This document shows positions 1-64,000 of a stretch of DNA of 64,000 nt, one piece after another. Below the pieces are notes generated by a model. That model saw nothing but the letters and a program-made list of their open reading frames with translations, had not been told where the DNA came from and searched no databases. A program made the translations under genes and the position numbers. Every line of letters begins with the position of its first letter. Position 1 is the stretch's first letter. Source of the DNA: Thermanaeromonas toyohensis ToBE (GTDB lineage: Bacteria > Bacillota > DSM-521 > Neomoorellales > Neomoorellaceae). The stretch lies in NCBI RefSeq assembly GCF_900176005.1, contig NZ_LT838272.1, positions 1,445,587 through 1,509,586 of the forward strand, in the 5' to 3' direction.

Positions 1-2
1 AT

Positions 3-458
3 AGGACAAGCTCGGAGTACATAGGCTGTGTGGCCGATCGTTTAAACCGTGCGGCAGAAGCCCAGGGCTACGACGTTTTCCGCAAGGCCGAATTTATCGC
101 TGCTTTTGTCCAATCCATACCCTACAAAATCATCTTTCCGACCAACACGGAGTACCCGCCCCAGGTCATTGCCCACGGCGGGGACTGCATCAATAAGTCC
201 GTGCTTCTGGCAGCCATCTTAAGGAAGCTCGGGTACCGGGTGGCCATTCTGGTCTATCCCCTTCCTATCGCCCATGCCGCAGTAGGTGTGGCCTTCTCCG
301 TGGATCAGATACCGAGCGATAGGCTGACAATGAACCTGCGAGGCTACTTCCGGGGAAATACGAACTACTACTTCATCGAAACCACTGAGCCGGGGTGGAG
401 GATCGGGGAGCTGAGCGTCCCCGAAACTGCCAGGCCCGCCATCTGTGAGATTTGGTGA
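3..458 (+). CDS. Transglutaminase-like protein, 5' partial
   Basis: The frame is open from the first bases of the window, so the true start probably lies upstream; a GTG at 30 is the first internal candidate. The sequence has a GGDCINKS block followed about 40 residues later by AHAAVGV. These resemble the catalytic Cys and His of bacterial transglutaminase-like (papain fold) proteins, which cleave or form amide bonds. Substrate and localisation cannot be told, because the N-terminus and any signal peptide are missing. The C-terminal stretch (YFRGNTNYYFIETTEPGWR) recurs as a decayed fragment near 18.85 kb, so the family occurs at least twice on this replicon. Confidence 0.6.
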   Translation, partial: RTSSEYIGCVADRLNRAAEAQGYDVFRKAEFIAAFVQSIPYKIIFPTNTEYPPQVIAHGGDCINKSVLLAAILRKLGYRVAILVYPLPIAHAAVGVAFSVDQIPSDRLTMNLRGYFRGNTNYYFIETTEPGWRIGELSVPETARPAICEIW

Positions 459-742
459 GGGGTCCGGGAGCCGTTAACATTTTGACGGAGCTGGCCGGGA
501 GGATTGGGATCAAACATTGCAAAGGGGTCAAAAAATGACTTTGTTTTGCGGTAGGGGAAACTAATGGCGTTAAGTAAGACAGGACTTTGCAAACTGGACC
601 ACATCCGGAAAACGACTTTTCCAAAGTCATAATGCGCGGGCCACTGGGTCGTATCCGGACGCCAGCTGCGGTGGAACGGCGACCAGGCTTTTCGAAGGCC
701 AGTGCTTGAGGTACAATCGAGTCAGGAGGTGAACAGGCGCAT

Positions 743-1018
743 ATGACGAAGGCCGAGCTGGTCAAAGCTGTGGCCGAAAAGGCAGGAATGAGCCAGAAGG
801 ACGCGGGGCGCGCTCTTGATGCGGTGCTGGAAGCCGTCCGGGAGGCAGTAGCCCGCGGGGAGGATGTGCGTCTGCCGGGCTTCGGTGCCTTTGTAGTAAG
901 GGAGCGCGCAGCACGTAAGGGGCGCGACCTGCGCACGGGGAAGGAAATCACAATCCCGCCAGCTAAGGTTGTGACGTTCCGCGTTGGAAAGCTTCTGAAG
1001 GCCGCAGTAGTGAAATAA
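743..1018 (+). CDS. hup: HU-family DNA-binding protein
   Basis: This 91-residue protein begins MTKAELVKAVAEKAGMSQ and contains the beta-arm signature LPGFGAFVVRERAARKGR with the RTGKEI and IPPAK segments. Length and motifs match bacterial HU, the dimeric architectural protein that bends DNA. A good ribosome site (CAGGAGGTGA) lies just upstream of the ATG. A strong terminator directly downstream makes it a single-gene unit. HU paralogs are common on plasmids and conjugative elements, where they assist replication, recombination or silencing. Confidence 0.95.
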   Translation: MTKAELVKAVAEKAGMSQKDAGRALDAVLEAVREAVARGEDVRLPGFGAFVVRERAARKGRDLRTGKEITIPPAKVVTFRVGKLLKAAVVK

Positions 1019-1032
1019 TCCTCAAAACAGGT

Positions 1033-1070
1033 AAACGGGGGGGTGCGAAAACCGCACCCCGTTTTATTTT
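1033..1070 (+). terminator. Rho-independent terminator after HU gene
   Basis: A GC-rich inverted repeat (GGGGTGCG, loop AAAA, CGCACCCC) is flanked by an A-run and followed by GTTTTATTTT. It lies 15 bases after the HU stop codon. Confidence 0.9.
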
Positions 1071-1221
1071 CATTTCAGAACTTATAGGAACCGCCGCCGG
1101 AAGGCTCTGCCTTTTCAAAGCTGGAATGAAGACGGCGAATGCGGTAAACTAGCCTGAACTTTAATCAGGTGGCAGGACCGGATCGGCCCGAGCTGCAGCT
1201 CCTGGGAAGGAAGTCCTCTGC

Positions 1222-2154
1222 ATGGATATTAGGGGACAATCTCTGTATCAGCGTAAACCTTCCTTTGAGAGAGCAGAAGCCCTGTGTCTTCAGAGGTGGA
1301 GAGGGGCCATTACGAGGGGGAGGATGAGGTTGGCGAGAGTAGTGCGGTTGGAAGCGGTATCAGTTCCCGGCGGCCCTGAAAACCACGATGCGTTCGGTAT
1401 TTCTGGGGATTTGTTCTGGGTTATCGACGGGGCTACACCACTTTGTGGCGATGAGGAAGGTGAACTGAACAGGTTTATATCTGATGTGGACAGCGGTCTC
1501 AGGGCCAGAACTTTTTCGGAGAAGCCGTTGTCAGAGATCCTGGCCGAAGTAGCGCGAGAAATGCTGCCCAAATATTGCGGCAACCGGGAGCCGTGGGAGC
1601 AGCCGAGCTGTGCCATAGCCGTGGTACGGCTTCTGGATGGGGCGGTAGAATATCTGGTTCTGGGGGATGCTACGGTAGTAATCGGCAGCGGCAACGGCAA
1701 TAAGATTTTTGTTCTCGAAGACAAGAAGCTCAGGCCGCTAGATGAGAGGGCAGTCGAGGAAAAGACCCGCCTGCAGCGAGAGAAAGGAATGACCTCCCTT
1801 CAGGCGAGAACAGCCATTACACGGCTTTTGCGGGAGCACCGGAGGTTAATGAACAGGCCTGAGGGGTACTGGATTTTTAATGCAGATCCGAAGGCCTGCT
1901 GCCGTGCCAAAACAGGAGTAATCAAAAACGTACGTGGTATTAAAGTGCTGTTGGCAACGGACGGTTTTGCGCGGCTGGTGGACACGTTCGGTTTTGCCAC
2001 ATGGGAGGCTGTGATGCGCAAGCTGGCAGCTTATACGCTCAGGGAACTGGTTGCCGTGCTCCGTTCTTTGGAGGTGGCGGACCAGGAATGCCTGGCATAC
2101 CCGCGGTTTGCCACGTATGATGACGCGACCGCAGTATATGTTGAGGTAAGTTAG
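1222..2154 (+). CDS. PP2C-like protein phosphatase family protein
   Basis: This 310-residue protein shows blocks typical of the metal-dependent PP2C fold in the right order: NHDAFGI and FWVIDGATPL, then PSCAIAVVRL and EYLVLGDATVV, LLATDGFARLVD, and a terminal YDDATAVYVEV. The Asp residues in the second, fourth and last blocks correspond to metal ligands. PP2C enzymes remove phosphate from Ser/Thr; the substrate here is unknown. The ATG at 1222 has a GGGAAGGAAG ribosome site. A second ATG at 1324 is preceded by GGGGGAGG with no spacer and is less likely. A small hypothetical gene follows after 19 bases. Confidence 0.7.
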   Translation: MDIRGQSLYQRKPSFERAEALCLQRWRGAITRGRMRLARVVRLEAVSVPGGPENHDAFGISGDLFWVIDGATPLCGDEEGELNRFISDVDSGLRARTFSEKPLSEILAEVAREMLPKYCGNREPWEQPSCAIAVVRLLDGAVEYLVLGDATVVIGSGNGNKIFVLEDKKLRPLDERAVEEKTRLQREKGMTSLQARTAITRLLREHRRLMNRPEGYWIFNADPKACCRAKTGVIKNVRGIKVLLATDGFARLVDTFGFATWEAVMRKLAAYTLRELVAVLRSLEVADQECLAYPRFATYDDATAVYVEVS

Positions 2155-2173
2155 GTAGGGAGGGAAAGCGCGC

Positions 2174-2449
2174 ATGTCCGAAGGAGAAGGGCGTTATCCC
2201 CGTGCGTGGCTGCTGCTGGATGTGGACCGCTGGTGGGACGGCAGGCCATGCGTGGACGTGCTTTTTTCCAGGGAATGTCCGGCGATACCGGGCAGCATAG
2301 CTGTAGGAAGCATAGAGCTGGTAGAAGGAAAGCTGGAAAGACGTCTGGGCGCTCCGCTCATGAACCGCTTGCAGAGAAAAGTCTGGGACGCAGTGATTGC
2401 CTGGGTCGAGGAGGAACTGCTGAGCGGGTTCAGTGCGTCTGGGGAATAA
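2174..2449 (+). CDS. Hypothetical protein, 91 aa
   Basis: I do not recognise this small acidic protein. It begins with ATG after an AGGGAGGGAAAG ribosome site, 19 bases downstream of the PP2C-like gene, so the two are probably co-transcribed. It contains WLLLDVDRWWDGRPCVDV and a C-terminal helix rich in Trp and Glu. There is no membrane segment. The stop codon lies inside a 15-bp tandem duplication. Confidence 0.6.
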   Translation: MSEGEGRYPRAWLLLDVDRWWDGRPCVDVLFSRECPAIPGSIAVGSIELVEGKLERRLGAPLMNRLQRKVWDAVIAWVEEELLSGFSASGE

Positions 2450-2464
2450 GCGTCTGGGGAATAA
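2435..2464 (+). repeat. 15-bp perfect tandem duplication
   Basis: GCGTCTGGGGAATAA occurs twice back to back. The first copy contains the stop codon of the preceding gene, so the duplication also doubles the stop. It looks like a slippage product. Confidence 0.85.
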
Positions 2465-2570
2465 AATAAAAGGTAAAAACAGTACTGGATGATTTCGCGG
2501 AAACTGTGGGGTACCCCGGTTGGGTGTGCGGCCATGCTTTTGTAGTACGTTTTATGGGGGGTGCGGTCGG

Positions 2571-2921
2571 GTGTTGCCTGCTGCTGCTCTGCTGGTAGGT
2601 ACGGTTATTCTTGCCGTAGCCTTGGTCCTGCAGGTCAGATTTGTTGCACCGGAGTTCTGGCCTCTGGCCAAGTACAACGTTTTGATTTTACCGTTTATGC
2701 TGGCGTCTAATATCTTGCTCGGGTACGGTTATGTTTCGGCTACCCGGGCCGGGTGGTATCTGCCGCTGGTGGTGGCGTGCCAGATTTTCTTGTACCAAAT
2801 TGTGGTATTTATCTTGTCGTGCCTGCTGTTGGGAGGTCATCACGTGGGCCTTCCGCAGGCCGCCCGGGCGGTACTGGCGTTCATGATGATAGCTGGCGGG
2901 GTGGCTCTCTTGTCTAAATAA
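2571..2921 (+). CDS. Small four-helix membrane protein
   Basis: About 116 residues with four predicted membrane helices (LLVGTVILAVALVLQV, LILPFMLASNILLGY, LPLVVACQIFLYQIVVFIL, VLAFMMIAGGVALLS). Size and helix pattern resemble a small multidrug-resistance or half-EamA type transporter, but I see no conserved catalytic Glu, so function is unassigned. The GTG at 2571 is chosen because GGGGGGTG lies about 7 bases upstream. The frame extends back to a TTG at 2520 without a good ribosome site. Confidence 0.55.
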   Translation: MLPAAALLVGTVILAVALVLQVRFVAPEFWPLAKYNVLILPFMLASNILLGYGYVSATRAGWYLPLVVACQIFLYQIVVFILSCLLLGGHHVGLPQAARAVLAFMMIAGGVALLSK

Positions 2922-3100
2922 AGGAAAAGACAAAAACGGAAAAAGATGGGGTGGCGGGAACGTTTAAAGTCTTTATAGAACTGCCGGGACGGATTTTAGG
3001 TGTTGGATGGGCTGCCCGGCTGTGCTATATTGGTTTTGGTGTTAATCGTTTCTTAGACTTCGCGTTTTGTAAAGCCAATGGCGAGAGAAGGTGGAGGCTG

Positions 3101-3409
3101 ATGTGCGAGCTGTACGTATTGGTATCGTCTTCCGGGGATGACGCGTACTTGAGGGCATTCCGTGCGGTCGTTGAGCTGATGGTGAGCGCGATGGCAGCGG
3201 CTAAAAACTTGGAGTGCAGGGTGGTAGAGGCGGGGACGCTGACGTACCTGGGTGTAAAAGGGAGCCCCGAGGAGATCGCGGCGTTTGCCGACGAGCTGAA
3301 CCGGAAGACCGGGCTGGCGGGCTTCACCGTGAAGCTCGGCAAAAAGGACGACCTCAAGGCGTTAAAGGAGTTGCAACGTTCGGGTATAGTTTGTTGCACG
3401 ATGGCGTGA
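3101..3409 (+). CDS. Hypothetical protein, about 102 aa
   Basis: I do not recognise this protein. The ATG at 3101 follows AAGGTGGAGGCTG and gives MCELYVLVSSSGDDAYLRAF. The frame is open upstream to 2951, but that part looks unlike a normal protein. The sequence is alpha/beta-like with an Ala-rich central helix (VVELMVSAMAAAKNLE) and a Lys-rich end. A strong terminator follows about 125 bases later. Confidence 0.5.
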   Translation: MCELYVLVSSSGDDAYLRAFRAVVELMVSAMAAAKNLECRVVEAGTLTYLGVKGSPEEIAAFADELNRKTGLAGFTVKLGKKDDLKALKELQRSGIVCCTMA

Positions 3410-3534
3410 TCGGATCAAAATGAGGCTAAAGGCCATTCTGCAGCCTGAATTAGATTGTCTCGAAAAGGGGTATTTTTAGCTAGCCCAAAAGTATGGAAAT
3501 AAATGGATAGCCATTTCCGGCCAGCAGCCCGGTG

Positions 3535-3571
3535 AAGACCCGGCAGGATATCGCCTGCGGGGTCTTTTTTT
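3535..3571 (+). terminator. Rho-independent terminator
   Basis: AAGACCCGGCAGG pairs with CCTGCGGGGTCTT across a six-base loop (one mismatch) and is followed by a run of T. It separates the 3.1-kb gene from the phosphoesterase gene, so the phosphoesterase start must be downstream of it. Confidence 0.9.
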
Positions 3572-3606
3572 GCGTGAAAACTTTTATTCCGGTGGAGGGG
3601 AAGTCC

Positions 3607-4269
3607 TTGCTTTTTCTCTGCGCATCGGACCTTCACGGCTTCGCGCCGGGGGCGCCTGGGTTCGGCGCCACTCCGGACGCGCTACTGCTTTTAGGGGACC
3701 TGGAGTGGTCAGCCGGGAGGCTCGTGGGAATGTTCCCGGACATCCCGGTTTTCGGTGTGCCCGGGAACCACGACTATTCCGTGGACCCTTTTTGCGGCAC
3801 GCCAGTGGAGAACCTGCATGGCAGGGCAGTGGAGTTCGGGGGAGTCAGAATAGGAGGGCTGGGGGGCTCCCTTCGTTACAAGCCCGGAGACGACTTTCTT
3901 TTCTGGGATGCCGAGTACAGAGAAATCCTGAGAAAAATGCCACCAGTAGACATTTTCATTTCTCACTGTCCGCCTGCAGGGCTCCCATGGTGCGACACAC
4001 CGAGTGAGGAAGCGCCGTGGCACGGGGCCCACGAAGGCTCCGCTGCACTGGCGGAGTACATCTACAGGATGCAGCCCGCAGTAGTCCTTTGCGGACACCT
4101 TCACCTTTCTGCAGGAAAAAGGATGGGGAAGACGCTGGTGCGTGTGGTATATGGAGTGGAGATGTTTGAGTATTCTTGCGGCCTAGAGCGGGTGTTTCAG
4201 CATAAAGGGGGGTTAAGCCGTGCGGACTGGGCAAGCCAACCGGGGCCGGCCACTGGAAGAGCTGATTGA
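3607..4269 (+). CDS. Calcineurin-like metallophosphoesterase
   Basis: About 220 residues with the classic metallophosphoesterase motifs in order: DLHG, GDLEWS, GNHD, SHCPP and GHLH. These supply the two-metal site that hydrolyses phosphodiesters or phosphomonoesters. The TTG at 3607 is preferred because GGTGGAGGGG lies 6 bases upstream; earlier codons overlap the terminator at 3535-3571. The gene overlaps the RecU-like gene by about 50 bases, so the pair is co-translated. The substrate is unknown; a nucleic-acid role is plausible from the neighbour but is inference. Confidence 0.9.
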   Translation: MLFLCASDLHGFAPGAPGFGATPDALLLLGDLEWSAGRLVGMFPDIPVFGVPGNHDYSVDPFCGTPVENLHGRAVEFGGVRIGGLGGSLRYKPGDDFLFWDAEYREILRKMPPVDIFISHCPPAGLPWCDTPSEEAPWHGAHEGSAALAEYIYRMQPAVVLCGHLHLSAGKRMGKTLVRVVYGVEMFEYSCGLERVFQHKGGLSRADWASQPGPATGRAD

Positions 4270-4744
4270 GCGGGCGTTTGCTGGGCTACCCGGCGTGCAG
4301 CTCTTCCGCCAGGTGAACGTGTGGGTTCCCCTGAAGGGCGGGAAGAGGGGGGCCTTCCCGGCGAGGGGTGCGCCCGTGGACTTTGTGGGCGCTGTGCACG
4401 GCGTTCCGGTGGCACTTGAGTGCAAGGAGGTAGCGAAAGGGGAGAGGTTCCCGCTGAACGGGAGCCGACTACCGGAGAAGGAAGTCCAGGCCATGAAAAG
4501 TTTTGAAGAAGCGGGCGGCAGGTCGTTCCTCCTGGTGGCGTTCTGGGAGCCGGGTCTGCTTGCGGTTTACCCGTTCGGGACAGTTGAGGCGGAGATTGCT
4601 TCCGGCAGCCGTTCGCTTTCGGTGGAAAAAGGGAAAATGCTGTCGCTTAGTGGGGAAAATGGTGTGCCTGCATTTAATAGCCTTAACTTAGTGAAGTTGC
4701 TGGTGGAGTGCAAGGCCGGTGATTTCGGTCCCAGCAATGCTTAA
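4220..4744 (+). CDS. recU: RecU-like Holliday junction resolvase
   Basis: The 174 residues resemble RecU of Gram-positive bacteria. NRGRPLEELIERAF lies near the N-terminus, followed by the nuclease core GAPVDFVGAV and VALECKEVAKG with the typical D and E-x-K metal residues, and later EKEVQAMKSFEEAG. RecU is a dimeric PD-(D/E)xK endonuclease that resolves four-way junctions. The GTG start has a ribosome site (AAAGGGGGG) and overlaps the phosphoesterase gene. A terminator follows. Confidence 0.8.
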   Translation: MRTGQANRGRPLEELIERAFAGLPGVQLFRQVNVWVPLKGGKRGAFPARGAPVDFVGAVHGVPVALECKEVAKGERFPLNGSRLPEKEVQAMKSFEEAGGRSFLLVAFWEPGLLAVYPFGTVEAEIASGSRSLSVEKGKMLSLSGENGVPAFNSLNLVKLLVECKAGDFGPSNA

Positions 4745-4813
4745 AATAGGAAAAAGCCGATGGTTTTAAGGCTTGTACCAAGCAATATGGCTTTTCTTAC
4801 GGTGTATGTGGAA

Positions 4814-4850
4814 GGGGTCCGGGCAAAAGTTCCCGGGCCTTTTACGTTTT
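4814..4850 (+). terminator. Rho-independent terminator
   Basis: GGTCCGGG pairs with CCCGGGCC (one G-T pair) around an eight-base loop, followed by TTTTACGTTTT. It ends the phosphoesterase-recU unit just upstream of the ParB-methyltransferase gene. Confidence 0.85.
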
Positions 4851-4892
4851 GGTGGAGCCCCCAATTCTGGCGGTCAACAGGGAGGGATTGCT

Positions 4893-6548
4893 GTGGAAAA
4901 GAAATGTGAGTTAGTGGATTTGCCGGTTGCGCTTCTGCGGCACAGCAGGTTTAATACCCGAAAAACACGAGAGGCTGCGGATATACAGATGCTGGCCGAG
5001 AGAATTAGGCGGATAGGTTATGAGCGCACGCGGGCAGTGTGGGCAGTCCCAGTTGGGAACCACTACGAAGTTTTTGCTGGAGGGACTCGTTTGGAGGCAG
5101 CGAAAGTGGCCGGGTTGGATACGATGCCGGTGCTGGTACATTACGGTTACACGGATGAGGAAATATCACGGTTGTCCGACCTGGATAATGAAAACGACGA
5201 ATACCACCGCCCAGTACCGATTACTGACGTGTGGGCAGAGTACGCCAGGCTGCATGAAGAAGAGGGGTGGTCCCAAAAAAAGATTGCGGCAGCAAAAGGT
5301 GTAGCGGAATCTCTTGTAAGCGAACGGATTGCCTGGCATAAGCTGCCAGATAAGGTCAAAAAGCTAGTTCTATCAGGAGATTTAACTGAGGCTCATCTGA
5401 GGCGGATATGGGGCGTAATTCTACCGGTAGAATTTACGTTATGGTTAACAACAGAGATGGCGCGGCTAGAATTGGCTGAAAAAGTGGTTTACGACAAGAA
5501 AAAGAATGGGGAAAAGTCTGTGCGGGCTTTGGAAGCTGATGTGGCTGCATGGAAGGAATGGATTAATTATGCAGAAAAAGTGTACGGTTCGCTGGAAGAA
5601 GAGCTAACTCTTTACGATTTTTCCGTCGACCCTCCGAGGCCTTACCTGTACAAGCCGCGAGAAGAGTTTGTTCGGGAATTGGCTAAAAGAAGAGCCCGTT
5701 CAATGGCGGCGGTAAGGGAAGCAGAACTGGTGATCAAACGCATGGTTGCTGATAACCTGGAGCAGTACCGGAAGTACTTGGAAGAGAAATCAGCAAAAGC
5801 AGCTTTAGAGAAAGCAAAGGCGGAAAAGGTAACAGAGATAGTAAGCGGGTTTAAGCAGGGCGATGCTCGCTCGCTTGTTGGCGAGCTTCCTGAAGAATCT
5901 GTAAGGCTTCTGCTAACTGATCCACCCTACGGGATGGAATACCGGTCCAACAGGCGGTGGGCTTCGCAGGCGCCCGAAGTAATCAGGAACGACCGGCAAG
6001 AAGAGGCTTTTGCCCTGCTGGAGGAAGTAATAAAGGCTTCGCTTCCCAAACTGCAGAAAGACGCCCATGTCTTGGTTTTTTGTTCCTGGCGCGGAGAGCC
6101 TAAAGTGCGAGAAATTTTAGAAAATGCGGGTCTTACGGTCAAGGGCTCTCTCGTCTGGGTAAAGGAAGAGCACTCAGCAGGGGATGTAAGGGGTGCGTTT
6201 GCCCCCAGGCATGAACGTATAATCCACGCTGTAAAGGGCAGTCCGGAGGTATCCCCCAGAAAACCCGATGTATTTTATGTTCCCCGTGCGAAGAGGGAAC
6301 TGCACCCGGCAGAAAAACCCGTGGAACTTTTAAAGCAGCTAATAGAATGTACCACTGCTGAAGGCGACTTGGTCCTGGATCCTTTTGCGGGGGTGGCTTC
6401 TACCTGCGTCGCAGCACTGGAGCTGGGCCGTGTTTTTGTGGGGTTTGAGATTGATGGAGAGTACTACGAAAAAGGGCGTGAGCGGCTGTATCGCGTCGCC
6501 CAGGAGAAGGTAGAAGAAATTGTACGTTTACAACCGCCGGCGGCATGA
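4893..6548 (+). CDS. ParB-like domain fused to beta-class DNA methyltransferase
   Basis: About 551 residues. Residues 1-90 form a ParB/Srx-like domain (YEVFAGGTRLEAAKVAG is the typical GxxR core). A helix-turn-helix region follows (WSQKKIAAAKGVAESLVSERI), then a long helical linker, then an N6-adenine/N4-cytosine methyltransferase domain. In that domain the catalytic motif LLLTDPPYGMEY precedes the SAM-binding motif DPFAGVASTCVAAL, the beta-class order. The GTG at 4893 is chosen from AGGGAGGGATT upstream. Such fusions occur on phages and conjugative elements, where they may protect against host restriction. No cognate endonuclease is adjacent. Confidence 0.88.
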   Translation: MEKKCELVDLPVALLRHSRFNTRKTREAADIQMLAERIRRIGYERTRAVWAVPVGNHYEVFAGGTRLEAAKVAGLDTMPVLVHYGYTDEEISRLSDLDNENDEYHRPVPITDVWAEYARLHEEEGWSQKKIAAAKGVAESLVSERIAWHKLPDKVKKLVLSGDLTEAHLRRIWGVILPVEFTLWLTTEMARLELAEKVVYDKKKNGEKSVRALEADVAAWKEWINYAEKVYGSLEEELTLYDFSVDPPRPYLYKPREEFVRELAKRRARSMAAVREAELVIKRMVADNLEQYRKYLEEKSAKAALEKAKAEKVTEIVSGFKQGDARSLVGELPEESVRLLLTDPPYGMEYRSNRRWASQAPEVIRNDRQEEAFALLEEVIKASLPKLQKDAHVLVFCSWRGEPKVREILENAGLTVKGSLVWVKEEHSAGDVRGAFAPRHERIIHAVKGSPEVSPRKPDVFYVPRAKRELHPAEKPVELLKQLIECTTAEGDLVLDPFAGVASTCVAALELGRVFVGFEIDGEYYEKGRERLYRVAQEKVEEIVRLQPPAA

Positions 6549-6561
6549 GTTTTCAAGGAAG

Positions 6562-7077
6562 ATGTCAGAAGTCGCCTTCAGCAAAATCTACGTTCCGGTT
6601 CTGGGCGCGATCAGCATGGAAAGGATGGATCTGGATCGCGGGGGTCCCACTGATCCGGACCTTCGGGGGACCGACGTTGTACTCACGCTCAGAAGTGGGC
6701 GTAAGGTAACGGTATCAGAGAGGTTCCGCAAAGCGGATTATGCTGCCTATAACGATATCACTTTGCGGTATACTTCTCTGGCTACTGGGCGGAAACTCGA
6801 AGTAATCGGGCTCAATGCCCAGTACATGCTTTATGCTGTGGCTAATTCGGAAGAAACAGACTTCTTGCGCTGGGACCTGTTGTATGCGACCAGGCTGCTC
6901 GAGATAGCTGAAATGGTAGAACGCGCTGAAAAGTACAGGAAGCACAACAAAAATGGTTCCAGCAGTTTTCTTTGTATTCCCAGGCCAATGTTAGTGGCCT
7001 TGGGAGCAGTAGCGGCTTCTTCAGAAAGCCGGCCAGGTTTTAAGCATGGATATGGTTCTGGTGGGTCCTCAAAATAA
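6562..7077 (+). CDS. Hypothetical protein, about 171 aa
   Basis: I do not recognise this protein. It follows the methyltransferase gene closely, and the frame is open into it from a TTG at 6520. The ATG at 6562 gives MSEVAFSKIYVPVLGAIS. It is alpha/beta with a helical middle (LYATRLLEIAEMVERAEKY) and a low-complexity Ser/Gly C-terminus. Being next to a methyltransferase makes a restriction or DNA-associated role possible, but I see no nuclease signature. Confidence 0.55.
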   Translation: MSEVAFSKIYVPVLGAISMERMDLDRGGPTDPDLRGTDVVLTLRSGRKVTVSERFRKADYAAYNDITLRYTSLATGRKLEVIGLNAQYMLYAVANSEETDFLRWDLLYATRLLEIAEMVERAEKYRKHNKNGSSSFLCIPRPMLVALGAVAASSESRPGFKHGYGSGGSSK

Positions 7078-7126
7078 CGGAAAAAACCATATAGACAGCT
7101 TCTTCGTGTTTTAGGGAGGGGGAAAT

Positions 7127-7957
7127 GTGGCAAGAGCTTCGGAAAGTTTTCCGCGGAACTGGTTGCGGCGGGGTATAGCGACGGTAATTGGTGTCTTACT
7201 GGTGCTGTTGGTTCTTTCCATGTTCTTTGTGGTGGTCCCGGCGGGGCACGTCGGCGTCCTCCTTCACTTCGGGGCGGTCAGGAGTTCACTCAGTGAGGGA
7301 TTGCATTTAAAACTGCCGCTGGTGCAGAAGGTCGTTCTAATGGACGTACGGATTCAGAAGAGCGAGACGGAAGCATCAGCAGCGAGCAAAGACCTGCAGA
7401 CCGTCAAGGCGAAGATAGCCGTCAACTACCACGCGGCACCTGAGCAAGCAGCCAGACTGTATGCCCAGGTCGGCACCGGCTATGCCCAGACGCTAGTGGC
7501 CCCGGCGGTTCAGGAGTGTGTTAAAGCGGTGACCGCACAGCATACGGCTGAGGAACTGATCACGCGGCGCCAGGAAGTCAGCTCGAAGATCCACAACGTG
7601 CTCGCAGATAAGCTAGCGCCCTACGGCATCGTGGTCGACGCCTTCAACATCGTCGATTTTGATTTCAGTCAAAAGTTTAACGAGGCCGTAGAGGAGAAGC
7701 TGGCGGCAGAGCAGAGGGCACTAAAGGCCAAGTACGACCTTGAGCGGACCAAGACTGAGGCGGAACAGAAGCTAACCCAGGCCCGCGCGGAAGCCGAAGC
7801 ATTAAAGATACAGCGAGAACAGGTAACCCCCGAACTCCTGCGCCTACGCGAGATCGAGGTCCAGAAGATGGCTGTAGAAAAATGGGACGGCCACCTGCCC
7901 AGCGTAACAGGTGGCGGTGTGCCCTTTGTCCAGCTGCCTTTTACAGGGCAAAAGTAG
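7127..7957 (+). CDS. SPFH/band 7 (HflC/prohibitin-like) membrane protein
   Basis: 276 residues: one N-terminal membrane helix (VIGVLLVLLVLSMFFVVV), the band-7 core with PAGHVGVLLHFGAV and EGLHLKLPLVQKVVLMD, then a long Ala/Glu/Lys-rich coiled coil. These are hallmarks of stomatin, prohibitin and HflC proteins, which oligomerise in membrane microdomains and regulate proteases or channels. The GTG start has an AGGGAGGGGGAAAT ribosome site. HflC usually pairs with HflK and FtsH; no HflK is next to it. Confidence 0.92.
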   Translation: MARASESFPRNWLRRGIATVIGVLLVLLVLSMFFVVVPAGHVGVLLHFGAVRSSLSEGLHLKLPLVQKVVLMDVRIQKSETEASAASKDLQTVKAKIAVNYHAAPEQAARLYAQVGTGYAQTLVAPAVQECVKAVTAQHTAEELITRRQEVSSKIHNVLADKLAPYGIVVDAFNIVDFDFSQKFNEAVEEKLAAEQRALKAKYDLERTKTEAEQKLTQARAEAEALKIQREQVTPELLRLREIEVQKMAVEKWDGHLPSVTGGGVPFVQLPFTGQK

Positions 7958-8119
7958 CTCGCAAGGCTCATTGGGCTCCTGTTTCGCTGAGCTAGTTTCA
8001 TTAGCTCCGAAGGAAATATTACCCCTTTAGGGGTGAAAGTCGGGCACGTGAAAGCAAATTGAGTAATCAGCACGATAGGCGGATACCCCAACTGGTTTTC
8101 TAGTTATGCAGCAGCGAAG

Positions 8120-8161
8120 GTGACTTCCTCCCTACCCCTGAAGGGGCAGGGAGGAAGTCAC
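8120..8161. repeat. Near-perfect 42-nt hairpin with TGAA loop
   Basis: GTGACTTCCTCCCT pairs perfectly with AGGGAGGAAGTCAC; inside, CCCC-TGAA-GGGG closes the loop. The same TGAA-loop design marks the ends of the IscB, IsrB and TnpB elements in this window, so this is probably an orphan IS200/IS605-type terminus. Confidence 0.7.
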
Positions 8162-8166
8162 AGAGG

Positions 8167-8208
8167 TCCGCCCCGAAAACCTACTCCCTTGTGGGGTAAG
8201 ATAAGGGG
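8167..8208 (+). repeat. Repeat shared with the left end of the TnpB element
   Basis: This segment is nearly identical to 49036-49079. Shared blocks are CCGAAAACCTAC, CCCTTGTGGGGT and AAGGGG. In the second place it lies just upstream of the decayed tnpA. It is therefore most likely a left-end remnant of the same transposon family, directly adjacent to the TGAA hairpin. Confidence 0.7.
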
Positions 8209-8729
8209 GGCTGATTTGATAGTTCTAGTTTTCTTAGCATCTCTAATGCTTCTTCTTTGCGGGAATAGATGTAAACATCATTTTTGTATTCTGCTACCCA
8301 TAAGTTTTCAGGTAGAGAACATGTTTTAAAAATCCAATAAAGATCTGTTATGCATGCATAAAATTGGATTATAAGGCGCATTGTAGCAAAAATAGTAAGA
8401 ATAGGGGAGAGTGAGGGGCCAAGACCTATAATTATTAGAGTGGCTAATACAGTAATTGCGAGAGTAAGTTTAAATGGAGCCCCAAGTGCTTCTCTGTAAT
8501 CTTTAAGCAAAACGGGTTCAAAGGGTTTTACATTAGGGAGGAAGGCAAGTAATGTTTTCTTGTATACATATCCTTTTCTTTTCAAAATGACCTCGTGGCA
8601 TAATTCGTGAAAGTAAATGGATGGAAATGCGCATATGAGATTGGCCCCAAGAACTATAAGCCAGGAAACAGGTATTATCTTTAATCGCCAAAGGAGGAAT
8701 TGATAGAAAATGAAAAAGAACGTCAGAAA
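8181..8729 (-). CDS. DUF3267-like putative membrane zincin, no canonical start
   Basis: On the minus strand a frame encodes hydrophobic segments around FHELCHEVILKRKGYVYKK, an HExxHE zinc-protease signature like that of DUF3267 membrane proteins. Two further membrane helices follow (KLTLAITVLATLIIIGLG and a Phe/Ile-rich one). The frame stays open upstream past the HExxH motif to about 8729, but I find no ATG, GTG or TTG before the first internal TTG at 8585, which would cut off the motif. The 5' end overlaps the start of the plus-strand gene at 8710, and the C-terminus runs into the repeat at 8167-8208. It may use a rare start or be a 5'-truncated pseudogene. The region is clearly AT-richer than its neighbours. 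Confidence 0.5.
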   Translation of the reverse strand, partial: FLTFFFIFYQFLLWRLKIIPVSWLIVLGANLICAFPSIYFHELCHEVILKRKGYVYKKTLLAFLPNVKPFEPVLLKDYREALGAPFKLTLAITVLATLIIIGLGPSLSPILTIFATMRLIIQFYACITDLYWIFKTCSLPENLWVAEYKNDVYIYSRKEEALEMLRKLELSNQPPLSYPTRE

Positions 8730-8895
8730 TGTAGAGGAGATTGAAACTAATGGTGAAGATCGTAGCTTTAAGAGTTTCAGTTTTTCCGACCTCCTATATT
8801 TTGGAAGGGGGACTTTAATGCTAGAGATTTTAGCTGATATTTTTTTGTTAGCGTTAATATTAGCAGCATATTTTACTGGTCATCTTCCCAGATAA
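8710..8895 (+). CDS. Small membrane protein, 61 aa
   Basis: The ATG is preceded by a textbook AAAGGAGG. The protein has a charged N-terminus and one C-terminal membrane helix (ILADIFLLALILAAYF). The AT-rich codon use matches the adjoining DUF3267-like gene and contrasts with the GC-rich helicase gene downstream. Function unknown. Confidence 0.6.
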   Translation: MKKNVRNVEEIETNGEDRSFKSFSFSDLLYFGRGTLMLEILADIFLLALILAAYFTGHLPR

Positions 8896-8980
8896 GGAAA
8901 TTATTTTGCGTCAGTTTACGATCAACTCTTGTAAAAAGTTCCGAATAGGCCTTTTTCTTTTTTTAAAAAAGGTGAGAACA

Positions 8981-10312
8981 ATGCCATCCGATATTACGCT
9001 TGAACTCGAAATACTGGCAGCCGCGGTGCAGGATAAATCAGCCCGCGGCTTTTTGCTCTCGCGGATACTCCCCAGCGATTTTTCGGAGATACAGCACCGG
9101 CGTGCGTGGGAAGGCCTGGGAAAAGGAGACACGGCGCTTGCCGAAAAACTGGCGGCCAGAACTACTCCTCCAGTGGATATACCATCAGCGGTATCCAGGC
9201 TGAAAGCCCTAGCGGAACTCCGGAAGGTGGAGGCCATAAGCAGGACGGCGCTGAGGGCCCTGTCCAACGGTGCCGTGAAGAGGCCGGAGCAGTTCCTGGA
9301 GCAGTTCTGCCGTGCGGCCGCGAAGATAGGTCTGCCCCCTTCAGGGGCTGCAATGCCCCCTGCCGAGTGGATGAAGAAGGGCCTTGAAGAGGCATGCCGC
9401 AGGGGCCTGTCCAACCCGGTAATAGAGCTGGGTGTGAGGGGCCTTTCGGGTGCGGTCCTGCCCGAACCGGGTCATCTCCTGATAATTGCCGGGCAGACCG
9501 GTAAAGGTAAGACGGCACTTGCGCTCAATATAGCGTACTCGTGCGGCATAGAGCGGTCCATCCCCACGCTGTACGTGAACACGGAGATGGGCTGGCACGA
9601 GCTGGCCTTCCGGTTGTTCTCCCTGATGTCGGGCGTACCGGTAACGAAGATACGGACCGGGGCAATGTCGCCTGGCGAGAAAGAGGCCCTGGAGCGGTCG
9701 GTGGAAAGGTTTTCCGGAGAGGCGGCGCTGTCGATAACGGACGCCCTCCCCTGGGCGGACATCAACGAAGTGGCGGCCTTGGCGAGGGAAGCGAAGCTGT
9801 GGCGGGGGTTGAAAATCCTGGTGGTGGACTACATCCAGCGTCTGGAGGACAGGGCCAGGGACCTGGAAAGCTGGCAGGCGTTAATACTGGCGACCCGGGT
9901 GCTGAAGAGCCTGGCCCAGGAGCTGAACATACTGGTGATCCTTCTGGCGCAGCTAAACGACCGGAGGCAGCTCGCGGGCAGCACGGGCATGCTCCGGGAG
10001 GCGGACGCGGCGGTGTACCTGGAGGAGGCCCCGGAAGGGAGCCCCGCCAGCCACATGCTGTACGTGGAGAAGGCCAGGCACGCCAGGAGCAACGTAAAGA
10101 TACCTGTTGACATAGACCCGGAGACCCTGAGGGCGAAGGGGCTGCCGGAGATGGCCGGCGCGTGCGAGAAGCAGAAGGGCAAGAAAAAGAAGGGGAAACA
10201 GCGCAAGGCCAAGGAAGAAGAGGTGCTGAGGGCTGAAGCGCCTTTTACGGAGGAGGACTGGAACAGGCTTCCCGCCGTCAGCCTTTTCGGGGATTCTGCG
10301 GGCGAAAACTGA
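8981..10312 (+). CDS. dnaB: DnaB-like replicative helicase
   Basis: About 443 residues. A short N-terminal helical domain (LELEILAAAVQDKSARGFLL) resembles the primase-interacting domain of DnaB. It is followed by the RecA-like DnaB_C core with Walker A GQTGKGKTALALNIA, the VNTEMG block, Walker B ILVVDYIQRL and the ILLAQLNDR sensor. It would act as a hexameric 5'-3' helicase at the element's fork. The ATG at 8981 follows AAAGGTGAGAACA. The C-terminus ends in a Lys-rich stretch and an acidic tail. An element-encoded helicase beside SSB suggests the replicon directs its own replication. Confidence 0.9.
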   Translation: MPSDITLELEILAAAVQDKSARGFLLSRILPSDFSEIQHRRAWEGLGKGDTALAEKLAARTTPPVDIPSAVSRLKALAELRKVEAISRTALRALSNGAVKRPEQFLEQFCRAAAKIGLPPSGAAMPPAEWMKKGLEEACRRGLSNPVIELGVRGLSGAVLPEPGHLLIIAGQTGKGKTALALNIAYSCGIERSIPTLYVNTEMGWHELAFRLFSLMSGVPVTKIRTGAMSPGEKEALERSVERFSGEAALSITDALPWADINEVAALAREAKLWRGLKILVVDYIQRLEDRARDLESWQALILATRVLKSLAQELNILVILLAQLNDRRQLAGSTGMLREADAAVYLEEAPEGSPASHMLYVEKARHARSNVKIPVDIDPETLRAKGLPEMAGACEKQKGKKKKGKQRKAKEEEVLRAEAPFTEEDWNRLPAVSLFGDSAGEN

Positions 10313-10324
10313 CGGGGGAAAGCC

Positions 10325-11398
10325 TCATTCTGGGAGCTTCTGGCTTAGCACAATTTTTGCGTTCTTAAAAGCATCGGTCAAAGGTGCGGGTCCAAAGGCG
10401 TCATAGAGTGCGTGTACGGCGCAGACCACGGCAAATGGGGACCAGGGCTTGTGCAGGAACATGAATTCGGCAACAGCCTTGGGGGAGAAGTTAACGAAGT
10501 GTAGCCGCTGGTTCTCCCACCTGTCCTTCGGTATTCCCAGGGAGCGTATTTCGAGGATGTCCCTCGAGGTGTGATCTACGTACACCACGCCGCAGAGCGC
10601 ATATTCGCAAAGCACAGCGTTGGCGCCAAAAGACAGAAATTTAATCTGTTCCGGGCGCACTTCTATGCCCAGTTCTTCTGCTATACCCCTCACAGCAGTA
10701 CGGTAGGGGTCGGGCCCTCCGTTGTGGAGGGCATCTGTAGGCCTGCTTGAACCCTCAGCCACCGAAGGGAAGAAAACAAAGGAATCTACTGCGGTAGGAC
10801 CACGCTCGGAGAAAATTATTTTTTTATCATAGGTTACGACCATGAGCCCCACCCCGAAATGTGTGGCGAACTCGGGTACAGGACTGTATGCTAGATTTAT
10901 GCAAGATGCGTATTTCTCGCGCAGTGTTGTTTTGGTATTGTTGATGATTATTGGTTCATCAAGCCGGTTGTCTGTGACGAGCATAGTGAAGTAATCAGTA
11001 GGGCGAAAGTGGAGCTTTAATATCGGCTCTTCGTGTTCTCCCTTGCGGTAGCCGACAAAGAATTTTTCCAGCTGGTACCCTAAACCATTGAAGGGGACAG
11101 GTTCCCCTTTGGCTTCCCTACGGTTAATCTCTTTGACCAGTTGCCGGTACAGCTGCTGTATTTCTGGCGGTTTTTTCACTTCGCAGGGGTTGTAAAAAAT
11201 CTCGATGTTTTCCCGTTTATAGGGCCCGTACGAGCAAACCACCCACGGTACGGTTGTTTTGCCGACCTTGAGGTATCCGGGTTCGTAGGCATGCTGCGCT
11301 GGCTGTTTTTGAGTATGTGGCAAAAAATTTTCGAGGCAGCGCCAGTTGCGTTTTTTGTGCCAATTTCCAATGCAGGCAGCAAGGAACGAAGTCGCCAT
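10325..11398 (-). CDS. Nudix-like hydrolase domain protein
   Basis: This is the only long minus-strand gene in the region, convergent with dnaB. The C-terminal half contains a Nudix-box-like segment (PYRTAVRGIAEELGI) in which the usual RE pair reads RG and an upstream Glu is not obvious, so catalytic competence is uncertain. The N-terminal half (YFTMLVTDNRLDEP, HFGVGLMVVTYDKKIIF) is an extra domain I do not recognise. The start is unclear. An ATG at 11494 is in frame but overlaps the divergent plus-strand gene, so the ATG at 11398 is given. Neither has a strong ribosome site. Confidence 0.65.
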   Translation of the reverse strand: MATSFLAACIGNWHKKRNWRCLENFLPHTQKQPAQHAYEPGYLKVGKTTVPWVVCSYGPYKRENIEIFYNPCEVKKPPEIQQLYRQLVKEINRREAKGEPVPFNGLGYQLEKFFVGYRKGEHEEPILKLHFRPTDYFTMLVTDNRLDEPIIINNTKTTLREKYASCINLAYSPVPEFATHFGVGLMVVTYDKKIIFSERGPTAVDSFVFFPSVAEGSSRPTDALHNGGPDPYRTAVRGIAEELGIEVRPEQIKFLSFGANAVLCEYALCGVVYVDHTSRDILEIRSLGIPKDRWENQRLHFVNFSPKAVAEFMFLHKPWSPFAVVCAVHALYDAFGPAPLTDAFKNAKIVLSQKLPE

Positions 11399-11442
11399 TC
11401 CAGCGGGATAAAAGGCAAAATAGCCCGGGAGGTTCTTCAGCA

Positions 11443-11658
11443 ATGAAGTCACCCCGCTCAGTAAAAACGAAAATCGTAGTTGCCTGGATTGCATCTGTTA
11501 TTTTCATTGTAGCTTTAGCGTTAACTATAGAAAATACGCCTGTTAGTCCTATTGTAGCACACTGCTTATTTTATGGCTTCGGTTTATTCAGCGGTGCGGT
11601 GTTTTTAAGGTTAACACGGCACGGTACTGGACCGTTTGATACGGAGGAAGGGGGATAA
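11443..11658 (+). CDS. Small two-helix membrane protein, 71 aa
   Basis: MKSPRSVKTKIVVAWIAS begins a protein with two membrane helices and a short charged tail. GGGAGG lies upstream of the ATG. It sits directly upstream of the SF2 helicase gene (4-base gap). Function unknown. Confidence 0.5.
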   Translation: MKSPRSVKTKIVVAWIASVIFIVALALTIENTPVSPIVAHCLFYGFGLFSGAVFLRLTRHGTGPFDTEEGG

Positions 11659-11662
11659 GCTT

Positions 11663-13318
11663 TTGCTCAGGCTCCGCGACTACCAGCAGGAAGCCGTGAA
11701 CGCTGTGGTGAGCGAATACCGGAACGGAGTGACGCGGCAGCTGGTCGTGATACCCACTGGTGGCGGTAAAACGGTAGTCTTCGCTTACATCGCAAAGCTC
11801 CTGGGGTACCCGACGCTGGTCCTGGCCCACAGGGACGAGCTGGTGCGGCAGGCGGCGGATAAGTTCGGCATGGTCTGGCCCGAAGCCAGCGTGGGCATAG
11901 TGAAGGCACAGGAAGACGACCACCAGGGCAGGGACGTGGTGATCGCATCGGTGCAGACTCTTTCCCGTGAGGAACGGCTTTCCCGTTTCAGCCCGGAGCG
12001 CTTCGGCTTCCTGGTGGTAGACGAAGCCCACCACGCTGTAGCGCCCACCTACCTCCGGGTGTTCGACCGCCTCGGCTTTATGGGCGGCGACCCGGGGAAG
12101 CTGCTGCTGGGCGTCACGGCCACGGGCTTCCGCGGGGACGGGATAGGGCTCGGCAGGGTCTTCGAGAAAATAACCTTCCAGCGAAGTGTAATAGCGCTTA
12201 TAAGGGCCGGCTACCTGGTAGACGTAAAGGCACTGGCAGTCCGGTCTCAGGTCGATATCAGCGAAGTCACCATAAGGGGCGGAGACTTTGGCGAAAAGGA
12301 ACTCGGGTTTATCCTCAACACGCCCACCAGAAATGAAATGGTGGTGAAGGCTTACCTGGAGCACGCTGCCGGAAGGAGGGCAATAGCGTTCACTGCGGAC
12401 GTGCAGCACGCCAAGGATCTGGCGGCGGCCTTCCGCGACTGTGGGGTGGAGGCCGAGCCGGTATGGGGCGAGATGCCGTACTCCGAGCGCGTGGAAGTGC
12501 TACGGAGGTTCGCGGCGGGCAAAGTCCGGGTGGTCACGAACTGCGGCGTGCTGACCGAGGGAGTAGATATCCCGGCGACCGACTGCATCATAATGGCGCG
12601 GCCCACCAGGTCCAGGGTGCTGTACATGCAGATGCTGGGGAGGGGGCTGAGGCTCTACCCGGGCAAAGAGGACTGCCTGGTGATAGACGTCTGCGATAAC
12701 TGTGCGAGGAACGACGCACTGACGCTGCCGACGCTGTTCGGCGTCGAGAGCGCGCGGGACGGCCTGCTGGACGCCATCAGGAAGAAGCGTGCTGCCAGGG
12801 AGGAGGCGGAAGTTTCCGGCCGGGCAGGTGTGGAAGTAGCACTGCCGCCCGAGCTCGGCGGGACGCTGCCGCTGGAGGTAACTGTGGAAGAAGTCGACGT
12901 ATTCGCCCGGTCGGCGTTCCGCTGGGTGGTGGCCGGGGACATAATGCGGCTCCCCGTGGGGCCAGGGGAGTATATTTACCTGGTGCCCCTGGGCGGCGGG
13001 CTGTACAACGTGGAGCACCGCGCGGAGGGCGGGGCAAAGGTCTTGAACTCGAGGCCCCTCGACATCGGGTACGCCCAGGGCCTGGCGGAGGAGTACCTCC
13101 GGGAGAAGCTGGGGTGGAAGGCGCAGAACTTTGCATCGCGTGAGGCCCCCTGGAGGAAGCTGCCACCCACTGACAGGCAGGTGGAGCTGCTGCTGAAGCT
13201 GGGGCTGTACGTCCCCGGCATGACCAGGGGCGACGCCTCAGATGCTCTTGAAAAGTTCTTCGCAGCAAAGCAGCTGCGGAAAGAAGCCAGGCAGAAAGGA
13301 GCGGGTATGCGTGCTTAA
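11663..13318 (+). CDS. SF2 DEAH-type helicase (XPB/Rad25-like)
   Basis: About 551 residues. The helicase motifs are LRDYQQEAVNAV (Q-like), IPTGGGKTVVFAYIAKLL (I), LVLAHRDELVRQA (Ia), VVDEAHHA (II, DEAH), LLGVTATGFR (III), and in domain 2 AIAFTADVQHA, VVTNCGVLTEGVDIPATD and MLGRGLRLYPGK (IV-VI). This architecture matches Ssl2/XPB-type DNA-dependent ATPases involved in strand separation and repair. The TTG at 11663 is chosen because AAGGGGG lies 8 bases upstream and the conserved DYQ motif begins at once. The C-terminal 200 residues are extra and contain CDNC. The gene overlaps ssb by eight bases. Confidence 0.92.
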   Translation: MLRLRDYQQEAVNAVVSEYRNGVTRQLVVIPTGGGKTVVFAYIAKLLGYPTLVLAHRDELVRQAADKFGMVWPEASVGIVKAQEDDHQGRDVVIASVQTLSREERLSRFSPERFGFLVVDEAHHAVAPTYLRVFDRLGFMGGDPGKLLLGVTATGFRGDGIGLGRVFEKITFQRSVIALIRAGYLVDVKALAVRSQVDISEVTIRGGDFGEKELGFILNTPTRNEMVVKAYLEHAAGRRAIAFTADVQHAKDLAAAFRDCGVEAEPVWGEMPYSERVEVLRRFAAGKVRVVTNCGVLTEGVDIPATDCIIMARPTRSRVLYMQMLGRGLRLYPGKEDCLVIDVCDNCARNDALTLPTLFGVESARDGLLDAIRKKRAAREEAEVSGRAGVEVALPPELGGTLPLEVTVEEVDVFARSAFRWVVAGDIMRLPVGPGEYIYLVPLGGGLYNVEHRAEGGAKVLNSRPLDIGYAQGLAEEYLREKLGWKAQNFASREAPWRKLPPTDRQVELLLKLGLYVPGMTRGDASDALEKFFAAKQLRKEARQKGAGMRA

Positions 13319-13703
13319 CAGGACTTTTTTGATAGGCCGCCTGGCGACCGACCCGGAGCTGCAGTACACCGGAAGCGGCGTCGCCAGGGCTTTTTTCGTG
13401 CTCGCGGTGGACCGGAAGCCGGACGCCGAGGGGAAGAAAGGGACTGATTTTATCCCGGTAGTCCTGTGGCGGAAGCTGGCGGAGACGTGCGCGGCGCACC
13501 TCAAGAAGGGGCGGCTGGTTGCCGTGGACGGCAAGCTCCACTCCCGGGACTTCCAGGGGAAAGACGGGCAGAGGCGCCGGGAACTGGAAGTCGTGGCCGA
13601 GGACGTGCGCTTCCTGGACAGGCCGCCGGAGGCCAAGGAACCGTTCAACCTGGATGAGCTGGGTACTGAAGTGCCGTTCGACGAAGATGACTTGCCGTTC
13701 TGA
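13311..13703 (+). CDS. ssb: Single-stranded DNA-binding protein
   Basis: 130 residues with the OB-fold start VLNRTFLIGRLATDPELQYT, WRKLAETCAAHLKKGRLVAV and the VVAEDVRFLD strand. It ends in the acidic partner-binding tail DEDDLPF, so it should form a normal tetrameric SSB. The GTG at 13311 overlaps the helicase stop codon and has AAAGGAGC upstream, indicating translational coupling. Confidence 0.95.
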   Translation: MLNRTFLIGRLATDPELQYTGSGVARAFFVLAVDRKPDAEGKKGTDFIPVVLWRKLAETCAAHLKKGRLVAVDGKLHSRDFQGKDGQRRRELEVVAEDVRFLDRPPEAKEPFNLDELGTEVPFDEDDLPF

Positions 13704-13718
13704 GGGGGTCGGAGTACC

Positions 13719-14096
13719 ATGAGAAAACTCGCACCGAGTATTAAGGTTGACGAAGCAAGGATAGATACCGTTTCGGTTGCCGTACATGTTATCCGCATTG
13801 GTGGGAAAGAGATGACGCTGTCAGTGTTCCGCCAGCTGCCCATGGAGCCCCTCGTAGACCCCAATACCGGGGAACTCGCCGGCATCCCGTGGGGCCGCGT
13901 CAACTACCACTGGGGCTGCAATATGGCTGGTACGCGCGTGCGCTTTGGTGCCCCGGGGACAGAGAACCACGTACACGTCGTGTGGCAGAAAGGGGACGAA
14001 CTCCGGCATGCCGTCGTGTACCGGGGAGAGATGCACAGGTGGCCTGAGCAATACCAAAAACTATTGGAACTGCCCCAGTTGTTCATCGCTGTGTAG
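13719..14096 (+). CDS. Hypothetical protein, 125 aa
   Basis: Unrecognised. It starts with ATG 15 bases after ssb, preceded by GAGGGGGTCGG, so it belongs to the helicase-ssb unit. Beta-rich, with a WGRVNYHWGCNMAG segment and VHVVWQKGDELRHAVVYRG. No membrane segment. Confidence 0.65.
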   Translation: MRKLAPSIKVDEARIDTVSVAVHVIRIGGKEMTLSVFRQLPMEPLVDPNTGELAGIPWGRVNYHWGCNMAGTRVRFGAPGTENHVHVVWQKGDELRHAVVYRGEMHRWPEQYQKLLELPQLFIAV

Positions 14097-14144
14097 GGGT
14101 GAACTGGTCGTGGAAGGGAGGGTCGCAGGATCGAGGAGTTGGGC

Positions 14145-14390
14145 GTGAAGGCAGGGGACTGGGTGCGGGTGACCTGGCCCAAGAAGCTCCAGGACAAGGG
14201 CGCGAAACAGTGCTACGGGGAATGCGGCGAAGTGGTGCAAGTATGCCCGAGGTTCATAGCGGTCCGCAGCCCTAACGGGTACGTGTTCTGCGTCTCACGG
14301 GCGGACATCGTCGAGGGGGCGCAGCTCAAGGTCAAGGGGAAGGTGGTGTCAGTTTCTTCTTCCGGCTTTCGCTTGATTTTAAGTGCTTAA
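14145..14390 (+). CDS. Small SH3/KOW-like hypothetical protein, about 81 aa
   Basis: The GTG at 14145 follows GAGGAG with a 6-base spacer and gives MKAGDWVRVTWPKKLQ. The repeated short beta pattern (GDWVRVTW, CGEVVQVCPRFIAV, GKVVSVSSSGF) resembles an SH3-like barrel, as in small nucleic-acid-binding proteins. This is inference from pattern only. Confidence 0.5.
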   Translation: MKAGDWVRVTWPKKLQDKGAKQCYGECGEVVQVCPRFIAVRSPNGYVFCVSRADIVEGAQLKVKGKVVSVSSSGFRLILSA

Positions 14391-14487
14391 AAAATTAAAT
14401 TTCTGCGGGACAGCTGGAACAATAAGAGGTGATGCTCATAGGTTTACAGGGAGTGATAAGGAAGTTTTTACCAAGGGGTGAGTATCC

Positions 14488-15273
14488 TTGAGAGCGGCAG
14501 TTTACGTCAGGGTTTCTACTGAAAAACAAGCAGAAAAAGGGTTTCCTCTCGAAGACCAGATAGAGAGAGGCACGCAGAAAGCGAAAGAGCTGGGGGCTAG
14601 CGAGGCTGTGGTCTTCGCGGATGAGGGGCACAGCGAAGCTGATCCGTTGACGCCTTTACAGCAACAACTACTGCACGAAGTGAGAGAAGGAAAATTCCAG
14701 CTGGTGATTTGTTTGGCCGAAGACAGGCGGGTGGGGAACCTTGCGGACCAGCTGGCTTTCGCTTCGGAAGTTGAGAAATATGCCCGCCTCGAGTTTGTAA
14801 GCTGCTACAAAGAAAATCCAAGTTTGCCGGGGGATCGAGTAGCGTCTCAGGAAGAGTATGAGGAGTATCTCAAGAGCGAAAAGTGGCAAGAGTTTAGGAA
14901 AGCTGTAATTGAGCATTACGGTTATCAATGTGTTCTTTGTGGAGAAAAAAAAGGACTTGAAGTTCATCATCTCCACTACGAGACTTTGGGGTGCGAATGC
15001 GTTGATGATGTTGTAGTTTTGTGCAGGGATTGCCATGTGCGGGTGCATAGTGAGGGCATAGGTTTTGTTATGGGTGTATCATGGTGCCCTGAATGTATTT
15101 TTTACGGTACTCCTCGTTGTAAAGGACAACCTTATTGGTGTATGAAAGGCCACGTCGGTTGTATATACGGTATAAAAGTCGTATACGGTATATGTCCGAG
15201 ATGCGGCGCGGAAATCGAAGAACCATATGAATCGTTATGTAGCTGGTGTTTAGACCAAATTCGAGAGGAGTAA
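14488..15273 (+). CDS. Serine recombinase N-domain fused to HNH and zinc ribbons
   Basis: 261 residues. Residues 1-110 look like the catalytic domain of a serine recombinase: MRAAVYVRVSTEKQ carries the nucleophilic Ser, followed by EDQIERG, VICLAEDRRVGNLADQLAF and LEFVSCYKE. The DNA-binding half of a recombinase is missing. Instead, residues 130-185 form an HNH-like zinc domain (CVLCGEKKGLEVHHLHYET, then CRDCHVRVH), and the C-terminus has several CxxC pairs (CPECI, CPRCG, CSWC). The TTG start follows AAGGGGTGAGTATCC. It may be a chimera from deletion or a real two-activity enzyme. Confidence 0.75.
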   Translation: MRAAVYVRVSTEKQAEKGFPLEDQIERGTQKAKELGASEAVVFADEGHSEADPLTPLQQQLLHEVREGKFQLVICLAEDRRVGNLADQLAFASEVEKYARLEFVSCYKENPSLPGDRVASQEEYEEYLKSEKWQEFRKAVIEHYGYQCVLCGEKKGLEVHHLHYETLGCECVDDVVVLCRDCHVRVHSEGIGFVMGVSWCPECIFYGTPRCKGQPYWCMKGHVGCIYGIKVVYGICPRCGAEIEEPYESLCSWCLDQIREE

Positions 15274-15279
15274 GTTAAT

Positions 15280-15381
15280 ATGGCTTGGCAATGGCTTATC
15301 AATGTAGATGGGGGAGAGCCAAAAATATTAAGGCTAAAAGTGGGCAGCCGAGGGCGAAGTTCTAGATATCTTGGTCGTTAG
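15280..15381 (+). CDS. Possible small ORF, 33 aa
   Basis: An ATG with GAGAGGAG upstream opens MAWQWLINVDGGEPKI and stops after 33 codons. It immediately follows the recombinase-HNH gene. There is no other support. Confidence 0.2.
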   Translation: MAWQWLINVDGGEPKILRLKVGSRGRSSRYLGR

Positions 15382-15382
15382 T

Positions 15383-15851
15383 GATGAAAACCCGAAAGAG
15401 GCGGTTTTTCGGTTTGAACCCAGGGGGTTCGTTTCTCGATGGCTGTTGTCGCTGTGCTTTCGGTAGGAGGAGACGGCTTCGAAGTACTCCTCGACTGTGG
15501 CCTGTGCGGACTGTGAGTGGAGCTCTTTCCACGCGGCAAAAGCCCTGAACTTTGTTTTAAGTTCCGTTTCGGAAGGCCAGCGCTCCTTGGTTTTATGGGT
15601 TTCCCGGCTGTGCTATACGCAGAAGTTCCAGATTTTATTTGCGGCGAGCATTACTGGCTGGAAAAATGTAAGCATTTCCAGGCCTAGGGGGAACTGTTTG
15701 GTGGGCAGGAGCCTGTGGGGGTGGGACTTGCTGCTCCAGACCAAGGCGGCACCTGCTTTCCTTCCGGTATAGTTGCCTTCAGGCAATTATGTCAGAAACT
15801 GCTGTTTTGCGGAAACGGAAGGTGGGGGGCAAGTTTGGACGCTGCTTTCAT
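15383..15851 (-). pseudogene. tnpB: Decayed N-terminal part of a tnpB
   Basis: Reading the minus strand from the ATG at 15851 gives MKAASKLAPHLPFPQNSSF and a stop. In the next frame follow NYTGRKAGAALVWSSK, FPLGLEMLTFFQPVMLAANKIWNFCV, a stop, then KERWPSETELKTKFRAFAAW and LHSQSAQATVEEYFEA. This is the standard N-terminal third of IS605-family TnpB proteins. At least two stops and one frameshift are present, and everything after about residue 150 (RuvC, zinc finger) is missing. A TnpB-type left end lies just upstream (15851-15894). Confidence 0.8.
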
Positions 15852-15894
15852 TCCGCCCCTTTCAGGGGCGGGTTTTCTCGTGGCTGTTTTATAA
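15851..15894 (-). repeat. Left-end relic of a TnpB element
   Basis: On the minus strand: TTATAAAACAGCC, CGAGAAAACCCGCC, then a CCCC-TGAAA-GGGG hairpin just before the tnpB ATG. The segment at 18921-18970 has the same layout (TTATAAAGCAGCC, CGAAAAAACCCGCC). Confidence 0.65.
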
Positions 15895-15947
15895 GGATAC
15901 CAGTGGGGGCTCAACTGGTTTTGACCCGTGTGGTAAGGAAGGGGGCC

Positions 15948-16124
15948 ATGCACGAGCTGTGTGAGCCGTGCGCCCGGCGGCGCAACCGCCCGGAATGCCC
16001 GGTGATCACTGACCCCGTCAGCGTATGGGAAGCCGGAGGCTGCTGGGCGTTCACGGAGAGTGCGGCTGAAGTGGAGGCGGTGGAAAGGGCTATACAAGAA
16101 TATTCCGAGCGCTGTTCGGCTTAA
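15948..16124 (+). CDS. Hypothetical protein, 58 aa, Cys-rich N-terminus
   Basis: The ATG follows AAGGAAGGGGG. The protein starts MHELCEPCARRRNRPECPV, with three Cys that could hold a metal, and ends in a Glu-rich helix. Function unknown. Confidence 0.5.
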   Translation: MHELCEPCARRRNRPECPVITDPVSVWEAGGCWAFTESAAEVEAVERAIQEYSERCSA

Positions 16125-16166
16125 CCAGCATTTAGTTGACTTCAGAAAAAGGCTGGTGGTACCGGT

Positions 16167-16442
16167 ATGACGCCCGAAAAGCGCGAACTCGTCTTGGCCG
16201 TGGTTTTGGGGCTCGCGGCGGGACCGGCGTACCTGCTTGCGGGGCCGGGAAAGTTTTTTGCCTGGTATGCCGCCGTCCTCGGCGGTGGTATGCTTGCCAC
16301 GGTTCACTGGCTTAAGGACATCAGGCCATCGCGAATCGCATGGCTTACCTGGCTGGCATGGCTCTTTGTATTATTCGCCAGCGCAGTGTTGGCGCTGGCT
16401 GCAGCCTGGGTGGTGGCATTTTCGATGCACGGTTGGGATTGA
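16167..16442 (+). CDS. Small three-helix membrane protein, 91 aa
   Basis: Three hydrophobic helices (ELVLAVVLGLAAGPAYLLAG, FFAWYAAVLGGGMLAT, LAWLFVLFASAVLALAAAWV) follow a short cytoplasmic start. It is likely an inner-membrane protein of unknown role. It lies 43 bases after the preceding small gene. Confidence 0.6.
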   Translation: MTPEKRELVLAVVLGLAAGPAYLLAGPGKFFAWYAAVLGGGMLATVHWLKDIRPSRIAWLTWLAWLFVLFASAVLALAAAWVVAFSMHGWD

Positions 16443-16499
16443 GCTTTTGAGTGCTGTGTGCTAGTATTTTAGTTAAGGGGAAACAGTTTTGGTGTTTTT

Positions 16500-16730
16500 C
16501 CGGCGTGACCGGGAAGCGCGGTAAGGTGTTGCGCCCGGGGGCACGACCCGCCGGGTAAGAACAGTCGGATAATACAGTGTGGCGTAAGCGCATTTATCCG
16601 GCGTACGCCACGGTCCAAAAGCTGGGGGCGCAAGCCCGGTTTTAGATGCGGGCCAATCCCCTCGGCCCGTCTCCCTAAATTCCCACAAGGGAAAGGAGGG
16701 AGGCACGGGCCAGAGGGGAGCCCGTGCCGC
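16500..16730 (+). ncRNA. Highly structured RNA candidate upstream of two small membrane-protein genes
   Basis: This 230-base stretch has no gene but many pairings. CGGATAA (16566-16572) pairs with TTATCCG (16594-16600) and GTGGCGTA (16579-16586) with TACGCCAC (16604-16611); the two are interleaved as in a pseudoknot or a switch. GGGC-GCAA-GCCC (16626-16637) is a GNRA hairpin. GGCCCGTCTCCCT (16664-16676) pairs with 16697-16711 apart from a 2-base bulge. The 3' arm of that stem is reused by GGCACGGGC (16702-16710) pairing with GCCCGTGCC (16720-16728), seven bases before the ATG at 16735. The 15-mer CTGGGGGCGCAAGCC also occurs in the orphan element RNA at 51283, so a relation to the IscB-associated RNAs is possible. 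Confidence 0.55.
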
Positions 16731-16734
16731 AGGT

Positions 16735-16848
16735 ATGTTCGTACAACTAATGATGTGTGCCCTGGCTGCTGCGGCCCTGCGGTTTGGCTTATGGGCTGCG
16801 GTGCGGAGAGTGGATGGGCACGCGCCGGCGGAAGGGGGTGAGCGGTAG
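16735..16848 (+). CDS. Tiny membrane peptide, 37 aa
   Basis: The ATG directly after the structured RNA opens MFVQLMMCALAAAALRFGLW, a single hydrophobic helix, and ends in a charged tail. Its TAG overlaps the GTG of the next gene (TAGTG), so the two are translationally coupled. The nearest purine-rich site (GAGGGGAG) lies inside a hairpin loop. Confidence 0.45.
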   Translation: MFVQLMMCALAAAALRFGLWAAVRRVDGHAPAEGGER

Positions 16849-17198
16849 TGGACCCCTTCGCCGGTGTATACGAAATGGTTGAAGGAATTTCCCTTATAGA
16901 GAAGGCAGTGCTGGGGCTGTCCGTTCTTTGCTTTGTGTTCGGCTTGGGCCAGCTGGTGTTGAAGGCAGCGTTGGCCCCGGTGTGCGGTCAGTACGCCGGC
17001 CTAGTAGCCGACAGCCTGGCCTTCTGCGCAGGGTTCCTGGTCCTGGCCGGCGGCCACGGGATAGAAGTTCTCACGTGGGCGGCGGACTTGGCGGGCAGGC
17101 TCCTGGGCAGTCCGGAAATGTACCACAGCGGAGGTGCTGTTGCCGAGCTGCGGTGGTTACTGGACCGGGCTGTCTGGCAGCTGCAGAGCGTGCTCTAG
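16848..17198 (+). CDS. Membrane protein, 116 aa
   Basis: The GTG at 16848 has GGGGGTGAGCG upstream. Two or three hydrophobic helices (VLGLSVLCFVFGLGQLVL, SLAFCAGFLVLAGGH) and a C-terminal amphipathic helix. It is coupled to the preceding 37-residue peptide and lies downstream of the structured RNA, which may regulate both. Function unknown. Confidence 0.6.
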   Translation: MDPFAGVYEMVEGISLIEKAVLGLSVLCFVFGLGQLVLKAALAPVCGQYAGLVADSLAFCAGFLVLAGGHGIEVLTWAADLAGRLLGSPEMYHSGGAVAELRWLLDRAVWQLQSVL

Positions 17199-17263
17199 GT
17201 AGGGGCCTGGCGGTGTGTTCCAGACTCGCACTGCCAGGTCCTTTTCTTTTGGTTTTTCAATAG

Positions 17264-17345
17264 GTCAACTACTCTCTGGTTAAGTAGGGGCATGCGGTAA
17301 GAAGCCGTGTGCACGGGTGCTTCTCCTTTAGGTTGGAGAACAGTG
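17264..17345 (+). ncRNA. 5' fragment of an IscB-type element RNA/left end
   Basis: It starts GTCAACTAC, then a hairpin with TTAA loop, then GGGGCATGCGG and AAGCCGTGTGCACGGGTGCT. By eye it matches the start of the orphan element at 51115 (GTCAACTACC, GGGGGCATGCGG, GAGCCGTGCGAACCGGTGCT) over about 75 bases. No nuclease gene or matching right end follows, so this is a truncated relic. Confidence 0.6.
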
Positions 17346-17346
17346 A

Positions 17347-17375
17347 TTGATAAGGTAGGCGGTTGTTGTTAGAAT
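17347..17375 (+). promoter_or_regulatory. Sigma-A type promoter
   Basis: TTGATA (17347-17352) and TAGAAT (17370-17375) are separated by exactly 17 bases, close to the housekeeping consensus. It lies about 24 bases before the start of the coiled-coil protein gene at 17399. Confidence 0.65.
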
Positions 17376-17398
17376 AGAGGCGGGAGGAGTTGAGCACT

Positions 17399-17677
17399 GT
17401 GGTTCAGGAAGTGCAGAGAGAGACCGCAAGTACTAATGAGACATCGCGTGGGTTGATTTCCCAGGAGTTCTTTTTCTTGTTGCAACGTATGGATAGGTTG
17501 GATGAAAAGTTTTCCGCTGAGATAAAGCGGATGGATGATAAATTTTCCTCTGAGATAAGGCGGTTAGAAGGGAAGCTTGATCGCAAGCTGGGCAACTTAT
17601 TTTGGGCTACCATGGGTGTGATTGTTACTCTGGCTGTCGGGCTGGGCGGTATAATTATTACTCTCGTTCACCGTTGA
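17399..17677 (+). CDS. Coiled-coil protein with C-terminal membrane anchor, about 92 aa
   Basis: Two near-repeats, RMDRLDEKFSAEIK and RMDDKFSSEIRRLEGK, form a short coiled coil, followed by one membrane helix (MGVIVTLAVGLGGIIITLV). This resembles small tail-anchored coiled-coil proteins of phages and plasmids. The GTG at 17399 is preferred over the TTG at 17390, which directly abuts GGGAGGAG. Function unknown. Confidence 0.6.
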   Translation: MVQEVQRETASTNETSRGLISQEFFFLLQRMDRLDEKFSAEIKRMDDKFSSEIRRLEGKLDRKLGNLFWATMGVIVTLAVGLGGIIITLVHR

Positions 17678-17725
17678 TCCTGCAGAAAAGCTCGCCGCTG
17701 AAGGTCTGACTTTTAACTGGGACTC

Positions 17726-17768
17726 CCCGGGAAGCCTCCTTCCTTCAGGAAGGGGCGAAAGGCGGTCT
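17726..17768 (-). repeat. Right-end relic of an IscB-type element
   Basis: On the minus strand: CCGCCTTTCGCCCC, a TTCC-TGAA-GGAA hairpin, then GGAGGCTTCCCGG. This matches the right end after iscB at 54515-54559 (GCCGCCTTTCATCTCC, CTGAAG, GGAGTCTTCCCGG). No partner left end in the right orientation is nearby. Confidence 0.55.
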
Positions 17769-17874
17769 TGATTTTTGCAGAATGGCGCTCCCAGACGTCT
17801 TTCTGCTGGTTTTTTAAACGAGTTCATACTTGGCAGTGCTGTTAAGCACTGATGTGTCGAAAGCTAGAGACAGC

Positions 17875-17911
17875 GGGGCCCATGCGGAAGCATGGGTCCC
17901 TTTTTCTTTCA
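17875..17911 (+). terminator. Terminator/attenuator in front of RNase III gene
   Basis: GGGCCCATGC, loop GGAA, GCATGGGTCCC, then TTTTTCTTT. It lies only about 24 bases before the RNase III start. A small hairpin (AGTGCT/AGCACT, 17835-17850) precedes it, so it could act as an attenuator as well as an upstream terminator. Confidence 0.75.
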
Positions 17912-17934
17912 GCGTCCGGTATGAAGGAGGTCAT

Positions 17935-18687
17935 ATGCTGCTGGTTTTTAGGGGGGTGGTAGAAGAAGTGAGCCCAAACAGAACAGAGGCGCTAAAAGCT
18001 CTGGCGGTCCGGGTCCAGATTGAGCCGGTCCCGAACGTACTGCTTCTGCTGGACCTAGCGTTGACGCATCCCACGTACGCCTTTGAAAACGGGCTATCCG
18101 AGCACAACCAGCGGCTGGAGTTCCTGGGGGACGCGGTCCTCAATCTTGTAGTAGCAGAACAACTTTACAGGGAATTTCCCGATGCCTCTGAAGGAGAGCT
18201 CACGCAGATGAGGGCGGCCCTGGTGTGCGAGGCGAGCCTGGCGGAGGCGGCCGGGAAGCTCGGCCTGGGCGAGTTCCTGCTGCTTGGCCGCGGTGAGGAG
18301 CGCGCCGGGGGGCGTTACCGCCGGTCGAACCTGGCGGACGCCCTGGAGGCCGTTGCGGGCGCCCTCTATTTGGCTGGAGGGCTGCCGGCGGTGTGGCGGC
18401 TGGCGGAAGGCGTCCTCGGGACAGGCCTTAAAGAAAAGAAGAGCCTGACTTTGATAGACGCAAAGACCAGGCTGCAGGAACTGGTTCAGGGAAAGAAGCG
18501 GGAAAATGTGAGCTACCGGGTCCTGGGCGAGTGGGGGCCGGACCACGACAAGTGCTTCAGGGTCGGAGTGTTTTACCGGGGCAAACTCCTGGCTACGGGC
18601 GAAGGGAGGAGCAAAAAGGAGGCGGAGCAGGAGGCGGCGCGGGTGGCCCTGGAAAGGGTGGAGTGCGGGGACCTCCGGTTAGTGTAA
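17935..18687 (+). CDS. rnc: Ribonuclease III
   Basis: About 250 residues. The catalytic domain has ALTHPTYAFEN and the signature HNQRLEFLGDAVLNLVVAE (acidic catalytic residues E and D), then DALEAVAGALYLAGG with the second acidic pair. The C-terminal dsRNA-binding domain carries DAKTRLQELVQGKKRENVSY and GRSKKEAEQEAARVALE. It cleaves double-stranded RNA. The ATG at 17935 has GAAGGAGG upstream. A mobile-element copy of rnc is unusual, and the terminator just upstream suggests regulated expression. Confidence 0.95.
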   Translation: MLLVFRGVVEEVSPNRTEALKALAVRVQIEPVPNVLLLLDLALTHPTYAFENGLSEHNQRLEFLGDAVLNLVVAEQLYREFPDASEGELTQMRAALVCEASLAEAAGKLGLGEFLLLGRGEERAGGRYRRSNLADALEAVAGALYLAGGLPAVWRLAEGVLGTGLKEKKSLTLIDAKTRLQELVQGKKRENVSYRVLGEWGPDHDKCFRVGVFYRGKLLATGEGRSKKEAEQEAARVALERVECGDLRLV

Positions 18688-18820
18688 GGTTCGGACGTTT
18701 GATTTGATTAATTTGTTAATGGCATGATTATTTTGGTGAGGTAGGTAGCAGGAAATAGCGTATTATCCGCGTCGCTATTAGTGAATTTTTCTCCCGAACC
18801 AAATACGAGGGGAGTGGTTG

Positions 18821-18900
18821 ACGACTAAACTGCGGAGTCACTTTTACGGGAATACGACGTACAACTTCATCAAGACTGGCGAACTGGGCTGGAGGTAGAA
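18821..18900 (+). pseudogene. Fragment of a transglutaminase-like gene
   Basis: In one frame the DNA reads SHFYGNTTYNFIKTGELGWR and stops. It aligns with the C-terminal YFRGNTNYYFIETTEPGWR of the protein at 3-458. Nothing upstream is readable as the rest of the gene. It is an old remnant of a paralog. Confidence 0.6.
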
Positions 18901-19106
18901 ACAGCTGAAATTTGGCGTAACTTCCTCTTTATTTCTGGAAGGGCGGGTTTTTTCGCGGCTGCTTTATAAGTTCGGGCGGTAGTCCTGTTGTTTCTTTCCT
19001 TAATCAACAACTTGGGTTTGTGGAGGGGCCACTACATCCGTTACGCTCTGTCGGCACCGCTTAGGGGAAGCGAAAATGTTTTACAAAAGGAAGGGGGAAG
19101 CAACTA
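18901..19106. other. Non-coding stretch with TnpB left-end relic
   Basis: No gene is seen. On the minus strand, 18970-18921 reads TTATAAAGCAGCCGCGAAAA then ACCCGCCC, matching the TnpB-element left end at 15851-15894. The remaining bases show no clear promoter or terminator. Confidence 0.5.
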
Positions 19107-19271
19107 ATGCAACAGAATGACATCGAAAGAGGTCTAAGGATTTGGGGACCTATAAGAGCGCCAATAAGCAAAAAATCTCTCGAACTTTGGGGAAGCGTGG
19201 AACCTGAAATTATTATCACTGTTTACAGAACGCTGTACGGGAATTCGGCTGTGCAGGATACGCTGCTCTAA
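19107..19271 (+). CDS. Possible small ORF, 54 aa
   Basis: An ATG with AAGGAAGGGGGAAG upstream opens MQQNDIERGLRIWGPIRAPI, ending TLYGNSAVQDTLL. Unrecognised, and it lies in a relic-rich region, so it may be a fragment. Confidence 0.3.
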   Translation: MQQNDIERGLRIWGPIRAPISKKSLELWGSVEPEIIITVYRTLYGNSAVQDTLL

Positions 19272-19447
19272 GACATAGGAACGACAAGCGGTAACCTCCA
19301 CCTGGACAAACTCAGCGGGGGTTCACTTGCTTCGCTCAAGGGATTTATTAAGCCTGGAGCGCAAACTGCTTTAGAGGTAGGGAGAAGTCATAGGTTAGTA
19401 TTAACGAACACGAGTAGAAATTTGTTAGTTTGAGGGGGGTATTCAAT

Positions 19448-19645
19448 ATGTTTTGGCTTTATGATTTGGATGAACTGCCGGAAGACTTGAGGTATGTACT
19501 GGAGCGGTCAGGAGGCAACTTACCGCGGGGGCTCCGTAAGGCGATGGGACTGGAAGATCCGTTGGAGGAATACTGGAGGAGGCTAAGGGAGTTGTATCCG
19601 GACGTAGTTCCGGAATATTACCCTTACGGTTTGGACCTGTACTAG
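19448..19645 (+). CDS. Small acidic protein, 65 aa
   Basis: MFWLYDLDELPEDLRYVLER begins a short, acidic, Tyr-rich protein ending in DVVPEYYPYGLDLY. GAGGGGGGT lies upstream of the ATG and a strong terminator follows, so it looks like a real single gene. Function unknown. Confidence 0.55.
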   Translation: MFWLYDLDELPEDLRYVLERSGGNLPRGLRKAMGLEDPLEEYWRRLRELYPDVVPEYYPYGLDLY

Positions 19646-19673
19646 CAGGTGTTGTAGGAGAGAGCACTTGCTA

Positions 19674-19712
19674 CCGCGCTGCACAATTGATGCAGCGCGG
19701 TTTTTTCTTTTG
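19674..19712 (+). terminator. Rho-independent terminator
   Basis: CCGCGCTGCA pairs perfectly with TGCAGCGCGG around a seven-base loop, followed by TTTTTTCTTTT. Confidence 0.95.
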
Positions 19713-19773
19713 TTGGGGATTTATGCGCTGAAAAGCAGGGATGCCAAAACATCAGGAAGGAGGCATGTTTGCG

Positions 19774-20130
19774 ATGAAAAAGCTTTTCTTTGTAAGTCTA
19801 GCGGTTTACCTGCTGGCGCTGATTGCAGCGTACGTCACCGGCTATTCGGGCAGGCTTTATAATTGGGTACTGCTCACGGCGATAATTCTTGCCTATTACT
19901 TTAATCGCGCCAGAAAGCAAAGAGAAAGTATAGATTTCTCCGCAGTTATCCGGGCAAGTATTTTCGTTTGGGCTATATTGTTTGGTGTTGCGTCAATTAT
20001 TTCAGTGTTTGTCAGAGATGGGTATATTTTTGTGAACGGCCTTTGGCTGGCAACAACAATATACGGGATGCTATGCGTGGGGCGCTTAAGGCGCGAAATG
20101 AACCGGGCTGCTTACAGAGGAAACAGGTGA
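19774..20130 (+). CDS. Small membrane protein, about 118 aa
   Basis: Three to four hydrophobic segments (LFFVSLAVYLLALIAAYVTG, WVLLTAIILAYYF, ASIFVWAILFGVASIISVF). The ATG at 19774 is chosen because AGGAGG lies about 10 bases upstream; an earlier ATG at 19765 is too close. The C-terminus is Arg-rich. Unrecognised. Confidence 0.6.
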   Translation: MKKLFFVSLAVYLLALIAAYVTGYSGRLYNWVLLTAIILAYYFNRARKQRESIDFSAVIRASIFVWAILFGVASIISVFVRDGYIFVNGLWLATTIYGMLCVGRLRREMNRAAYRGNR

Positions 20131-20136
20131 TGATGC

Positions 20137-20334
20137 TTGTACCTCTGGGCAAGTAATATTTCTACTGGTTGGGATACACGGCTGGCTCAGGACATGTGCC
20201 CGGAAGGGGAGTGGATTGAAAAGCTGATGGCCGGAGGCAGGGTGTGCATGGCAGTATTTCCCGGGGCTGTTGACCTGCTGGATTGCAGAAAAGCTGGCGA
20301 CAGTGCTAGGGGGAACTCTCAAAGAATATTTTGA
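20137..20334 (+). CDS. Doubtful small ORF, 65 aa
   Basis: A TTG start with AGGTGATGATGC upstream gives MYLWASNISTGWDTRLAQDM. It lies between two better genes and has no recognisable feature. Confidence 0.25.
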   Translation: MYLWASNISTGWDTRLAQDMCPEGEWIEKLMAGGRVCMAVFPGAVDLLDCRKAGDSARGNSQRIF

Positions 20335-20424
20335 GCCGGTGTGCTCTAATGGCACCATTCTGGTTTGAGGAAAGCCATCTGTTTTAAGTAAGCATTCTGG
20401 AGGAGGTGAAGGCTGGTACCGGAG

Positions 20425-21327
20425 ATGATATTCCGGTCCAGCGATAAAATGTCAGTAACAGAGCAGGGAATCTCTGTTGATGACTTGAACCTGATGGGGA
20501 CTACCCGGAGAATTAAAGACCCCAAAACCATCCAGGCGATGAAGAAGCCCTACTGCGAGCTGTGCGGCCAGAAGGCGTATGGCGAACCGCACCACATAAA
20601 GACGCGGGGAAGTGGCGGGAGCGACATACCCGAGAACCTGATCCAGCTTTGCTGGGAGCACCATGTTGCCGCCCACTCGGGCAGGCTTTCCCGTGAAGAG
20701 CTGGTGGGAATAGTGGCGGCCCGGGAGGGGAAGACGCCGGAAGAGATATGCCGGATAATAGGGCTGAACCTAAGGGTAGACCAGATAATCGTGAAGCGGC
20801 TGCCCCCGGCGGAAGCCGGGTTGGAGGAGCTTTTTCAGGCGCTGGTGGACCTTGAGGAAGTGGACGACGATTCGAGGTTCTTGAAGGGCGAGATAATGGC
20901 GGAGCTGGCGAGGCGCGAGATCAAGGTTGGCGAGATTGCCACCTATGCCCGCTGTTCGGCCGCCCTGGTCAGGGAATACATAAAGACCTACGAAGCGTTC
21001 CCGGATGAGAGCACGCGCGTGCCCGAGCTTTCGCACTACCATCACCGCCTGGCTGCGAACACGCCCGACCCACAGTACTGGATACAGGAGGCGGCGAAGC
21101 ACCAGTGGTCGACCCGCCAGATGCGTGAGGCTATCAAGGCGGCCATGGGCGAACTTATGACGGAAGAAGAGAAGATGTTCGTGAAGGCGGAGGAGGCCCT
21201 TAAGCTTGCAGTCAAAGTGAGGAACTACGGCGGAGAGCCCTGGGAGTGGCTGTCAGCCAGGCTGGAAGAGCTGCTGGCCGGGATAGTACTTCCGGTAAAG
21301 GAAGGCAATGCGCCCGAAGCGGCGTAA
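20425..21327 (+). CDS. HNH endonuclease domain protein, about 300 aa
   Basis: Residues 40-95 form an HNH nuclease with zinc pair CELCG, the catalytic PHHIKTRGSGGSD and LCWEHHVAAHSG. The remainder is helical, with an HTH-like IKVGEIATYARCSAALVREY and an acidic C-terminal helix. The start is uncertain: GGAGGTGA is 17 bases before the ATG at 20425, and another ATG lies at 20449. HNH proteins of this size on mobile elements are often packaging, homing or defence nucleases; no terminase genes are seen here. Confidence 0.75.
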   Translation: MIFRSSDKMSVTEQGISVDDLNLMGTTRRIKDPKTIQAMKKPYCELCGQKAYGEPHHIKTRGSGGSDIPENLIQLCWEHHVAAHSGRLSREELVGIVAAREGKTPEEICRIIGLNLRVDQIIVKRLPPAEAGLEELFQALVDLEEVDDDSRFLKGEIMAELARREIKVGEIATYARCSAALVREYIKTYEAFPDESTRVPELSHYHHRLAANTPDPQYWIQEAAKHQWSTRQMREAIKAAMGELMTEEEKMFVKAEEALKLAVKVRNYGGEPWEWLSARLEELLAGIVLPVKEGNAPEAA

Positions 21328-21929
21328 AGAGGTGGAATTGCTGTTCCCGAAAATGGGAATTTGCAGAGTCTAGAGAAAGAACGATCCGGCAGGAGCGGAA
21401 ACTCTTGAATTTTTGCTTACAGTTCATTATCATATAGTACAGAGAATTGAGTTCGCGCGGTATCTTCGGCATGATCGGGGGTACCTGGCAAAGGCTATGG
21501 GTCCTGGCAGGCGTGTCCTGCCGGAAAGCGAGACGGGGTACAGTGGACGGCGTGAGTTGGAGCGGGGTTACACGTGGTGGTTCATCGCCAGGCGCTGCCT
21601 CCTCCGGTTAACACGCCGTGATTGAGGAAACGGGGCGTGAGTGCAGTTCGGCGTACACGTGTTGGGAGAACACGTACGTAAGCAGCCGGCTGGTTTGCAC
21701 GCCCTTAATTATTTTGTGCCGTTCCGTTTACCGCATTCTGGCGGGCGGTAGGCAGTCAAAAATTTGCCTACCGCCCTTTGTTGTTTTTGACGGAAGACAG
21801 TGGCGAAGGTTATCCGCTCTGCCCAGAGACCTCCAAGAAAGAGGTTTGTGGAGAGAGCGGAAGTTTGTAGAAGGTTGTGGTAGTTCACCAAGCGCAGTTT
21901 AGAGTTGTGTGCGAAAGGTGGAAGGACCT
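21328..21929. other. About 600 bases without a convincing gene
   Basis: Two short frames here lack ribosome sites and family features and are not called. The only clear element is the terminator at 21743-21790. A partial inverted repeat around ACACGT (near 21655-21680) is also present. Confidence 0.5.
21743..21790 (+). terminator. Strong rho-independent terminator
   Basis: GGGCGGTAGGCA pairs with TGCCTACCGCCC around a ten-base loop and is followed by TTTGTTGTTTTT. It insulates the amidoligase gene from upstream transcription. Confidence 0.9.
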
Positions 21930-22637
21930 GTGCTAAACATCGACTTCTGGCGGATGCGTTTCGGGGTGGAAGTGGAGGCGCTGGACGGTCCTGTGGAATG
22001 TCCCCTGGGAAGGCGCGGGACGGACCACGGCGGCCGCGTGTACGAGTACAGGCTCGGGCCCCTGACGCTCAGCGACTGGCGGGCCCACCGCGAAGAGCTT
22101 TCGCGGTTCTGGTCGCAGCTGGTGGTCGATCCTTCGGGGGACCCCCCGACGGGCCTGCATGTGCACGTGGAAATGCCTCCGGAGGTGCGGGATGCCGGGC
22201 TTACCGAGAAGCAATTTTTCGCCCGGCTGGCGCGGTTGTGGGAGTGGTGTGAAGGCCCGCTGGTCGTGTTCCGGAACTCCGCCCGCAGCAGATATGCTTC
22301 TTCGTGGGACGAAGAGTTCAAGCAAAAGGTTGCTGGTGCGGTCCGGGAAGGTTTGTACGGAGTGAACCGGTACCACACGCTCAACCTGGCTGCCTATCCA
22401 GAACACGGGACCGTCGAGTTCAGGCTGTGGGACGCCACCAGCTCTTTCGAGGAGGCGGAGGAACGCGCCGTGCTGTGCCTGGCAGTGGTTTGGGTAGCGG
22501 CAGTGGGCTGCGGAGAGCGGACCCACAGGAGCGCGGTGGAGGAAACACGAGATATTGTAAATGCCGGCCGGAGGGCACTTGCGCTGCTCAGGTTGGGCAT
22601 GCCTGCCTCTTCGAGAGGCACGCACTTACGAGTGTAG
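21930..22637 (+). CDS. Amidoligase-like enzyme (GCS2/amidoligase_2 family)
   Basis: About 235 residues. The blocks FGVEVEAL near the N-terminus, TGLHVHVEMP in the middle and YHTLNLAAYPEHGTVEFRLW match the ATP- and metal-binding strands of the amidoligase family (glutamine synthetase/glutamate-cysteine ligase fold). These enzymes form amide bonds on small molecules or peptides. The GTG at 21930 follows GGTGGAAGGACCT. The gene directly precedes a von Willebrand A protein (37-base gap), so they likely form one unit. The substrate is not evident. Confidence 0.75.
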   Translation: MLNIDFWRMRFGVEVEALDGPVECPLGRRGTDHGGRVYEYRLGPLTLSDWRAHREELSRFWSQLVVDPSGDPPTGLHVHVEMPPEVRDAGLTEKQFFARLARLWEWCEGPLVVFRNSARSRYASSWDEEFKQKVAGAVREGLYGVNRYHTLNLAAYPEHGTVEFRLWDATSSFEEAEERAVLCLAVVWVAAVGCGERTHRSAVEETRDIVNAGRRALALLRLGMPASSRGTHLRV

Positions 22638-22674
22638 CATGTAAGAACTATCAATGCGAGGAGGAACACAGGAA

Positions 22675-24348
22675 GTGTCTGTTTTTGACGCCCTGCTTGA
22701 AGCTATTGAACAAGAAATGTTTGGGGGCGCAGTGCCCCGGGATGCAACGGGCGTGGTACCGCCGGAAGAGGAAGTCCAGCGGTTCGAGCGCATCATGAGC
22801 ACTGTGCCGCATGGTGACACAGAATCGCTTGCCCCCGCTTACCAGCGGATGAGGGAGGAAATGGGCAGGGATTTTCTGGCTTTGGGATTGATGGCGGGGG
22901 GCTACCCCCCGCGGGTGGAGCCGTTCCTTACGGGCCGCGACCATCGGGTTGTCGTGGCCGCTGCGCTCATGACCTACCCCGAGAGCGGCGGGCTCTGGTG
23001 GCGCACGGCACGCCTGCTCGGCTTCCGCCAGATGGCCGCGATGCCGCCGCGGGAAGTCCTCCGGGTAGTGCGCACTTCGAGGGAGTTCCGGCCCCGCGCC
23101 CGCCGGTTTGTCAACGGGTGCGTGAGGCGGTACGTCGGCGCCCTGGCGAGGGACCGGGACGCCTGGCAGGCACAGGTGCTGCTGGACGGCCGGTCGCTCG
23201 ACGAACTCATAAGGTACTGTAACGTTCCCGTACCGGCGGAGCACATGGAGGTGCTCCGCAGCAGGAAGGCCTGGGAGGCTGAGGCGTGGCCGCGTTTGGC
23301 CCTGGCCCGGGAGCTTTCCGAAGCGGCACGACAGGGAGACCGTGAGCGGGTGACCTCATTGCTGAAAGAGGCGGGGAGAAACTTGCCCTTGCTGTATGTC
23401 GAAGGGCTGGTGAATATCTACGAACCCGGTGTCGCGCCGTACGCCGTGGGGATGATGACCCCGAAGCAGCTGCTCCAAAGGATGGACCGCCTGGCGCGGG
23501 GCGGACTGCTGGAAAACTCAGACGTCCGGGAAAAGGTCTTATCTCTGCTGGAAAGGGCAACACGGGACGAGAGGGTGGCACCGGCCGACGTGCGGCGCGT
23601 GAGGGAAACGGTGGGAAGCAGCCTGCCGGAGGAATTTCGGGTTGCTCTTGAGCGGCTGGAGGAAGAGAGGCGGGAGCGCCTCGTGGCCGGTCCGATGGGA
23701 GCGGCTTCGTGGCGGGGAAAGAGTGTATGTTTGATCGTCGACCGTTCTGGTTCCATGGAGCCCGCCATCGTCGCGGCGTCCCAGCTTGCGGCGTACCTGG
23801 CCGACCAGGGGGCCAACGTAAAAGCCGTGGCTTTCGCGGAAAAGGCGTCCGTAGTGGAGCCGGAGGTGGCACCTGACGGCAGGCCAGACTGGAGGGCAAC
23901 CTTCGCCGGGCTGCGCGCGTCGGGCTGGACGTCCATCGGTTCGGGCATCAACCTGGCCCACCGGGTTGCCCCGGACGCGGACCTGTGGGTAGTTCTGACG
24001 GACGGGGCGGAGAACAGGCCTCCATACGTTGACCGACAATCCCCCCGGCCGCAGAACGGGAGGGTTGCTGTCATGTGGTTCAACCGTAGCCCCAGCCGGG
24101 GCTTTTTCGAGTGGTGCTCGGCAGTGGGGGCGGAAGAGTTTCACCCGCAGGTTCGGGGAGGCCGGCTCGACTTTGCCGCCCTGGACGACCTGGTGCGGCT
24201 GTGTATGGGCAGCGATGCGGTAAGGGAATGGCTGAGTACGGTACCCTCCCACGTAGTCGACGCACTGCTGCGGGGCGCGGATGAAAAAGCGCACGCGGTC
24301 GTAGACGCCCTGGTAGCGCAGCGTCCGTCCCGTGGGCTGCACCTGTAA
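22675..24348 (+). CDS. Von Willebrand A (MIDAS) protein with long helical N-terminus
   Basis: About 557 residues. The last 220 contain a vWA domain with the metal-ion site: VCLIVDRSGSMEPAI (DxSxS), ASGWTSIGSGI (Thr) and LWVVLTDGAENRPP (Asp). The N-terminal 350 residues are helical and Arg-rich, reminiscent of the repeats before the vWA domain of Ro60/TROVE proteins, but I cannot confirm that. The GTG at 22675 is preferred because GAGGAGG lies about 10 bases upstream. It could be a scaffold or chaperone partner for the amidoligase. Confidence 0.75.
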   Translation: MSVFDALLEAIEQEMFGGAVPRDATGVVPPEEEVQRFERIMSTVPHGDTESLAPAYQRMREEMGRDFLALGLMAGGYPPRVEPFLTGRDHRVVVAAALMTYPESGGLWWRTARLLGFRQMAAMPPREVLRVVRTSREFRPRARRFVNGCVRRYVGALARDRDAWQAQVLLDGRSLDELIRYCNVPVPAEHMEVLRSRKAWEAEAWPRLALARELSEAARQGDRERVTSLLKEAGRNLPLLYVEGLVNIYEPGVAPYAVGMMTPKQLLQRMDRLARGGLLENSDVREKVLSLLERATRDERVAPADVRRVRETVGSSLPEEFRVALERLEEERRERLVAGPMGAASWRGKSVCLIVDRSGSMEPAIVAASQLAAYLADQGANVKAVAFAEKASVVEPEVAPDGRPDWRATFAGLRASGWTSIGSGINLAHRVAPDADLWVVLTDGAENRPPYVDRQSPRPQNGRVAVMWFNRSPSRGFFEWCSAVGAEEFHPQVRGGRLDFAALDDLVRLCMGSDAVREWLSTVPSHVVDALLRGADEKAHAVVDALVAQRPSRGLHL

Positions 24349-24389
24349 GAACAGCGAAAGGAGGTGAAGGGGCGGTAACGCCTGGTGTT

Positions 24390-24680
24390 ATGGGGGAAGT
24401 GGTAAACAGCTTCATCTGCTTGAGGAGCAAGCAGCTGGGCAGGGAAATTGACCCTAATTTGCATGTTAGGGAGCGGCTTTTTCAGGTAGAGGCTGAGTTA
24501 AACAGGCTGATGGATATCTATGCGCCGGAAGTGGCCCTGCGCTACCTGATAAAAAACGGCAGGCCGCAGCTAAGCGATGAAGAGTTTACCGCGCTCCAGA
24601 AGCGCGTAAGGGAGGTGATGGCGGAAGAAAAGCGGCTCAAAGAAGTCTTGAATAATACTTGTGGGGAAGGAATGGTTTAA
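24390..24680 (+). CDS. Hypothetical helical protein, 96 aa
   Basis: Begins MGEVVNSFICLRSKQL and is predicted mostly helical (YAPEVALRYLIKNGRPQL, VREVMAEEKRLKEVLNN). A perfect AGGAGGTGA lies about 22 bases upstream of this ATG, too far, so the start may be a nearer non-canonical codon. Unrecognised. It lies between the vWA gene and the conjugation region. Confidence 0.55.
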   Translation: MGEVVNSFICLRSKQLGREIDPNLHVRERLFQVEAELNRLMDIYAPEVALRYLIKNGRPQLSDEEFTALQKRVREVMAEEKRLKEVLNNTCGEGMV

Positions 24681-24749
24681 CCTGCCAACGTTATCTGTCA
24701 AAGGAATAAACCCAAAGGAATAAACCTGGGAAGAAGGGGATGATGAATT

Positions 24750-25769
24750 ATGGACCATGAATGGTATTACCAGAAGTTTAAAGAACTCAGCACTCTGCGG
24801 GAACAGAAGGCCCGGGAGCTCGAGGCGGACGTCCTGCTGGCATCACAGCTCAGAGACCAGCTGCGCGAGGTGAATTCGCGGGTCGTCCGCAACTTATGGG
24901 CCCACGGGGTGGTGCTGCCTGTACAGATGGCGTACATGAAGGCGGCCGGAGACCTCAAGAAGGCAGCTCGAGAAGTAAGAGAGGGGGTGGCAGCAGGATT
25001 TGACCGTGCCGTAAGTGTTCTGGATGAAGTAAAAGAGCGTGTTGACGGCGCGGCCAGGAAGGCTGTGGAGCGTGCCGCCGAAAAGGAAAAACAGCTGGCG
25101 GAATATCTGGAGAAAACCCGGAAAAGCGTAGCGAACAGCTTTGAGCGCGCAAAGGAAGTCGTAACGCGGGCGGCAACAGAGATACCGGAAAAAGCGGGGA
25201 AGGCCGTATCGTCCGCGTTCGAGCGCCTGGCGTCGCGGCTCCAGGCCGCAGCAGGTAGGTGCCGGCAGGTGCTTGCGGGGTACCGCAGCAGAGTAACGGA
25301 AGCACTGGAAGGGCTGAAAAAGACGGCGGCAGCAGGCGGAGCAGGAACATCCTTCAGCGGCATGGACGTGTTTGAAGAGGACCGCGACTTAGTGATGGCA
25401 CTGCCGGAGATGCAGGCCCTGCGCAGCGTCGCCTTCGGGCAACCGTACATCGTGAGGCCGGAGGATGTCATCAGGGCCGTCCAGCGGGACCGCCAGGCTG
25501 CCAGTGAGGATAGCTGGGAGGCCCAGCGGTTCAGGGCGGCGAAGGAATACTGGCGGATCGTACTGTGCCAGAAGGCCGAAGAACGGCTGACTTCCTACCT
25601 GCCGGAAGAAGAAGCCAAGATGGTCCTTGAGCGGTTGGTGTCCGCGGAAGCCCGTGCCGCGGCCGGAGTTTCAGAAGCAACAGCCGTGCAAGCCGAAGCG
25701 AAAAAGCATGCTCTGGTAGACAAGCTCCTGGCGGCGGCAGAAAAGAATTCGCTCCGGGCTTCGCTGTAA
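24750..25769 (+). CDS. Long coiled-coil protein, 339 aa
   Basis: Residues 1-200 are an almost uninterrupted Ala/Glu/Lys/Arg helix with imperfect repeats (FDRAVSVLDEVKERV, FERAKEVVTRAATEI, FERLASRLQAAAGR). A more globular C-terminal half follows. There is no signal peptide or membrane helix. It heads the run of pilin and conjugation genes and ends 47 bases before the first pilin-like gene, so it may be a cytoplasmic structural component. Unrecognised. Confidence 0.65.
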   Translation: MDHEWYYQKFKELSTLREQKARELEADVLLASQLRDQLREVNSRVVRNLWAHGVVLPVQMAYMKAAGDLKKAAREVREGVAAGFDRAVSVLDEVKERVDGAARKAVERAAEKEKQLAEYLEKTRKSVANSFERAKEVVTRAATEIPEKAGKAVSSAFERLASRLQAAAGRCRQVLAGYRSRVTEALEGLKKTAAAGGAGTSFSGMDVFEEDRDLVMALPEMQALRSVAFGQPYIVRPEDVIRAVQRDRQAASEDSWEAQRFRAAKEYWRIVLCQKAEERLTSYLPEEEAKMVLERLVSAEARAAAGVSEATAVQAEAKKHALVDKLLAAAEKNSLRASL

Positions 25770-25816
25770 AGCCCTATCGGGCTGGTGCAAGAGGCAGGAA
25801 AGGAGGGGTATCCAGC

Positions 25817-26233
25817 ATGAAAAGTTTGAGCCGGAAGCGAGTTTTATCGTGGGCGGTATTCGCTGTGGCGGTCTTGCTGTTCTGTGCCCTGGCGTTACCG
25901 GCGGTGGCGGTAGAGGCGCCAGCGGGTAGCAGCACGGCAGTGACCGATCCCGGAGGGATAAAGCCGGTATCGCCGGGAGAGTTCGTGGCAAAGGTAAACA
26001 CCTTCATTGCCGACCTCAACACGGCAGTATCCGGCCTTGTGCTGCCCCTGGCCACCTTCGCGATGCTGGTCAGCATAGCGGTGATAACTGTCGGGTTCCT
26101 GGTGGGGCACAGCAATTTGAAGCGGTACGGCTGGGGAGGTCTATTCCTAGCGTGCGTCGGGGTGTTCCTCTACTACGGCGTGCCGCTCATAATCGGGCTG
26201 GTCCGGGCGCTCGCCTACAGGCTGGCCGGGTAA
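25817..26233 (+). CDS. VirB2-like/pilin-type protein with signal peptide
   Basis: 138 residues: a signal peptide (VLSWAVFAVAVLLFCALALP, cleavage near AVAVEA), a Pro/Gly-rich linker and two membrane helices (LVLPLATFAMLVSIAVITVG, LFLACVGVFLYYGVPLII). The layout matches VirB2/TrbC-type pilins of type IV secretion systems. ATG with AAGGAGGGGT upstream. The next two genes encode similar small membrane proteins. Confidence 0.65.
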   Translation: MKSLSRKRVLSWAVFAVAVLLFCALALPAVAVEAPAGSSTAVTDPGGIKPVSPGEFVAKVNTFIADLNTAVSGLVLPLATFAMLVSIAVITVGFLVGHSNLKRYGWGGLFLACVGVFLYYGVPLIIGLVRALAYRLAG

Positions 26234-26246
26234 GGGCAGGTGTTTA

Positions 26247-26525
26247 ATGGTGCAGCAGTATGGTTTTGAGAACGCCAACCCGGACCTCCTGCTGCAAAAG
26301 ATAGACTACGTGGTGCGGGAGATAGTCCGGATATCCACTTACCTGTCCCCGCAGGTGGCCTTTGCGGTCATGGTGGTGTGCGCCGTGATGCTCCTGCTCG
26401 GGGGTCTGTTTGAAGGGCTTAAGAAGCTGGCCCTGGCGGGTTTGTTGTTTTGCATCATAGGCCTTATTATCGTTTATGCGGCCCCGGTCCTGGTCGGGTT
26501 CGTGCTGGGGCTGCTTAAGAGGTAA
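26247..26525 (+). CDS. Small two-helix conjugation membrane protein
   Basis: 92 residues without a signal peptide. Two membrane helices (VAFAVMVVCAVMLLLGGLFE, ALAGLLFCIIGLIIVY). It lies 13 bases after the VirB2-like gene, so it is co-transcribed. Layout resembles a second VirB2/VirB3-like component. Function inferred from position only. Confidence 0.6.
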   Translation: MVQQYGFENANPDLLLQKIDYVVREIVRISTYLSPQVAFAVMVVCAVMLLLGGLFEGLKKLALAGLLFCIIGLIIVYAAPVLVGFVLGLLKR

Positions 26526-26573
26526 GCTGCCGAATCTGTGAGAGAAGCTCGGGACTGAGGAGGGTGGTATATA

Positions 26574-26975
26574 ATGAAGAAGTGCTTGGATTTCCTTACA
26601 AGAAACGCCGGCAAAATAGCCGGAGCGGTTTCGGCCGCATGGTTGGCGCTTGGCGTGAAGTGCCAGATGGCCTTGGCGGCAGTTAAGATATGGGGTTTTG
26701 ATGATCAGAGTATTTCTGCCGATGATAGCGCCAAGGCCATAGCGGGCAGGCTAAAGGATTTTGCGGATGCCATCATCGGTTTTGTGGCAGTGGCCGCCGT
26801 TCTGGCAATGATCGCCGCGGGCTTTGTATACATCACTAGCGGTGGCAGTGAAAGAAGGGTGGAAACTGCGAAGAACATAGTGTTGTATTCTATCGTCGGA
26901 ATAGGATTGGCGCTGTTTGCCAAGCTGATAGTGAACTTTGCTGTGTACAAGCTCAGCCCGCCGGCAACGCCATAA
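26574..26975 (+). CDS. T4SS pilin-like protein (copy 1)
   Basis: 133 residues. After a hydrophobic start it has DFADAIIGFVAVAAVLAMIA followed by AAGFVYITSGGSERRVETAK and a second helix. The core A-A-x-x-x-(Y/F)-I-(T/A)-x-G-x-(E)-x-(R/K)-V-E-x-A-K recurs in the proteins at 27078 and 34350 and is typical of the Gram-positive type IV secretion pilin family. ATG with GAGGAGGGTGG upstream. A terminator follows. Confidence 0.75.
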   Translation: MKKCLDFLTRNAGKIAGAVSAAWLALGVKCQMALAAVKIWGFDDQSISADDSAKAIAGRLKDFADAIIGFVAVAAVLAMIAAGFVYITSGGSERRVETAKNIVLYSIVGIGLALFAKLIVNFAVYKLSPPATP

Positions 26976-26987
26976 AACCTGTCAAAG

Positions 26988-27024
26988 GGACAGCCTTCCC
27001 CAACGGCTGTCTTTTTTGTTTTTT
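26988..27024 (+). terminator. Rho-independent terminator
   Basis: GACAGCC pairs with GGCTGTC around a nine-base loop, then TTTTTTGTTTTTT. It separates the first pilin cluster from the next pilin-like gene. Confidence 0.9.
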
Positions 27025-27077
27025 GCGTTGGATGTAATGGTTGTTAGCACGGATGTTAACAGAAGGGGAGAAGGTTC

Positions 27078-27404
27078 ATGCGCGTAAAGTGGCGGCTGGA
27101 CATTTGGAAACTAATCGTTATCGGTACGGTAGACATCCAGAATTTTCTGCCGCAACCGAGTCAAGTAGATGCGGCCGGGGAAGATGCTGTAGGAAAAGTA
27201 TTCGCCCTGGTAAACATCCTGAGCGGCCTGATCGGGGTGCTGGCGTTCCTGAGCCTTATCGCTGCGGGGTACCTGTATATTGCGTCTTGCGGTGACGAAA
27301 AGAAGGTCGAAGATGCCAAAAAGCTTACAGGGGCGGCTATAGCAGCGATAATCCTGGTCGTTCTGGCCAAGATGATTACAGAATTCCTTCTGTACGCCTG
27401 GTAG
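27078..27404 (+). CDS. T4SS pilin-like protein (copy 2)
   Basis: 108 residues with two membrane helices around AAGYLYIASCGDEKKVEDAK, the same core as the protein at 26574. The N-terminus (MRVKWRLDIWKLIVIGTVDI) is a weak signal-like sequence. ATG with GAAGGGGAGAAGG upstream. It is probably an alternative pilin or minor subunit. Confidence 0.7.
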   Translation: MRVKWRLDIWKLIVIGTVDIQNFLPQPSQVDAAGEDAVGKVFALVNILSGLIGVLAFLSLIAAGYLYIASCGDEKKVEDAKKLTGAAIAAIILVVLAKMITEFLLYAW

Positions 27405-27409
27405 ATACC

Positions 27410-27438
27410 TTGCCAGGAAGTGTCATCCGAGGTATAAT
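27410..27438 (+). promoter_or_regulatory. Sigma-A type promoter
   Basis: TTGCCA (27410-27415), a 17-base spacer and a perfect TATAAT (27433-27438). It fires into the repeated leader units described next, upstream of the membrane protein and AAA ATPase genes. Confidence 0.8.
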
Positions 27439-27479
27439 ACACAGTGGGACAAGAAGTAGTTATCCGGGGCGAAGCGGAA

Positions 27480-27700
27480 TGTTAACTCTTTGACAGTGAC
27501 CCGTCTGCGATACATATCAGCGGACGGGTGACACCTAGCGTTAACAAGCCCTGGAGCAGGTGCTGATTTTTGTTTTTTGTTGCCAATTCCATTAGGCCGG
27601 TATCAGTTGTGAGCTGAGAGGCAGTACTGGACCCGGGGTGACGCGGGCGTTAACAGTTCCCTGGGGCATCTAGGTACTGCTTTTTGCTTTTTTAGTAATA
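27480..27700 (+). ncRNA. Two tandem leader/attenuator units with a shared core
   Basis: Two segments repeat the same plan. Unit A: ATCAGC (27516), GGGTGAC (27526), GCGTTAACA (27538), CCCTGGAGCA (27549), GCTGAT (27562), then a T-tract. Unit B: GCAGTAC (27621), GGGTGAC (27636), GCGTTAACA (27647), CCCTGGGGCA (27659), GTACTGC (27674), then a T-tract. The outer arms pair and the T-tracts make each a possible terminator. A 10-bp hairpin (ACCCGTCTGC, 27499-27508) precedes unit A. I do not recognise the motif as a known riboswitch. Confidence 0.6.
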
Positions 27701-27707
27701 CAACCAG

Positions 27708-28220
27708 ATGCGAAGGCGGGGGATTGCTGGAGTGGCCTGGATAGCAGCGTGGGTAGCTGGCGGTATGGCGGCGCAGTTCAAGGGGTGCCTGCTGGGGCTG
27801 CTGGGGGCTGTTGTGTGCGCGGTAGCGTTCCCGAGTACTGATGACCGCGAGGGGCCTACTGTTTTTTCTGCTGTCCATTATGCTGTGGCCGTGTTGGGGA
27901 CGGCGTGGGCGCTGGCAGCTGTTTTCGGGGTATCCAAGGTAGTAGTGGTATCCGCTGCGGCGTACCTGGCGACGCTCTTCATCTGCGAAGAAATAGGGAT
28001 TGTGCTGTGGGAAACGGGGCTGCAGCTCCCGTGGATGAAGGCGCCCCTCCGGGGGCTCGCGATAGTTACCGGGCTGGCCCTGAGGAGGCGCGTCCCCGCA
28101 AAGCTGTGGGGCCTGCTGGTCACCGTGAGCACGGTCGCTGTTGCGCTGTGGACTGTAGAGTCCGTACTGCGGTGGTACGGTCTCATACCGCCCAATTTGC
28201 TCATCAAAGGGGGCCTGTAG
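27708..28220 (+). CDS. Multi-helix membrane protein, 170 aa
   Basis: About five hydrophobic helices, ending LIPPNLLIKGGL. Unrecognised. The ATG at 27708 lacks a ribosome site; a GTG at 27732 with AGGCGGGGG upstream may be the real start. The stop lies 3 bases before the AAA ATPase start, so the two are tightly coupled. The tandem leader units lie directly upstream. Confidence 0.6.
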   Translation: MRRRGIAGVAWIAAWVAGGMAAQFKGCLLGLLGAVVCAVAFPSTDDREGPTVFSAVHYAVAVLGTAWALAAVFGVSKVVVVSAAAYLATLFICEEIGIVLWETGLQLPWMKAPLRGLAIVTGLALRRRVPAKLWGLLVTVSTVAVALWTVESVLRWYGLIPPNLLIKGGL

Positions 28221-28223
28221 GTT

Positions 28224-29615
28224 GTGTTAAGAATACTGCGTCAGAACAGGGAGCCCGCACCCATTCTGGGTGCTGGTGGCGGCGGCTGGTTCATATTGGG
28301 GCTCCTGTGTAGCGTGGCCCTGGAGGTGCTGCTTGCCCGGAGTCCGGGGATGTTCAGCGTAAGTGGTGCCGCGGGGCGTGTGTGGGCGGCAAAGCTGCAG
28401 GAATTCAACCGGACGGTCAGCCTGCTGTGGATGGTCACCGGTCTGTGGGGGATGGCCCTTGCGGGGTGGGAGCACAGCAGGTATATCTTTGCCGGGGGCA
28501 TGATGGTGTTCCTCAGCCGGTATATCGTATGGGACCGCCTTCCTGCATTTCACGCCTGGTTGGGGCGTTACGTTCCTGCTGCCGCGACGCTGCTGTATGC
28601 TGATTATAAAGCGTTCGGGCTGGTGAACCTCGTGCCGCTCTTTGCGGTAGCGGGGTATGTCGCCTACCACGTGCAGGACCGGCTGTGGAGGCTGACGGGC
28701 TGGGAAGGGCACGCCCGGAGGCAGTGGGAAAAAGAGAGGATGCTGGCGGCCACCGGCCCTGCTCAGGCGGGGTACGGACAGGTGGCGGCGCAGGCCGCCC
28801 AACATGCGGGGCTGTCCATACCGGGCGTGAGCGTGTACCCCAGAAAGCAGCCGGACCCGAAGGCGCTGGACAGGATAGTGGGGTTGGATGAGGCCAAGAA
28901 GCTGGTAATGAGGACCATGCGGGCGGCGCTGGACACGAGCGGTGTTTACGCCCAGTACGGCTTGGCGCCTCCCGGGGGGATACTGCTGTACGGCCCTCCC
29001 GGGACTGGTAAAACATCCTTCGCCAGGGCTTGCGCCGAGGCCCTGGGGTGCACGTTTTACGTGGTGAACGCTTCGGCGGTAGTGGGGTCCCTGGTCGGCC
29101 AGACGGAGAGGGCGATAAGCTACCTGTTTCAGCACGCCAGGGCGAACAGGCCGGCGGTCATCTTCTGGGACGAGATAGATGCAGTGGCGCGGAAGCGTGA
29201 CAGCGCCAACCTGAACCGGCCCAGCGACCTCGTGCTCAACGTGCTGCTGTCTGAGATGGACGGGTTCCAGTCGAAGGGCGAAAAAGGGGTGCTGGTGATA
29301 GGCGCTACGAACAGGATAGACGTGCTCGACCCGGCCATTTTAAGGCCCGGGCGGTTCGACCACAAGGTGGAGGTAGGGCTGCCCGATGCCAGGGCCAGGG
29401 TTCAGCTACTCGAATTCTTCTTGAGGGGCAGGAAGACCGCGGGTATTGACGGGAGTGTCCTGGAAGAGTTAGCTGCGGCCACGGAGGGCTGGTCCCCGGC
29501 CGACCTGAAGGCGCTGGTGGACGAAGCTGCGTGGGCCGCAGTGGAAGCGGGCAAGCCCATTGACCCCAGGTTCCTCAAGCAGGTGCTGGAGAAATCCCGA
29601 ACGGTTAAGGGATAA
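28224..29615 (+). CDS. Membrane-anchored AAA+ ATPase (FtsH/p97-like)
   Basis: 463 residues: four or so N-terminal membrane helices (residues 20-150), a linker, then an AAA module with Walker A GPPGTGKTSFARA, Walker B VIFWDEIDAVARK, the second region of homology ATNRIDVLDPAILRPGRFD and a helical lid. The module is close to FtsH, but no zinc-protease domain follows; the protein ends after the lid. It likely remodels or extracts membrane proteins. The position among pilin and conjugation genes suggests a role in assembling the transfer apparatus, which is inference. Confidence 0.88.
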   Translation: MLRILRQNREPAPILGAGGGGWFILGLLCSVALEVLLARSPGMFSVSGAAGRVWAAKLQEFNRTVSLLWMVTGLWGMALAGWEHSRYIFAGGMMVFLSRYIVWDRLPAFHAWLGRYVPAAATLLYADYKAFGLVNLVPLFAVAGYVAYHVQDRLWRLTGWEGHARRQWEKERMLAATGPAQAGYGQVAAQAAQHAGLSIPGVSVYPRKQPDPKALDRIVGLDEAKKLVMRTMRAALDTSGVYAQYGLAPPGGILLYGPPGTGKTSFARACAEALGCTFYVVNASAVVGSLVGQTERAISYLFQHARANRPAVIFWDEIDAVARKRDSANLNRPSDLVLNVLLSEMDGFQSKGEKGVLVIGATNRIDVLDPAILRPGRFDHKVEVGLPDARARVQLLEFFLRGRKTAGIDGSVLEELAAATEGWSPADLKALVDEAAWAAVEAGKPIDPRFLKQVLEKSRTVKG

Positions 29616-29650
29616 TCGTTGGAATGTTTAAAAAGAGGGGGGTGAAATAA

Positions 29651-30670
29651 GTGCCCGCACATGCAGCAGTATTAGACGTGTTGGGGCAGCAAATCAAGCA
29701 AAGAGGTGTGGTGTTAAGCGGTGACTTGGGTCTCGAGGGGCTTTTTGTCCGGGAAGCCCTGCGGAGGCATTTTGGGCTTCAGTACCTGCCCGTAGAGGAG
29801 AATGCGACCGGGAAAATCATCTTCGGACGTGTCAACGTAGGTATTAACGATGAGGACTACCGTGGTCCAGTAACGGTGCTGCCAGACGGCACAATAATTA
29901 TCTCTGCTTCTTTGGGGCGCAAAGGCGTACTCGAAGTCCTCCGGGACGACCTGGGAGTATACGTTCCGCAGCAGGCCGTTGAAGCGGTAAAGACGCCGGC
30001 CGAGCAGGTTAACGTATTAGACTACCGGAACACCTTCAATCTTGTGGGGTACCTCACGCCGGAGCAGCTGTGGGACCTTGCCGAATGCGGGTTGCTTGGG
30101 AAGTCGCTGACTGACGCGGAAATCGCAGCTTTCGGCCTGCGGGAGGCGGTGGAAAAACGGAAGGCCGACCTGGACAGCGCCGCAGTCCGGTTGAAGGCGG
30201 GCAGGGTGCCGGGGACCGGCGTAACGGTAGTGGAGGAACCCATCCCGGATGGCGAGAGGGTAGCCTTTGCCCTGGGATACGATTATTTTGTGCGTGTTAA
30301 CAGCTACGCGCCGTTTAGCTTGCTCGGCTTTGAGGTCATAGCCCGGCCGGGCAAAAGGATACCGGGCCGCCTGATATCGTGGGCGAAGGGCCTGGAAAAC
30401 GTGGAAAGGGCAGGGTTTTATGTTGATCCGGACGGGAGGCGCCTTTGGGTGGGTGAAGCGCCCCACCTGGGCTCGGGGGTGCGGCTAAGTCCGGAAGACG
30501 TCAGGAAAGCGGTTGCCCAGGCAATGATCGAAGAACAGAAGGTGCGTACTGTGGACGGCCTGCTTGCACGGTTCGAAAAGCCCGGAGTAAGCGAAGAAGC
30601 TAGCGGAAACGTCGTAAAAAGAGAAGCTTTGTTTCGCCTGAGGCCACCGCGCCTGGGGCTGAAACTTTAG
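29651..30670 (+). CDS. Hypothetical protein, 339 aa
   Basis: Unrecognised. The GTG at 29651 follows GAGGGGGGTGAAATAA. The N-terminal part is alpha/beta (VLSGDLGLEGLFVREALRRH, GPVTVLPDGTIIISASLGRK); the middle has LTPEQLWDLAECGLLGK; the C-terminus is basic. No membrane helix. It lies between the AAA ATPase and PrgI genes and so probably belongs to the conjugation module. Confidence 0.65.
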   Translation: MPAHAAVLDVLGQQIKQRGVVLSGDLGLEGLFVREALRRHFGLQYLPVEENATGKIIFGRVNVGINDEDYRGPVTVLPDGTIIISASLGRKGVLEVLRDDLGVYVPQQAVEAVKTPAEQVNVLDYRNTFNLVGYLTPEQLWDLAECGLLGKSLTDAEIAAFGLREAVEKRKADLDSAAVRLKAGRVPGTGVTVVEEPIPDGERVAFALGYDYFVRVNSYAPFSLLGFEVIARPGKRIPGRLISWAKGLENVERAGFYVDPDGRRLWVGEAPHLGSGVRLSPEDVRKAVAQAMIEEQKVRTVDGLLARFEKPGVSEEASGNVVKREALFRLRPPRLGLKL

Positions 30671-30690
30671 GAAACGGTAGGGGGAGTGGG

Positions 30691-30885
30691 ATGAAGAGGA
30701 CGGGTCAGGTGCGCCAGATTTGTAGGGAAGTTGCAAAGGGAAAGCTGCCGCAGTCAGTTTTCGAGTCCGATTTTAACCATGAGAGGCAAATTAACGAATC
30801 AAGGTATTTTGTTCGTAAGGTTCTCGAGCGAGGAAGGTCTAAATGGGAGGATGGTGGCTTCCTACGAACCGCCTACATGTTTTGA
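30691..30885 (+). CDS. Small basic protein, 64 aa
   Basis: MKRTGQVRQICREVAKGKLP begins a basic helical protein that ends TAYMF. ATG with GGTAGGGGGAGTGGG upstream. Its TGA overlaps a TTG start of the next frame. Base composition is more AT-rich than the surroundings. It may be the first half of a two-gene cassette or a frameshifted gene. Confidence 0.4.
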   Translation: MKRTGQVRQICREVAKGKLPQSVFESDFNHERQINESRYFVRKVLERGRSKWEDGGFLRTAYMF

Positions 30886-31157
30886 AGCAAGTTATTGCAG
30901 AATTTGGTAACGTAGATAAGGTAGAATCTATCTATGGTCGTGCTAGGGATAAGGAATACACTTTCTTTGTATTTGTATTTGTAAGAGTTTCGAAGTACGA
31001 TGATGAGTTAATTACAAGACTAGTCAAAAAAGAGATTGCCCTAGAAGACAAGTATCCTTCTATGCGATTTGTGTTCCATTATTTACCTGCGAAAATTGAT
31101 AAAAAGGACGTGCTGTCTCCGGAGTTTAGTTGCTTGATGAGCTGTCCCAAACATTAA
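30882..31157 (+). CDS. Hypothetical protein, about 91 aa
   Basis: A TTG overlapping the preceding stop opens LKQVIAEFGNVDKVESIYGR, followed by EYTFFVFVFVRVSKYDDELI and IALEDKYPSMRFVFHYLPA. The alpha/beta pattern is compact and looks real. The same frame is open to an ATG at 30843. Unrecognised; AT-rich like its neighbour. A terminator follows. Confidence 0.45.
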   Translation: MKQVIAEFGNVDKVESIYGRARDKEYTFFVFVFVRVSKYDDELITRLVKKEIALEDKYPSMRFVFHYLPAKIDKKDVLSPEFSCLMSCPKH

Positions 31158-31192
31158 TAGCATCGAATCAGGGGTTTAAACACTACGTTTAC

Positions 31193-31229
31193 AGGCCGCC
31201 TGAATATTCTAAGGCGGTCTTTGTTTTTT
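31193..31229 (+). terminator. Rho-independent terminator
   Basis: GGCCGCCT pairs with AGGCGGTC (one G-T pair) around an 8-10 base loop, then TTTGTTTTTT. Confidence 0.85.
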
Positions 31230-31259
31230 CGGTACAGCGCTGAGCTCCTATTGGGAAAT

Positions 31260-31279
31260 TACGGTACGCGCGTACCGTA
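31260..31279. promoter_or_regulatory. 20-bp perfect palindrome, candidate operator
   Basis: TACGGTACGC is followed directly by its exact complement GCGTACCGTA. It lies 43 bases before the PrgI gene that opens the core transfer operon and just after a terminator, the position expected of an operator. No regulator gene is adjacent. Confidence 0.6.
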
Positions 31280-31321
31280 CCGGAAGACGGGATAAACGAG
31301 GTAAGAACCAAGGAGGGGGTC

Positions 31322-31618
31322 GTGGCTGTGGCCTACAAGACGCCTGTCCAACTCATTGAAACCGTGGATAAACCAATAGGCGGGTACCTTACTTTCAGGC
31401 AGTTCTTTTACATCCTTGGAGGAGTGGCCCTGGCGACGGTACTGAGCCGGCCCTTCTGGGGCACGCTCTCATTCGGGACGGCAGTGCTCACGGTGCTGGT
31501 GTGCCTGGCGCCTGCGTGCGCCTTGGCTTTTTACAGGGTGGGGTCCCTTGGGCTGGACGACTATCTCTGGGGTGTACTGCATTTTTCGTTGACCCCTAAG
31601 CGCTGGCCCGAGCGATAA
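31322..31618 (+). CDS. PrgI-family type IV secretion protein
   Basis: 98 residues. It begins AYKTPVQLIETVDKPIGGYL, then TFRQFFYILGG and two membrane helices, and ends LHFSLTPKRWPER. The start and the two-helix layout match the PrgI family of Gram-positive conjugation systems (a VirB3-like inner-membrane component usually next to VirB4). GTG with AAGGAGGGGG upstream. First gene of the prgI-virB4 operon. Confidence 0.85.
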   Translation: MAVAYKTPVQLIETVDKPIGGYLTFRQFFYILGGVALATVLSRPFWGTLSFGTAVLTVLVCLAPACALAFYRVGSLGLDDYLWGVLHFSLTPKRWPER

Positions 31619-31638
31619 AAAATACGGGGAGGAACGGT

Positions 31639-32400
31639 TTGGTGTTGCTAACCGGTATCCTGTTCGTGCTTTTACTCATCGCGGGAGCCATATTTTACAT
31701 CATGAACAAGAAGGTTGCGCAGAAAGATTCCGGTGGGGGGAAGCGCGACCTGTTTGAACTGGTGTGCCCGGTAGCCGGTGTAGAGGAGATGCCGGTAGTC
31801 CGCGGGTCGGGTGAAGTGGAGCGCTGGGGTTTATTGGTTCTACCTGACGGGGCGTACCGCGTCATTCTTGCCCTGCGGGGGATAAACTTCAATCTTCTGA
31901 CGGACGAAGAGAAGGCCAGTATAGCGGCTTCCCTGAGGGGCACGGCCTTTGCGCTTGGATACCCGGTCCAGTTCTTCACCACGACCCAGATGCTGGACCT
32001 GACCAGGGCCGCCCAGGAGATAGCGGAGCTCGGCCGGGACCTCACGGGGCCCCTGGCGGAATATGCCTTTATGCAGATACAGTACTTCGAGGCACTGTCC
32101 CGGACCAGGCAGGTCACGACGAGGCGCGCTTACGCCGTCCTGGGCGTGTCGGGGCACACGCGGGAGCAGGCCGAGCGCGAGCTGTACAGCCTGGTCTCGC
32201 GCTTTGCTTCGGCGGTCGAACCCGTGGGCGCAAAGGTGCGCGTCCTCACGCCCGAGGCAGTATACGACCTGCTCTTTTCGCTGCTGAACCGGGACAGGAT
32301 CTTCAGGCCGTCGCTGTCCCTCGAGAAGGGCGGCCTGTCGCTGTACAAGAAGGGGGTGACGCCTGTTGCTGAGGTGGCTGAAGAGGTCACAGCGTTCTAA
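31639..32400 (+). CDS. VirB4-companion membrane protein (TraC/TraE N-domain-like)
   Basis: 253 residues: one N-terminal membrane helix (GILFVLLLIAGAIFYIM), then a soluble alpha/beta domain (WGLLVLPDGAYRVILALRGI, LGYPVQFFTTTQMLDLTRAA). This resembles the N-terminal substrate-like domain found in some conjugative VirB4/TraC proteins, here carried by a separate protein. It overlaps virB4 by 35 bases, so the two are translationally coupled. Confidence 0.7.
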   Translation: MVLLTGILFVLLLIAGAIFYIMNKKVAQKDSGGGKRDLFELVCPVAGVEEMPVVRGSGEVERWGLLVLPDGAYRVILALRGINFNLLTDEEKASIAASLRGTAFALGYPVQFFTTTQMLDLTRAAQEIAELGRDLTGPLAEYAFMQIQYFEALSRTRQVTTRRAYAVLGVSGHTREQAERELYSLVSRFASAVEPVGAKVRVLTPEAVYDLLFSLLNRDRIFRPSLSLEKGGLSLYKKGVTPVAEVAEEVTAF

Positions 32401-34303
32401 AGGTAAAGAAGCGGGACCTCCGGCGGTTGGAGCGGATGCCGGGAGGGGTATGGAGCACGATCCAGAGGACCTGGACCCGTTAGAGAACGTGCCGGCGCCC
32501 TTCAGGCTGGTGTCGCCGGACGGAATTGAGCTGGCGCCGCGCCACGTGCGCCTGGGGGATTACTACAAGCGCGTTTATATCATGAGGATTGTGCCGGAGT
32601 ACCTGGACGTGGGGTGGCTCGATGAGCTGTGGAACGCGCCGGGTGTGGAAGTATGCGTGTACCTGGTGCCGCCGCCCCCGAGGTCGGTCACCAAGAAGCT
32701 TACCAGGAAGATGGTCGAGCTGACCTCGCAGTACAACCTTGAAGTTGTCAAGCGGGGGTCCGTTACGAACAAACCGGAACTGGAGATAGCCATTGAGGAA
32801 ATAGAGGGCCTCAGGCGGATCATCCACGGCGGCGAAGACAGGATGATATACGCCTGCCTGCTGGTGAGCATCACTGCCAGGACGGAAGAGGAGCTCCGGC
32901 TTAGGTGCCAGCAGGTGGAGGACGCAGTAGCTGCCGCCGGTGCCAAGCTGGAGGTTATCGAGTTCTGGCAGGAGGAGGCGCTGCGGCACCTGATGCCGTT
33001 CGGGATGGTGCCGAAGGGCGGGCTGAAGAGGTACCAGTACCACAACCTGCTTACGGGCGGGGCGTCGACCCTCATGCCGCTGCTCACGGCCGACTTCAGC
33101 CATGCGGGAGGCATATTCTGGGGGTTCAACCGGCACACGCGCGCGCCGGTCTTCGTGGACCTGTGGCGTCCCGACCTCATGAACTCCCACATGTTCATTC
33201 TCGGCCGCAGCGGGTCCGGTAAGACGGTGACCACTATGCTTATGGCGCTCAGGCAGGCGGTCAGGGGCGTCATGGCAGTATTCCTGGACGTAGAGGGGGA
33301 GTACTTCAAGCTGGCGCGGCAGTTCGGCGGGTTCCACGTAAGGCTGGATCCCTCTGCGGAACCTGTGTTCAACCCGCTCGACATAAGGCCCGAGTGGGAT
33401 GAATACGAGAAGAGGGAATACGTGGACGTGCCGGGGAAGGTGCGGGAGGTAGCGGCGCTTTTAGAAGCCGTCCTCGAGAACAGGGGCGAAAAGCTGGACG
33501 TGGAAGGGGTCACCGCGCTGGAAGAGGCGCTGAAGGCGGAGTACACGGAGAGGGGCATAACCAGGGACCCGGAGAGCCTGTACCACCCCGGAGGAGAAAA
33601 GCTGCCGGATGGTACTTTTGCCGTAGGTAAGCACTACAAGAGGATGCCCACTCTGAGCGACGTTGCCGCGCGGCTGGAAAGGATGGGGGCCGAAAGGGTG
33701 GCCTTCCTCCTCAGGCCGTTCCTGCGGACGGGCACCCTGGGGTTCTTCGACGGGGAGACGAAGGTCGACCCGCGGGACGCCCGGATACTCGTCTTCGACC
33801 TGAAGGCGGTGGAGAAGGACGCCTTCCTGAGGTTCTACGCGACGCAGGTCGTTTTCATGTGGCTGTGGGAGCACCTGGTGAAGGGGCGCAGGCAGCAGAG
33901 GAAGCTCCTAGTAGTGGATGAGGCGTGGACGTTCCTGCGGCACGCCAACTCCGCTACGTTCCTGCTCAACGGCACCAAGCGCGGCCGCAAGTACAACACG
34001 GCCATGGTCCTCACGACACAGTCCTTCAGGGACTTCAACAGCGAGGAGGGCAGGAACATACTGGCGCAGTGCCCGACGTGCTTCCTCATGCGGACGGAAC
34101 CGGCGGAGGCGAAGATGGTGGGCGCGGCGCTGAACCTGTCTGAAGGCTGTATAGACTTTATCACCCGCAGGGAGTGCGGCAAGGGCGACGGCATCCTGTA
34201 CGTGGAGGGCGAGGTGGCTGCCGTGCACTTTGACCTTGCCGAGTGGGAGCGGGAGTTGCTGGGGCTGCAGCCGGCGGAACCCAGCCAGTTCGGGACGTTG
34301 TAG
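32366..34303 (+). CDS. virB4: VirB4/TraC-type conjugation ATPase
   Basis: 645 residues. An N-terminal domain of about 250 residues is followed by the ATPase: HMFILGRSGSGKTVTTML (Walker A), VMAVFLDVEGEYFKLARQFG, RKLLVVDEAWTFLRHANS (Walker B) and NTAMVLTTQSFRDF. This is the signature VirB4 energises pilus assembly and transfer with. The TTG at 32366 has GGGGGTGA 6 bases upstream; an ATG at 32450 abuts its purine tract. Confidence 0.93.
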   Translation: MLRWLKRSQRSKGKEAGPPAVGADAGRGMEHDPEDLDPLENVPAPFRLVSPDGIELAPRHVRLGDYYKRVYIMRIVPEYLDVGWLDELWNAPGVEVCVYLVPPPPRSVTKKLTRKMVELTSQYNLEVVKRGSVTNKPELEIAIEEIEGLRRIIHGGEDRMIYACLLVSITARTEEELRLRCQQVEDAVAAAGAKLEVIEFWQEEALRHLMPFGMVPKGGLKRYQYHNLLTGGASTLMPLLTADFSHAGGIFWGFNRHTRAPVFVDLWRPDLMNSHMFILGRSGSGKTVTTMLMALRQAVRGVMAVFLDVEGEYFKLARQFGGFHVRLDPSAEPVFNPLDIRPEWDEYEKREYVDVPGKVREVAALLEAVLENRGEKLDVEGVTALEEALKAEYTERGITRDPESLYHPGGEKLPDGTFAVGKHYKRMPTLSDVAARLERMGAERVAFLLRPFLRTGTLGFFDGETKVDPRDARILVFDLKAVEKDAFLRFYATQVVFMWLWEHLVKGRRQQRKLLVVDEAWTFLRHANSATFLLNGTKRGRKYNTAMVLTTQSFRDFNSEEGRNILAQCPTCFLMRTEPAEAKMVGAALNLSEGCIDFITRRECGKGDGILYVEGEVAAVHFDLAEWERELLGLQPAEPSQFGTL

Positions 34304-34349
34304 TATCTACCAGGTGGCGCCAGGGCTCTTTAGGGAAGGAGTGGTAAGC

Positions 34350-35654
34350 GTGTGTGTGACCACAGGGTTTAATAGGAGGTGGGTGTGGCTGCGGAGTGTT
34401 TTAGCAAGGCTTGTACTTTTAGTTTCTGCGGTGCTGGTCTGTGTATCTTTCAGCGGCATAGCGCATGCCGCGGGCCTCGACGTGCTCGGCTTCGGCCAGG
34501 AGACGCCGTACGACTATGCGGCGCAGCTGGCTGAAAAGTTAAAGTCGTTCGGCCACCTTGCGGCGGGCTTCGTCGGAGTGGCGGCGTTCGCGGTCTTCAT
34601 CGCCGCGGCGTACATGTTCATCACGGGTGGGGGCAATGAGGGCCGGGTGGAGAAGGCGAAGAAGGCCATGTTTTTTGCCCTTGTGGGCATAGGTGTGGCC
34701 CTTATGGCTGAACTGGCGGTTCAGTTCATGGTGGGCGTGCTGGCACCCGGCAGCGGGCAGGCTTCCCTGCCCCCGTACCCGCAAGAACAGCCGCAGAAGT
34801 TCGGCCAGCCTCTTCCTGCCTGGCAAGATGTGATGAGAAACGAGTTTGCCACCATTCTGGGCAGCATGTTCGGGAAGATCGCGGCCATCCCCATCCAGCT
34901 GCTGGCCTGGCTCCTCTTTACGCTTATAGGGGCGAAGTACCCCTACGTGCTCATATACAACCAGCAGGACGACCCCCGGCACAAGCTCTACTACGCGGGG
35001 CCGTTTTCGGATTCTGAGTGGGTGCTTATCGGGAAGTGGTATGTCATCTTTTCCGGCCTGGTGGGCGCCTTCATAATGCTCGCGATAGTTATATCTGCCT
35101 ACCGCCTCCTGGTGACCGTGAAGGACAACCCCGGGGAGTACGCGGAGGCCAAGATGTCAATCCTCTACTGCATAGCATCCCTCTTTATGGTAATGTGCGC
35201 TCCGCTCATGTTCAAGGTGGCCGGGGATATCAACAACGGGATAGTGGAGTTCCTGTACCGGCTTGTTACTTCTGTGCCCGCAGTTGGAAAGGTTCCGGAT
35301 CTAATCAGTCCCCAGGACATTATCAGCTGGAACCAGACGCTGGTGAACAACCCGATAGGGTATGCGTTCGTTGTGCTGGCCGCAGCCGGCCTGACGCTTA
35401 CCATAAACGTGATTTACATTGTGAGGCACTTCGTCCTGCTGGTCTTTCTGGTGATGACGCCCGTATTTGCGGCAACGTATGCGGTCAGCCGCAGCAAAAA
35501 AGTGTTCAACCTGTGGATAGGAGAGATACTTACGAACTTGTTCATGCAGACGGTGCATGCGTTCGTGTGGACTCTCTTTATAGTATTCCATAAGTTCTGG
35601 GCGGGTCCCCCTGTCGCCCCACCTTTTCCACCTAACGCTCCACCTTTTCCATAG
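34350..35654 (+). CDS. Pilin-like domain fused to VirB6/TrbL-like membrane protein
   Basis: About 434 residues. A signal peptide (LVLLVSAVLVCVSFSGIAHA) is followed by a pilin-like module (AAAYMFITGGGNEGRVEKAK with flanking helices, residues 50-125), the core of the proteins at 26574 and 27078. A linker and then six or so VirB6-like membrane helices follow (for example VVLAAAGLTLTINVIYIV and FVLLVFLVMTPVFAATYAVS). It ends in a Pro-rich tail. The GTG at 34350 follows AAGGAGTGG. VirB6 forms the inner-membrane channel; fusion to a pilin domain is unusual. Confidence 0.75.
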   Translation: MCVTTGFNRRWVWLRSVLARLVLLVSAVLVCVSFSGIAHAAGLDVLGFGQETPYDYAAQLAEKLKSFGHLAAGFVGVAAFAVFIAAAYMFITGGGNEGRVEKAKKAMFFALVGIGVALMAELAVQFMVGVLAPGSGQASLPPYPQEQPQKFGQPLPAWQDVMRNEFATILGSMFGKIAAIPIQLLAWLLFTLIGAKYPYVLIYNQQDDPRHKLYYAGPFSDSEWVLIGKWYVIFSGLVGAFIMLAIVISAYRLLVTVKDNPGEYAEAKMSILYCIASLFMVMCAPLMFKVAGDINNGIVEFLYRLVTSVPAVGKVPDLISPQDIISWNQTLVNNPIGYAFVVLAAAGLTLTINVIYIVRHFVLLVFLVMTPVFAATYAVSRSKKVFNLWIGEILTNLFMQTVHAFVWTLFIVFHKFWAGPPVAPPFPPNAPPFP

Positions 35655-35692
35655 GTTTGCCTCTTTATAGTGTTCTACAAGTTTTGGAGGGG
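35573..35692 (+). repeat. Degenerate direct repeat around the VirB6-like stop
   Basis: The sequence coding LFIVFHKFW near the C-terminus (35573-35604) recurs about 88 bases later, after the stop, as LFIVFYKFW (35661-35692). A partial duplication probably replaced the original C-terminus. Confidence 0.6.
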
Positions 35693-35745
35693 CACTTAAT
35701 GGTTTGCCTGAAAAGTGTACTCAACAGACGGGGAGGTGAAAGGAT

Positions 35746-36717
35746 ATGTTAGATATGTTCACCCCAACGAAGTCTGATCCCATGGGCACAATGCTTTCGG
35801 CCCTGACGCTGATGACCCTGTTTTTCCCCCTGTGCAGGGCTATCAGAAATATAATGATGGGCTTTCTCCAGTGGATAGGTGTAGACGAGGAGGGTGTGGC
35901 CGGCAAAGCGGTGACGACTCTGGCCGCACTTGGGGCTTTCGCTCGCCTGGCCGGCAGCGGCTGGGACACCAACGTAAGGACGGGTACGCTGCCGGGACTA
36001 GGGAAAGGGCTTGGCGGAAGCAGTCCGGGTGTGGTGGGTGGCGGCAAAATCCCTCCTGTTGGTGGAGGCGGTGTAGTAGCAGAGGGCGGTCCGGGGGGAA
36101 TACCCGGGGTAGGAGCAATAGAAGGGGCAACGGGTGAAGAAGGCCCCGGCGGTGCTCCCGTTGCCGGACCTGCGGTAAGGATGCCCGGGGCAGGAGGTGT
36201 TGGGGGGGCTGCGGGAGGGCCCTCTACTGAGGGGCCGGCCGGAACGGGAAATGTTCCCCCGGTACCTGAGCTTGCGGCTATTGGCGGTCAGGGCGGGCCA
36301 CTGCGTACACCCCTGGAGCGGGACGTGATGGACGCCGACCGGACGGGCGGCATCAAGTTTGCCAGGATGTCTGCATTTTTTGCCCCGGCTGACCATTTTG
36401 CTCCCGGTGCCAGTTCCATGTACGGCGCCATGTGGGGCAACATTACAGCAGCGGGCCGGCTGGGCGTTAACATGTTCAGGAGCATATCGGAGATAAGGAA
36501 GCAGCACCGCGGTGAGGGCGGCCGGGAGCTGACGCTGGGCGAAGCTTTCAAGCTGTATACGCGCAGCCGTTCGGTAGCGGGCGCCGCGTTCAAAGTGGGA
36601 ACCGTGGTGGCGGGGACGGCCCTCGGCTTCGGGCCTCCGACCGTGAGGCGGGTGCAGTTTGCGGCCGAAGCACCCGGTAGGGCATGGAATTATATTAAGG
36701 GAATGTGGAAGAGCTAA
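35746..36717 (+). CDS. Gly-rich conjugation protein, 323 aa
   Basis: ATG after GGGGAGGTGAAAGG. Residues 15-70 hold one or two hydrophobic helices (MLSALTLMTLFFPLCRAI, AVTTLAALGAFARLAG). Residues 80-190 are a long low-complexity Gly/Pro/Val region; the C-terminal third is helical and basic. It follows the VirB6-like gene and resembles the C-terminal part of TrbL/VirB6 proteins, so the two may be a split transfer-channel subunit. Confidence 0.6.
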   Translation: MLDMFTPTKSDPMGTMLSALTLMTLFFPLCRAIRNIMMGFLQWIGVDEEGVAGKAVTTLAALGAFARLAGSGWDTNVRTGTLPGLGKGLGGSSPGVVGGGKIPPVGGGGVVAEGGPGGIPGVGAIEGATGEEGPGGAPVAGPAVRMPGAGGVGGAAGGPSTEGPAGTGNVPPVPELAAIGGQGGPLRTPLERDVMDADRTGGIKFARMSAFFAPADHFAPGASSMYGAMWGNITAAGRLGVNMFRSISEIRKQHRGEGGRELTLGEAFKLYTRSRSVAGAAFKVGTVVAGTALGFGPPTVRRVQFAAEAPGRAWNYIKGMWKS

Positions 36718-36762
36718 TGCACTCGCAATAGCTCTAGACCAGCATGGCAGGTGGGAGCAAAA

Positions 36763-38451
36763 GTGGATGATATTTTTGAGCGTGCGCGGCGGCAGGCGGT
36801 GAGTGCGGTAAGAAGTTTTCTTTTGAGGAGGCTCCTGGCGTCCCTACTCTCTTACTTGGCGCCCTACCTGCTGCCAATAGCGGCGGCAGTGTTTATGGTG
36901 TTCACCCTCCTGCTGCTCGTAGCTGCTGTGTACGAGGTCATGGCCCCCATGCGCCTGCTCAGCGGTGTTGTGCCTGCGGCCACTGATGAAAAACTCGTCG
37001 AGCAATACCAGAAGCTGTGCGACGAGTATAACGTGAAGGAGACCTGGCTGGTGCCCGGTGAGGCGCAGGAAGGAAAAACTTACTATCCAGGAAAGGGCAT
37101 TTCCCATATTGGCAGGCTGGCCGACCGCTATCATAACGACAGAAAGCTGGCTCTCACCTGGGGTGCCATTCATGCGCCTTCTCTGTACTGGACCTTTGCA
37201 AACGGAGCCGAAGAAATACCGGACCGGATTAAAAAAGTTGTCGCTGAAGAATTAAGACCCTATTTTTATTACAAGACATCGGAGGTAATCGTTATATCTA
37301 AAAAGACTGGCGATGTGGTGTCTCGGCAGACAGTGCATCTGTTGGTAGAGGCCTGCACTTATACCGGTCTTTACCAGTACTATTATGAGCCGGCAGAAGA
37401 AGAGACCGACGAGTTTATTATCAAGTACGAAAGGCTGCTGGATGTCAAGCAGGTGTGGGAGAACCCCTTCCAGCGGCTGGATGAGTTCTTGAAGGAACAT
37501 TTTGGAGAAGGGGACAGGAGCATCGAGCTGGCGCGGACCGCCATACTTGAGGCCGGCCAGGCCTTTAGCCGTAAGGAGAAGCGCCTCGCATGGCTTATCA
37601 GTACCGGAGCGAATAGTATACTGGCTGTATCTGCGGCCATGGTGCCGCCAGAGCTGATGCCTTTCTTTAAGGAGGCGGAGAAGAAGTACGGCATACCGTG
37701 GTGGTTCCTAGCTGCCGTGGCACTCAGGGAGTCGTCCTTTGACCCGAATGCAGTCAACAAGGACACGAAATGCTTCGGGGTAATGCAGGTCAGCCCCGAT
37801 AACTGGGCGCATTACGCCCCACTATTGGGGTTCGACCCGGAGAAAGACAAGTTTAACCCGCGTGCCCAGATAATGGTGGGCGCTTATCTATTGTACGAGC
37901 AGGGGCTAAAAGACGTCGACTGGAACGGGAACTGGCAGGAGCGGGCAGCCCCGGTGCTGGCGTTTTACGTGGGGGCTGGGACCGGAGAAGAGGCGGTGCA
38001 GAAAGCATATGCCATGGGGTATATCCCCGACATATATGCCTACGCTGAAAGGTTCCGTGTGTTCAGCACAGCAGTCTGGCCGGTGCCGTCGTCCAGGGAG
38101 ATAACGGACACGTACCATCCTGAGGCGACGCTCTTAAGGAGGGCGCACCACGGGATAGACATAGCGGCCAGCCTGGGTGCGGATGTGGTGTCTGTATCGG
38201 CTGGTAAGGTGGAGACTACCGCCTGGGACGATACCTATGGGTACTATATTGATATTTCGGACGGGATTTACAGGTACCGGTACGCCCACCTGTCGTCCAT
38301 ACTGGTGAATCCGGGGCAGGATGTTTCGCCTGGCGACGTCATCGGCCTAGTGGGGTCAACGGGGAAATCCACGGGGCCGCACCTGCACTTTGAGGTGCAT
38401 GATCTGGCGGTTGGGCACACTATAGACCCGCTGCTGGTGCTGGTGAAGTAG
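36763..38451 (+). CDS. Two-domain cell-wall hydrolase: lytic transglycosylase plus M23 peptidase
   Basis: About 562 residues. A membrane anchor (LLPIAAAVFMVFTLLLLVAA) is followed by an unknown middle domain. Then comes a lysozyme-like transglycosylase (IPWWFLAAVALRESSFDPNA with the catalytic Glu, CFGVMQVSP, QIMVGAYLLYEQ) and an M23 endopeptidase (HHGIDIAASLGADVVS, GPHLHFEVHD with the zinc ligands). Conjugative plasmids of Gram-positives use such enzymes (VirB1/CwlT type) to open the wall for the transfer channel. The GTG at 36763 follows GGTGGGAG. Confidence 0.9.
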   Translation: MDDIFERARRQAVSAVRSFLLRRLLASLLSYLAPYLLPIAAAVFMVFTLLLLVAAVYEVMAPMRLLSGVVPAATDEKLVEQYQKLCDEYNVKETWLVPGEAQEGKTYYPGKGISHIGRLADRYHNDRKLALTWGAIHAPSLYWTFANGAEEIPDRIKKVVAEELRPYFYYKTSEVIVISKKTGDVVSRQTVHLLVEACTYTGLYQYYYEPAEEETDEFIIKYERLLDVKQVWENPFQRLDEFLKEHFGEGDRSIELARTAILEAGQAFSRKEKRLAWLISTGANSILAVSAAMVPPELMPFFKEAEKKYGIPWWFLAAVALRESSFDPNAVNKDTKCFGVMQVSPDNWAHYAPLLGFDPEKDKFNPRAQIMVGAYLLYEQGLKDVDWNGNWQERAAPVLAFYVGAGTGEEAVQKAYAMGYIPDIYAYAERFRVFSTAVWPVPSSREITDTYHPEATLLRRAHHGIDIAASLGADVVSVSAGKVETTAWDDTYGYYIDISDGIYRYRYAHLSSILVNPGQDVSPGDVIGLVGSTGKSTGPHLHFEVHDLAVGHTIDPLLVLVK

Positions 38452-38533
38452 CGCATTGCCCTGGGTCGCAGGTCTTATCAGTGGCGGGTGTTTTTAAACA
38501 GCGACTATGAAACGTACCGAAAGGAGCTTAGAA

Positions 38534-39304
38534 ATGGAGAAGAGCTTAGAAAAACAGATAGCCCGGATACGGGAGAACTTCTTTGGCGGGCGGGTTTACT
38601 TCCCCGCCGTTCTGGAGCTTCCGCTCCTCGAATCGGCTGCCGGCGAACCGCTGACCTTTATAACTTTGCTGGAGTGGCTGTCGGCGCCGTGGCCGGACTT
38701 TTGCCCGGGTGAGGAGTGGGTGGCGGATCCGCAGGGGGCCGCCCTCAGGGAGGACAGCGCCCTTTTGGGCCTGTGGCTGTCCTGGCGGGCCCGGTTTATG
38801 GGCGTTGTGCTTTCCATGAGGGACGCGGGCAAAGAGGTGCGGATAAGAAGGCTGTCGGGGGAGCGCGTCGGGAAGCACCTGGTGGAGGAGGTCCTGAGTC
38901 CGGAGGCACTGCTTGGTCAGGATGCTGACATTTTCGCGACGATGGCCGTGCTGAGAGATCCGGTGTTCGGTGATTGGGCCTGCGTTACGTGCACCCTGCA
39001 TGACGCCGGGGGTTCGGCCTACGCGGCCGCGGCGGGGTGGAACGCCGGGGTTGTCGACTTTGGTGAGACGTTCGGTGAACTTTCGGAATGGGCAGAGAGG
39101 ACGGCGCGGCTGGCGGGCAGGTTCATAGTGTGGGAGGATACCGCGCACCTCAAGCCCTACCCCCTGGGGGTCGAGCCTGCTACGATGATCACTTTGCCTT
39201 ACGCGGAGGCTGGCTCCGGGGTGCGGCGGGACAAGAAGGGTTCCCGGGGCGTTAAGGGAGGCACGGTGGTCCCCTTTCCGGCCAGAAGGGCACCCCGGCA
39301 GTAA
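38534..39304 (+). CDS. Paralogous hypothetical protein A, 256 aa
   Basis: ATG after AAGGAGCTTAGAA. Unrecognised, but clearly paralogous to the protein at 39934. Shared blocks include LTFI-LxEWL-PWPDFCP, the GDWACVTC-HD motif, YAAA-GWNA and PFPxG at the end. Two Cys and a His lie in the most conserved block. No membrane helix. The two copies bracket a lipoprotein gene right after the cell-wall hydrolase, so a role in transfer is likely but unproven. Confidence 0.65.
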   Translation: MEKSLEKQIARIRENFFGGRVYFPAVLELPLLESAAGEPLTFITLLEWLSAPWPDFCPGEEWVADPQGAALREDSALLGLWLSWRARFMGVVLSMRDAGKEVRIRRLSGERVGKHLVEEVLSPEALLGQDADIFATMAVLRDPVFGDWACVTCTLHDAGGSAYAAAAGWNAGVVDFGETFGELSEWAERTARLAGRFIVWEDTAHLKPYPLGVEPATMITLPYAEAGSGVRRDKKGSRGVKGGTVVPFPARRAPRQ

Positions 39305-39341
39305 ATGATATATTATGATATGACGAACAACAAAGGGAGAC

Positions 39342-39740
39342 GTGGTGGAATATATGGTCCGAAGTGTTGTTAGGTGGAAGAGTTTTACGGCCCTTCTGGT
39401 GTTTTCCTGGGCTTGCGTCTTCTTGCTTGCCGGTTGCAGTTCACATGCAGAGAAGAAGGGGCCTTACGTAACAGAATTGGGACCTATAGCGACCAATGTG
39501 GCGGAGGAGAAGCGGTATGTGCGGGTCACGCTCGTTCTTGAAACCGGTAACGAGCCGCTACCGGAGACCGAGGTACCGAGGATCCGCGACGCAGTGATAA
39601 GCCTGTTACGCAGGAAGTCTGCGGTAGAGCTGGCGGATACGGCGACCTTGAAGCAGGAACTTCTGGAGGTAGTCCGCCGTGCTGTGGGCGGGCGGGTTTA
39701 TGTCCAGGGTGTGTATTTCCGGGAACTTATTGTCCAGTAG
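39342..39740 (+). CDS. FliL-like domain lipoprotein
   Basis: 132 residues. Lipoprotein signal with lipobox (FSWACVFLLAGCSS). The mature part reads YVRVTLVLETGN, PRIRDAVISLLRRKSAVELA, TLKQELLEVVRRAVG and VYVQGVYFRELIVQ, matching strand-helix-helix-strand of the FliL C-terminal domain (a stomatin-like fold that surrounds flagellar stators). There are no flagellar genes nearby. Here it is probably an outer-surface lipoprotein of the transfer channel (VirB7-like position). GTG with AAAGGGAG upstream. Confidence 0.7.
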   Translation: MVEYMVRSVVRWKSFTALLVFSWACVFLLAGCSSHAEKKGPYVTELGPIATNVAEEKRYVRVTLVLETGNEPLPETEVPRIRDAVISLLRRKSAVELADTATLKQELLEVVRRAVGGRVYVQGVYFRELIVQ

Positions 39741-39933
39741 GTTTTTTGCTATTTATCTGGCCGGGAACTGCAAGGTTTGAAAGCGGTAAAAAACCCCCGG
39801 ATTGGAGACAAAATGAACATGTAGCGTACCAAGTACAGAAAACTCTTTCTTGAGATAGCAGAGGCGTGGGCAGTACAAACCCCGAGAAGTTTTAGTATGC
39901 AGGAGTGCTGACAGCAGTAGAGGAGAGATTTCG

Positions 39934-40731
39934 GTGTCAAGAAAAGCAAGAAAAGCCCTTACGACGCAGGCCGGCGTACCGGTGGAAGTCAAAAAGGCGG
40001 TAAGCGCTCTCCGGCAGAGCCTGAGGAAAGGCAGCGTTAACTTTGCGGAGCTTGCGAACCTTCCGGCGCTTGAGATGCTGGTGGGTAGTACGCTTACGTT
40101 CATTCCGCTAACGGAGTGGCTGGATTTTCCCTGGCCTGATTTCTGTCCGGCCAGCGAGTGGGAGAAGAACGCTATGGAGGCCGCCCTGAGGGAAATGAAC
40201 ATTCTGTACGGAATGTGGCTCGTATGGCGCGCGCACTTTGTGCGGGCGGCTGCTGCTTTGAGCCATGAAGGGAAAAAACTCAAGGTCAGACTTCCTTCGG
40301 GGCAAACGGTGGGTAAAACTCTTGTAGAGGAACTGGGCCGGACGGAGTTGCCGCCGAAGGAGAAGCTTTTCGTGACTTCGGCCCTCCAGAGGGATCCGGT
40401 GACTGGCGACTGGGCGTGCGTGACGTGTATGGTGCACGACAGGGAGGGTGCCGGATACGCGGCCGCGGTGGGGTGGAACGCCGCGGTAACAGATTTTCAG
40501 GCGACGGTCGAAGAGCTCAGGAAGTGGGCCCAGGAGTTCGTACCCTCGGTAGAGATGTATTCTGTGTGGGAAGACCCTGAAAACCTGCGGCCGTTCCCCC
40601 TTGGGGTCAGCCAGGACACGCTGATAACGCTTCCGTATATCGTCATCAGGTCGGAAGGGGCGGCCAGGCCCGCAAAACGCGGCGTGGTTATCCCGTTCCC
40701 TGGGGAGAAGGCCCGTGTGGAGAAGCGTTGA
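39934..40731 (+). CDS. Paralogous hypothetical protein B, 265 aa
   Basis: GTG after GAGGAGAG. Paralog of the protein at 38534, with the same length and order of motifs (LTFIPLTEWLDFPWPDFCPA, DPVTGDWACVTCMVHDREG, YAAAVGWNAAVTDF, VIPFPGEK). The basic N-terminus differs. Divergence is moderate, so the duplication is old or the pair works as a heteromer. Confidence 0.65.
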   Translation: MSRKARKALTTQAGVPVEVKKAVSALRQSLRKGSVNFAELANLPALEMLVGSTLTFIPLTEWLDFPWPDFCPASEWEKNAMEAALREMNILYGMWLVWRAHFVRAAAALSHEGKKLKVRLPSGQTVGKTLVEELGRTELPPKEKLFVTSALQRDPVTGDWACVTCMVHDREGAGYAAAVGWNAAVTDFQATVEELRKWAQEFVPSVEMYSVWEDPENLRPFPLGVSQDTLITLPYIVIRSEGAARPAKRGVVIPFPGEKARVEKR

Positions 40732-40916
40732 TGTAACATTGTTCTCTAGACGTTTACGTCTGGTTGGGGGTGGTAGAATTTTGGAATTTCGGTTAAAATA
40801 ACGATGAGATCACCGCTAGCATTCTGCGGGATATCAAAAAGCTACGAAGTCGAGATTTTTAGCGAGGGGGTCAGCGGGGTTCTTTGGGTTTTCCCAGGAC
40901 AGGCCTACGTATTGCG

Positions 40917-41273
40917 ATGATTGGAGACAGGGAAAATGGAGCTTGCAATAAAAGGGAAGGGAATGTTACAAAGCGGTGGTTCTACAAGGAAATTTTCTGG
41001 GACCAACCCCATGTAGCGCGCATGTCGCCGGAGGAACTGAAAGAATATATAGCGGCCCAAAGAGGTTGCCGGTGTGTTCATGATGATATTTTGCGCCGGT
41101 TCATCGAGCGAGGTTCGCTGACGGAAGCTGTTCAATTTTTTCCGCTGGAGGAAATAGAGCGGGGGCTCAATACATTCAAGTTTTGGGTAAACGTACCCGA
41201 GTGGCGGCTGCGGGCGTGGCGGAGGGCAGTAGAGTGGTTAAAAGATGAAAGACGTAAGACCGTCAGAACATAG
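40917..41273 (+). CDS. Hypothetical partner of AbiEii-type toxin, 118 aa
   Basis: Overlaps the AbiEii-like gene by 29 bases, the arrangement of a toxin-antitoxin pair. The sequence FYKEIFWDQPHV, DDILRRFIERGSLTEAVQFF and TFKFWVNVPEWRLRAWR resembles, loosely, the DUF6922-type proteins often found before AbiEii genes, and shares the pattern of the protein at 57849. It is not the classical AbiEi winged-helix antitoxin. The start is uncertain (ATG 40917 or TTG 40884). Confidence 0.55.
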   Translation: MIGDRENGACNKREGNVTKRWFYKEIFWDQPHVARMSPEELKEYIAAQRGCRCVHDDILRRFIERGSLTEAVQFFPLEEIERGLNTFKFWVNVPEWRLRAWRRAVEWLKDERRKTVRT

Positions 41274-42000
41274 AGAGTGCTATGCTTCGGAAGCGCAAAG
41301 GCGGGTTTTGTCGCGGTTATTTGAAACGCCCTTCATCCGCGATAACTTCTTTTTAACTGGAGGAACCTGCTTGGCAGTTTTTTACCTTGGACACAGAATT
41401 TCCGATGACGTAGAGCTCTTTCTTTTGCGTGAGATAAACTTGCTTGAATATACGGCGTTGTTTAGGGAAGCTGAAAAGGTGGAACGCGTAGTAGCTGAAA
41501 GTACTGGATACTGTTCTTATTTCTATGAAGGAAATGTTAAGGTGAATTTTGTTTGGGATAAATTTTCCAAAGACAGTGTTCCTTTAGAGTACGGTATTGG
41601 AAGCGGGCTAAAGGTGAAATTGGATAGTATTTCCAATATTGCCGTCAATAAACTTTGTGCCTTGGTAAGCAGGTTTATTCCACGCGATATAGTCGACTTG
41701 AGTGTGCTGTTCAAAAATAAAGTTCTCGTTCCTGAGGACTTTGAGCATATTTACGCTGCGGCTGCTCAGAGAGAAGCCTCCCTAGATGATCTGCTTTACG
41801 TTATGGGGCTTTTTGATGAAATATCAGCTGCAAACGAGAATATAGTTTCTGCGCTTAAGCCAGCACTTAAGATAGAACTTTCCGGGGAAGACGTAAAAGT
41901 TGTATTCCAAGATCTCGGAAGGCAGCTTAAGAAAATGTGCGCATGTCAGACAATGAAAAACCTCTTATCGACCCGAAACCGGCTTAACTTTAAGCTTTAG
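41245..42000 (+). CDS. AbiEii/AbiGii-type nucleotidyltransferase toxin
   Basis: 251 residues. The N-terminal core FLTGGTCLAVFYLGHRISDD with a following E matches the GG..., (S/D)D-x-(D/E) active site of AbiEii nucleotidyltransferases. RIS-DDVELF replaces the usual RxSxDLDFF, and NKLCALVSRFIPRDIVDL is the conserved helix. AbiEii toxins transfer nucleotides to RNA and act in abortive infection or plasmid maintenance. It is translated from inside the upstream gene. AT-rich relative to nrdD. A terminator follows. Confidence 0.75.
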   Translation: MKDVRPSEHRECYASEAQRRVLSRLFETPFIRDNFFLTGGTCLAVFYLGHRISDDVELFLLREINLLEYTALFREAEKVERVVAESTGYCSYFYEGNVKVNFVWDKFSKDSVPLEYGIGSGLKVKLDSISNIAVNKLCALVSRFIPRDIVDLSVLFKNKVLVPEDFEHIYAAAAQREASLDDLLYVMGLFDEISAANENIVSALKPALKIELSGEDVKVVFQDLGRQLKKMCACQTMKNLLSTRNRLNFKL

Positions 42001-42014
42001 GTAGATATTTTGCG

Positions 42015-42051
42015 GGGCCCGGTACAAAAGGCGTACCGGGCTTTTCTTTTT
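42015..42051 (+). terminator. Rho-independent terminator
   Basis: GCCCGGTAC pairs perfectly with GTACCGGGC around a seven-base loop, then TTTTCTTTTT. It closes the AbiEii unit. Confidence 0.9.
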
Positions 42052-42105
42052 GGCGGAAAGAAACAGATCCGGCTTGAGGTGCAGGTTTAACTGAAAAAAA
42101 GGGGG

Positions 42106-44229
42106 ATGGAATTCATGAAGCAGGGAGACTGTCTGCAAGGGCAAGGTTTACCCGAAAAGATAGTAAAGCGCGACGGCAGGGTTGTCCCGTTTGACGCCAT
42201 GAAGATAACTGCCGCAGTCCAGAAGGCCTTCAATGCGACGGGTACGGATGGAGATGCGTGGGAGGTAACCCGCCGTGTTATAGACCAGCTTGTTCAGGGT
42301 TCCAGCGGGGTGCCTTCAGTTGAGCAGGTGCAGGATTTGGTAGAAACGGCCCTAATGGAGCTCGGATATTACCATGCTGCGAAGGCGTACATCCTCTACC
42401 GGGAGCAGCGCAGGCGCATCCGCGAGATGAAATCCCTGGTGTCCCAGGACCTCATCGACCAATACCTGGAAGAAGCCGACTGGCGAGTCAGGGAAAACGC
42501 GAATATCGGTTATTCCCTTCAGGGCCTTAACAACTACCTAGTTGGCTCTCTGGCTGCCGAATACTGGCTGGAGCGCATTTACCCGCCGGAAGTGCGGGAG
42601 GCCCACAGGAACGGCGACTTTCATATCCATGACTTGAACCTTATGGCACCCTACTGCATGGGTTGGGACCTGGCGATGCTCCTGCAGGAAGGCTTTAACG
42701 GCGTGCCTGCCCACGCGGAGGCGAGGCCCCCGAAGCACTTGCGGTCTGCCCTGGGACAGCTTTACAACTTCCTGTACACCTGCCAGGGTGAGGCAGCGGG
42801 CGCTCAGGCTGTTTCAAACTTTGACACCCTTATGGCGCCCTACGTTCGGGCTGACAGCTTATCGTATCAGCAGGTGAGGCAGGCGGTCCAAGAGTTCATC
42901 TTCAACCTCAACGTACCTACCAGGGTTGGCTTCCAACCGCCGTTTACCAACGTGACTCTGGACGGTGGTGTTCCGGAGTTCATGAAGGCGGAGCCCGCAG
43001 TCGTGGGCGGACGGGAAATGCCGTTCACCTATGGGGACCTGGAAGAAGAAAGGGCGATGGTAGCCCGGGCCTTCTGCGAAGTGCTGCTGGAAGGTGACGC
43101 CAGTGGAAAGGGTTTTACTTTTCCGGTTCCCACGGTGAACGTCACGCCCGAGTTCTGGTCGAGACCTGAGGTGGACATCATATTCGAGGTGACTGCGAAG
43201 TACGGCTCCTTCTACTTCGGAAACTTCATCAATTCGGATCTGAGGCCCGAAGACGTGCGGAGTCTCTGCTGCCGCCTGCGGTTGGACAACCGGGAGCTCA
43301 GGAAGAGGGGTGGCGGTCTGTTCGGGGCCAACCCTCTTACAGGCTCCATCGGAGTAGTTACTCTCAACCTGCCCAGGCTAGCCTACCAGGCAGAGGACGA
43401 AGACGACTTCTTCTCCCGCCTGGCCCGGTTGGCGTCTGTAGCGGTCACGGCCCTGGAGCTGAAGCGGAAGGCTTTGGAGAAATTTGCTGACATGGGGCTT
43501 TATCCCTTTGCGGCCCGGTACCTGGCGGGCGTGAAGAAGCGCTTCGGGAAGCTTTTTGCCAACCACTTCTCGACTATAGGGGTGGTCGGCGGCAATGAGA
43601 TGTGCCTCAACCTGCTGGGCGTGGGCATCGGCCATCCCGAAGGTAGGGCGTTTGCGCTCAAAGTGCTCGACTTCCTGAGGGAGTTCTGCCTCGGGGCCCA
43701 GGAGCGGACGGGGAACCTGTACAACCTCGAGGCGACCCCGGCGGAGGGCTGTTCCTACCGCCTTGCAAGGATAGACAAGATGAAGTGGCCGGATATAGTC
43801 GTGGCGAACGAACCGGCGTGGAAGAAGGGGGCGGAGCCGTACTACACGAACTCCACTCTTCTTCCCGTGGACGCCACGGATGATCCCGTGGAGTACCTGG
43901 AGCACCAGGAGGAGCTGCAGTGCGCCTACACCGGCGGCACGGTGGTCCACATCTGGCTCGGGGAGGAGAGGCCCGACCCTGGGGCCTGTGCGGAATTCGT
44001 GAAAAAAGTCTTCACGCAGTACCGCATTCCGTACCTCACGCTCACTCCGGTATATTCGGTCTGCCCTTCTCACGGGTACCGCTTCGGGAAACACGAAGTT
44101 TGCCCCGACTGCGGGGATCCCTGCGAGGTGTTCTCCCGTGTTGTGGGTTACTACCGGCCAGTGAGCAGGTGGAACGCCGGGAAGCAGGAGGAGTTCCGCG
44201 ACAGGAAGATGTTCAGGTTGGGGGCGTAG
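42106..44229 (+). CDS. nrdD: Anaerobic ribonucleoside-triphosphate reductase
   Basis: 707 residues, usual length. ATP-cone at residues 10-100 (IVKRDGRVVPFDAMKITAA). The barrel carries NFINSDLRPEDVRSLCC. The zinc site is CPSHG/CPDCGDPC, and the glycyl-radical loop is VVGYYRPVSRWNAGK. It reduces ribonucleotides to deoxyribonucleotides under anaerobic conditions with a glycyl radical made by NrdG, encoded 3 bases downstream. The first ATG abuts GGGGG; the in-frame ATG at 42115 is an alternative. Mobile elements carrying nrdDG gain an independent dNTP supply. Confidence 0.97.
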   Translation: MEFMKQGDCLQGQGLPEKIVKRDGRVVPFDAMKITAAVQKAFNATGTDGDAWEVTRRVIDQLVQGSSGVPSVEQVQDLVETALMELGYYHAAKAYILYREQRRRIREMKSLVSQDLIDQYLEEADWRVRENANIGYSLQGLNNYLVGSLAAEYWLERIYPPEVREAHRNGDFHIHDLNLMAPYCMGWDLAMLLQEGFNGVPAHAEARPPKHLRSALGQLYNFLYTCQGEAAGAQAVSNFDTLMAPYVRADSLSYQQVRQAVQEFIFNLNVPTRVGFQPPFTNVTLDGGVPEFMKAEPAVVGGREMPFTYGDLEEERAMVARAFCEVLLEGDASGKGFTFPVPTVNVTPEFWSRPEVDIIFEVTAKYGSFYFGNFINSDLRPEDVRSLCCRLRLDNRELRKRGGGLFGANPLTGSIGVVTLNLPRLAYQAEDEDDFFSRLARLASVAVTALELKRKALEKFADMGLYPFAARYLAGVKKRFGKLFANHFSTIGVVGGNEMCLNLLGVGIGHPEGRAFALKVLDFLREFCLGAQERTGNLYNLEATPAEGCSYRLARIDKMKWPDIVVANEPAWKKGAEPYYTNSTLLPVDATDDPVEYLEHQEELQCAYTGGTVVHIWLGEERPDPGACAEFVKKVFTQYRIPYLTLTPVYSVCPSHGYRFGKHEVCPDCGDPCEVFSRVVGYYRPVSRWNAGKQEEFRDRKMFRLGA

Positions 44230-44232
44230 GGC

Positions 44233-44976
44233 GTGATTATTGGGGGTTTGCTCAAAACGTCTTTTTCGGAGTACCCCGGGAAGGTGGCCGCAGTGGTGTT
44301 CACCATGGGCTGCAACTTCCGCTGCCCCTGGTGCCACAACCCGGGGCTGGTAGACCCCATGAGGTATGTTCACGAGGTTCCGGTAAGGGACGTGCTGCAG
44401 TTCCTGGAGGGCAGGCGGAAGTTTCTGGATGCGGTGGTCGTTTCCGGGGGCGAACCCACGCTGCAGGCAGACATTCTGAGCTTTCTCCGTGAACTCAAGT
44501 CTATGGGCTACGCGGTCAAGCTGGACACGAACGGCTCCAGGCCGGATGTCCTTGAGAAGCTCCTGGGGGAGGGGCTGGCGGACTGTGTAGCGGTGGACTA
44601 CAAGGTGCCGTTTGGTCTTTACCGCAGGGTTCTAACTTCAGGATACACCGGCGCCGGCCCCTGCAATCCAAACCAGGTGAAGGCGAGCATTGCTGTTGCG
44701 CTGGGGCATTCTGAAAGTTACATCCGCACGACTGTAGTCCCAGACATCCATACTCCGGAGGTGCTGGGGAAGATGCGTAATGACCTGGAAAAACTGGTGC
44801 GCCCGGGTGTTACCGTTCCGGAACCGGGGTCGGGGAAGTGGCGGCTTCAAGAGTTTCGCGACACGGGAGACCTCCTCGGCCCGCGCGTGTGGGAAAGGCC
44901 GGGGTTTCTGGCGTGGTTCCGGAGGCAGTCTGGCAGCAGGAAAGCCGGCAGGGTGGCATGCGGGGTGAGAAGGTAA
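44233..44976 (+). CDS. nrdG: Anaerobic ribonucleotide reductase activase
   Basis: 247 residues. Radical SAM protein with the CNFRCPWCHNPG cluster motif (CxxxCxxC), VVSGGEPTLQAD and KLDTNGSRPD. It cleaves S-adenosylmethionine to make the glycyl radical on NrdD. GTG start 3 bases after nrdD. Its stop shares one base with the dam start (TAATG). Confidence 0.95.
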   Translation: MIIGGLLKTSFSEYPGKVAAVVFTMGCNFRCPWCHNPGLVDPMRYVHEVPVRDVLQFLEGRRKFLDAVVVSGGEPTLQADILSFLRELKSMGYAVKLDTNGSRPDVLEKLLGEGLADCVAVDYKVPFGLYRRVLTSGYTGAGPCNPNQVKASIAVALGHSESYIRTTVVPDIHTPEVLGKMRNDLEKLVRPGVTVPEPGSGKWRLQEFRDTGDLLGPRVWERPGFLAWFRRQSGSRKAGRVACGVRR

Positions 44977-45806
44977 TGAAGAACGCCGCGAAGGAGATTT
45001 CGCTCAAGCCCAGGCCTCCTGTGAAGTGGGCCGGGGGGAAGAGACAGCTGCTGGCGCAGCTCGAACCTCTCTTTCCCCAGCATTTCAACGTCTACCATGA
45101 GCCTTTCGTGGGCGGCGGCGCCGTGTTTTTCCACCTGCTTCCCCCGAAGGCCGTACTCATCGACAGCAATCCGGAGCTTATCAACTTCTACCTCGTCGTC
45201 CGGGACAGGCTGGATGAGTTCCTAAATGATGTCCGGAAGCACAGGAACGAAGCGGGTTACTACTACCGGCTGAGGGACGTTGACCCGGAGACTCTTTCCC
45301 CGGTGGAGCGGGCCTCCAGGTTCCTCTACCTTAACCGTACAGGGTACAACGGCCTCTGGCGGGTAAACCGCCAGGGCAGGTACAACGTTCCGTTTGGCAG
45401 GTACAGGAACCCGAGGATAGCGGACGAAGAAAACCTCCGTCTGGTGAGCGCCGCGCTGAAAAGAGCGGAAGTCATATTGGGGGACTTTTCGTTAGTTCTG
45501 GAGCACGCCAGGGCGGGCGATTTTGTGTACCTGGACCCGCCCTACGACCCGGTCTCGAAGACCGCGAGCTTTACGGCGTACACGGCCGGCGCGTTCGGCC
45601 CGGAGGAGCAAAAGCGGCTAGCGGAGGTGTTCAGGGCGCTCGACCGCCTGGGCTGCTTCGTGATGCTCTCCAACTCGGGCACGGAGTTCGTCCGGCGGCT
45701 GTACGAAGGCTACGATATCCGGGCCGTGCGGGCGAAGCGGGCGATTAGTTGCAAGTCGGATGGGCGGGGTTCGGTAGGGGAACTGGTCATTAGAAGTTAC
45801 GCTTAA
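44976..45806 (+). CDS. dam: Dam-type N6-adenine DNA methyltransferase
   Basis: About 276 residues of the D12 class. PPVKWAGGKRQLLAQLEPLF is the SAM-binding motif, followed by EPFVGGGAVFFHL, FLYLNRTGYNGLWRVN, the catalytic DPPYDPVSKTASF, and the C-terminal MLSNSGTEFVRRLY. It methylates adenine, probably in GATC or a similar site. The ATG overlaps the nrdG stop. A diverged C-terminal copy lies at 48185-48352. Confidence 0.93.
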   Translation: MKNAAKEISLKPRPPVKWAGGKRQLLAQLEPLFPQHFNVYHEPFVGGGAVFFHLLPPKAVLIDSNPELINFYLVVRDRLDEFLNDVRKHRNEAGYYYRLRDVDPETLSPVERASRFLYLNRTGYNGLWRVNRQGRYNVPFGRYRNPRIADEENLRLVSAALKRAEVILGDFSLVLEHARAGDFVYLDPPYDPVSKTASFTAYTAGAFGPEEQKRLAEVFRALDRLGCFVMLSNSGTEFVRRLYEGYDIRAVRAKRAISCKSDGRGSVGELVIRSYA

Positions 45807-46084
45807 ACAGATGTGGTCAACTTTCCTTGTGCCCATTGATTAGAAAAAATATGAAAAACTCGTTTAGGTCGGCAGGTATTGACTGTCTGGCATCGAATTT
45901 TTAAGCGGTAACGTTATCTATTTTGGCAGAGACGATAGACAAATTTGAGAAAACCAGGGAAGACCTCAGATAGAAATAGAAATATACGTTTAGCTGGTAT
46001 ACATAGAAAAGATTGCCGAAAGCCTTATTGGATAGGGTTTTCCCGTCTTGTTACCATGAAGTTGTGAAGAAGGAAGGGATTTTA

Positions 46085-46960
46085 GTGCAGAGAGGATCGG
46101 TGTTGGGGATAAGTTTTACTGTTACAACAAGAGAGAGAAAAAGCCCTTTTGTTCGCCTATTTACCAAGACACCGGCTGGTGTCATTTGCCCGCATTTTTA
46201 TGAGCTAATTCTTTCAAATGGATGTCCGTACGATTGCGCATACTGCTACTTGCGACTTACTTTTCGCGGGAAAAAGGATCCAGTACTTTATACCAACCGA
46301 TGGGAGAAAGTTGAGGATGAAATAAGGATGGCGGGACCAGGAGTTTTTTCGACCGGAGAACTAGCCGATAGCCTTGCTGTTTTGCCCCCTTTGTTGCCAC
46401 GGGCTATAGAGTATTTTAGAACTCAGAAAGACAAGTATTTGCTTTTGACTACAAAGAGCTGTAATACAAAACTGTTTGAGGAGCTTTCTCCGACTCGACA
46501 GGTGATAATTAGCTTTTCAATAAATGCTCCTGAAGTGGCCTCAAAGTATGAACGTTTAGCTCCATCACCCTTTGACAGGCTGAACGCTGCAACTAGATTA
46601 TTAGAACTTGGTTGGAGGGTTCGGGTCCGAATAGATCCGGTAATTATTGAAGGTGTTCAGCATGATAATATTTCTATATACCGCAAAATATGCAAGATAG
46701 TCGGACAACTCGGTGTTGAACGCGTGACAGTGGGAACGTTACGACAGTATCCTGGGTTGCATCGCTTTGCACCGAGTGCGCCAAGGGGTGGCCTTGTTAA
46801 GGCACCTGACGGGCGCATGAGGTATTCTTTATCCGTGCGAGTGAGAACTTACAATATGATAGCTGAGTGGCTCGGATTTGAACCGGCTTTATGTAAAGAA
46901 ACATATGAGGTTTGGGAGATGCTAACTTGGAGATACCGGGGTTGCAATTGTACAGTCTAA
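46085..46960 (+). CDS. Radical SAM protein (spore photoproduct lyase-like)
   Basis: About 291 residues. The cluster motif is GCPYDCAYCYLRLTFRG (CxxxCxxC). It also has PGVFSTGELADSLAV, LLLTTKSCNTKLF and ERVTVGTLRQYP, a pattern of the SPL-like radical SAM family. GTG with GAAGGAAGGGA upstream. Its last codons overlap by 4 bases the convergent tcmP gene. Three-Cys-motif proteins usually neighbour TcmP, so this may be its partner. A second, broken copy lies at 55354-57734. Confidence 0.8.
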   Translation: MQRGSVLGISFTVTTRERKSPFVRLFTKTPAGVICPHFYELILSNGCPYDCAYCYLRLTFRGKKDPVLYTNRWEKVEDEIRMAGPGVFSTGELADSLAVLPPLLPRAIEYFRTQKDKYLLLTTKSCNTKLFEELSPTRQVIISFSINAPEVASKYERLAPSPFDRLNAATRLLELGWRVRVRIDPVIIEGVQHDNISIYRKICKIVGQLGVERVTVGTLRQYPGLHRFAPSAPRGGLVKAPDGRMRYSLSVRVRTYNMIAEWLGFEPALCKETYEVWEMLTWRYRGCNCTV

Positions 46961-48069
46961 TCTGCGAAGGAAATAAATGTTCCCTCGGGGAAACCTCTAT
47001 TTTTGCCGGGTGGCCTTTCTACACTTATCTTAGGCGGTTGACTGCCAGCTAGAATTGTCAAGGCGGGCCGTACATGGCGCTGGAGATATGGAGTTTCACA
47101 AATAACGAAATGCTCTATCTGCTCAATTGAGAGTTTTTGTCCCCGAAATTTGCGCTCAAGTAGAAATGCCAAGTTATTACGATGGATATCGTCTGGATCA
47201 AAGATGGAGAGCTGGCCGGCATGGTGTTTGGAAGTTTCAAAAGCTGAAAATCGAAAATAGCCTGTCTCATCTACTTTCCACATAGCATTTTTCATCTCTT
47301 TTAGGCCCTCAATCCTGTTTGTGGAGAAGATTAAGAAATATTTTGTTCGGTTGTTTTTGTCTTTTATCTCGAAAGAACGCACGTACCGATGTCCGGTAGC
47401 CTTTTGTAGCTGGGACACGTAAAGGTTTGTTAAGAATTGTTTTCGCTCTTGGGGACATGTTAGTGAAAGGACTTTTTTCCATTCGTCGGTACCAAACAGG
47501 AGGGTGGTTTTATTTTCATGTGTTTCACACCATCTATTGACAGCGTCATACATAAAATTAAACAATACTTCACAGCTGGGATAGCGTAAAATCTTGGCTA
47601 TTAACTGGAGTGGAACACCAGATAGTCCGAACGGGTCTACAAAAACGAAAGATGGCGCTAGTGTTTGTTGCTGTTTTTCCAGCTCGGAAAGTACAGTTTC
47701 CATTACTTCTTCGAACGAAGATGGGATTACACTATAGTGGATTCCACTGGATTTCAGAGATGAGGAAGGAAATCTTTCTTCACACAACTTCTGTAAAAAC
47801 GTAGCTCTTTCTGTGTCACTTTCAATAAATAACATTCTGATTTCAGCTCTGAATTTATGACGAAGTACGTGTTCCGAAACAATCCTTAAAGCGATTAAAG
47901 GAGATCCTTCTTCGCCAGTACTGTACAATCCTGGACCGGCAAATCCGTCAATGTAAACAATCCGTTTAAATTTTTGCCCCAATATAGGGAACCACGCCTT
48001 TAGATACTCCCTAAGAACAGTGTGTTTTGCTTTAGAGTGCTCCTCTAATGGCCATATGAGGGTATCCAT
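46957..48069 (-). CDS. tcmP: Three-Cys-motif partner protein TcmP
   Basis: 370 residues on the minus strand, convergent with the radical SAM gene. Features: KAKHTVLREYLKAWFPIL, RIVYIDGFAGPGLYSTGEEG, FVFVDPFGLSGVPLQLIAKI and CEVLFNFMYDAVNRW, as in TcmP proteins (a methyltransferase-like fold with the IDGFAGPG loop). A good ribosome site (GGAGGGAG on the minus strand) precedes the ATG. TcmP is found with three-Cys-motif proteins in phage- and element-associated modules; its activity is unknown. AT-rich relative to its neighbours. Confidence 0.8.
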   Translation of the reverse strand: MDTLIWPLEEHSKAKHTVLREYLKAWFPILGQKFKRIVYIDGFAGPGLYSTGEEGSPLIALRIVSEHVLRHKFRAEIRMLFIESDTERATFLQKLCEERFPSSSLKSSGIHYSVIPSSFEEVMETVLSELEKQQQTLAPSFVFVDPFGLSGVPLQLIAKILRYPSCEVLFNFMYDAVNRWCETHENKTTLLFGTDEWKKVLSLTCPQERKQFLTNLYVSQLQKATGHRYVRSFEIKDKNNRTKYFLIFSTNRIEGLKEMKNAMWKVDETGYFRFSAFETSKHHAGQLSIFDPDDIHRNNLAFLLERKFRGQKLSIEQIEHFVICETPYLQRHVRPALTILAGSQPPKISVERPPGKNRGFPEGTFISFAD

Positions 48070-48184
48070 TTAACTCCCTCCAAAGAAAATGCTCGTCATA
48101 ACTTATATTCTACTTATTTCTGCAATTTCCTTCCAAACCTAGCAGTAACTTCTGTTATATGCTCGTGCAGGAGTTTTTAGGATG

Positions 48185-48352
48185 TTGGACTGGCGGGGTT
48201 ACTTCGTGATACCTTCGAATTCGGATAGAAGGTTCATCCTGCATCTGTGCGAGAGCTACGATATCCGGACCGTGCGGGCGAAGCGGCCGATCAACTGCAG
48301 GGCTGATGGACGGGGCCCGGTGGCGGAGCTGGTCATCCGGAATTATTCATGA
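48185..48352 (+). pseudogene. dam: C-terminal fragment of a Dam-type methyltransferase
   Basis: The frame reads GYFVIPSNSDRRFILHLCES, then YDIRTVRAKRPINCRADGRG and ELVIRNYS before TGA. It aligns with the intact protein (GCFVMLSNSGTEFVRRLY, YDIRAVRAKRAISCKSDGRG, ELVIRSYA). The catalytic part is missing. It is diverged, so it came from a different dam gene. Confidence 0.8.
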
Positions 48353-48396
48353 TATGCTTCAGGCGGGTGGCAAGGTTGAAAAAGGGGGAGCGTTTG

Positions 48397-48846
48397 ATGT
48401 CGCAGTGGCTCCAGTGCTATCTCCAGCTGGCGCCGTGGCTGACTTTTGCGATATTTGTTCTGGGACTGCTTCCGGGATACTTCTGGTGGCTCATTACCGG
48501 AAGCCTCGGGGCGGCGCGGGCCGTGCTGCTGGCGTCTTTGAAGGCCAGCTTTGTGGTTGGTGTTCTTAATTGGGCGGTGGCAGCTTTTCTGTTGCCGTTC
48601 TGGGCGTTTTCTGGTGTAAAGATTCAGTCTTCCAGCAAGGAGTGCTGGGCTTTCGCGGTTTTAGGTGCGTGGCTGCTGGGCTGCGTGGCAGTGCTCGGCA
48701 TCGTGCTCGCGACGGGTGACGCGCTGCTTTCTGCTCGGGTCGGGACCGCAGTGTTTTTTGCTGGAATACCTGCTGGCCGGGCTCTTCAGAAGGTCGTCCA
48801 GAGGCATCTGGAGAGGGATGCTAGCAGCGGGCAAGACAAGAAATAG
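48397..48846 (+). CDS. Membrane protein, 149 aa
   Basis: ATG after AAAGGGGGAGCG. Four hydrophobic helices (WLTFAIFVLGLLPGYFWWLI, VVGVLNWAVAAFLLPFWAF, AVLGAWLLGCVAVLGIVL, AVFFAGIPAGRAL) and a charged C-terminus. It starts just after the dam fragment. Unrecognised. Confidence 0.6.
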   Translation: MSQWLQCYLQLAPWLTFAIFVLGLLPGYFWWLITGSLGAARAVLLASLKASFVVGVLNWAVAAFLLPFWAFSGVKIQSSSKECWAFAVLGAWLLGCVAVLGIVLATGDALLSARVGTAVFFAGIPAGRALQKVVQRHLERDASSGQDKK

Positions 48847-49035
48847 TTAGGTCGGCGGGACGGCGTGAAGGCAACAGAGGAGTTTTTATTTTTAATTTTT
48901 GCAGGACGAAAATGGTTTTCGGTGCCCGAGGACGGCTCTAAAAGAGGACAAATCGCTTGTGGTGATTTTTTTTGGAATACCGCAGGGGGGAGACCGCATG
49001 CAGTACAGGAATTTTAAGGAATTTCTTTATAAAAA

Positions 49036-49079
49036 TCCGCCCCCGAAAACCTACCCCCTTGTGGGGTGGGATGAAGGGG
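49036..49079 (+). repeat. Left-end repeat of the TnpB element
   Basis: TCCGCCCCCGAAAACCTACC and CCCTTGTGGGGT are nearly identical to 8167-8208. The internal CCCCTTGTGGGG forms a small hairpin, as in IS200/IS605 left ends. Confidence 0.7.
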
Positions 49080-49133
49080 CACATTTGAGCGTTAAAATTA
49101 AACATATCAACGAAACTTCTGTTTTTGTAGTAG

Positions 49134-49511
49134 AACAAGGTTACGGAAAGAAAAATCAGCCATTGCGTATACAACATCAACTACCATATTGTTTTTTGTC
49201 CCAAGTACCGGCACGAAGTAATTAAGGATGGTGTCGCTAAAGCAATTAAAGACGTTGTTCAAGGAATATGTGCAACTTATGGTTATGATCTAATCCAAGT
49301 GGCCCCAGCGGAGATCGTCAAGCGGCTCAAGAGCATTACGGCTAATAGGATATTCGCCGCCTTTCCCGATATGAAAAAGAAGCATTTTTGGGGCAGTGGT
49401 CTCTGGAGCAGGGGCTATTATATCGGCACGGGCGGCAATGTCGCTGCCGAAACCATCCGCAGGTACATTGAAACCCAGAAGTCTTTGGGGAAGGAGGTGA
49501 AAGAGAAATGA
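49134..49511 (+). pseudogene. tnpA: tnpA (Y1/HUH transposase) lacking its HUH motif and start codon
   Basis: In one continuous frame the DNA reads ERKISHCVYNINYHIVFCPK, YRHEVIKDGVAKAIKDVVQG, GYDLIQ, then directly VAPAEIVKRLKSITANRIF, GSGLWSRGYYIGTGG and TIRRYIETQK. This is IS200-type TnpA including the catalytic Tyr helix. However, the central DHVHLL-type segment (about 20 residues, expected after YDLIQ) has been removed in frame. The frame begins after two stops with no ATG, GTG or TTG at the N-terminus. It overlaps the tnpB start by four bases (ATGA). Confidence 0.85.
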
Positions 49512-50767
49512 GCCGGCTAAAGAACAGCGTGCTGGCGAAACGGGGCGTGACCGGGGCTGAAGGCGATGTCCTGGTAGAAAAGATTCCCCTCCGGTTAAGG
49601 CCTGAGGAAGAGGCGCTCGCCAGGGACATCCAGAGGGAATCCGCCAGGGTGTGGAACACTGTAATGACCATCCACCGCCTCTTCTGGTTTAAGTACGGCA
49701 TATGGATAGACGAGGCCATGATGAAGGACTTCGTCAAGGGAAGATTTGAAGTCCATTCTCAGGATGTGCAGGCCATCGTCGAGACCTACTACGAGTGCTG
49801 GGAAAGGACGAAGAAGCTCCACGAAGAAGGGCACACGGAGTGGCGCTATCCCTGGCGGCTGAAGCGGTTCTTCACCTCCACCTGGAAGGTGACCGGCATC
49901 ACCGTAGAAGGGGGATACTTAAGGCTGTCCAACGGCTGGAAGAGACCGCCGCTCAGGATAAAACTGCCGTCAAGACTGAAGGGGTTAGAAATCAAGCAGG
50001 TCCAGCTGGTGTGGCACCGCAACGGGTACTGGCTGCACGTAGCGGTGGTGAAGCCCGCCCTGGAGAGAGTACAGGGGGACACCGTGGCAGCAGCGGACCC
50101 GGGAGAGGTGCATGCGTTGACCCTGACCGATGGTAAAGAGGCCCTGGTCATCAGTGGGAGGCACCTCCGGTCCCTGCACCGCCTGCGGAACAAGACCCTG
50201 AGGAAGTTCCAGAAGGCGCTTTCGCGCTGCAAGAAAGGGTCCAACCGCTGGAGGAAGCTCCTTGAGGCCAAGTACCGGTTCCTGAACTGGGTGGAGGCCC
50301 AGATATTGCATGTTGAGCATGCGATCACGAAGCTGGCGGTAGAGTGGTGCGTCCAGCGCGGGGTGAAGAAGGTGTACTATGGTGATCCTCAGGGGGTGAG
50401 GGAGCAGGACTGTGGGCGCTACCACAACCAGCGGATGGGCCAGTGGAGCTTCGGGCGGCTGCGTGACCTTCTGGAATACAAGCTGAAGCGGCACAGCATT
50501 ACTCTGGAGAAGATCGGAGAAGGCGGCACATCCGGGACATGTCCGAAGTGCGGGCACTATACCCGGCAGAGCGGGCGCATATTCCGGTGCGGGAACTGCG
50601 GCTTCAGCGGGGTTCACCGGGATGTGGTAGGCGCTTCGGGTATTCTGGACGTAGCGGTGAACGGCCACTTTACTAAAGACCGTGATTTGCCAGGGAAGGT
50701 AGTATACTTGCGGCCGCGTGTGCTGGCACCGGTGGGCCAAAAGCACAGGGGGCCCGCAGCAGCCTGA
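49508..50767 (+). CDS. tnpB: TnpB RNA-guided nuclease
   Basis: 419 residues. N-terminal WED/REC-like part (LARDIQRESARVWNTVM). RuvC-I is VAAADPGEVHALTLTDGKE. A bridge-like basic helix (KTLRKFQKALSRCKKGSN) follows. The second RuvC motif is VKKVYYGDPQGVREQD, in which the usual Glu position reads Gly, a variant known in many TnpB proteins. The zinc finger is CPKCGHYTRQSG...CGNCGFSG, and the last RuvC Asp is in HRDVVGASGIL. TnpB uses a guide RNA from the 3' end of its own element to cut empty sites. ATG start overlaps tnpA. Confidence 0.92.
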   Translation: MSRLKNSVLAKRGVTGAEGDVLVEKIPLRLRPEEEALARDIQRESARVWNTVMTIHRLFWFKYGIWIDEAMMKDFVKGRFEVHSQDVQAIVETYYECWERTKKLHEEGHTEWRYPWRLKRFFTSTWKVTGITVEGGYLRLSNGWKRPPLRIKLPSRLKGLEIKQVQLVWHRNGYWLHVAVVKPALERVQGDTVAAADPGEVHALTLTDGKEALVISGRHLRSLHRLRNKTLRKFQKALSRCKKGSNRWRKLLEAKYRFLNWVEAQILHVEHAITKLAVEWCVQRGVKKVYYGDPQGVREQDCGRYHNQRMGQWSFGRLRDLLEYKLKRHSITLEKIGEGGTSGTCPKCGHYTRQSGRIFRCGNCGFSGVHRDVVGASGILDVAVNGHFTKDRDLPGKVVYLRPRVLAPVGQKHRGPAAA

Positions 50768-50985
50768 AGCTGGAAACGTATCTACGCTGAGTAGTAGACG
50801 CCCATGGACCGGGCCGTCCGGCGCCTGGGGTCTACCTGGGCGCCTGGATGTAGCGCACTGAGGGGGAGTAAGACCTGTCGTCAGGCAGGCATCTCCCGGT
50901 GAGGTGCTGAGGACCGCAGGGTTGAGCCGGGCTTATTAAAGAAGCCGCCGGGCTCGCCCCGGCGGAGGTTCACGACCATTTATTT
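50700..50985 (+). ncRNA. Predicted TnpB guide RNA (right-end omega/reRNA)
   Basis: About 220 GC-rich bases downstream of the tnpB stop carry many short inverted repeats and finish with the hairpin CCGCCGGG-loop-CCCCGGCGG and GGTTCAC. In characterised TnpB systems the scaffold covers the tnpB 3' end to the right end, and the guide is the flanking DNA. Here the guide would begin just after TTCAC (about 50973). The exact limits are unknown. Confidence 0.6.
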
Positions 50986-51114
50986 GTGGGTGTAATATTG
51001 GGGCTGTTTTTGGCTTTTACTTTTTTTCCTCACTCTCGGACGCGAGTGGTCCTGCAGGACTGGGATCGTATAGTGGCTTAATTTCAGTTCTTACGCTTAT
51101 TGGCTCAGTGACTA

Positions 51115-51390
51115 GTCAACTACCTCCTACTGAAGTAGGGGGCATGCGGCGAGGAGCCGTGCGAACCGGTGCTGCTTCTATGGGGCAGCGATCCGGCGGT
51201 GTTGACTCGTCCTGGTGAAGCCGGCGGTGCCCCTGTCCACAAGGGCAGCGTTGTCCCAACTGGCTCGCGGCGGGGCGCACCCCTGGGGGCGCAAGCCTTT
51301 TAGGTCCGCGCACGGTGGAGGGACTGGGGTATGGAACCCGCGGAAGCGGTGACCGGGGCGTTATGCCCCGCCCCGAAAGGGGCTTTTAGA
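51115..51390 (+). ncRNA. Orphan IscB-associated (HEARO/omega-type) RNA
   Basis: The 270 bases after the left hairpin are GC-rich with multiple pairings, including a GGGGGCGCAAGCC block (51285-51297) shared with 16624-16636 and a CCCGCCCCGAAAGGGGC stretch near the end. Position, terminal hairpin and length match the RNAs upstream of the iscB and isrB genes, but no protein gene follows. Confidence 0.65.
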
Positions 51391-51566
51391 GCAACAGCTG
51401 CGTCATGGTAATGTTTCTGTGGGGGCAAAAGGGGCGGGAGGAGCAGGCGACCGACCGGCACCCGAGGAACCTGACCATTGTCCAGAAGGGGAGGGGCCGG
51501 GGGTGGAAGCCTGTGATAGTAGCGGCGCTCCCCTCCTGACTGAAGTCAGAAGGACTCGCGCCGCAG
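51115..51566 (+). mobile_element. Nuclease-less IscB-type element (orphan RNA element)
   Basis: It starts with GTCAACTACC and a CCTCCTAC-TGAA-GTAGGGGG hairpin, like the iscB element at 52872. It ends with a GGCGC-flanked hairpin (CTGAC-TGAA-GTCAG, 51523-51566), like the right ends of the other IscB and IsrB elements. The interior (about 350 bases) has no nuclease frame. It is a small non-autonomous derivative, about 450 bp, inserted in a zinc-ribbon gene. Confidence 0.75.
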
Positions 51567-51569
51567 TGT

Positions 51570-51751
51570 TTTTCTTGGATGCTTAACTGCTTTAATGAAA
51601 GAACGGCGTTTGCCAATTGCTTCAGGGGTTGCAGGACGTTCGCTGGCACAGGAGCTTCGCAGTTTAGGCAGAAAGGGCTCTTTGTCTTCAGAATGGCTTC
51701 GAAGGTAACTGAGTAATCTTCTCCGCACTTGCAGCAAATTCTGATTTTCAT
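51570..51751 (-). pseudogene. Zinc-ribbon protein truncated by the orphan element
   Basis: On the minus strand, ATG with GAGGAAGAG upstream gives MKIRICCKCGEDYSVTFEAI and SPFCLNCEAPVPANVLQPLK, with two CxxC pairs. After about 60 residues, at LSIQEKH, the frame enters the right end of the orphan element, so its native C-terminus is lost. The frame continues inside the element to about 51386 as a fusion tail. Confidence 0.6.
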
Positions 51752-52002
51752 TGTCTCTTCCTCCTCTTTCCCCCTGCCCCTTTTAATGTTGGCGACGGCG
51801 ATATTGGCGGTGATTTTCCTAGTGGGGGCGGTTATATGAAGCTAGAAAGGTTCTATTTGACTTTGTTGCGAACAATTGGGTAAGAGCGCTTTGTGGCATT
51901 TTTTGGAATATACAAAGAGAGCTGTTTGAGATAGTGGTGGCCTTTATTCGGAAACCAATAGTTTATCGGTGATCTTGCGTCAGCAGGAAGGAGTGGCGGT
52001 TG

Positions 52003-52176
52003 GTGATTGAGAGATCGTTCCACTTTTTTTACAAGTGTTTTGGCGTTATAGGTGGCTTGATGATTATTAGTTTGGGGCTAAGACTTGCTGGGGCGGAAGG
52101 GGTTGGTATGGTAATTTATTACATTGGACTGGCTATTTTAATAGTGCTGGCAGCCATAGGAGTATTAGCACGTTGA
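52003..52176 (+). CDS. Small two-helix membrane protein, 57 aa
   Basis: The GTG follows AAGGAGTGGCGGTTG. MIERSFHFFYKCFGVIGGLM leads into two hydrophobic helices and ends IGVLAR. It overlaps the 3' end of a convergent frame by about 44 bases. Unrecognised. Confidence 0.45.
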   Translation: MIERSFHFFYKCFGVIGGLMIISLGLRLAGAEGVGMVIYYIGLAILIVLAAIGVLAR

Positions 52177-52456
52177 ACAGTATTAGACACCAACAGAGAG
52201 AAAATATTACGGTGCGTATCGGATATCTGACGGCCGACATTTTTGCCTGATGTTCGGCGAAAAGCAAGAAGTCTTTTATGGTTTCAGCGTTAAGTCCTTT
52301 CTGTTGTAAGTACATTTCAGCTAGCTGAGTCGAACTTAATATCGCATCAAGTTCCATTGGGATACTGCCGGCAAGAAAAGTAACGATGAAGAAAAGCTTT
52401 AGCGGGAATACCAAAAGAGAAGACCCCGGGTTAAATCCCACAGCCAGTGTAACCAA
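52133..52456 (-). CDS. Possible two-helix membrane protein, 107 aa
   Basis: Minus strand. Helices near both ends (LVFPLKLFFIVTFLAGSI and IFSLCWCLILFNVLILLW) flank a charged middle (LAEMYLQQKGLNAETIKDFL). The start is a TTG without a clear ribosome site, so confidence is limited. Confidence 0.4.
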   Translation of the reverse strand: MVTLAVGFNPGSSLLVFPLKLFFIVTFLAGSIPMELDAILSSTQLAEMYLQQKGLNAETIKDFLLFAEHQAKMSAVRYPIRTVIFSLCWCLILFNVLILLWLPALLK

Positions 52457-52513
52457 AAGGAGAAAATACCGGGGAACACAGGCACGGTATTAGATCACCA
52501 GGAGGTGATAATA

Positions 52514-52747
52514 GTGATTGTCCATGATGATTTGGAGAAGTTTCTGAAAGCGGGTTCGAATTTATGGTGGCCCGCTTTTATGACTGATGCGGAGTATATT
52601 AAAGATTGGTTACTTCCTTTCGTAGAGTCGTGTCAAAAGAGAGGAATACCCACGTACAAAGCGCTTGTCATTTTAGAGGCTATGAAGCGTAGTATATTGT
52701 ATGTTAGCAAAGTCGAATTACCTCCAGGGGGACGGTGGTACTGGTAA
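52514..52747 (+). CDS. Hypothetical protein, about 77 aa
   Basis: The GTG follows AGGAGGTGATAATA. The sequence begins MIVHDDLEKFLKAGSNLWWP and is helical with several Trp. Unrecognised. It lies just upstream of the first iscB element. Confidence 0.5.
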   Translation: MIVHDDLEKFLKAGSNLWWPAFMTDAEYIKDWLLPFVESCQKRGIPTYKALVILEAMKRSILYVSKVELPPGGRWYW

Positions 52748-52871
52748 GTCCTGGTGAGCTGAATGATTGGTATACTGAGTTAAAGAGAGATTTAACTGTA
52801 TTTTCTAATATTGAATTGTATCTGTAATTAGGCTACCAGATATCAAAGTTACAAGCTGTCGAAATCTGTCG

Positions 52872-53117
52872 GTCAACTACCCCGTCCTGAAGGACGGGGC
52901 TTGCAGGCGGGGGCGTACTGTCTGTGAGCTTCCCTTTTAGGGAGGTAGTTGAACGTGGGTGTACCGTTGCAGTACCTGACGTTTCAGGGCGACACTCCCA
53001 GCTCTGAGAGACACCGGTGCAATCCCGGGGCCTGACGCGTGGTGCAGCGGTACGCCTCAGGGAGACCCACCACCTTTTGGTGCCCGGATCACAGGGCTCC
53101 TTGTGGGAGGTATCCAT
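52872..53117 (+). ncRNA. Omega RNA of iscB 1 (HEARO-like)
   Basis: The region between the left end and the iscB start has no gene. It is strongly structured: the terminal hairpin, then TTCCCTTTTAGGGA, the GGTGTACCG/CGGTACGCC pairing and ACCACCTTTTGGT before the start. In IscB systems the RNA lies here and its guide is the DNA just upstream of the left end. Confidence 0.7.
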
Positions 53118-54515
53118 GTGCTATTCACTGTAGACAGGAATGGGAACCCCGGTCATCCGACCAGGAGATTTGACATGATCCGGAAGCTGAAGAAGCGGAA
53201 GAGGGTAAGGATTATCGGCGGCGGGAAATCGGGCAAGCCGCCGGTTGTTATCTTTCTGGACAGGGAATTTGACTATTCGCGCACTGTAGGGAGAAAGCTG
53301 GTCATAGTCCTAGACCCTGGTTACCGCTATATAGGTTTTGCCGTATGCGAACCGAGGGGTGGGAAGCTGGTGGTTTACTGCCGCGGTGTCCTCCGTACGC
53401 GGATTCCTGAGATCAAAGGGCTGATGTCCGATAGGAGGTCCTTCCGCAGGTTCAGGAGGTATCTGTCGCGGTACAAGAAGAAGCGCCTTTCTGCGAGGCA
53501 GTGCAGGGTGCTGACCAAGTTCAAGGTACCGAGGAACGTCAGGTCGAAGGACAGGAGCAATGCCACCCTCAGGCACGGCGTAGAGACGCACCTGAACCTT
53601 TACCGGAAACTGCTCAGGTTTTTCCCTTTTCCGGCACACCAGGTAGAGTTTGTCATGGAGGACAACGTATTCGACGTCAGGGCCATGACGTGGGGCAAGG
53701 TGTACGGTGCTGATTATCAGAGGTCGCCCCGCGCTCCTGAGGGTGAAAGAAAATGCATTCTGTGTGGTTCGCAAGAGGACCTTCACCGGCACCATCTTGT
53801 TCCGCGGAAGAGCGGCGGCACGGAAGTCAGGGAGAACAAGGTGTACCTCTGCGTGGGCTGCCATGAAGAGGTCCACGCCGGCAGGGTGTTTCTTCCGGTC
53901 AGGGGCATCAAGCAGTGGCGCGAGCTGGGGACGATGAACGCTGTTATGGGGGTACTGCGTGAGGTGCCGTCTATCAGCTTTGTGCCTGCGCCCGAGGTGG
54001 TCCTCAAGAGGAGGGAGTTGGGACTGGAGAAGGACCATGCTGATGACGGTCTTGCGGCGGCAGCCGCTTTCTGCGGCTGTACTGGTTTTGACGCCTCTGT
54101 GGAACGCCGTCTCATGCTGGTCAAATTCAGGAGGCACGCCAGGGCGAGGGTACACGCTCAGAGGGACAGGCTCTACAAGGTAGACGGAGTGATCATAGCG
54201 AGGAATAGGCGGAAGAGGGGGGACCAGAAGGATCCTTCCTTTGCCGATGTGTTTCCTCTTTCTCCAGAGCAGCAGAGAGGCCTGAAGGTATACCCGGGAA
54301 CCAAAATACTCAACCCGTTCAGGAACGATGTTTTAACCATCGGAGGCGACGTCTGGGTTCATATTCCGACCGGCAGGCGTTTTGTAGCGACCGGTGTGAT
54401 ATCGGAGAAGTACCTGTACTCTCCGATGCTAGAGGAAATTACAGGAAAGTCATACATTCACCCCGACCAGTGCCGGCGAGTGATCCGCAATGAAGGGATA
54501 GTAGTATGGAGCTAG
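53118..54515 (+). CDS. iscB: IscB RNA-guided nuclease 1
   Basis: 465 residues. The PLMP-type N-terminus is the GHPTRRFDMIRKLKKRKR variant. RuvC-I is VIVLDPGYRYIGFAV, then an Arg-rich bridge helix (RRSFRRFRRYLSRYKKKR). RuvC-II is VEFVMEDNVFDV. The HNH domain sits at CILCGSQEDLHRHHLVPRK with CVGCHEEVHAG. RuvC-III is KDHADDGLAAAAAF, followed by a C-terminal target-interaction domain. All catalytic residues are present, so it should cut both strands. The GTG at 53118 follows GGGAGGTATCC. Cas9-related ancestor family. Confidence 0.92.
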   Translation: MLFTVDRNGNPGHPTRRFDMIRKLKKRKRVRIIGGGKSGKPPVVIFLDREFDYSRTVGRKLVIVLDPGYRYIGFAVCEPRGGKLVVYCRGVLRTRIPEIKGLMSDRRSFRRFRRYLSRYKKKRLSARQCRVLTKFKVPRNVRSKDRSNATLRHGVETHLNLYRKLLRFFPFPAHQVEFVMEDNVFDVRAMTWGKVYGADYQRSPRAPEGERKCILCGSQEDLHRHHLVPRKSGGTEVRENKVYLCVGCHEEVHAGRVFLPVRGIKQWRELGTMNAVMGVLREVPSISFVPAPEVVLKRRELGLEKDHADDGLAAAAAFCGCTGFDASVERRLMLVKFRRHARARVHAQRDRLYKVDGVIIARNRRKRGDQKDPSFADVFPLSPEQQRGLKVYPGTKILNPFRNDVLTIGGDVWVHIPTGRRFVATGVISEKYLYSPMLEEITGKSYIHPDQCRRVIRNEGIVVWS

Positions 54516-54588
54516 CCGCCTTTCATCTCCGCCCTGAAGGGCGGAGTCTTCCCGGCGGCAGAAGATAAAATACAGAAGGTGGTATTCG

Positions 54589-55134
54589 GTGCTTTATAGA
54601 ACGCATTTTGCAGCCGGTCTCTGTACCGGCTTTCTTATTGCCGCGAAAACGGGTGGGGATGTTGGTCCAGTAGTACTGGCGTCAGCGGTGGGGGCCCTGT
54701 TGCCAGACATAGACCAGCCCCGGTCATATATAGGGCGAAAGGTCCCCGTGTCCTACGGGGCATACCTGGTAGCGGGGCACCGTGGGTTGTTCCATTCGCT
54801 GGTTGGGGCAGTTGGAATTGCCCTGCTTGCTTTGGTGGCCCTCCAGAAATGGACGCCAGCCCACAGTTTTTTATGGCTCTCTCTGGCAGCTGGTTACCTG
54901 TCGCACCTGGCGCTGGATACTCTTAATCCCAGCGGTGTCCCGTGGCTGTGGCCCCTGAAGCTAAGGGCGAGCATACCGCTGGTGAGGACCGGAAGCGTAT
55001 GGGAGAGACTTTTTGTGAGCCTGCCTCTTTACTTGGTGGTAGCGTTCATGGCTATGCCAGCGTTAAAAGGAACTATGTTGGATTTGGTTCGGGCTGGCAG
55101 GAATTTTGCAAAAGTGTTCCAGTTACGCTTTTGA
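54589..55134 (+). CDS. YdjM-like membrane metal-dependent hydrolase
   Basis: 181 residues, GTG with AGAAGGTGGTATTCG upstream. Motifs LLPDIDQPRSYIG, AGHRGLFHSLVG and YLSHLALDTLNPSGVPWLWP are the metal-binding blocks of the YdjM/DUF457 membrane hydrolase family, with four membrane helices. Physiological substrate unknown; some members are SOS-linked. Confidence 0.85.
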   Translation: MLYRTHFAAGLCTGFLIAAKTGGDVGPVVLASAVGALLPDIDQPRSYIGRKVPVSYGAYLVAGHRGLFHSLVGAVGIALLALVALQKWTPAHSFLWLSLAAGYLSHLALDTLNPSGVPWLWPLKLRASIPLVRTGSVWERLFVSLPLYLVVAFMAMPALKGTMLDLVRAGRNFAKVFQLRF

Positions 55135-55149
55135 AGACCGTTTTGGGGG

Positions 55150-55341
55150 ATGGAGAAAGTGTCGGTTGCAAGGTATTTGCTGGTAAGAAAATGTTTGATG
55201 GTTAGTTTCTTTTTGCTACTGGGCAGTATGGGTGTGAATCTATTCAATTTGACGAATTTAGAAGTATTGAGTATTGCACTTTGGGCTTTGGCTCTGTTGT
55301 TTTTGGTAAAGGCCCTTTTGTTATTCTTGGTGCTAGCGTAG
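55150..55341 (+). CDS. Small membrane protein, 63 aa
   Basis: MEKVSVARYLLVRKCLMVSF opens a two-helix protein (FFLLLGSMGVNLF and LLFLVKALLLFLVLA). ATG with TTTTGGGGG upstream. Lies 15 bases after the hydrolase gene. Unrecognised. Confidence 0.5.
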   Translation: MEKVSVARYLLVRKCLMVSFFLLLGSMGVNLFNLTNLEVLSIALWALALLFLVKALLLFLVLA

Positions 55342-55353
55342 GCCCGTGAACAG

Positions 55354-56190
55354 GTGCTAAACTATGTGGAAGGGATAGCATTGTTTGGAAATGCTGCATT
55401 CGAAGGCTCCCGCGGGGTAGGGCGAGAAAGGAAGAGCCCTTTTGTTCGGTTGTTTACCAAAACCCCAACTGATGTTCTGTGCCCTCATTTCTATGAGCTG
55501 ATTCTCTCAAATGGGTGCCCTTATGACTGTGCTTACTGCTACCTGCGGCTTACGTTTCGCGGCAGGAAGGAGCCCGTGGTGTTCACCAATTCCTGGCAGC
55601 AGGTACAGAACGAGTTGGACAGGGCTGGGCCGGGTGTTTTCTCCACGGGTGAACTGGCTGACAGCCTTGCTGTTGTGCCCCCTTTGCTGGGGGAAGCCAT
55701 AGAATATTTCAGGGGGCAGAAGCAGAAGTACCTGCTCTTGACCACGAAGAGCTGCAATGTAAAGCTGTTTGAATGTAAAGCTGTTTGATAGAATTAAGCC
55801 AACCCCGCAGGTAATAATTAGCTTTTCCATTAACGCCCCGGAGATTGCGTCAAAGTGCGAACGGTTGGCCCCCTCGCCGTTTTCACGGCTGGGTGCCGCG
55901 GCCAGGTTGTTGGAACTCGGCTGGCGGGTACGTATCAGGTTAGACCCCGTAATTGTCGAAGGCGGGATTGAGGGAATGGAAGCGTACCGCGATATTTGTA
56001 AGCAGATTAAGGGCCTTGGCCCCGAACGGGTAACGGTGGGGACTTTGCGGCAGTACCCGGGATTGTACCGTTTTGCGCCTGATGCGCCACGCAGTGGGTT
56101 AGGTAAAGCACCTGACGGCAGGATGAGGTATCCTGTGGCCGTCCGTGTAAAGGTATATCGGATGCTGGCTGATTGGTTCGGCTGTCAGTG
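55354..56190 (+). pseudogene. Radical SAM protein gene, frameshifted and interrupted (5' part)
   Basis: It is a copy of the gene at 46085: CPHFYELILSNGCPYDCAYC, PGVFSTGELADSLAVVPPLL, LLTTKSCNVKLF. A 16-bp tandem duplication (AATGTAAAGCTGTTTG at 55756-55771 and 55772-55787) then throws the frame. The next frame continues RIKPTPQVIISFSINAPEIA through VTVGTLRQYPGLYRF to ADWFGCQ, where the IsrB element is inserted. The 3' part is found after that element. Confidence 0.88.
55756..55787 (+). repeat. 16-bp tandem duplication causing a frameshift
   Basis: AATGTAAAGCTGTTTG is present twice in a row. Removing one copy restores a single frame through the radical SAM gene. Confidence 0.9.
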
Positions 56191-56498
56191 GCCCCACGGC
56201 TGAGGCCGGGGCCTTGCCGGTGTTAGGCCGGCAGCTTCCGCTTTAAGCGTGGGGTGGGATGGCGGTACTCCCAGCAACAGCTGACTAGACGGTGTCTCCA
56301 TCTTAGGAGGCGCAGTCGCACCGGGGAACTGAGAAGCGGTCCGGGGTATTTCGCAAGCCCCGGGGTACCGCGGCAGAACCGCCTAATGCCTGAAACGTTA
56401 CCCTGCGGCAGGAGACCGCAGGGGAGTTCTCCGGGCAGCGTCGATGCGACCGCAACCCTTGGGGGCCGCAATCGGCACCCCGGAAGGGGGAAAGCGAA
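56188..56498 (+). ncRNA. Omega RNA of isrB
   Basis: Structured region between left end and isrB: GCCGG-TGTTA-GGCCGGC type pairings, CCCTGCGGCAGG/GACCGCAGGGG and a CACCCCGGAAGGGGG hairpin overlapping the ribosome site. Its predicted guide would be the radical SAM sequence just before GTCA. Confidence 0.7.
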
Positions 56499-57584
56499 GT
56501 GGAGTACGGAGTGTCACAGAACGAAATAAGCAAGGCCTGTGCTCTGTATTTTTCGGAGCGTATTCCCGTGGTGTCGAGGGACGGCAGGCCGCTGATGCCG
56601 TGCCGTCCAGCCAAGGCACGGAAATTGCTTTCTTCCGGGAAGGCAGAGCCACGCTGGTCCAAGCTGGGGCTGTTTTACATTCAGCTCGGGATAGACATTA
56701 AGTCGGAGTACAATGGCGGCGGTCAGAGCTTCGTACTGGCACACGACCCTGGTTCCAAGTTCGACGGGATGGCCCTGGGGTGCAAGTTCGTCCAGCTGCG
56801 GTTTATGGTCATCCTGCCGCAAAAGGTGGCGGGTAAGATGAAGAACCGCCGGGAGCTGCGCCGGGGGAGGAGGTACCGCAACTGCCGCAGGCGCCCCTAC
56901 CGGCCGAGGAGCCCTGGACCGTACTGGATAGCCCCTACGCAGCTGGCCAAGGTCCTTTTCCGGTTGGCAGTGGTAGAGGAACTATGTCGTTTGTTTCCAA
57001 TCTCTCATTTTATCGTGGAGGACGTGCGCTTCAACCACTTCCGGTTCCGGCACGGGAAGCACTTTTCCACGGCAGAAATTGGTAAAACACGGTATTATTC
57101 AGAACTCTGCAGGCTGGGGGTTTTGGTCCTGGTGGAGGGTTGGCAGACGAAGTTGTGGCGTGAGGGCGCCGGGTTGAAGAAAGTTACGCGGAAGGATGCG
57201 TTAATTCCCGGTTCTCATGCGAACGACGCCGTGGCCATGCTTTGGGGACTGGCTGGCTGCGGGGTCAACGAGGGTGCTCCGTTTTACGTACTGCGCCGGC
57301 CGGAATTTGCAAGGCGGAGCCTTCACCGGCAGAACTTCCAGAAGGGCTGCGTCCGGTCCCTATTTGGCGGGACCAGCAACGGTAGTTTTCTGCGGAAAGG
57401 GGACTACGTAGAAGCGGAGAAGGCAGGAAAAGTGTACCGCGGTTGGGTATGTGGGCTGCCCACGGAGACGACCCCACTTGTGGGGGTTATGGACGCCAGG
57501 GGTGTACGCATTGGCCAGTTTGCGCCGGGGAAGGTGCGCCTGCTGCAGCGGGGGCACAACATTCTTTGGGAGAGGGTAATGTGA
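56499..57584 (+). CDS. isrB: IsrB RNA-guided nickase (RuvC only)
   Basis: 361 residues. PLMP motif RDGRPLMPCRPAKARKLLSS. RuvC-I VLAHDPGSKFDGMALG. Arg-rich bridge helix (NRRELRRGRRYRNCRRRPYR). RuvC-II ISHFIVEDVRFNHFR. The chain then runs straight to GSHANDAVAMLWGL (RuvC-III) with no HNH or CxxC. This architecture is IsrB, which nicks one strand. GTG with GGAAGGGGGAAAGCGAA upstream. The C-terminal 110 residues carry the target-interaction beta domain. Confidence 0.92.
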   Translation: MEYGVSQNEISKACALYFSERIPVVSRDGRPLMPCRPAKARKLLSSGKAEPRWSKLGLFYIQLGIDIKSEYNGGGQSFVLAHDPGSKFDGMALGCKFVQLRFMVILPQKVAGKMKNRRELRRGRRYRNCRRRPYRPRSPGPYWIAPTQLAKVLFRLAVVEELCRLFPISHFIVEDVRFNHFRFRHGKHFSTAEIGKTRYYSELCRLGVLVLVEGWQTKLWREGAGLKKVTRKDALIPGSHANDAVAMLWGLAGCGVNEGAPFYVLRRPEFARRSLHRQNFQKGCVRSLFGGTSNGSFLRKGDYVEAEKAGKVYRGWVCGLPTETTPLVGVMDARGVRIGQFAPGKVRLLQRGHNILWERVM

Positions 57585-57638
57585 GCGAGGCGCTTCCTCC
57601 TCACGGCTGAAGCCGGGGGACTCCGGCGCTGAGATTTT

Positions 57639-57734
57639 TGTTGAACCTGCGCTTTGCAAGGAGACGCGTCAGGTGTGGGAGCGTAAAAACAGTTGCTTGA
57701 TTGGCAGTTCCGTGGATACAATTGTACTTCTTAA
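57639..57734 (+). pseudogene. Radical SAM gene, 3' part after the IsrB element
   Basis: Right after the right end the DNA reads VEPALCKETRQVWE, matching FEPALCKETYEVWE of the intact copy at 46.9 kb. After a small indel, WQFRGYNCTS and a stop match WRYRGCNCTV. It is the missing tail of the gene broken at 56190. Confidence 0.85.
57693..57722 (+). promoter_or_regulatory. Possible sigma-A promoter
   Basis: TTGCTT, an 18-base spacer, then TACAAT, about 130 bases before the gene at 57849. It lies within the 3' remnant of the radical SAM gene, so it may be fortuitous. Confidence 0.4.
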
Positions 57735-57848
57735 CACGGAAACTGATGGGGGAGGATTGACCAGTCAGAAAGTAGAAGAATATTCTAGCCAGCAGATACC
57801 AAAGCAAACTGGAGCGCTGCTCCCGATATGGTGGAGGGGGATACGCCC

Positions 57849-58217
57849 ATGAAACTCCCGGAATGCCTAAGCCCGCTTTTTAGGAATTATGCTTTTGATT
57901 GTTTGGATACTGAGGAACATGCCGAACTCGTGATAAAGACGGTGTTGGTCCGTGGCACCTGGGAACAGGTAATCTGGTTGTTTGACTTTTACGGCTTTGA
58001 CAGAATAAAGGACGTGTTTCTCAAGGATATTTACGGTCTCCGGGAATTGCCTGATCCGACGGTGAACCTGTGGGGACTGCTGTTTCTGGATGAAAAAGAA
58101 TATTGGGAAGACAGGAGAAGGCGGGAAAGGATGTCGCGCGCTGAAAAGTTGCGGCCCCGCCGCCTGGCCGGGGGGAACGCCGGTAGCGGAAACCTGGTGC
58201 CTGGGCAGTGGGAATAA
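57849..58217 (+). CDS. DUF6922-like protein, 122 aa
   Basis: ATG after GTGGAGGGGGATACG. LPECLSPLFRNYAFDCLDTE, then VIKTVLVRGTWEQVIWLFDF, YGFDRIKDVFLKDIYGLREL and LWGLLFLDEKEYW match the DUF6922 pattern, usually encoded before AbiEii-type toxin genes. No toxin gene follows here, so it may be an orphan antitoxin. The C-terminus is Arg-rich. Confidence 0.6.
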   Translation: MKLPECLSPLFRNYAFDCLDTEEHAELVIKTVLVRGTWEQVIWLFDFYGFDRIKDVFLKDIYGLRELPDPTVNLWGLLFLDEKEYWEDRRRRERMSRAEKLRPRRLAGGNAGSGNLVPGQWE

Positions 58218-58298
58218 AGCAACGCTTTTTCATTCCAGAAGAGCTTAAAGCCGTAATTTTAGTGCCACTTCTGGAAGGTCCGGAAGGGGGGTGGTGTT

Positions 58299-59711
58299 AT
58301 ACGTGTACTCTTGGCTACCGGTATAGAGGAGCTCGACAAAGCCTTGGCAGCAGGCCTGGCTGATGCCGGAATAGAAGTTGCGGGCGAATGCTACGTCCGG
58401 GAGTATACCCTGGAGACGGCTAAACAGAGAGGGGCAGACACGGTCGTTTTAGGGCCACACTTGGAGGGGCACTGCGACCTGGTGAAAGACGTTATATTTT
58501 CCCTCAGGAGAGCTGGTATGCGTGTGGTACTGTTGTCAGGATCACGTAATGATCGCAATGCTTTAAAGCTAACCGCACGGGCAATGGCCTATGGTGTGTA
58601 TGATGTGTTATTTGACCCTGTGAGCACGGATAAGCTGGTGCAACGGTTAAAGAAGCCAGGAACTTTAGGAGAGTTGCTGGGCGAGGTGGCCGATCTTGTC
58701 AAAGTCCAGGATGTAGCGGCAAAAGAAATAGAAGGGCTGGTTTCCCCTGTGGATGAGAGATGTACAACGGAAGAAGTTGTTCAGGGAGAGAGCGAAATTC
58801 ATGATACTGCAGAAAAGGTTCCGCTTGTACGTTTGCCTTCGGTAAGGGGACGCATCAAGAGGTTACCGTTGACGAGAAAGCCCGGTTCAGTTGGTAGTTC
58901 GGAGACCAGTGCGGAGGAAGGCGGGAACGTTGACGGCGCAGTCAGTGGATATGTTTTTTCAGGTCATGGCGGGGAGGCCGCGTATCTGGATAGTCTTACG
59001 GGGTGTTATACAAGGCGCTACGCGGAAGAGGTGCTTTCGCTTGACGGTCGGTACGCGGTAGCGTTTATAGACCTGGACGGGTTTAAGGCTGTGAACGATA
59101 CGCTCGGGCACGAAGCCGGGGACAGGGTTCTCAGCGCTTTTGGGGACGTTCTCAGGCAAAGCGTACGGAGTATGGACGTCGTTATCAGGTGGGGTGGGGA
59201 CGAATTTGTGGTAGTCCTTCCCGGCGTGGGGCCCGAAGAGGCTGACGCTGTAATTGAACGGATACGGACTGCCTGGTCAGCTGCTCACCCGAAGGTGGGG
59301 GTTTTCCGTGTTGGGTTTTCTGTGGGGGTCACTACGGGAGAAGGGCACGGGCGGCTCCGTGAAGTCATTGAAGAGGCCGACAGGTTGATGTACGCAGATA
59401 AAAAAGTCAGGAAGGCCCGGAGAGCATGGGAGGAAAGAAAGAGGTTCTGCTTCCGGCAGCCGAATGGAAGGGTGGGTGTGGCCACGACCGCGCAGCGTAC
59501 TGTGTTGGCGAATATCCTCAGCCGGGTACTCCTGATGAGCAGGGTAGCGGTCTTGGCGGGCCTGAAGTTTGCTGTTGTGGTGGCAGTAGTGTTCTTTACT
59601 GTCTACCTGGTTGATGTTGCGGTCGCTGCTGTGGGGGGATATGCGCCCGTACTGCACGAAGCCGGGACGTTGGTAAGGGAGTTGTGGGTGAAGATTACCC
59701 GGATGCTTTAG
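58299..59711 (+). CDS. GGDEF-domain protein with receiver-like N-terminus
   Basis: About 470 residues. The N-terminal domain (RVLLATGIEELDKALAAGL, VVLGPHLEGHCDLVKDV, VVLLSGSRNDRNALKL) is a receiver/CpaE-like fold without a clear phosphoacceptor. Then comes a linker, a GGDEF cyclase domain (LDSLTGCYTRRYAEE, FIDLDGFKAVNDTLGHEAGD, VIRWGGDEFVVVLPG), and a C-terminal membrane helix. It would make cyclic di-GMP. The conserved first strand starts before the first canonical start (TTG 58311), so a rare ATA at 58299, with GGGGGGTGG upstream, is suggested. Confidence 0.85.
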   Translation: MRVLLATGIEELDKALAAGLADAGIEVAGECYVREYTLETAKQRGADTVVLGPHLEGHCDLVKDVIFSLRRAGMRVVLLSGSRNDRNALKLTARAMAYGVYDVLFDPVSTDKLVQRLKKPGTLGELLGEVADLVKVQDVAAKEIEGLVSPVDERCTTEEVVQGESEIHDTAEKVPLVRLPSVRGRIKRLPLTRKPGSVGSSETSAEEGGNVDGAVSGYVFSGHGGEAAYLDSLTGCYTRRYAEEVLSLDGRYAVAFIDLDGFKAVNDTLGHEAGDRVLSAFGDVLRQSVRSMDVVIRWGGDEFVVVLPGVGPEEADAVIERIRTAWSAAHPKVGVFRVGFSVGVTTGEGHGRLREVIEEADRLMYADKKVRKARRAWEERKRFCFRQPNGRVGVATTAQRTVLANILSRVLLMSRVAVLAGLKFAVVVAVVFFTVYLVDVAVAAVGGYAPVLHEAGTLVRELWVKITRML

Positions 59712-59799
59712 TGGCGTTACAGCTGATTGCTCTTTAGCATGACAGCCAACCTGTGGCGGAGAGCCGTAGAATACGGTTGTAGGCTGGGAGTTAGTGAGT

Positions 59800-59841
59800 A
59801 CGGACCGCACAATCAAAATGGCGTGCGGTCCGTTATTGTTG
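59800..59841 (+). terminator. Rho-independent terminator
   Basis: ACGGACCGCAC pairs perfectly with GTGCGGTCCGT around a 12-base loop, followed by TATTGTTGGTT. Confidence 0.85.
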
Positions 59842-59903
59842 GTTGAAAGGAGGGAGGAGCCGCTTTTTCGCTTTTAGGGTGATCTGGCGGCGCCGTAATT
59901 GGC

Positions 59904-60872
59904 ATGATAGGGGTGCTGTATCTTTTCCTGTCTGTTGTAGCGCTGCGTTTGGGAGTAGGTACGGGTCTGTGCCTCAGCGGTATTTGTCGCGAATACTCAC
60001 TCGAATTCATGTCAAGATCCCTCTGGCTCTGGGGTGCCCTGTTTTACGCCCTGGTTGGTGTACTGTCCGCGGCGGGCCGGAAGCGGGCTGCACTGTGGGT
60101 TGCCGTGATAGGATGCATCAGTCATTACAGTTTGATCGTTTACGGATGGTTAACCGGTATACCGCCGTGTTCCCTGTGCTGGAAGTTTGCCGCTGTGGAG
60201 ACTGTTTTGCCGGTACTGCTCGTATTCGAGAAAGGGACAACCCGGAGGGTTCTGTTCTACGCCGCATGTTCAGTGCTTGCCGTTTCGGCAGTGCTGGTCG
60301 TGGTGAACCCCGGTGCCGGGTACGGTGCACCGGTTAGCTATGCCGGTGGCCCCAGGATAGATCTTCCACAGGACAGCCTTCTGACGGCGGGTACTGTTGA
60401 AGAGGGCAGGGGGAAGGCTCCTGGCGACGGGCGCTCTGATGGCAGTACTAGACCGGAGGGTGAGCCTGAAGGAGGTAGAGGAACTGGTGTGCGTGCCGTA
60501 CCGGAAGTCTCGGGGAGAAAAACTGGTGTACTCGTTGTGTATGGCCCTGATGGTTCACAGACGGTTCTTAATCCGCGGGAGCGGCCCGTGATGTTTGTGG
60601 CTGTCTGGTGCCACTTCTGTGCAGAGGCGTTGAAGGCTTTGAAGGGTGTGCCTTTAGATAAAAGGCCCCACCTGGTGTTTACCTACTTAAGGCCGGGAGA
60701 CGTCGAGAAGGCAGGCGAAAAGCTTGGTCTGTACGGGCTTTCTGACCAGCCTTACTACCTGTTGAACGAACCGCCTGAGGCTGTTCAGGGAGTGCCGTCA
60801 GTGTTAACGGTATCCGGGGATGTGGTCATGGGGCAGGCAGCCGTCCGACAATTTTTGTCTCGGCTGCTCTAA
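59904..60872 (+). CDS. DsbB/VKOR-like membrane protein fused to thioredoxin-like domain
   Basis: 322 residues. Residues 1-140 hold five membrane helices with two Cys pairs (LCLSGIC and PPCSLCW), as in DsbB/VKOR-type quinone-linked oxidases. After a Gly-rich linker, residues 205-320 form a thioredoxin-like domain (VMFVAVWCHFCAEALKALKG with active site CHFC). Such fusions form disulfides in exported proteins. The ATG at 59904 lacks a strong ribosome site. The Cys-rich TadG-like protein downstream is a conceivable substrate. Confidence 0.75.
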   Translation: MIGVLYLFLSVVALRLGVGTGLCLSGICREYSLEFMSRSLWLWGALFYALVGVLSAAGRKRAALWVAVIGCISHYSLIVYGWLTGIPPCSLCWKFAAVETVLPVLLVFEKGTTRRVLFYAACSVLAVSAVLVVVNPGAGYGAPVSYAGGPRIDLPQDSLLTAGTVEEGRGKAPGDGRSDGSTRPEGEPEGGRGTGVRAVPEVSGRKTGVLVVYGPDGSQTVLNPRERPVMFVAVWCHFCAEALKALKGVPLDKRPHLVFTYLRPGDVEKAGEKLGLYGLSDQPYYLLNEPPEAVQGVPSVLTVSGDVVMGQAAVRQFLSRLL

Positions 60873-60979
60873 CCACGGGGCGTACTCTGGAGGCGATACA
60901 GCGATGTGGTAGAATTGGCAAAAATATCATCCCATCGGACAGAAGTATTTCCAATGCTATCCATTGCGGTACCGGTGGT

Positions 60980-62694
60980 GTCATAGACCCCACGGCTGAA
61001 GCCGGGGGCTTGCCTTCCGGGTTTCAGCCGTAGGCCTTAAGGCCTGGCTATGACCAGCCTCGGGGCCGGACCTGAAGGACAAGGGGATGAAGGCACTACG
61101 TTGGCAGCGGGTCCAGGACCCACTCCGGGATGCTCTTCCAGTTCCGGACCCTGGAAGCCCCGGCTGCAGACAGCCATCGGGGTAAGGGCGAAACGGGCCG
61201 GGGCGAGCGCCGGCTGCCAACATTGGCGAGGAGGGTGCCGGGGAGAGTCCGCCCCGGCGCGTCACCAGCCCCGTAAGGGGTTCCCCCGCAAGGGGGAAAA
61301 GATGGGGGTGCGGAGCATGATTTTTGTTTTGGACAGGAAGAAAAAACCGCTGATGCCCTGTTCCGAGAAGCGTGCGAGGGAGCTTTTGCGGGAGGGGCGG
61401 GCTGCGGTGCACCGCCTGGTCCCGTTCGTCATCCGGCTGAAGGACCGGGTCCGGGGAGAGTCGTCCTTCCAGCCTCTGAAGCTGAAGATCGACCCGGGCT
61501 ACGAAGTCACCGGCATTTCTGTAGTGCGGGTAGCAGAAGGGAAAGAAGTGGTTATTTTCTTCATAGAAGTGCACCACCGTACGGACATATCGGATGCTCT
61601 CAAGGCAAGGAGGGACTACCGGAGGAACCGCCGTAGCCGCAAGACCAGGTACCGCGCACCGAGGTTTGACAACCGGAAGAGGCGCAGGGGCTGGCTCCCT
61701 CCCAGCGTTGAGGCCCGCATTCAGGAGGTAATGAGCGTGGTGGAGAAGCTGTGCCGGTGGCTGCCCATTGGGGAGATCGTAGTGGAGTCGGCGAAGTTTG
61801 ACACCCAGAAGCTGCAGAACCCCGAAATATCCGGTGTGGAGTACCAGCGGGGCACGCTGTTCGGGTATGAGGTGCGTGAATACCTTTTGGAGAAGTGGGG
61901 GAGGAAGTGTGCGTACTGCGGTAAGGAGGGTGTTCCCCTGGAGATAGAGCACGTGATTCCGGAGTCGCGCGGCGGGACGAACAGGGTCTCGAACCTTACT
62001 CTGGCGTGCCGGGAATGCAACGAAGCGAAGGACGACAGGCTGCCGCAGGAGTGGCTGGAGGAGCTGAAGAAGTCGGAGCGCAGTATTGACAGGAAGCGCG
62101 CGGAGAACCTTGAGAAGGTAATGGGCCAGCTGAAGGAGCCGCTTAAAGCAGCAGCTTATATGAACGCTACCAGGTATGCGCTGGTGGAAAGGCTGAAGGC
62201 CTTAAACTTGCCGATTTCGACGGCGACGGCTGCCCGCACGAAGTACAACCGTGCCAGGTTCAACCTGCCGAAGACGCACTATTACGATGCGTGCTGCGTG
62301 GGGGAAATACCTGGAGGGCTGGAAATAGCTACGGAATACGTGCTGCAATTCCGTGCTGTGGGGCGTGGTAGCAGGCAGATGAGCAACGTAGACGACAGCG
62401 GTTTTTCAAGGGGACACCGCATGAAGAAGAAGGTTTACTTTGGGTTCATGACTGGAGACCTGGTGCTGGCCGAGATACCGGGAGGGAAGTATGCGGGAAG
62501 GCATGTTGGCTTTGTGGCGGTGCGTGCGAGTGGGTATTTCGACCTGAAAAACTTTTCGGGCGACCGGGTGTGCCAGGGTATTTCATGGAAGCACTTCAGG
62601 CTCCTGCAACGTTTTGACGGCTGGCGTTACGAGAAGTTTAAAGTCGCGGCGCTTTCCTCCCCATACCTGAAGGCAGGGGCCTCCAGCGCCGCCT
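60980..62694 (+). mobile_element. iscB element 2
   Basis: Left end GTCATAGACC and a CCCCACGGC-TGAA-GCCGGGGG hairpin, a 310-base RNA, iscB and a right hairpin (CCATACC-TGAA-GGCAGGGG) flanked by GCGGCGC/GCGCCGC at 62646-62694. The left hairpin is nearly the same as in the isrB element. It lies between the disulfide oxidoreductase gene and tadE. Confidence 0.8.
60984..61301 (+). ncRNA. Omega RNA of iscB 2 (HEARO-like)
   Basis: Gene-free structured region: the terminal hairpin, GGCCTTAAGGCC (near 61034), the GGACCTGAAGGAC and GGGTCCAGGACCC palindromes, CCCCGTAAGGGG and CCCCCGCAAGGGGG just before the start. It is longer than the other two. Confidence 0.7.
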
Positions 62695-62696
62695 AA
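61302..62696 (+). CDS. iscB: IscB RNA-guided nuclease 2
   Basis: 464 residues. PLMP motif LDRKKKPLMPCSEKRARELL. RuvC-I LKIDPGYEVTGISVV. Basic bridge helix (RRDYRRNRRSRKTRYRAPR). RuvC-II GEIVVESAKFDTQKL. HNH at CAYCGKEGVPLEIEHVIPES with CRECNEAKDD. RuvC-III LPKTHYYDACCVGEI. All catalytic positions look intact. ATG with AAGGGGGAAAAG upstream; an ATG at 61317 is an alternative. The last 15 codons (ALSSPYLKAGASSAA) are the right end itself, so protein and terminus overlap. Confidence 0.92.
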   Translation: MGVRSMIFVLDRKKKPLMPCSEKRARELLREGRAAVHRLVPFVIRLKDRVRGESSFQPLKLKIDPGYEVTGISVVRVAEGKEVVIFFIEVHHRTDISDALKARRDYRRNRRSRKTRYRAPRFDNRKRRRGWLPPSVEARIQEVMSVVEKLCRWLPIGEIVVESAKFDTQKLQNPEISGVEYQRGTLFGYEVREYLLEKWGRKCAYCGKEGVPLEIEHVIPESRGGTNRVSNLTLACRECNEAKDDRLPQEWLEELKKSERSIDRKRAENLEKVMGQLKEPLKAAAYMNATRYALVERLKALNLPISTATAARTKYNRARFNLPKTHYYDACCVGEIPGGLEIATEYVLQFRAVGRGSRQMSNVDDSGFSRGHRMKKKVYFGFMTGDLVLAEIPGGKYAGRHVGFVAVRASGYFDLKNFSGDRVCQGISWKHFRLLQRFDGWRYEKFKVAALSSPYLKAGASSAA

Positions 62697-62716
62697 TTGG
62701 TGAAGGGGGGCTTCTT

Positions 62717-63130
62717 ATGTTATCCGGGAGGATCAGGAAGAAGTTTTCAGGCATGGCCCTGGTGGAGTTCGCCATGGTGGCGCCGCTGCTGATATTTCTG
62801 ACTGTGGTGGTCTTTGACCTGGGGCTGGTGGTATATGACAAAGTGGCAGTTATAGCTGCTGCCCGGGAGGGCGGGCGGACGGCAGCGGTGACGGATGATG
62901 CATGGAAGGGGGTGCAGGCGTGTTACAGCATGGCGTCAAGGGCGGGATTGCAAAGTGGCTCTGTCTCGTGCACCGTGTCAAAGCAGGGAGATTTTTACGT
63001 TTCCCAGGCGACGTGCAGGCATGCTATGGTAGTGCCGGGCCTTCCTATGCTCCTGGGAGGGGACAGGTGGACGGAGATAACCGTGACGGGGAAGGCCCTG
63101 TTCAGAGCAGAGACTGCCGTCTCTCCGTGA
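62717..63130 (+). CDS. tadE: TadE-like pilus assembly protein
   Basis: 137 residues. The N-terminus GMALVEFAMVAPLLIFLTVV is the TadE motif (GxxxVEFA then a membrane helix), anchoring the protein with the rest outside. YSMASRAGLQSGSVSC and the Cys residues follow. ATG with AAGGGGGGCTTCTT upstream. The stop overlaps the next start (GTGA). Confidence 0.85.
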   Translation: MLSGRIRKKFSGMALVEFAMVAPLLIFLTVVVFDLGLVVYDKVAVIAAAREGGRTAAVTDDAWKGVQACYSMASRAGLQSGSVSCTVSKQGDFYVSQATCRHAMVVPGLPMLLGGDRWTEITVTGKALFRAETAVSP

Positions 63131-63867
63131 GTCTCAGGGGAATGGTGATGCTGTGGGCTGCCGCGTGGGTGATCTGCCTTATGGGTATGGCGGCGCTGGT
63201 GCTCGACCTGGGCAGGGTAATGGCGGTAAAGGAGCAACTACAGACATCCGTGGATGCGGGGAGCCTTGCCGCGTCCATGCATGGGATACGTTACGTGAAG
63301 GTGCTGGTGCCTGACAGGTGGAAGAGGGTGTGTGATATATGCTGCGGCGAGAAGGGTTGCTACTGTTGCAACTGCCAGTACTACAGGCTGAGTGACTACC
63401 TGGCGGAGGGCAGGAAGGACTATGTTTGGGACAGGAGCGGCTGGTACAGGATGGCCGGGTGTGGTTCGTGCGGGAGGTGTTGCCGGGTTTACTGCGGCAG
63501 GCCTCAAGTGGTTGAGCAGTGGGTGCAGTTCCCAGGCGACACGGTCGCGGTCGCCCGTCAGGTAGTGGAGTTAAACCTGCCAGACGACATGAAGCCTCCT
63601 GCGGGGGGTGGGGTATCCAGCGTGGCCGTGGAGGTGCATTCCGGTGTAGCCGAAAAGCAGTCGGAATACGCCACGCACAGCGATCCCCTGGCCCCTTCCG
63701 TGGTTGTAAAAGCGGCTGGTTGGATGCGGTCGCTGCTTGCCGGCGGGCTGTGGAAAGTAGACAGGTTAGAAGTGCAGTCCTGCGGCCAGTCGGGGGTTTT
63801 CTTTTTGAAGCTCGGGAGAAGCGGGCAGCAGACGGCGAATCTGAACCCCAGACCCGAACCAGGGTGA
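63127..63867 (+). CDS. tadG: TadG-like protein with Cys-rich insertion
   Basis: About 246 residues. The N-terminus MVMLWAAAWVICLMGMAALV, LDLGRVMAVKEQLQTSVDAG is a TadG/TadE-G-type anchor with the helix that follows it. Residues 65-125 contain about 15 cysteines (CDICCGEKGCYCCNC, CGSCGRCCRVYC), unusual for the family. The remainder is beta-rich. The GTG overlaps the tadE stop. The Cys cluster may form disulfides or bind metal. Confidence 0.75.
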   Translation: MSLRGMVMLWAAAWVICLMGMAALVLDLGRVMAVKEQLQTSVDAGSLAASMHGIRYVKVLVPDRWKRVCDICCGEKGCYCCNCQYYRLSDYLAEGRKDYVWDRSGWYRMAGCGSCGRCCRVYCGRPQVVEQWVQFPGDTVAVARQVVELNLPDDMKPPAGGGVSSVAVEVHSGVAEKQSEYATHSDPLAPSVVVKAAGWMRSLLAGGLWKVDRLEVQSCGQSGVFFLKLGRSGQQTANLNPRPEPG

Positions 63868-63936
63868 CCCTAATATTTTTGGGTCCTGGACGGGCCACCA
63901 AACGACTATTCCGTTTCGGGAAGGAGGGGTAGTTGC

Positions 63937-64000
63937 GTGTTGAGGAAGAAGAGCGGGATCAGCCAGGCGGCGGTAGCCGGTATCCCGGGTCAGCGGTCGA
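63937..64000 (+). CDS. Start of a further gene, cut by the window end
   Basis: GTG after AAGGAGGGGTAGTTGC gives VLRKKSGISQAAVAGIPGQR and continues beyond the window. Too short to classify; position suggests another tad-cluster gene. Confidence 0.4.
   Translation, partial: MLRKKSGISQAAVAGIPGQRS

What the first reader, a model, noticed from the sequence alone, without database searches (positions are those of the whole stretch)
55354..57734. IsrB element caught inside a radical SAM gene, with both halves readable
Up to ADWFGCQ the left flank is a radical SAM protein; after the right end the DNA resumes at EPALCKETRQVWE and the C-terminal WQFRGYNCTS. An uninterrupted homolog 10 kb away (46085-46960) shows continuous sequence. 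This places the element ends within a few bases, proves IsrB elements moved on this replicon, and predicts the RNA guide (sequence before GTCA) and the empty target.
Basis: seen in the sequence. Interest (0 to 1): 0.85.

Follow-up and report, generated by a model that had tools for sequence, protein, structure and literature searches.

The report
IsrB mobile element inside radical-SAM gene
A 1,457-base mobile element carrying an RNA-guided DNA nickase (IsrB, a Cas9 cousin) has jumped cleanly into a radical-SAM enzyme gene, and the uninterrupted sister gene shows to the base where it landed, which guide its RNA would carry, and that the landing motif is the one the enzyme family was shown in the test tube to need.

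Summary
An IsrB gene (RuvC, no HNH; best PDB match DtIsrB, 8dmb) with its upstream omega-RNA region lies in a radical-SAM/spore-photoproduct-lyase-like gene. Of 1,200 tested excisions, 56183|57641 aligns best with the uninterrupted paralogue 46013-46960, restoring ...DWFGFEPALCKE... without gap, scar or target duplication. The element is 56184-57640: it starts GTCA and is followed by TTGA. A second copy (91-92% DNA identity, 1,458 bp, 155 kb away, unrelated flanks) has the same GTCA start and following TTGAAC. GTCA starts 55 related IsrB/IscB elements, with any base before it. TTGA/NTGA is the TAM measured for DtIsrB (PMC9581776). Predicted guide: GCTGGCTGATTGGTTCGGCT; the only exact genomic match is the element's own flank. 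The paralogue keeps the TAM but has 5 mismatches.

Corrections: 'both halves readable' is only partly true. The gene also carries a 16-bp tandem-duplication frameshift (55756-55787) and an ~11-bp frameshifting insertion (~57680-57690). No transposase lies in the element; the genome has two IS200-like TnpA loci, one split between frames, neither shown to move IsrB.

Verdict: a real, unusually clean member of a known kind (OMEGA/IS200-IS605 IsrB element), with selection on IsrB (dN/dS about 0.11) and compensatory omega-RNA base pairs. Modest interest.

The parts
56184..57640 (+). IsrB element, 1457 bp, from GTCA to the base before TTGA; scarless insertion
   Evidence: best of 1200 excisions against the paralogue; ends shared with copy 2; GTCA start in 55 related elements
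56499..57584 (+). isrB, 361 aa, GTG start; RuvC residues D83, E174, H240/D243 and TAM-reading R337/Q340 (DtIsrB R323/Q326) kept; no HNH
   Evidence: Pfam RRXRR 2.2e-32, best PDB match 8dmb E 2.7e-114, positions, dN/dS 0.032/0.283 between copies
56184..56498 (+). omega-RNA scaffold region (315 nt up to the isrB start codon; 3' end of the RNA not determined)
   Evidence: alignment A2 and consensus fold: 25 of 41 pairs with compensatory changes; GTCA pairs with TGAC
56164..56183 (+). predicted 20-nt guide GCTGGCTGATTGGTTCGGCT, host (radical-SAM) sequence read into the omega RNA
   Evidence: position directly 5' of the scaffold start; no other exact match in the genome
57641..57644 (+). TTGA target-adjacent motif in the right flank (target site, not part of the element)
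   Evidence: same TTGAAC follows copy 2; NTGA/TTGA TAM of DtIsrB (PMC9581776)
56192..56211 (+). left-end imperfect hairpin CCCCACGGCTGAGGCCGGGG
   Evidence: sequence; conserved in relatives
57598..57619 (+). right-end imperfect hairpin (CTCACGGCTGAAGCCGGGG)
   Evidence: sequence, same in copy 2
55354..56183 (+). 5' part of the interrupted radical-SAM (spore photoproduct lyase-like) pseudogene
   Evidence: 81% and 71% identity to the paralogue on the two sides of a frameshift, Pfam Radical_SAM
55756..55787 (+). 16-bp tandem duplication AATGTAAAGCTGTTTG x2 that shifts the host frame
   Evidence: sequence, alignment
57641..57734 (+). 3' part of the interrupted gene, with an ~11-bp insertion near 57680-57690 that shifts the frame
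   Evidence: alignment
46013..46960 (+). uninterrupted paralogue; keeps TTGA but mismatches the guide at 5 of 20 positions

Best explanation
A non-autonomous IS200/IS605-type element carrying an IsrB nickase and its omega RNA inserted, in the sense direction and without target duplication, just 5' of a TTGA motif in a radical-SAM gene. By this placement the last 20 bases of the left flank became the 5' guide of the omega RNA, so IsrB with this RNA would recognise and nick an element-free allele (guide match followed by TTGA) and not its own occupied locus, where the guide match is followed by GTCA. The likely benefit to the element is retention or re-copying into empty sites by repair from the occupied copy. 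Shown: ends, scarless join, shared motif, second copy, selection on IsrB, RNA base-pair conservation. Inferred: nicking activity of this protein, retention function, and mobilisation in trans by a Y1 (TnpA) transposase. The stated confidence is for the insertion, its ends, guide and TAM; for the retention function alone it would be about 0.6.
For: Best excision 56183|57641 restores the paralogue's frame exactly. Second copy with the same GTCA start and TTGAAC after the end in unrelated DNA. GTCA starts 55 related elements with any base in front (22 G, 16 T, 10 A, 7 C). NTGA directly after the right end in most IsrB relatives read, matching the DtIsrB TAM, whose reading residues R323/Q326 are conserved as R337/Q340. 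RuvC residues kept; dN 0.032, dS 0.283 between the copies. 25 of 41 omega-RNA pairs show compensatory change. The guide's only exact match is its own flank, and the only other match within 3 mismatches is not followed by NTGA.
Against: No expression or activity data. No transposase in the element; of the genome's two TnpA loci one is split between frames, and the flanks of the genome's IS605-like elements suggest a TTTAT target, not TTCAA (reading). No element-free allele of this gene from the same species is held, so the empty site is deduced from a paralogue.
Confidence: 0.93

Rival explanations
1. The IsrB region is a fossil: the element once inserted here but is now dead, sitting in a decayed gene, with no functional guide.
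For: Host gene has two other frameshifts; no intact matching target in the genome; no cognate transposase identified.
Against: IsrB is a full ORF with catalytic and TAM residues, dN/dS about 0.11 between copies, and omega-RNA pairs are conserved.
Confidence: 0.25
2. The two halves are two separate genes, and the resemblance across the junction to the paralogue is coincidental or due to recombination other than insertion.
For: The halves are frameshifted, so no single ORF survives after removal of the insert.
Against: The homology-derived junction coincides to the base with the ends derived independently from other elements, and the paralogue and a distant orthologue are continuous across it.
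Confidence: 0.02
3. The element now serves the host: IsrB with the radical-SAM guide regulates or polices the paralogue at 46013-46960 rather than homing into empty sites.
For: The paralogue carries TTGA at the homologous position and 15 of 20 guide matches.
Against: Mismatches include positions 2 and 7 from the TAM, the region where Cas9-like enzymes tolerate least (general knowledge, not tested for IsrB).
Confidence: 0.04

Closest known systems
DtIsrB of Desulfovirgula thermocuniculi (PDB 8dmb; Hirano et al. 2022, PMC9581776)
   Same: Same domain layout (RuvC, no HNH; conserved TAM-interacting residues), ~280-315-nt upstream RNA with 5' guide, TTGA/NTGA motif 3' of the guide match
   Different: Protein clearly diverged from DtIsrB (58% identity to the D. 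thermocuniculi genome copy L026); the four closest RNAs here (window, copy 2, L024, L025) carry an extra ~45-nt stretch near the 5' end; here the natural insertion site and an uninterrupted paralogue are both available
IscB elements (HNH-containing OMEGA nucleases)
   Same: Same GTCA left end and hairpin; IscB-like elements of this genome lie at window 52872-~54560 and 60980-~62700 and at C1:1424061
   Different: No HNH here; the IscB copies at window 53103 and L013 are followed by ATAAA rather than TTGA
IS200/IS605 transposons with TnpB
   Same: Scarless insertion next to a short motif, subterminal hairpins, guide taken from the flank
   Different: Guide at the 5' rather than 3' end of the RNA, motif on the 3' side of the nuclease gene, no transposase gene inside

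Membership tests
IsrB (OMEGA nickase) | RuvC-like nuclease with RRXRR/bridge region and no HNH domain | tested here: met
   RRXRR only, no HNH, versus HNH found in window 53103-54515; best PDB hit IsrB 8dmb at 2.7e-114, next IscB at 5e-6
IsrB (OMEGA nickase) | structured ~300-nt RNA directly upstream whose 5' end is a guide from the flank | tested here: met
   315-nt conserved region with 25 of 41 pairs showing compensatory changes, starting exactly at the insertion junction; transcription not tested
IsrB (OMEGA nickase) | NTGA/TTGA motif 3' of the guide match | tested here: met
   TTGA follows the element in both copies and NTGA in most relatives read; residues that read it conserved
IsrB (OMEGA nickase) | RNA-guided nicking of the non-target strand | not testable with these tools
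   needs purified protein and RNA
IS200/IS605 element | insertion without target duplication next to a fixed short motif | tested here: met
   junction analysis and copy 2
IS200/IS605 element | subterminal imperfect hairpins at both ends | tested here: met
   CCCCACGGCTGAGGCCGGGG and CTCACGGCTGAAGCCGGGG
IS200/IS605 element | Y1 transposase TnpA encoded or available in trans | tested here: inconclusive
   none in the element; two TnpA loci in the genome, one split between frames, match to IsrB ends not shown

The most novel reading that the evidence does not exclude
IsrB elements as a group sit almost only in the sense direction within host operons because their 5'-guide RNA must be transcribed from a host promoter, so each insertion is selected for read-through; and some (e.g. 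L136, whose guide matches with one mismatch the start of the next gene, followed by ATGA) have become cis-acting RNA-guided regulators of a neighbouring gene.
Probability: 0.12. Interest if true: 0.75.

Novelty: new member of a known kind. Interest (0 to 1): 0.42.

Why it matters
The interrupted gene, its uninterrupted paralogue and a second copy in one genome together fix the ends of a natural IsrB element to the base, and show that the motif an IsrB relative needs in vitro (TTGA) is the motif beside natural insertions. It gives a ready guide/target/TAM set for testing what a nickase without HNH does for its element, which I take to be still open.

Tried and rejected
Empty-site orthologues: only one distant orthologue (32%) outside the genome; none close enough for DNA comparison, none in viral or phage collections. 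Empty site for copy 2: the joined frame stays open, but no homologue covers the junction. Rfam has no model that matches at gathering threshold. Sense-orientation bias from ORF lengths alone was unreliable: it called the known sense case antisense, so it was replaced by Pfam counts (left flank: 39 families in sense ORFs against 10, from about two proteins, in antisense). A right-flank control gave the same bias (36 against 1), so promoter dependence cannot be told from insertion bias relative to replication or operons. The founding papers on OMEGA and ISC elements are not in the library.

Full report
What is there. The window is bases 1445587-1509586 of a single-contig 3.33 Mb genome. At 56499-57584 lies a 361-aa protein with the RRXRR domain and no HNH domain. 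Its best match among solved structures is DtIsrB, 8dmb, at E 2.7e-114; IscB structures follow only at 5e-6. Upstream lies a 315-base non-coding region. The flanks are two parts of a radical-SAM gene of the spore photoproduct lyase type, 81% and 71% identical to the uninterrupted paralogue 46013-46960.

The junction. I scored every excision with the left cut between 56170 and 56199 and the right cut between 57620 and 57659 against the paralogue. The best of 1200 is 56183|57641, and the joined flanks read ADWFGFEPALCKET in frame, as in the paralogue (AEWLGFEPALCKET), with no gap and no repeated base. A distant orthologue in G143 (32% identity) is also continuous here. The ends were then derived independently. 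A second copy, 1458 bp, at C1:1656906-1658363 lies in unrelated DNA; both copies share sequence from GTCA to TTGAAC. In 55 related IsrB/IscB elements the conserved left end starts at GTCA, and the base before it is free (22 G, 16 T, 10 A, 7 C; the set was picked with GTCA as part of the search, so the free base and the hairpin behind it are the informative part). Both routes give the same element, 56184-57640.

Guide and TAM. The last 20 flank bases, GCTGGCTGATTGGTTCGGCT, are the predicted guide, and TTGA follows in the restored site. DtIsrB nicks targets followed by NTGA, with a TTGA preference at 60 degrees, read by R323 and Q326 (PMC9581776). These residues are R337 and Q340 here. NTGA also follows most IsrB relatives whose right ends could be read; one has TTGG and a few ends were unclear. 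In the whole genome the guide matches exactly only its own flank. One other site within three mismatches is followed by GGAAG. The paralogue has TTGA but five mismatches, at positions 2, 7, 11, 17 and 19 from the TAM.

Function. Catalytic positions D83, E174 and H240/D243 are kept. Between the two copies dN is 0.032 and dS 0.283, so the protein has been under purifying selection since they separated. The RNA region folds into a consensus in which 25 of 41 pairs show compensatory changes; the terminal GTCA pairs with an internal TGAC, which would explain why the left end is fixed at that letter. The best-supported account is an element whose RNA-guided nickase recognises element-free alleles. 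Nicking by this protein and retention of the element are inferred from DtIsrB and from general OMEGA knowledge, not shown here.

Limits. The host gene is broken twice more: a 16-bp tandem duplication at 55756-55787 and an ~11-bp insertion near 57680-57690. It is therefore unknown whether the insertion inactivated a working gene. The element has no transposase. The genome has two IS200-like TnpA loci, one of them split between frames in this window (~49160-49480). By eye their own elements lie next to TTTAT, and the IscB copies at 53103 and C1:1424061 are followed by ATAAA, its complement, whereas IsrB uses TTGA(A). Which enzyme moves IsrB is open.

A wider pattern, not settled. In 55 elements from this phylum and others the neighbouring genes run in the same direction as the IsrB/IscB gene: left-flank sense ORFs hit 39 Pfam families, antisense 10 from about two proteins; right-flank 36 against 1. 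A few right-flank sense hits are parts of the nuclease gene itself. Since both flanks show it, this may reflect insertion bias (Y1 transposases prefer one replication strand, general knowledge) rather than the need of a 5' guide for a host promoter.

Verdict. It is a member of a known kind, documented unusually well by its own genome.

Noticed in passing
L136:1738-3120: IsrB element between two pilus-type ATPase genes whose 20-nt guide recurs with one mismatch just after the element, at the start of the downstream gene, followed by ATGA: a ~20-bp duplication and an apparently intact self-target.
   Followed up: partly
window 52872-54560 and 60980-62700: Two IscB elements with the same GTCA left end as the IsrB element; three OMEGA elements lie within 10 kb, and all six RRXRR genes of the genome lie on the + strand within 310 kb.
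   Followed up: partly
window 49160-49510: IS200-like TnpA split between two frames beside a TnpB-type ORF; a second, open copy lies at C1:2962039.
   Followed up: partly
window 46013-48069: The intact radical-SAM paralogue lies tail to tail with a three-Cys-motif partner gene (TcmP, TIGR04474) and near a Dam methylase; no TcmP gene was seen directly beside the interrupted copy.
   Followed up: no
L024-L036, L077-L155: IsrB/IscB elements lie overwhelmingly in the same direction as neighbouring genes on both sides.
   Followed up: partly
L025:3341-3685 and L025:5062-5230: Another IsrB element appears to split a small phage-type gene (RelE/HigB-like by eye), again just before TTGA; not joined or tested further.
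   Followed up: no
L069:3541-3840: A viral contig carries an IsrB relative with a Y1 transposase close by, a candidate for the kind of enzyme that moves such elements.
   Followed up: no
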